The position numbers and the translations under genes are program-made. Of a stretch of DNA of 24,009 bases, positions 1 to 24,009 are shown one piece after another (the first letter of the stretch is position 1; the number at the start of each line of letters is the position of its first letter). Origin of the DNA: Geosiphon pyriformis (Eukaryota; Glomeromycota; Glomeromycetes; Archaeosporales; Geosiphonaceae); contig JAAOMT010000240.1 of assembly GCA_016748015.1 (NCBI GenBank), positions 1-24,009 of the forward strand, given 5' to 3'. The notes below the pieces were generated by a model, which did no database searches, was not told where the DNA came from, and worked only from the letters and a program-made list of their open reading frames with translations.

Positions 1-2
1 TT

Positions 3-533
3 ACAAATTTAGCCCCAAATTCACGAAAATATCACCCGTATAAAAAGAACACAAGAAGTTATACTGGAATTCACCTGCCAGAACTTTTAAAGCTTGTTTT
101 AAGAGAAAACCTAATGCTCACTCCGATTAGTATTCCACCAAATGCTACAATTCAACAAAAACTTCAACTGTGTCTCAAGGAGGAAAACACTGAATATCCT
201 CCAATCTATAGATATTTTCACATTGGAAAAACACTCTACGAATGGAAACTGGAACTTACAACAGCAAACCTCATAAAAGAAGCTATTCAGAAACAACTTC
301 ACAACAAATTCAAGACAACAGCTGGATCAACAAACAGTCGCTACAGGCTTAGAGCTGCCCTTAGACTTTATAACCTATTCCACATCTGTGAACACGTACT
401 ACAAAACCCAATTTTTCAACCTTTGAAGATTCAATATATTGGAAAGCTTACAGAACTGAAATTTCAACAATTTTCAGACCAAATTTCTTCAATAATTTTG
501 GATTATTATCTGGAAATAACAGACAGTACTTAG
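3..533 (+). CDS. 3' part of an unrecognised protein-coding frame entering from the left edge
   Basis: The frame is open from position 3 to the TAG at 531-533, about 176 codons with no upstream stop in the window. The first ATG, at 114, is therefore probably internal and the true start lies outside. The protein is hydrophilic and basic, rich in Lys, Gln, Leu and Ile, with no signal peptide or obvious membrane segment. The C-terminal half (for example LRLYNLFHICEHVL and YIGKLTELKFQQFSDQI) looks helical. I do not recognise a family. Codon use is less AT-extreme than the deserts further right, which argues for real coding sequence. It could be the last exon of a host gene or the end of a transposase-like ORF. 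It is not related to the LINE ORFs in this window, and nothing downstream suggests an operon or a shared transcript. Confidence 0.5.
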   Translation, partial: TNLAPNSRKYHPYKKNTRSYTGIHLPELLKLVLRENLMLTPISIPPNATIQQKLQLCLKEENTEYPPIYRYFHIGKTLYEWKLELTTANLIKEAIQKQLHNKFKTTAGSTNSRYRLRAALRLYNLFHICEHVLQNPIFQPLKIQYIGKLTELKFQQFSDQISSIILDYYLEITDST

Positions 534-781
534 ACTTTGATGGAGCTCAGTCTTAAGGAGAAGGTTATGTTACTAGATGAAATTAGAGATATTATTTAGC
601 ATGAAATTATCTTATAATTCCTATCATTAATTAGCATATATTATCATTTCAAATGATTACTTATTACATTAGCAAAAAATGTCCGAAATCATCATTTAAT
701 TAATAACTCAAATTGTACACAACACAAATGTAACCTAATTGCGATGATCAATCATGCAATACCCCGAACTATGTAACATTC
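534..781. other. Intergenic DNA, nothing recognised
   Basis: Moderately AT-rich sequence after the stop of the left-edge ORF. I saw no ORF worth calling, no RNA gene and no clear repeat before the tandem array that begins near 782. Confidence 0.5.
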
Positions 782-905
782 AGAAGTTCGCCGAAATTTG
801 TAGAAATTTGCCGAAATAATTGATAATTCACTGAAATATCTAATAGTTCGCTGAAATAACTTGTAGTTTGCCAAAATGTATCTTTAGTTCAGCAAAATTG
901 TAGAA
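782..905. repeat. Degenerate 20-bp tandem repeat with a TTCGCCGAAAT core
   Basis: The core recurs at an exact 20-base step. CCGAAA begins at 791 and 811, CTGAAA at 831 and 851, and CCAAAA at 871, with a weaker copy near 891. Each core is preceded by a TTCG, TTTG or TTCA block. The fresh form TTCGCCGAA is close to a palindrome. Later copies differ mostly by C/T or G/A changes. There are about six copies. It is non-coding and too short and degenerate to be a CRISPR array. Confidence 0.75.
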
Positions 906-1480
906 AATAGCAAAGTTCAAGTTCATAGAATAGTGTTACAACAAGTTGTATAAAAGAAAAGCTTCTCTCTTCAAGAAAATGTATCTTACTTTAGATTTAT
1001 CACTTAGAACCATTCCTACCCACACAAAAAGAAATAAATATTAAATAATTTGAAAAACCAAATTCTTTAATTATTGCACTTGGAAAATCCCCAAAAACCC
1101 AACTAACATTTTGAAATTGATTAGCTACCAATTTCAGTAAACTGTTAGTGACTCCAGGCCTGAATAGAAAATGTTTCCCTTGATAAAATCCTATTTCTTT
1201 TATACTTCTTTTATTTTCTTTTCTTTTCTTATTACAATTATTAGGGTAGCCTACAGACAAAATTCCTGTAGAAGAGTTGACTTTCATAGCAAAGTAACTA
1301 CACATTTTTTTAGTAAGCTTCCAGATGAGCAATTCCTGGGAAAGAGTTGACGTTTACTACAACATAACTACATAAAGCAACTGGCATGGAATTGGCCATT
1401 CCACTCATAAGCTCAGCAAGTTCAAATTATAGGAGATAATTTGAAGATAAATTCAGTTACTGGAGGTTCAACCACATCCA
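906..1480. other. Unassigned DNA between the 20-bp array and LINE copy L
   Basis: No recognised gene. A 110-codon minus-strand frame (1000-1332) exists but matches nothing I know and overlaps a diverged duplication: 1261-1305 and 1331-1375 align without gaps at an offset of 70 bases, about three quarters identical. The ORF2 similarity of copy L fades by about 1510 and is gone by 1480, so this stretch is either host DNA next to a broken LINE end or LINE sequence too decayed to recognise. Confidence 0.4.
1261..1375. repeat. Diverged direct duplication, about 45 bp, offset 70 bp
   Basis: Both copies begin AATTCCTG and continue through AAGAGTTGAC to TAACTACA. Copy one is 1261-1305 and copy two is 1331-1375. 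By eye about 34 of 45 positions match without gaps. Read on the minus strand, both encode a similar short peptide (core VNS followed by GI), so it may be a remnant of an internally repeated coding sequence. The origin is unknown. Confidence 0.5.
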
Positions 1481-1509
1481 GAAAACGTGAATTCACAGTA
1501 AATAAGTAT

Positions 1510-1637
1510 CAACAACATTATAGAAAAGAGACCAAAAACCTCCGGTAACAATGCCAATGAACAACATCTGCTTGCTTTGCAGGAACATTGATACCCCAAA
1601 CGTTGCACGTAGCACATTTCCAGACCAAATTACTTAT
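1510..1637 (-). pseudogene. LINE copy L ORF2 fragment (start of APE-type endonuclease)
   Basis: About 40 codons similar to the first residues of ORF2 in copies A and B, including the C-N-V segment of the endonuclease N-terminus. The expected ATG has become ATA, while the overlapping ORF1 stop TGA has become TAA. A single G-to-A change in the shared ATGA would do both. The following Arg codon of the CNVRG motif reads TGG (Trp). The frame ends at a TAA about 37 codons later, near where similarity to the other copies is lost. Confidence 0.6.
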
Positions 1638-3599
1638 TGAGACAAAGAAAAAGCCGACAAACCTGATCCAGAATGCAAATAATCCAATCTACCCAAAACT
1701 GAGCAAATTAAAGCCTCCAGAGCCATCATATTTGACTCCAAACTGCCAATCTTGGCAGTCAGAATCTTGGAACTGCTCAGACTGAAGTCAACAAATGACT
1801 CACCAACATTGGGAAGAGAGGAGGCAGATAATGACAATGCACTATCCAAAGCCAAACCTAAGTCCATATCTGAAACAACAGCAGTTGGAGACACTAAAGA
1901 AAGAGCTGAGAGGAGGGGTGCCAAAGGCACCAAGTCAACAAAACTCAATTTCTTTAAAATGAGTAAGACCTGATCCGAAAGAATCTCCATGGAGCATTTC
2001 AGTACAGCTAGTCAATCACCCAAATCAATGGCACCAGATAAGAATAAATTCATTGAGAAAGCATTTGAACCCAAGATCAAACCAACACCAAGAGCACCTG
2101 AAGAGACAACACAAGGGAGAGAGCTGCTTGCCACTTGGGCCTATGTCTTTCCACCAAAAAAAACTGGGCAAACAATTGGCGCCTGCTTCTTCCTATAAAT
2201 ATTGGCCAACCATACCCTATTCTGAGAAGTCACTGTACGTTTTTCATGACCACCAGACCCCCTACTCACAGAACAATTAATAGCAGTATGACCAAACAGT
2301 TTGCAATAAGTGCAACTAGCCAAAAAAAGACCAGCTCAACACAAGCCCACACCCTTAAAGGCCAGAACTGAACCAATAGCAGCCAACTTGAAAGCCTCAC
2401 TTTCAAAACAAATTACAGCACACTGATCACGAACATATAAAGTTGGATTACGGCCTATAAAACAAGTTTTCCCACCATAAGTCTCTACCAATTCAGACAA
2501 ATCATGAGCAGTCGTGCCAATTGGAAGAATATACAACAAAGCCCAAAACCTATTCCTTGATACCCATGATTGTTTATCATTGACAGCCTTTGCCACATGA
2601 ACAGAATCTTTTCCCATAAGAACAGACCATCTAGATGTGACCAAATCAGCTACTTCTGATGATTCAAATTCTACCAAGGCTTTTTGCCAAAGACCAATAA
2701 GCTGCATCTTGATTGACACAATTTTTCTAAATTTAGAAAACACCACCTCAACTGCAGATTTGGAAAGATCAACAGAGATCTCCTTGATTATCCCGATCCG
2801 AACAACTGTTTACTCTTCTGAGATCATTATTTACCATGATTTTTTTACTGATCGCCATATCTTTTGCCCTGCCCAAACTTAATTCAGAAGTGAATGTAGA
2901 TCTTATTATGCCAGAAAATTTTGAGGAAGTCGAAGCTCCCCCAAATCCATCAATTCGATAAAAGATTTTTTTAATTGCCATTAACTTATCAACATTTGTT
3001 TTCTCAGGTACTGCCAAAACTTCAATATCTAATGCGAAAAATTTTACTGGATCGAAGCTTTATTTTTCCATAACACGTGACTTAACAGATGGCATCTGAT
3101 TGGAGCCATTAAACATTTTTGGAGACGGAAGACTAAGCACATTCTTATCATCACTCATGAAGTCAAATGTTGGAGCCTTCGGAGATTTGCCTAGCACATA
3201 AGTACGGATCCGGGTTTTTCTCGGCGTAGCCTTGTTCATTTTGTCGTCATCACCAAATTCTGTGTAGCTTGTTTCTTCGGCAATAGTATTTGCCATATTC
3301 TCTACATCTGACACCTCACTCATGCTTGATTCGTCGTTCTCAACTTTGCTTTCCCAAGATACCTTACATTCTTCATCGCCCGAATGTAACAAAGCAGCAG
3401 GCAGAAAGCCAGCAAACAAATCCACAACTCCGCCAGCGATCTCAGGTTTCCTAGGTTTCTTATACGATAGACCACGAAAGTAGACACTTTCAACTTGCAC
3501 CTTTTTTTTGGTGCCAAACTGAGTCCCCAACCCAGTTAATCCAGAACCAGAACCACCAGCAGACAAACTCGCTGGTTCCATGACAACAAAGAGGGGCAT
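1634..3599 (-). pseudogene. LINE copy L ORF1 (RRM-like plus CCHC RNA-binding protein), broken
   Basis: The start ATG at 3597-3599 opens a low-complexity acidic N-terminus (roughly 180 residues). A block containing SFDPVKFFALDIE and GFGGAST follows, then an RRM-like fold whose RNP1-like strand is QKALVEFESSEVADLV, then a second RRM-like block (LLYILPIGTTAHDL to DQCAVICFESE). A CX2CX4HX4C knuckle lies at 2273-2314, and a Leu-rich C-terminus probably forms coiled coil. Breaks: TAA at 3060-3062, a one-base frameshift near 2790, TGA at 2336-2338 (from TGG, by comparison with relatives), TAG at 2141-2143 (from TGG) and TGA at 2012-2014 (from CGA). The ORF ends in TAA at 1634-1636. Its job in a live element would be to package the LINE RNA into a ribonucleoprotein. 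Confidence 0.75.
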
Positions 3600-3715
3600 A
3601 TTAAGAGAAATAACTGAAGTAAAAAAAGAGAAAAGGAAAAGGAAAAGCTATTCTATCAGCAAAAACTATACTCTTGTCTTGGGTAGGGAATCAACAAGAG
3701 AAAAAGCTTTTTTAT

Positions 3716-4013
3716 TTTTTTTTGGTTTTATTAGTTAAATTTATTATTAAATTTATTAATATTTTGGTTTAATTAATAATTTTTTTGTTTCAATTATAAA
3801 ATTAAAAAATTTGTGTTTTAGTATTTAAACTAAGTTAAATACAATTAAATCTAAAATAATTTATACTAAAATAACTTATAATCTGTAATAAGCCATAGTA
3901 TTTTGAATCTACTAATTTGGTAGTTAAAGAATTCTTATATTTATAACTTATATTTATAATATTCAATAATTCATAACTTTTTATTATCAGTATAGATTAT
4001 TTTAAATGCTAAA
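3716..4013. other. AT-rich spacer between LINE copies L and A, possible MITE-like inverted repeat
   Basis: No ORF or RNA gene. The segment 3841-3867, reverse-complemented, resembles 3989-4015 (first 19 positions match at 17), giving a possible inverted repeat about 175 bp apart. The right arm abuts the poly(T) tail of copy A. The left arm also matches 12469-12495 in inverse orientation at 24 of 27 positions, with only transition differences. A small dispersed repeat is possible, but AT-rich sequence gives false matches easily. Confidence 0.3.
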
Positions 4014-4016
4014 TTT

Positions 4017-4152
4017 TTTTTTTTTTTTTTTATATTTTAACGAGTGAGGTCCAAACGCGACCTAATGCTATACATCATACAAATGATCTAAACTAGGTGC
4101 AAATCATGCGCTTTCTACACGTGACCAGCCACTCGGACCAGTCAGGACTACA
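4017..4152 (-). other. LINE copy A 3'UTR with hairpin and conserved terminal motif
   Basis: It follows the ORF2 stop. A short hairpin (GTGG, loop CTGG, TCAC; 4121-4132) sits about 20 bases after the stop and recurs in copies C and D. The terminal motif (4038-4070, + strand CGAGTGAGGTCCAAAC) is shared with copies B, C and D and with the tail-only fragments. Poly(T) at 4014-4031 is the poly(A) tail. This is the region where the reverse transcriptase would begin target-primed copying. Confidence 0.65.
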
Positions 4153-7100
4153 CTATACACTTATATGCACAGAAACCGAATCTCCAATACCTGAAAAAAA
4201 TGAACAAAATTTACGAAACCCAAAACCAACACCAAATGCCTCAGCCACCCCCAGCAATCTGACCACACCAGCCGAAAGCACCTTAGGCAAACCAGAAACC
4301 AAAGCAGGAATGGAGCCATCACTTGGAATCAAACCATGCTTCTCCATAAATGCTCGGTGTCTAGCCTGGACCAACCAAACATCATCCCGAAATGCTAAAC
4401 AAAACTCATGCACAAAGCTCACAATTCTCTTAGCACCCTCCCTAGAATCTTTAAAAACCAAGATAGACTCACGAAATTATTCATCAAAAACAAAACTCTT
4501 ACACAGAGCAACACTAACTCCAACCTCAGAAACACAAGAAGCTAAGGCCTGTAAGACACATGAAGAAGAGCGAGAAAGGCCAGAAAGAGCCTCCCAAGTT
4601 GAAGCATATGCGCCCAACAAACAAGCACGGCCAATGGCATCCTGAGGACATGAAAAGACATGATCTGAGGTCTCAACATCACCACAAAACAGACAGACCA
4701 CACTGGGATAACTCCTGTCATATAAACGCTTGCGCACAGCAACAGAAAGCCGATGATGGAAAGCCTTTATAAAGTAAGTATGACATCCCGCCATGCGCAT
4801 GCTGGTAAAACCGGATGCCAAGTAAGAATTGGGGTGCCACACCATAGAAGACATAGACCAATTGACATCAGCATGCAAACTATCATCCATAACACAAGAA
4901 CCCACTCCAATCTTCCAACGAGCTCGATGAAACGACCAGAAAACATCATGAACAAAGTATCTAGAATTACCAGAAACCGCCATGCCACCAGCACATAGAA
5001 AATGTTCACTGACTAAATGAGGTAGGCACCAAGCAGAGCAAGCAGCACCTTTGGCAAGCGCATCAGCATGCTTGTTGCCTGAGACACCTGAATGATTTTT
5101 CATCTTAACCCAATTCACATCCAAATTCTTTTGACAAATGACAGTGGCAATGTGACGATGCTCAATCCAACAGCGGTTTCTGAAATCTAGACAAACCAGT
5201 GAAGACTCCGATCTACATGCATCTAAAGCAGCCTGGCTATCCGAGAACAAGTCAATCGAATGAGAAAAAGGAACACACTCAAGGGCCAAAGCTATGGCCT
5301 GCAGTTCCGTCAGAGTAGAAGAAACCAAACCAGACACCCCAACACCCAAACCCAAGTTAATGTCCTCAAAAAAAGCGGCAGCACCTGCTCTCATGTTAGC
5401 AGTGCCCAGACCAGAAAAAGACCCATCTGTATACACAGAAAAATGGGCAGCATCAATAGTTGGCAAAGTGTCACGAATCACACCAAAATTATGAGAAAGA
5501 CGAATATCAGACACAGCTTGACCATCTACCAAAGAAGAACTTGAGGAGAGAGGAACAACACCACCAAGAAAGCGAATGGAAAGATCAAACCAGAAAGGAA
5601 CTGGGCCACGAGGGTCTACCCTCTTCCAACGTTTGAAGGTACCCCAACTGAAAACATCACTATTACAGTCACGAAGCTGTTCCACGAAAGCAATTCCATA
5701 ATGCCTGAGCGAAAAAATGCACTTGAAAAAACAGGATTCACCAAGAACCAAAGACATAGGAGTACCACACCGATGACGAAAAGCACAATCCACAGGGCCT
5801 CCCAAAGACAAATCACACCCAGAAAAAATGCGAACCACACCCACCAAAAAATTATCCGAGGGACTAATACCAACACGAACCGGAAACAACAAAGGATGAC
5901 GAGGATGCCAGCTGAGAACCTGGAGGTCATGAGACCTATGAGAAAACAAGCGACCCAAGACACCAGTAGAATTTGCAAAAGCAACAATAGAGGCCGATTT
6001 ACTCTCAGCCTGTATCTGTTCGAAAGTTTTTAAATTGTACAAAGAGGAGTAATGAAGTGCATCACTGGGGAAATCACGTGGCAACCCAGACTTGGACTTT
6101 AAGACCTTGCGAACCAGAGCATCCCATTTACTACAAACACCAACAGAAACGAAACTGAACTGAATTCTGTAGCTGATGATAGGAAAAAAAACTGCAGACA
6201 CCAAATATGCACACTGTTTGTCCGAAATTGCCTTTCTTAAAACAAGATTCACAAAGAACCGTACATCAGCCTAGGCCTTAGCCAAGCTGGGCTTTGAAAG
6301 ACCCTCAGAAGACAAAAAAATACCCAAATAGCGATAAGATTCCCCTCTCTTGGCAATGGAAATAGGTGCACCACTGATAGTCAAATGAGGATCCAACACC
6401 CAGCAATTGATGGGAATGGCCACCGTTTTGTCATTGTTTATAGAAATATTGTTAAACCTAAAAAACTTGCTAGCAACATCAAGGATGCGTTGTGTAGCAG
6501 CCTGGCTGCTACCAACCCAGATAGTATCATCAACAAAAGCGCCGGCAGCAAGAAACGAAGACAGCCCAGCTCGAAGATCCACCTGGCCAGTCCTTGATAT
6601 GAAATGAGAATTCAACCTGTAGCCATACACACTATCCTGTCTCTTGACCTCACACAAAAGTGAATCATAAAAAATATGCCAGAGAAGAGGCGAGAAAACT
6701 TCTCCTTGATCCAGCCCATCGTAAACACAATACCCATCAGTCAAGCCAAAGTCGGTCATCACTTTGTTGACACGACCATTGTGAATACTGCCAAAAAATC
6801 TAATAAACCTGTCACACATTTTGATCCTGACTAGACTCCTTCTAAGATGTTTCCAACCAACCGAGTTATAAGCCTTGCGCATGTCCTGTAAAACCAGCCA
6901 AAGTTCATGGTTCTTTTCCAAGACATCCTCAACCACAGAACCGATAGCAAAAATGGGAGATTGAGTCATCATACCCTTCAAAACTGAAAAATTGTCCCCA
7001 TGAAAAACATCAAAAGTGCTGCAAGCCAGAGAGATCCTATCCAAAAGAATCTTGGAAAGAATCTTGTGGGCCGTTTCAATTAAAGCTATAAGATAGGTGT

Positions 7101-8841
7101 TCGTGAGAACTCCTTCTCATTCATATGGTTTAAGAATTATCGAAATCCAAGCTTCTCTCCAAGGCCCAGGGACTGACTTGCCAACCAAACAGAAATTCAA
7201 AAGCACCAAAAGCATATCCAAAACAGATTTGTCACAATGTTTCCATAATTCATTGGAGATACCAGAAAGACCAGCCACTTTTCCATCAAGAAGATCCTTA
7301 ACAACAGCTAACAACTCATCAAAACTAATCAAACACATGACATCAGAGAAAGCACCATCGAATACATAATCCAGAGGCCGATATTGACGAGCCCAATCCT
7401 TAGATAAGTCAGACACCACCTCACGTTTTCTGGTCCATCCCTCCATAATTTTGTCCACCTTAGACTTAACCAAATCAGGCTCTAAAATCAACTCATCTTC
7501 TACTACCAAATGATCCAGGACCACCTTGCGAAGAGGACACTCCAAAACACTCCTAATGGTGTGACCCTTGTTCAGCTCAAAACTCTCCATTCTCTTACTA
7601 ATAGCTTGCTTGATCGAGGATTCCTCAGTGTGCTTGGATTCCACTAACTTGAAAGAGTGGTATGATTTTCTAGCTTTGGCCAGTGCAAAGCAAATAAGAT
7701 CAAAATTAGAACCTGAAAGAAACAGAGACTTAACCACCGATGCACCAGGAGAGTTGAGTCTGTGCCACACCTCCAACAAAGAAGCAAAACCATCACTAGA
7801 AGCCAAACGTGAAGTCTTAACCAACTTAGAAACCAGCAGCTCCAGCTTGTGAAACCTAGAAGAAATCTTGGTGAACATGCCATCAAAACCTTTGAACCAT
7901 TTTTTCTTAAATGTACCACCTGCTGAAAGAACCATAATCTTGCGAACAATGTCCCACATAGCGTCCACATCTGAAAATTTTACTGCCACACTGAAAGCAT
8001 CTGAGAACATAGAGACATTAGCAGCTGAGGCATCCCTAAACTCCAACCACTTAGCTTTATTGGCACTTTTAACGTCAAACTTCCAACAATTTTTATTCGC
8101 TTGCTTGCAAAAAGAATTCAAACACGTATCCAAGAGCCCACCCAGACCCAAATTCACTGAAACAGCTTGATGGTCTGTGTCAAAATGCTCACTGACATTC
8201 AAAACCTCACGACATACTATTGCATTAACAAGACTTGAGGAGACAAACACGTAATCAATTGTTTTCTTAACGCCCCTAGAATTCTCCCAAGTGGGCATTT
8301 TTGCAGCCGGGCTGCCAACTAAAGAATTGACCAGACCCAAATCAAAGCATCTTTTGAAACTTGCACTTTTATAAGAGCTGTTTTCATTAAAATTGCCACC
8401 GAGAATGATGAAAGAAGATTCGTTGACAGTCTTTGCAATAAGAGAATTGATTTCACCAGCTTGAGAAAACCGAACCACCGAAGAAGTACCAGCATAAAGC
8501 CCCAAAATTGACACAAAAAGTTTACTCTTAAAAAGTAATTTAATGGAAAGAAGCCGACCAGGCACCTCAGAAACCTTGCACACATGATGAGCCAAAAAAA
8601 CGTCCATGATAACAGCAACACCCGCACCCAAGTGACCAGAGTCCAAACCAGAAGTGAACACTCGAACACCATCAAACTTGTCTGTAATCCACGGACAAAC
8701 CCTACTCTTTAATTTCGTTTCAGTAATGATAGAGACTAAATTGTTCATTTCCTTATGCCACCTAATAATGTCTTCTTGCTTAGCGGGATTGTTCATGTCC
8801 CTGACATTGCATGTAGCAACTTTCCAGACTAAACTGCTCAT
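4153..8841 (-). pseudogene. LINE copy A ORF2 (endonuclease, reverse transcriptase, RNase H), three nonsense codons
   Basis: 1,562 codons plus TAG at 4153-4155. Residues 1 to about 225 are the APE-type endonuclease (TCNVR; ITETKL with the metal-binding Glu; GGNFN where GGDFN is expected; DTDHQAV at the end). The RT spans about 500-870, with LQDMRKAYNSV (651-661), LDQGEVFSPLLW (710-721) and the catalytic FVDD (769-772). RNase H at about 1135-1265 keeps YTDGS, TELQ, SDSQ and HAD acidic residues. A CX2CX7HX3C finger lies at 4648-4695. Breaks: TGA at codon 575 (7117-7119, from TGG), TAG at 6271-6273 (from CAG) and TAA at 4477-4479 (from TGG). I chose the ATG at 8841 because copy B has it at the same place; the frame is also open 27 codons further upstream inside ORF1. 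Confidence 0.9.
8838..8841 (-). promoter_or_regulatory. ATGA stop-start overlap of ORF1 and ORF2 in copy A
   Basis: The ORF1 stop TGA (8838-8840) overlaps the ORF2 start ATG (8839-8841) in ATGA. Copy B has the same arrangement at 20220-20223. Such overlaps in other two-ORF retrotransposons couple ORF2 translation to termination of ORF1 by reinitiation. That mechanism is an inference here. Confidence 0.75.
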
Positions 8842-10631
8842 TGAGTAAGAGGTAGAAATACCAAAAGCGCACCTAAACTGTCCACTTTGGCCGAAAGGCC
8901 CAGAACCGTTTCCATTAGACACTTCATGCTGTCTTCCAGCTTAGACACTGAAGACATATTAAAAGACACTGCTCCCACAACATTCCCACCACTAGTGGAC
9001 ACACTTGAACCCTCACTCATCACTACATCTGCCCCTTGATCCTGTGATGAAGGGGTCACCAACGGCTGACATCCAGGGCTAGGCTGGGAAACCATTGGCC
9101 CGAGTGTATCCAACCTCTTAGCCAGTTTACCAACTTGCTCTGCGAGGCTGGCGAGACTGTGCTCAAGAGCGGCAAACCTATCGTTAACTTCCATCGTAAC
9201 CGGTTGGAACAGCTTCATCTCTGAAGAGGAGCCATTTGTTACCACAACATTCTGACTAGAGAGGGGGAACGAAAAAGACCCGCGAACAACCTTTGCCCAA
9301 GAGAGACCACCAAAAGAGACTGGATGGGCAACTGGAGCTGAGCGTTTGGCATAAATGGTTGCCAGTCTGCTTTTATCCGTATCTGAGAAAACCCTACGCA
9401 GTAAACTACTAAAAGACAATTTTCCACCAACTGCACAACCCAATGACGTGTGACCCAATTTCTCACACTTGGTGCATCTAGCAGAAATGAGATAAGACCA
9501 GCAGAGATTGGTGTTCCTGAGTACTGGCGTGGTTCCCACAGCAGCATCCAATGATTCAGCAGAGTCGAAACAAACAACAGCACATCTGGCCCAAACATAC
9601 GTAACAGAATGACAATCAATGATGCATGTTTTCTCACCCACAGATCTAACAAAGTCCCAGATATCATGAGCATTGGTTCCCATCAGCAATGTATAGAGCA
9701 GCACCCTATGTTGGTCTCTTATATCCCACGCTTTCTTGTCTGAATCAGCCCTAGCCATACGCATAGTATCTTTCCTGATTAAGATGGACCACTCAGCTGC
9801 AGCCAAATCAGCCTGATCCGATCGTTTGAATTCCACTACTGTCTTCTGCTACAGTCTGATTAACTGCATCTTGATCATCCTAATAACTCCAAACTCGGAT
9901 AGCGCAGCACGCACAGCCTCAGCCGATGTTCCAACTGGAATTTCTTTCACGACCACAGCCCGATCTGATCACCCAGATGCTTTTTTGAGATCGGCGTTTA
10001 CTAAGATCTTCACATTCACAGCTTTATCAGTAGCTTTCATTAGTCTCGATTCAGAAGTGAATGTCGCCCTGATGATCTCTGAGAATTTTGAGGGGGTAGA
10101 TGCCCCCCCAAAACCATTGATTCCAGAAAACAACTTCCTCACCATCACAAGTTTTTTCTGAGAAGATTTGCCGGCCACTTTATCCAAGCCAATATCCAAT
10201 GCGAATGATTTCCTGACTGAAATATTGACCAAATTTCTCACAGAAGTAGGGAGCTTAAGAGGAACATCTAAGAGAACACCATCATTACTACCATCTTTTG
10301 AGAAGTCAATTTTCTCCAATGGCTTGCCCAACGCCTTTTTGGTTTTAACCTTCGAACTTGTGGGTGTCTGATCATAATCTCCACCAGCCAGAGCTCCACC
10401 TTCACCATAATCAAAGCTGGTTTCTTCCACCAGACACTCCTCTTCCATATTAACACTTTCAGACTTAGTAGTGTCCCCAGTCTTCGAATCCCATGAACAA
10501 ACACCAGGAACTTCAGCAGCAACCCTTCTATTATCAACACCCTCTGCCAACACACCTCCCTTCCTCTTTTTCCTTGATGCAACCGCTTTAAAACCACTCT
10601 CAAAACCAGAAACTTTAGCAGTCTTTTTCAT
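8838..10631 (-). pseudogene. LINE copy A ORF1 (two RRM-like domains, CCHC knuckle, coiled coil), two nonsense codons
   Basis: 597 codons plus stop. Residues 1-220 are a charged, probably disordered N-terminus with an FSGINGFGGAST motif near 180. An RRM-like domain follows (about 225-295; RNP2-like AVVVKEIPVG, RNP1-like KTVVEFKRSD), then a second (about 310-365; LLYTLLMG and RCAVVCFDSAE). A CX2CX4HX4C zinc knuckle lies at about 386-399 (9435-9476). Heptad-like helices begin at DRFAALEHSLASLAEQVGKL. Breaks: TGA at codon 221 (9969-9971, from CGA) and TAG at codon 261 (9849-9851, from TGG). The role would be RNA binding and RNP assembly. The ATG at 10631 matches the internal Met in copy B, but an upstream open frame may extend the protein. 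Confidence 0.85.
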
Positions 10632-10786
10632 AACAGCAATAACAAAGCCAACAGTGGCCTCGTAATCGAAAAATGGTTTTGATTTATCGTACTGAATGGT
10701 AAAAAACTTCTTTCAAAAAAACTTTTGACTTTTTTTTGGGAATTTTGGACAAAGGAGAGAAAAAAGTTTTTTTACTTTTAATTTTC
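10632..10786 (-). other. LINE copy A 5'UTR, possibly coding
   Basis: Similar to the same region of copy B up to about 10780. Read as protein it gives FTIQYD, SKPF and FDYEATVG segments also seen in B, which has one extra codon (CTG) there. A six-T run where B has five breaks the frame further upstream. An internal promoter would be expected here in a LINE, but I cannot point to one. Confidence 0.5.
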
Positions 10787-10864
10787 CTAAATTTAGTTTA
10801 AATTTTGCTAATTCTGATAAAATAAATATATAATAATATAATATTATTTATTAAACAAAATAAT

Positions 10865-11262
10865 TATTAATTATGTAAGTAATCAAATTAGAGTTTTGAA
10901 TTGTTTTAAGTTTTAAATTATTATTAATTATATAAATAATCAAGTTGGAATTTTGAATTATCACAAGTTTTAAATTATTATTGATCTTATAAATAATTAA
11001 GTCAAAGTTTTAAATTGTTCCAAGTTTTAAATTATTATTAATTGTATAAGTAATCAAATTGAAGTTTCAAATTGTTCTAAATTCTAAATTATTATTGATT
11101 ATATAAGTAATTAAGTTAGAATTTTGAATTGTTTAAGTTCTAAATTATTATTAATTATATGAATAATTAAATCAAAGTTTTAAATTATTCTAAGTTTTAA
11201 ATTATTATTAATTATGTAAATAATTAAGTTAAATTTTTAAATTAATTTTATCTAATTAAAGT
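10865..11262. repeat. 57-bp AT-rich minisatellite, seven copies
   Basis: TATTAATT or TATTGATT unit starts fall at 10865, 10922, 10979, 11036, 11093, 11149 and 11206, a step of 57 with one 56. Each unit runs through a TAAATAATTAAGT-like segment and ends in AAGTTTTAAATTAT. The last copy is partial. Units differ mainly by A/G or C/T changes. It lies about 75 bp beyond the 5' end of LINE copy A. 57 is a multiple of three, and on the minus strand one frame reads through several units. Confidence 0.85.
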
Positions 11263-11923
11263 TCTAATCATTTTTTTTTTGCTTTTTAATTTTATTATAT
11301 CTAATAGTAAAAAGCATACTATTTTTTTAATATATATTCTGTAAAATTATAAGAATATTATACTTTATGATAAGCTTATAGTGCTTAATTAGTATTATAC
11401 AAATGATAAAAACCAATTAAAAACTACAAAATACTTTAAAAAAAACAATTTTCTATACATAAAACAGCTTCTAGTTTTAGCTTAAATCAAAAATAAACCA
11501 AATTTTTGTGCATAAACAAATATAATACATAATTTAACTAACAAATATATAAACATAATATATAATTCTAACTTTAATAAAACATTTGTTATTTTTGTTC
11601 AAAAGATAAAATTGTGTAAAATAACACTTACTAAAAATATAATTTAAGCTGTTGGCATAAAGTTTTAGAATTATTTATTGTTTTAAGACATATTATCATT
11701 GCTATTATTTTTGTTATGTATTAGATTTTTTTAATAATAATATTAATAATATTTATGTAATTAACCAACTTTAAACAATATATTTAATTTATAAAACATA
11801 AAAAAATGTTTTAAATAAAACAATTATTCATTGTTAACACAAAATTAGTATTTTTTTAATTAATATAAATAACAACTTTTAGAATAAACTGCAAACTTGA
11901 AAATAATAATTAATTATAATTAA

Positions 11924-12283
11924 AACTTAATATTAAAAAAAATTAAAAATTACTATAAAAAATTTAATTACATACAGTTAAATTATATATATTTATTAAT
12001 TAAAGAGTTGATAAATCTATTTAAAAAAAATAATACAATTATTTTAGAACCTTTAAATAATAATAAAATTGCAAATTATATTATAATAAATTGTAAAACA
12101 AAACATAATAGCTTTAATAAAGAACAAAAAGTACAAAAAATAATAAGTATTAAAAATATATTAATTGTTATTATAAATTTTAAACAGTTTATTAAGCTTG
12201 AAAATAACAAGAAATTTTATAATATAGTTAGTAAGTTTGTTTATATTAAATATATACTTTATAAAAGAATGCAAAATAAATAA
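11924..12283 (+). other. 120-codon stop-free frame inside the AT desert, unrecognised
   Basis: The frame is open from just after a TAA at 11921-11923 to the TAA at 12281-12283. It has no ATG near its beginning; the first usable alternative start is a TTG at 12008. The product is rich in Asn, Lys, Ile and Tyr, as any frame would be at this composition. It still contains a CKTKHNSFNKEQK segment and a C-terminal basic YKRMQNK. In sequence this rich in TAA, a run of this length is unexpected by chance. It could be a remnant of a transposon gene or an organelle-derived insert. No motif supports either. Confidence 0.2.
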
Positions 12284-12557
12284 AAACAAATAATTTTTAC
12301 AAGTTTTTTTAATATTGCATGAACTATTTAAAGATTTTTATAAGAATATACAAATAAATTTATTTTTTAATAATATTATATCTATTTTTATTATATATAT
12401 ACTATATATATTTAAACCTAAAAAATTTTATAATTTGTAATAATCTATAATAATTTGTATTTATTAAGAGTATAAGTTATTTTAGATTTGACTGTAATAT
12501 TAATAAATTTATAATTAGATTAAATTTAAAAGTTGTTAAAATTAAAACTGAATTTAA

Positions 12558-12560
12558 ATA

Positions 12561-12617
<57 letters not shown>
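12558..12617. repeat. TAA-then-TTA microsatellite palindrome
   Basis: About nine TAA units (12558-12585) are followed directly by about eleven TTA units (12585-12617), making a near-perfect inverted repeat of about 60 bp that could fold into a hairpin. LINE copy B in this window ends in a TAA-type tail, so it could be two LINE tails meeting head-on; slippage is the simpler explanation. Confidence 0.85.
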
Positions 12618-12618
<1 letters not shown>

Positions 12619-13062
12619 AATTTTGTTATTAATAAAAAAACATATATTTAAATAATAATTTTATGAAAATTACAGTTATTTAATATTAAATCTTATATTC
12701 AATTAAGTAATTTAATAAAAAACAATAATTTATTAGTTGTTTTTATGCAAAAAATGACTTTTTAAAATAAGTTTTTATATTATATTTAATTTAGTTTAGC
12801 TTTAACTAATTTAAATAACTAGTTATATATAAAAAACACATGAATTATAATTATTAAGATTTTATATTTTAGTTATAATTAGTAATTAAATTATATTTTA
12901 TTAAAACAATAAAAAAAATTTAAAAATTAATAATTATAATTATAAATTTAATAAAATAAGTAAATAAATTTATTTTTTTGACAAAAAAATTATTAATTAA
13001 ATTTTTCAATAATTATATATTTTTACTAAAAATTTTAATTGTTTTTTAAAATATTAATATTA

Positions 13063-13905
13063 AATTTAGGCCTGTCTCTAGAAATGTTCATCATGTTGTC
13101 AAAAATTTATTCAATGCTGTTTATTCTGTTGGTTGGGAGGCCAAATATGTTGGTAAAGTTATTGGTGCAGAGCTTTGTGGCCATTTTGATAAGACCAAGA
13201 TTTTTTGTGTTTAATATTCTAATAGCAAAATTAGGTCTGACTATACTTGTACTGCATCAATAGTGCTTCAGTCATACTTTATGAAGACATTTTACCATTA
13301 CTTGTCAGTGGCCAAAAAAAAAAGATGTATAATCTGAGATATCCAAGTATTGCTTGCATTCAGTGTGGTTTGATAGAAGACTCTAATCACATATTTTCTT
13401 GTGTTTATGATATTAATGTTCAGAAAACTTTATTGTCTAATGCTACTTTGGAATAAAATGTATTGTTGAGCACTTTTGTCAATAGGAACATGATTGCTAA
13501 TTCACTGAATGAGGCCACTTTTTTCTTCAACTTATTCACAGTACTGGCTAAGAGTTTTGTGTTAAAGAGTTGAGTGGTTAATATGGTAGGCTGTTTGGGT
13601 GCTAATTCTGGTGAAGGTGCATTGGTTGTCAATTTTGTTTATCATTTTACTGAAAGTTACAGATCTGCCATTTGGTTTTCTGCAGCTAAGTTAAGATCTT
13701 TTTATGAAAAGCATTACCTCTTGTCATATAACAGTTTTTTTTTCCTTCAGCATTTAATGTGTTTTTCTTGTGATCTGCTAGAATGATCTGAGATTTTGGT
13801 TTCAGGTTAGGTATCCATGTATGCTTTGAGTTGTATTCATGTCTGGCCAAATTAGATTTTGGTTTCTTGTATAATATTTCTGTGATAAAAAATCTAAGTG
13901 TGTAG
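13063..13905 (+). pseudogene. LINE copy D ORF2 C-terminal remnant
   Basis: SRNVHHVVKNLFNAVYSVGW matches the SGNSRYFVHDV region of copy A. SYFMKTFYHYLSV is followed by YNLRYPS and the finger CIQCGLIEDSNHIFSC (CX2CX7HX3C, all ligands present). Breaks: a TAA after IFCV, a frameshift at the ten-A run 13314-13323, TAA after SNATLE, and TGA at 13571-13573 where relatives have a Trp codon. The end NLSV plus TAG matches the HISV/NISV ends of A and C. Confidence 0.8.
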
Positions 13906-14038
13906 TGCTGTTTTAATTGGCCCAAGTGACTGATCACATGTAGAAAAAGCATGAACCATGCTTAATTTAGATTTTGTTTTGTTTTTATGTATTTAAGTAG
14001 TAGTTGGGCTATATTTGTAAAACTTAATAAAAAAAAAA
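13063..14038 (+). mobile_element. LINE copy D: 5'-truncated 3' end of a diverged non-LTR element, plus strand
   Basis: This is the only LINE fragment over 900 bp on the plus strand. It starts abruptly inside the post-RNase H part of ORF2 and runs through the terminal finger, the stop (TAG 13903-13905), a 3'UTR with the conserved hairpin (13926-13937) and the terminal motif (13998-14030), to a poly(A) tail ending near 14038. A 5' truncation of this type is the usual result of incomplete reverse transcription. It is more diverged from A and B than they are from each other. Confidence 0.85.
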
Positions 14039-14190
14039 TTTATTATTAAATTTATTATTAATAAAAACTATTAATATATTTATTTTTAAAGTATTTTTTT
14101 ATGTTTTAAACTATATATGTTATTAAACTTATAATAAAATATTCAATTCTGTATTAATAATTTTTATATTATTACTTAATATTTTATATT

Positions 14191-14280
14191 TAATGAGTAA
14201 AATCCAACTGCTATCTAGTATACAGAATCAAACCAAGTAATTTCAACTAAATGCAATTTATGTATTGGCTACATATAATT
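14191..14280 (-). mobile_element. Tail-only LINE fragment E (3'UTR end, minus strand)
   Basis: TAATGAGTAAAATCCAACTG, then CTATCTAGTATAC, matches the terminal motif of copies B (15451) and C (22492). About 60 more bases of weaker 3'UTR similarity continue to a GGCTACATATAA near 14280. It carries no coding sequence and is either an extreme 5' truncation or a short element that shares the LINE tail. Confidence 0.65.
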
Positions 14281-14303
14281 ATTATTTAATAATAAAAGTT
14301 TTT

Positions 14304-14352
14304 GTATGCTAGATAGTAATTGGGCCATACTTGTTAAATATTAATAATAATA
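14304..14352 (+). mobile_element. Tail-only LINE fragment F (3' terminus, plus strand)
   Basis: GTATGCTAGATAGTAATTGG followed by GCCATACTTGTTAAATATTAATAATAATA is the plus-strand form of the same terminal motif with a TAA tail. With fragment E (14191-14223) it forms an inverted repeat with arms of about 33 bp and an 80-bp centre. About 50 bp of LINE is recognisable. Confidence 0.6.
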
Positions 14353-15431
14353 AAATTTATTTAAATTTAATATAATTTTTAATATGTTAATTAAAATTGC
14401 AAAATTTAAACAAAAAATTTTTTTTTATTAATTTGTAATAATTAATTAATTAATTTTTTGTTTTTTTAATAATTTAAGAAAATTTTTAAATTAATTTATT
14501 TTTTTTGGTAAATTAACTTATTTTTATTATGTGATATTATTTATATTATAGTTTTATATTCAACTATAAAAATATATTAATAAGATTATAATCAAAAAAC
14601 TCTAAAATAAACTTAATAAATTTTCTTTTAATTTTATAAATAATTATGTTTTTTTATAAAATTATAAATTATATTTAGATAATATTACTATTTTCAGAAA
14701 TATTATATAGTTTTTATAAAATAATAATATAAAATCAAAATACTTTTAAGAATATATAATTATAAAACAATGTTTTACTACTAATAGTATTTGTATTATC
14801 TTTAAATATAATTAAAAAAATAATATATAATGTTTTTAAAAGACTTGTATTAGAATATTAACAACAAAAAACAGCAATTTAATAAACAGACATATTTTTA
14901 AAAAATAAATTCAATTAATTCAAATTTTAATCATATTTTTTGTAATAAAAATTTTTTTAATAAATTTAAAAATGTTTTTTAAATATTTTAAATTATTTTA
15001 AACAAAATATTGCTTATTAAAAATTATTTATTTAATAAAATTTATATTAATTTAAAATTATTAAAAATAGTTTTTTTTAAATTCAAGTATATAAATATAA
15101 AATTTGTAAGAAACAAGACTATAATATTTAAATCTGTTTATAATAAAGTATTTTTTAATTATAAAACACTATAAATTATTTAAGACATAATAAAAAATTA
15201 AATATATAATTTATATTTAATTTTATATAAAAAAAAGTTATTTTTTATTTTAATTAAACTAATATTTATTAGAATTACTAATAAATAAATATTAAAATAT
15301 TATATATATTAATATTATATATTGTAATTAAGTCGATTTAACAAAAAAAACAAATTAATTTAGCAATTTTCTAAATAAAACTTAGCATAATATTTATGAC
15401 AAAAAATATAATATATAATTTAATAAATATT
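14353..15431. other. Extremely AT-rich desert, nothing recognised
   Basis: A/T homopolymers and TAA/TTA mixtures throughout. I found no ORF, RNA gene or tandem array with a clear period. It ends at the TAA-type tail of LINE copy B. Confidence 0.6.
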
Positions 15432-15565
15432 TTTTATTATTATTATTATTTAATGAGCAAGGTCCAAACACTACCTAGGACTATATATCAAAGAAATGAT
15501 TTAAATTAGGTGTGAATTATGTATTTTCCACACATAACCAGCCACTCGAGCCAGTCAGAACAACA
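15432..15565 (-). other. LINE copy B 3'UTR
   Basis: Terminal motif at 15451-15482 (+ strand TAATGAGCAAGGTCCAAAC), TAA-type tail, and a decayed version of the post-stop hairpin at 15534-15545 (GTGG, CTGG, TTAT), where the 3' strand has C-to-T changes. Confidence 0.6.
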
Positions 15566-18500
15566 CTACACAATTATATTAACTGAAACCGGATCACCAA
15601 TACCTGAAAAAAAAGAGCAAGATTTGCGAAAGCCAAAACGGACGCCAAAAGCTTCAGTAACACCAAGCAGCTTAACCACGTCATCTGAGAATCTTGATGC
15701 CAAACTAGAAAGTGAGACGGGAACCGAGCCATCCACTGAGATCAGGCCATTTTTTTCCATGTATACATGATGCTTAGCATGGACCAACCAAATGTTATCC
15801 CTGAAAGTGACACAAATAGAGCACACAAAATCAGCAGCTTTAATGCCAGCAATTTTGGGATCATGGAAAATGGAAACAGTCTCCTGAAGCCATTCTTTGA
15901 AAACAAAACTCTTGCAAAGAGCTGAAAACACCAGAAAATCTGAAGCACAGGTTGACAGCAGCTGTAAAATGCTTGAAAAAGGGAGGAAAAGACCAGAAAG
16001 CACCATCCAAGAAGACATACAGGATTCCAAAACCCGATGACAAGCCGCATCATCAATTATACAAGAAAACACATAATCAGACACCTCCACTTCACCACAA
16101 TACAAACACAAAACACTAGGGTAACATTTATCATAAACGCGCTTTTGAACAGCCATGGAAAGCTGATGGTGTAAAGCTTTTATGAGGTAAGTACGAATAT
16201 CAGCAATGCACCTGCTGGTGAAACCAGTTGCCATATGCAAATCAGAGTGCCAAACTCTGAAAGAGACAAGCTAATCGACATCTGAGTGCAAATCACTAGC
16301 TAGAAACCCAAAACTGAAACCGACCTCCCAGCATGCCTGACAAACAGCACAAAAAACATCTTGAACAAAGTGTCTAGAATTACCAGAAACAATACCACCA
16401 TCCACCAACAAAAAATGTTCATCCACATAAGGAGGGAGAAGCCAAACAGAAAGAGCTGCAGCATCAGCAAAGCTATCAACACAATCATTTCCCAATACAC
16501 CAGAGTGGCCCTTAATCTTGTGCCAGCTAACCCTCAAATTTTTCCTGTGGATAATATTCCTAATATGCTGGCACTCAACTCAATACTGATTACAAAAGTC
16601 AGGATACATCAAGTTCACCTCTGACTTGTAAGCATCTAAAGCTGCCTGGCTATCTGAAAACAGGCAAACAGAATAATCTACAGACACACACTCCAGAGCC
16701 AACGCTATAGCTTGCAACTCCACCAAAGTAAACGACATCAAACCCTGAACACAGACACCCAAACCCAAGTTAATGTCCTCAAAAAAGACAGCAGCCCTGG
16801 CCCTACAACCAGCCATGCCCAAATTTTTTACCGACCCATCTGTATACACAGACAAACTATCAGTACTAACCCAAAAAAGATAATTACATACAGACACAAA
16901 ATCATCAAAACCACGAATATCCACAGAGCCAACACCACCCGAAGCCAAAGGAGAGGAAGGCACACCATTGAGAAATACAACAGAGTGCTCGAACCACTCA
17001 GGAACCGGGCCACGAGAATCCAGTTTCTTCCACCACTTAAAGGTGTACCAATCAAAGATATCCCCACAACGATCCCAAAGCTGATCCACAAAGGCAATGC
17101 CATAATGCCGAAGAGAAGGCAAGTACTTGAAAAACAAGGATTCACTCAAAACAGCAGATATGGACACCCCATCACGAAACCGAAAAGAGCTAGCCAAAGA
17201 GCCACCTAAAGACAAATTGCACCCAAGAAGAATGCATACCATTCCTGACAAGAAATTATTGGAAACACTAACATGGATACAAGCCGGTAAACTCAATGAA
17301 TAAACGGAGCACCAACACAAAACTTGCAAGTCATGAGATCTGTGACTAAACAATTGACCCAGAACCCTACAGGAGTTTGCAAAACTAATAAGTAAAGCAA
17401 CCTTGCTTTCAGACTGACATTGTGAGAAGGACTTCAAACCATAAAAAGAAGAATAATGAATTGTGTCACTAGGAAAATTGAGAGGAAGACCAGATTTAAG
17501 TTTCAAACCTTTGCGAATTAGAGTATCTTACTTGTTGCACACACTGACAGGGATAAAGCTGAACTGTATTCTGTAGCTGACTATAGAATGGAGAACTGCC
17601 AACACCAGGTACAAGAACTGCTTATCTGAAACTGTTTTCTTTAGAACCAAATTGCTGAAAAAACGAACATCCAAATGTGCCTTAGCCAAACTAGGCTTAG
17701 AAAAACCATCAGATGAGAGAAAGATACCAAGATACCAATGAAATTCGCCTTTTTTGGCTATGGAAATGGGTAAACCACTAATAAAAAGAGATGGATTGCT
17801 GATCCTGCTATTAATAGGAATGGCCACAGTTTTGTCATTGTTGATTGAAATGTCATTAATTCGAGAATATGTTGAGTAGCAGTCTGATTGCTGCCAACCC
17901 AAATCGTGTCATTGACAAAGACCCCAGCAGCAAAAAAAGTAGAAAACTCAGTCTGAGATTCAACACAACCATTCCTAGAGACAAAATGAGAATTGAGTCT
18001 ATACCCACACACACTCTCCTGATGCTTGACCTCACACAAAAGAAGATCATAAAATATGCGCCAAAGAAGAGGGGAAAAAACTTCTCCTTGGTCCAACCTA
18101 TTATGTACACTATAACCATCAGTTAAACCGAAATCCATCATAACCCGATTGGTCCGATTTCTATGAATATTACCAAAAAAACGAATAAACTTGCTATACA
18201 TTTTGATCCTGACCAAACACTTCTCGAGATGCTCCCATCTAACAGAGTCATACGCTTTTCGCATATCCTGCAGCACCAGCCAGAGCTCCCGGTTCTTTTC
18301 CAAAGCATCTTCAACAACCAAACCAATAGCAAAAATAGGAGTTTGGGTAGTCGTATCCTTCAAAACTGAAAAATTATTCCCATGAAGAACATCATAAGCA
18401 CTGCATGCCAGCAATATCCTGTTGGAGAGAATTTTAGAGAGGATCTTATGAGCCATCTCAATCAAGGCTATAAGTCTGGTATTTGTGAGAACACCTTCTC

Positions 18501-20223
18501 ATTCATATGGTTTAGGGATCATCGAAACCCAAGCTTCCCTTTAAGGACTAGGCACAGACTTATGAGACAGACAAGAATTCAGAAGCACCAAGAGCATATC
18601 CAGAACAGACCTATCACTATGCATCCACAGCTCATTTGAAATATCTGAAAGACCAGTAGCCTTGCCAACAGACAAATCAGAAACCACGCCAAACAATTCC
18701 AAAAACTCAATTGGCTGCATTACACCAGAAAAAGCCTCATCAAAAACGTAATCCAATGGCCAATACTGACGGTGCCACACATCAGGAACATTGGGAACCA
18801 CTCTATGCTTTCTAGTCCATCTTTTCATGATTTCATCCACTCTTGATCTCACAAGACCAGGTTCCATAACCAGCTCATCGTCCACAACTAAGTGATCCAA
18901 GACAACCTTATGGGAAGGGCACTCCAGAATGCTCCGAATAGTGTGACTCTTGTTCAGCTCAAAACTTTCCATCCTCTTATAGATTGCCGATTTGATTTGA
19001 GATTCCTCTACATGCTTTGATTCTGCCATTTTAAGTGAACAATAAGTTTTTTTGATCTTGGAAAGAGCTGACTGAACAGTATCAAAAGGTGAGCTGGAGA
19101 GAAAGAGAGACCTAACCACAAAGACGTTATCATTATCAAGAGAACTCCAGACTTCCAACAGTGAAATGAATTTGTTACGACAAATCGACTGAGAAGCTTT
19201 AACCAGCTTTGATATCAAAAGTTCTAACTTATGAAATTTGGATGATTCCTTAGTGAAGACACCATCATAGTCCTTAAACCATTTCTTCTTGAATACCTCA
19301 TTAGCTGAAAGAACCATTATCTTGTGAACAATGTCCCACATCGCATCCAAATCTGAGAATCACTGGGAGGCAATAAAATTATCAGAAAACATGGTGGCAT
19401 TAGCTGCTATAGCACCCTTGAACTTGTTCCATTTCACGTTATTAGCACCCTTAAAATTAAACTTCCAACAATTTCTATTTGTCTGTTTGCAAAGAGAGTT
19501 CAATTGTATGTCCAATAAACCACCTAAACCCAAAGACATAGAAACAGCCTGATGGTCCGTTTTGAAATGTTCACCAACATCTGTGACACTGTGGTGTACT
19601 ATCGCATTAACTAAATTTGAAGAAACTAATACGTAGTTAATTGTTTTCTTAATACTCCTAGAGTTCACCCAAGTAAGCAATTTCACAGCTGGGCTTCCTA
19701 TCAAAGAATTTGCCAGACCCAAATTAAGGCACTTCCTAAAACTTGCACATTTACGAGAACCATCTTTATTGAAATTGCCACCAAAAACAATGAAAGAAGA
19801 TTCATTGACAGCCTTCACAATGAGAGAGTTGATCTTACCAGCCTGAGAGAACCAAACTGCTGGAGAAGCACCAGCATAAAGCCCCAGAATCAACACAGAA
19901 AGTTTACCCTTGAAAAGTAATTTAACAGACAGAAGCTGACCAGGCACCTCAGAAATCTTGCACACATAACAAGCCAAAGAAACGTCCATGATAACAGCAA
20001 CACCTGCACCCAAGTGACCAGAGTCTGAACCAGAAGTGAACACTCGGACACCATCAAACTTATCTGCAATCCATGGACGAACCTTATTTCTTAATTTTGT
20101 TTCAGTAACAATAGAGACCAAATTGTTCATTTCCTTATGCCACCTAATAACGTCCTTCTGCTTAGCAGGATTGTTTATGCTTCTGACATTGCACATAGCA
20201 ACTTTCCAGACCAAACTGTTCAT
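15566..20223 (-). pseudogene. LINE copy B ORF2, 22-nt deletion and six nonsense codons
   Basis: It carries the same domains as copy A: endonuclease (GGNFN again instead of GGDFN, codon at 19774-19776), RT, RNase H (YTDGS, VELQ and SDSQ kept) and terminal finger. The RT catalytic box is FVND instead of FVDD (Asn codon 17911-17913), and the finger has Tyr for His (16073-16075). Nonsense codons: TGA 19360-19362 (from CGA), TAA 18541-18543, TGA 18499-18501 (codon 575, same as A), TAA 17528-17530, TGA 16580-16582 and TAG 16271-16273, the last five all at Trp codons. A deletion of about 22 nt near 17866 shifts the frame between RT motifs C and D. It cannot encode a working enzyme. Confidence 0.88.
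20220..20223 (-). promoter_or_regulatory. ATGA stop-start overlap of ORF1 and ORF2 in copy B
   Basis: ORF1 stop TGA (20220-20222) and ORF2 start ATG (20221-20223) share ATGA, as in copy A. The context CTCAATGA is also the same. Confidence 0.75.
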
Positions 20224-22012
20224 TGAGTAAGGGGTAAAGACACCGAGCGCGCACCTATACTATCCACTTTGGCCAAAAAGTCCAGAACCATTTCTATTAG
20301 ACACCTTATGCTGTCTTCCAGCTTAGACACTGAAGACATATCGAAAGACACCACTCCCACAACAGTCCCACCACTAGTAGACACACCTGAGCCCTCACTC
20401 ATCACTACATCCGCCCCTTGATCCTGTGATAAAGGGGTCACCAATGGCTAACATCCAGGGCTAGGCTGGGGAACCATTGGCCTGAGTGCATCCAACCTCT
20501 TAGCCAGCTTACCAACTTGCTCCGCGAGGCAGGCGAGACTGCGCTCAAGAGTGGCGAACCTATTGTTGACTTCCATCATAACCAGCAGGGATAGCTTCAT
20601 CTCCGAAGAGGAGCCATTATTTACCAAAATCTTCTGACTAGAAAGAGGGAGCAAAGAAGACCTGTGAGCAACCTTTGCCCAAGAGAGACCACCAAAAGAG
20701 ACCGGACGAGCAACTGGAGCCGAGCATTTGGCATAAATGGCCACCAGCCTGCTTTTATCTGTGTCCGAGAAAGCCCTATGCAGTGAATTACTAGAAGAAA
20801 ACTTCCTGCCAACTACACAACCCAATGACATATAACCCAACTTCTCACACTTGGCGCATTTAGCAGAAATGAGATGAGACCAGTGGAGATTGGTGTTTCT
20901 AAGTACTGGCATGGTTTCCACAGCAGCATCCAATGATTCAGCAGAGTCGAAGCAAACAACAGCACACCTGGCCCAAACATACGTAACAGAATGACAATTA
21001 ATAATGCATGTTTTCCCATTTATAGATTTAACAAAATACCAGATATTGTGAGCATTAGTCTCCATTGACAATGTGTAAAGCAGCGCCCTATGTCAATCCC
21101 TTGCATCTCATGCCTCTTTGTCTGAATTAGCCCTGGCCACATGTACAGCATTTTTTCCAATTAGAATGGACCACTCAGCTGCGACCAAATCAGCCTAATC
21201 TGGTTGCTCGAATTCTATTACTGCCTTCTGCCACAGCCCAATTAACTGCATCTTGATCGCCTTAATAACTCCAAACTCAGATAGCGCAGTACACACAGTC
21301 TTAGCCGATGTTTTAATTGGAATTTTTTTTATGACCACAGCCCAATTTGATCACCCAGATGATTTTTTGAGATTGGTGTTTACTAGGATCTTCACACTTA
21401 CAGCCTTATCAGTAGCTTTCATTAGACTCGATTCAGAAGTGAACATCGCTTTGATGATCACTGAGAATTTTGAGGGGATAGATGCCCCTCCAAAACCATT
21501 GATTCCAGAAAATAATTTCCTCACCACCACAAGCTTTTCCTGAGAAAAATTGCCAGCCACCTTATCCAAGCCAATATCTAATGCAAATAACTTCTTGACT
21601 GAAACATTGACCAAGTTTTTCAAAGAAGAGGGAGCTCAAGAGGAGCATCCGAAAGAATACTATCACCATCACTCTTCTTTGAAAAATTAATCTTTCCTAA
21701 TAGCTTGCCTAATGTCTTCTTGGTTTTGACTTTTGAACTCATGGGTGTTTGATCATGATTCCTACCAGCCAGAGCACCATCTTCACCAAAATCAAAGCTG
21801 GTTTCCTCCACCAGACACTCCTCTTCCATATCAATACTCTCAGACTCAGTAGTGTCCCCAGTTTCTGAATCCCATGAACGGCTCTCTTGGACTTTAGAAG
21901 CCACTTTTTCACCACTGGAACCATCTTCCAAAACACCATCCCTTCTCTTCTTTCTCGACAAGACCATCTCAAAACCATCACCAGAACTAGAACTCTTAGC
22001 AGCATTCTTCAT
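20220..22012 (-). pseudogene. LINE copy B ORF1, one frameshift and five nonsense codons
   Basis: The Met at 22012 (MKNAAKSS) aligns with the ORF1 start of copy A. The frame is also open upstream to an ATG at 22183. Length is 1,793 nt against 1,794 in A, the difference being a one-base deletion near 21623. Nonsense codons: TGA 21351-21353 (codon 221, same as A), TAG 21195-21197 (from CAG), TGA 21108-21110 (from TGG), TGA 21093-21095 and TAG 20448-20450 (from CAG). The zinc knuckle reads CAKCEKLGYMSLGC, so its His is now Tyr and metal binding should be lost. It would have been the RNA-binding protein of the element. Confidence 0.85.
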
Positions 22013-22190
22013 GATAGCAGTATATGGGCCAACAGTGGCCTTGTAATCGAACAGAAATGGTTTAGAGATATCGTACTGAATGGTAAAAACTTCTTTCAAA
22101 AAAAACTTTTTAGACTTTTTTTTGGGATTTGTGAATAAATGAGAGAAAGAAGTTTTTTTATTATTTCCAAGAAGTTTTTTCATAAATATT

Positions 22191-22470
22191 AAGAATATTA
22201 AACTATATATATTTATATTTATACATAATTTTATATTATTAAGTGTTTTTTTAATGTAATTTAAACCAAAATATTTAATTAAATTAATTATAAAAACTAT
22301 AATTTTTTATTTTTTAATAATAATTAAAATATTAATTATATTAAAAAAAATTATATATATTTTTTCAAATATTTAAAGAAAATAACATAATATTTATAAT
22401 AAAAACATTTAATTTTTAAACAATTAATATAAAAAATAAATTAGTTAAGAACTAGTTTTATAAAATTAAG
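22191..22470. other. AT-rich spacer between LINE copies B and C
   Basis: A/T-rich with no ORF, RNA gene or clear repeat. It separates the 5' end of copy B from the tail of copy C. Confidence 0.6.
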
Positions 22471-23757
22471 TTTTTTTTTTTATTACGCATTTAATAAGTG
22501 AAGCCCAATCACTATTTAGTACAAAGAGCCAAACTAAGAAGCTCAAACTAAATATGACTCACGTACTTTTTATATGTGGCTAGCCACTTAGGCCAGACAA
22601 AGCAACACTACACACTTATATTAACCAACACATTACCACTCAGACCAGAAAAAAAACCACATAGTCTCTGACAACCAAAGCAAACAGCAATAGACTCAGC
22701 CAGACCAAGCAACCTAACAACACTATCAGACAAAACTGAAGACACCCCATTAGCAAGCCCAGAAATAATGCTGCCATTATAAACCAAACCAGCTTTCTCC
22801 ATCTTCACTCAGTAATTAGATCTTATCAACCACACTTTAGCACGATATAATTCCACAACAAATCTTACAAAGCCAGTAATCCAAGCAACAGCCACCCTCC
22901 TATCATCGAAAACACTACATGCCTTCTTATACCATTTGTCCAACACAAACTTTTTGCAAATCAAAGCATACAGTCCAATATCGATGGAACATTGAGATAG
23001 AACCCGTAGCACAATGGAAGCAGAAAATCCAGAAACACCAGCCAAAACAGACCAATGAATAGAAGTCTCAGCCAAGATTTCTTTACGAATACCAGACTCA
23101 TGAGCACAGGTAAAAGAATGGTCAGAGAACTTCACACTACTGCATAACAAACACAACACACCAGGGTAATACTTGTTATACAACCTCTTCCTGACTGCCA
23201 CTGGCAATCTTCTGTGAACAGCTTTCATAAGATAAGTTCAAAGCACTGAGGACTTATGACTAGTAAAACCAGTGAGCATATAAGAATCAGGATGCCATAT
23301 CATCACAGTGACAATTCAGTTTATGCAAACAATCATCACATCCAAAACTACACCGAAGCCAGAACCAGCTTTCCAATGAGCACAACAAACAGAATGAAAA
23401 ATATCCCTGACAAAATAACAGACATTACCAAAGACAAAAGTACCCTTAGCAACCAAAAAGTGTTCATGCACCCCAGCCAACATGGAAAAAAGAGACCCAG
23501 AGGCAGCTTTAACAGCCAAATCAGCCTCCACATTCTCAGGAACTCCAGAATGGCCCTTTATCTTAACCCAACTCACACTAAGATCTTTATCTTTAACCAA
23601 ATTGAAAATATGACACCTTTCTATTCAGCATTGATTACGAAAATCAGGGGCAGCTAAAGACATCTCAGACACATAAGCATCAATAGCAGTCTGGCTGTCA
23701 AGATGCAACACCACAGTACTTGAAGAAGGAACACACTCCAAAGACAAAACAACGATG
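22471..23757 (-). mobile_element. LINE copy C: 5'-truncated non-LTR element, about 1.29 kb
   Basis: Poly(T) at 22471-22480 is the poly(A) tail, followed inward by the terminal motif (22492-22522) and a 3'UTR with a perfect 12-bp palindrome GTGGCTAGCCAC (22576-22587). The ORF2 C-terminus runs from 22608 up to about 23757. Similarity to A and B stops abruptly inside RNase H, just before the ECVP segment, as expected for a truncated reverse transcript. It is a different subfamily from A and B. Confidence 0.85.
22608..23757 (-). pseudogene. LINE copy C ORF2 C-terminal part (end of RNase H, terminal finger)
   Basis: It begins at IVVLSLECVP, continues through DSQTAIDAYVSEM (RNase H Asp kept) and VKIKGHSGVPENVEADLAVK, then the finger CLLCSSVKFSDHSFTC (CX2CX7HX3C intact), and ends NISV plus TAG (22608-22610). 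It stays in one frame. Breaks by comparison with relatives: TGA 23625-23627 (from TGG), TGA 23316-23318 (from TGG), TGA near 23237 and TGA 22809-22811 (both probably from CGA). No frameshift was seen. Confidence 0.82.
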
Positions 23758-24009
23758 TTACAGTTTAAGAATTTAGAAAAAAGAATCATAAAAATAATAC
23801 AAACTATTCAATCATAATATAGCACAGTAATAATCTTAGAAAGGTAATGATTAACATAGTAGCAAACACCATCTCGCGATAGTGGCAAGCACCAGTTCAC
23901 AATAGCAGCCAACACCAACTGGTGATAGCAGCAAACACCAGGTTGAAATATCAAAGAGAAAGTATTTTCTCATAGAACTACAAACATGTATAGATACAGT
24001 AGTTTTAAT
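23758..24009. other. Right-edge DNA outside LINE copy C
   Basis: Less AT-extreme than the deserts. Apart from the 23-bp tandem array I recognise nothing here. Confidence 0.5.
23856..23947. repeat. 23-bp tandem repeat, four copies
   Basis: Units 23856-23878, 23879-23901, 23902-23924 and 23925-23947 each begin ATAGYRGCMARCACCA and then diverge in the last seven bases. A fifth partial unit may start at 23948 (ATATCAAAG). The spacing is exact with no gaps. It lies about 100 bp beyond the truncated 5' end of LINE copy C. There are no CRISPR-like unique spacers. Confidence 0.85.

Follow-up and report, generated by a model that had tools for sequence, protein, structure and literature searches.

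In Microbotryum and, weakly, in Melampsora and Puccinia, a CpG-type decay linked with a Masc2-like enzyme is ascribed to methylcytosine deamination in the passages cited here (PMC4352252). In Zymoseptoria tritici, a dim2-dependent mitotic mutator is described, in the excerpt cited, as yielding >95% C-to-T changes, with >95% of its changes in methylated regions (PMC8016269). The same excerpt places >98% of them at CA and describes CG as not raised. In Rhizophagus irregularis, a possible relative of the organism considered below, the cited passages report 32.5-49.5% of cytosines as methylated (PMC8298701), a share that would far exceed the supply of CpG sites. Methylated transposons are also reported for this fungus in the cited part of PMC8647823.

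The window analysed here is a stretch of 24,009 nucleotides of Geosiphon pyriformis (contig JAAOMT010000240.1). Its minus strand carries copy A at 4016..10785, a non-LTR retrotransposon (LINE) that is full-length at about 6.77 kb, near whose limits most of the genomic copies compared start and end their homology. ORF1 (8838..10631, minus strand, 1794 bases) and ORF2 (4153..8841, minus strand, 4689 bases) are both multiples of 3. Each keeps to a single frame and together they are interrupted by five stops, at 9969, 9849, 7117, 6271 and 4477, as an earlier note on this DNA had described. ORF2 contains a reverse transcriptase (RVT_1, PF00078, 61.7 bits) and an RNase H (RNase_H, PF00075, 44.4 bits), both above cut-off, along with an endonuclease-like region matching Exo_endo_phos_2 (PF14529) weakly, at 19.8 bits against a cut-off of 27.4. 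A Pfam scan of two ORF1 pieces gave no match. Copy A is a LINE with reverse transcriptase and RNase H domains.

The earlier note held that relatives of copy A have sense codons at all five stops, and for four of them this was borne out. The ORF1 stop TAG at 9849..9851 (this and the following on the minus strand) is private to A among the copies read, and 15 of the 16 other copies with letters there have a sense codon. In ORF2, TGA at 7117..7119 is likewise a codon private to A (sense in 17 of 18), TAG at 6271..6273 is common to A and one of 18 other copies (sense in the remaining 17), and TAA at 4477..4479, which took two changed bases, is private to A (sense in 17 of 17). The claim stood less well for the second ORF1 stop, TGA at 9969..9971 in CpG context: only 8 of 16 other copies are sense there, 7 have the same stop codon and one has another stop. 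Since it recurs among the copies, this stop marks either a CpG position especially prone to mutation or, in part, common inheritance. Neither balanced transversions and indels nor, with the partial exception of 9969, relatives already carrying the stops were found. The six changed bases were correctly tallied as three CpA, two CpC and one CpG. Across 19 copies of family A, five of them truncated or with large gaps, the number of in-frame stops per copy is 2 to 11; ORF indels are absent in seven, and the zero frameshifts of copy A are not unusual.

Four groups of elements were compared: two LINE groups (A and B), a DDE_1 transposon (D) and an integrase element (G). Copies were taken by best score among those listed (A: the best 18 of 39 others; B: 14 of 39; DDE_1: 8 of 41 other rows; G: 19 of 39; kinase genes: 40 of 146 matches) and are therefore nearest relatives, not a random sample. 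A 15-copy core of family A leaves out the more diverged L011, L014, L016 and L018; a 'clean 11', also without L002, L009, L013 and L017, was picked after the per-copy table had been seen. Family A is star-like. Family B, with pairs at 8.4-13.9% transitions, and DDE_1 are not, so the polarity of changes is less sure in these two. Copy B itself, a LINE related to A but of a more diverged group, lies at 15430..22160 on the minus strand of the window and was compared over the piece 18600-20600 only, with 14 other copies. It has the same C-to-T spectrum, in agreement with the bias that the earlier note had extended to it. Between copies A and B lies AT-rich DNA (10786..15420, no strand assigned) with a GC content of 0.153 and a CpG observed/expected ratio of 0.04.

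Over 6.36 kb, the 105 pairs of the family A core show a mean of 428 transitions, with 16 transversions and 3.4 gaps. Copy A against the 18 other copies gives transition:transversion ratios from 290:6 to 693:108 (434:16 with L007, one of the nearest). A gene duplicate of 1.1 kb in the same genome, 93% identical with gaps uncounted, gives 54:21, which places the transition bias claimed earlier beyond chance; for 11 LINE copies the spectrum differs from that of the duplicate with a Fisher p of 1.8e-15. When polarity is read from column states, C:G to T:A changes make up 93% of changes in A, 93% in B, 88% in D and 95% in G, which supports the proposed transition-only mutator acting on a multi-copy family. 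In A they occur on both strands, as in RIP, at 0.093 per C and 0.077 per G, a difference arising arithmetically from the larger CpG share of C. Neighbouring changes in A are on the same strand at 0.575 (0.561 +/- 0.013 in 200 permutations), no strand-coordinated clusters were found there, and adjacent double changes show no excess (40 seen, 44 expected). Synonymous, missense, nonsense and UTR sites of A change at similar rates within each context; the rates are blind to coding effect, and no shaping of the spectrum by selection was seen.

In each of the four groups the highest rate falls on CpG (0.241 in A, 0.375 in B, 0.319 in D, 0.322 in G). In family A, 1924 of 7988 CpG sites are changed (24.1% per site per copy), against 0.051 elsewhere: 701/14508 for CpA (4.8%), 673/11267 for CpC (6.0%) and 586/12573 for CpT (4.7%). 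The dinucleotide tabulation proposed in the earlier note thus discriminates; it reveals a CpG excess and, in family A, no CpA excess, and so classical RIP is not supported. Between RIP and methylcytosine deamination, the two processes offered there, the CpG excess (24.1% versus 4.7-6.0%) favours the latter. The choice itself proved too narrow: many changes fall outside CpG, with a preference for a 5' pyrimidine that neither process predicts. Changes outside CpG account for half of those classified by context in A (1960/3884) and 80% in G (476/592), and CpG deamination alone is thus insufficient. At non-CpG sites the rate is about twice as high after a pyrimidine (ratio 1.95 in A, 1.95 in B, 2.31 in D, 2.01 in G), and the trinucleotide preference is similar across the four groups (rho 0.61-0.93). 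Within CpG, TCG is not favoured in A (0.229, compared with 0.277 for ACG). Non-CpG C-to-T exceeds the per-site transversion rate by a factor of 30 to 75 (40 in A, 75 in G) and the A-to-G rate by a factor of 15 to 77, a level that calls for heavy non-CpG methylation or enzyme help. To our knowledge, a twofold 5'-pyrimidine preference is not a known mark of 5mC deamination.

The gene controls are few: a single pair of duplicates and a single family of paralogues, itself under selection, whose kinase pairs overlap. The gene duplicate, apparently broken, has a transition:transversion ratio of 2.6, 6 gaps in 1100 bases and a CpG observed/expected ratio of 0.99. The 14 nearest kinase paralogue pairs, 93-95% identical, range from 11:23 to 25:15 and total about 1:1; the kinase fragments have a CpG ratio of 0.77 and a third-position GC of 0.249. 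As neither control shows the C-to-T bias, being duplicated does not by itself expose DNA to it. The absence of indels, used earlier as an argument against random decay, turned out to be a weak one. Gaps per transversion are 0.21 in A (105 pairs), 0.17 in B (105 pairs) and 0.12 in G (190 pairs), ordinary beside the 0.29 of the gene duplicate, and DDE_1 pairs have more gaps (2 to 11 per 4 to 19 transversions). Suppression of indels is unsupported, the 3.4:16 gaps to transversions of A being about the same as the 6:21 of the duplicate; the few indels reflect young copies with inflated C-to-T.

Over the 15 core copies of A, the dose of changes is homogeneous at CpG (p 0.46) and at TpC (p 0.75) and not fully so elsewhere (p 0.005). 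Depending on context, the dose in family B is 1.6 to 2.4 times that in A, and its transversions per base are 1.6 times as many, on small transversion counts. In DDE_1 the dose varies sevenfold, from 22 to 164 (heterogeneity p 6e-5), and is uncorrelated with the number of other changes (rho 0.00), which is not what a plain clock predicts. The CpG content of the flanks had no significant relation to DDE_1 dose (rho -0.39, p 0.29) and was dropped as a cause of its variation. The DDE_1 copies have CpG observed/expected ratios of 0.15-0.57, lower in 9 of 9 cases than in their own flanking DNA at a distance of 1-2 kb from the aligned stretch, where the ratio is 0.58-1.07 (0.80 when pooled; single flank pieces scatter from 0.00 to 1.41). 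The surroundings of family A are themselves CpG-poor (pooled 0.38), several flank pieces being LINE, and confinement to the element itself is thus indicated for D only.

A PF00145 profile search of the genome's contigs gave 10 matches on six contigs, and CpG observed/expected is 0.81-1.03 at four methyltransferase gene loci. The locus L020 on contig C355 combines PF00145 and BAH domains and is closest in the PDB to 9baq/9bap, whose entries bear no more specific name than DNA (cytosine-5-)-methyltransferase. We take the protein of these entries to be DIM-2, which would make L020 a DIM-2-like candidate. An ORF of another PF00145 locus is closest to DNMT1. A first search for uracil-DNA glycosylases gave one weak match, presumably TDG/MUG-like by its motif. 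With the ung model, four adjacent collinear matches were obtained, three at E 2e-8 or better, although each stays below the whole-protein cut-off. They make the presence of a UNG gene likely and disfavour a loss of uracil-DNA glycosylase.

Unrelated transposons worn almost only by C-to-T, with the duplicated genes that were checked spared, point to a process aimed at transposons, most likely a decay of methylated cytosine as far as sequence can tell. In the reading that we consider probable, cytosine methylation is directed at transposons, reaches every sequence context and is followed by a steady deamination to T. DIM-2- or DNMT1-type methyltransferases would methylate transposon cytosines, above all at CpG and to some extent in the other contexts. 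The 5-methylcytosine, as the presumed substrate, would be turned into thymine continually after insertion and on both strands by passive or enzyme-assisted deamination, so that copies gather almost only C:G to T:A, and the duplicated genes examined would be left untargeted with an ordinary spectrum. The height of the non-CpG rate, the 5'-pyrimidine preference and the uneven DDE_1 dose count against this reading. A methyltransferase-linked mutator that actively turns C into T in repeats while the fungus grows vegetatively, and that has a CpG and 5'-pyrimidine preference of its own, is a minority reading in our analysis. In its share of C-to-T and in being limited to repeats, the decay matches the Z. 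tritici experiment as excerpted (PMC8016269), and the very high non-CpG rate, the trinucleotide preference common to four groups and the DIM-2-like candidate would also suit it, but the CA target of >98% in that excerpt finds no counterpart here, CpA being no better than CpC or CpT. RIP proper, a homology-sensing, RID-dependent event of the sexual cycle, appears improbable: multi-copy DNA with C:G to T:A on both strands, nonsense codons, few indels and an uneven dose among DDE_1 copies would agree with it, as would the RID reported in the cited passages as kept by arbuscular mycorrhizal fungi (PMC8298701), if the host is one. Against it stand the missing CpA preference, the unaffected gene duplicate (54:21) and kinase pairs (about 1:1), the near-equal doses in A copies, and the citation of RIP as not detected in the glomeromycete Gigaspora margarita in the relevant passage of PMC8647823.

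If mutation were AT-biased genome-wide, for instance through loss of uracil repair, transposons might display the bias merely as selection-free DNA. The spacer GC of 0.15, the low third-position GC of kinases and the single weak match of the first glycosylase search speak for this, but the broken gene duplicate retains its ratio of 2.6 and its CpG, DNA 1-2 kb from DDE_1 copies retains a CpG ratio of 0.80 and a UNG gene is likely there, which makes such a bias very improbable. The 5'-pyrimidine preference (TpC, CpC) of A, B, D and G recalls editing by an APOBEC-like single-strand cytidine deaminase or ultraviolet damage at dipyrimidines; with CpG as the top context, gene controls spared, and neither strand-coordinated clusters nor an excess of adjacent doubles in A, this origin is hardly credible.

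The bolder form of the mutator reading would be RIP without sex outside Dikarya: an active C-to-T mutator that depends on a methyltransferase, is directed at transposons in clonal growth, has its own CpG and pyrimidine-C signature and can kill a new insertion while ordinary mutation changes about 0.1-0.3% of bases. We regard it as conceivable, although unlikely. If C-to-T decay aimed at transposons is the right reading, whichever its mechanism, distance-based transposon ages in the Geosiphon genome are inflated, and the elements seem far older than their true age. The 11 closest A copies stand at about 4.0% from column states and, arithmetically, would stand at about 0.25% if C-to-T proceeded at the A-to-G rate; Kimura-distance repeat landscapes would likewise turn recent bursts into old ones. 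The signature of CpG, then YpC, offers a concrete target for methylomes and mutation-accumulation lines. Should the host be a glomeromycete or another early-diverging fungus, it would allow transposon mutation to be tested as a defence there; among the titles and abstract openings listed from one open literature library, none concerned a transposon C-to-T spectrum in glomeromycetes.

Among the known systems, RIP of Neurospora and other Pezizomycotina resembles this decay in its C:G to T:A changes on both strands, multi-copy targets, nonsense codons and scarcity of other changes. It differs in that here the CpA preference is absent, the duplicated genes examined are spared and the dose is near-equal across A copies; the RIP trait of hitting any long enough duplicate, genes included, does not appear in our small gene sample. 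The Masc2-type decay of basidiomycetes shares the favouring of CpG for C-to-T, but half to 80% of changes here lie outside CpG, and the TCG site given for Microbotryum in the cited passages (PMC4352252) is not favoured. The dim2 mutator of Z. tritici, as far as its excerpt describes it, is similar in a C-to-T share that here exceeds 90% (88% in D), in its location in repeats and in the DIM-2-like candidate gene, and dissimilar in that here CpG is highest and CpA not special. For R. irregularis, the cited passages (PMC8647823, PMC8298701) give no mutational spectrum of transposons; they describe methylated transposons, high total 5mC, several methyltransferase classes and high-copy kinase genes. 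The 5mC of Geosiphon is predicted from sequence, and the several methyltransferase classes and high-copy kinase genes are common to both fungi.

The non-LTR retrotransposon designated copy A is complete, spanning ~6.77 kb (window 10785-4016, minus strand), and the homology of most fetched copies starts and stops near these limits. A domain search placed the reverse transcriptase and RNase H domains of its ORF2 above their cut-offs; the endonuclease match scores below its own. The five internal stops and the unbroken frame described in the earlier note were confirmed. The ORF2 start overlaps the ORF1 stop in an ATGA (8841-8838, minus strand), which could mean coupled termination and reinitiation. 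Immediately upstream of the 5' end lies a tandem repeat (57-bp unit, 6.8 copies, 10858-11243), outside the homology common to the other copies. CpG is nearly gone from the AT-rich spacer at 10786-15420 (GC 0.153, CpG o/e 0.04). Chitin_synth_1 has two matches in the genome (124.7 Mb, 406 contigs), scoring 270 and 258 bits, and no match in any of 14 prokaryote control genomes, which points to a probable fungal host.

Comparison of copy A with the 18 best of 39 other listed matches, one of the 18 being cut by a contig end, gave transition:transversion ratios from 290:6 to 693:108. The 11 closest copies form a star-like set, every pair being 5.9-7.0% transitions apart. Dropping four more diverged copies left a core of 15; over 6356 bases, the mean counts in its 105 pairs are 428 for transitions, 16 for transversions and 3.4 for gaps. 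When polarised against the column states of the alignment, 3886 of 4162 core changes (93%) are C:G to T:A; the remainder comprises 151 changes of the A-to-G or T-to-C type and 125 transversions. Both strands are mutated (0.093 per C site, 0.077 per G site). Once context is fixed, rates are similar at synonymous, missense, nonsense and untranslated sites, so most changes arose after insertion and without selection. Neither clustering nor strand coordination of neighbouring changes exceeded that in 200 permutations. The 11 closest copies lie ~4.0% from the column states, but ~0.25% is computed if C-to-T changes had matched the A-to-G rate. The C-to-T load makes these copies look far more diverged than they would at the A-to-G rate; their few indels thus reflect youth.

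In the core, 1924/7988 CpG sites (24.1%) are mutated, compared with 701/14508 CpA (4.8%), 673/11267 CpC (6.0%) and 586/12573 CpT (4.7%). At non-CpG sites the rate depends on the 5' base: TpC 7.7%, CpC 5.4%, GpC 3.8%, ApC 3.0%. The order CpG > TpC > rest is stable over polarity thresholds of 0.2 to 0.7, over which the CpG rate drops from 24.7% to 20.2%.

The process extends beyond LINEs. The DDE_1 transposon (9 copies, 1.5 kb) shows 643 C-to-T changes, 40 of A-to-G type and 47 transversions; the corresponding counts for the integrase-bearing element (20 copies, 838 bases) are 592, 11 and 18, and 476 of its C-to-T changes fall outside CpG. In 6/6 pairwise comparisons among the four groups, the 12 non-CpG trinucleotide rates are correlated (rho 0.61-0.93, p <=0.036), and the pyrimidine-C over purine-C ratio is 1.95 in LINE family A, 1.95 in the related LINE group B, 2.31 in DDE_1 and 2.01 in the integrase-bearing element. 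The simplest interpretation is a single process with a single signature.

Core copies of family A are consistent with a single common rate at CpG (0.215-0.277 per copy, p 0.46) and TpC (0.063-0.089, p 0.75), other contexts differing somewhat (p 0.005); eight full-length close copies carry 240-274 changes each (mean 256, variance 112). Group B (the window copy and 14 others, 2 kb compared) underwent the same process at a larger dose in a more diverged group: CpG 0.375, TpC 0.148, other contexts 0.096 and transversions 0.0021 per base, against 0.241, 0.077, 0.041 and 0.0013 in A. Few transversions were counted, and the two doses favour continual accumulation over a single event. Running against a simple clock, the DDE_1 dose varies from 22 to 164 per copy (9 copies, heterogeneity p 6e-5) and does not track other changes (rho 0.00), so exposure may vary between copies. 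Flank CpG content did not significantly explain the DDE_1 dose (rho -0.39, p 0.29). DDE_1 copies have CpG o/e of 0.15-0.57, below their flanks in 9/9 cases (pooled 0.80, 1-2 kb from the aligned part); the flanks of family A, several of which are LINE pieces, are CpG-poor (pooled 0.38).

The examined genes, one duplicate pair and kinase paralogues, escape the C-to-T process. Between a C5-methyltransferase-like gene and an apparently broken second copy of it, 1100 bases hold 54 transitions, 21 transversions and 6 gaps; their CpG o/e values are 0.93 and 0.99. The two lie 32 kb apart with a DDE_1 transposon between them (G000 C318:788280-822500; L019, L051, L043). Kinase matches number 146 from 597 candidates, an abundance reminiscent of arbuscular mycorrhizal fungi. 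Among 40 of the 146 fragments, the 14 nearest pairs, which overlap and represent genes under selection, have transition:transversion counts from 11:23 to 25:15. In nearest pairs such as L087/L088 and L054/L060 (30 and 32 differing sites) transversions about equal transitions, and fourfold sites differ at 0/81 and 2/77, which may point to diversifying selection or conversion.

The CpG peak, the mutation of both strands, the independence of changes and the targeting of transposons fit deamination of 5-methylcytosine. Given the large non-CpG share, transposon cytosines in every context would have to be methylated or otherwise targeted, with conversion either passive or enzyme-aided. PF00145 matches occur on six contigs; one locus is closest to DNMT1 and another to PDB 9baq/9bap, which we take to be DIM-2. 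A general failure of uracil repair is an unlikely cause of the spectrum, because the genome probably carries a UNG gene, judging from profile matches, and has a TDG/MUG-like match. Enzyme-aided conversion has been suggested for dim2 of Z. tritici (PMC8016269). In R. irregularis, 32.5-49.5% of cytosines are reported to be 5mC (PMC8298701), so such methylation occurs in a possible relative.
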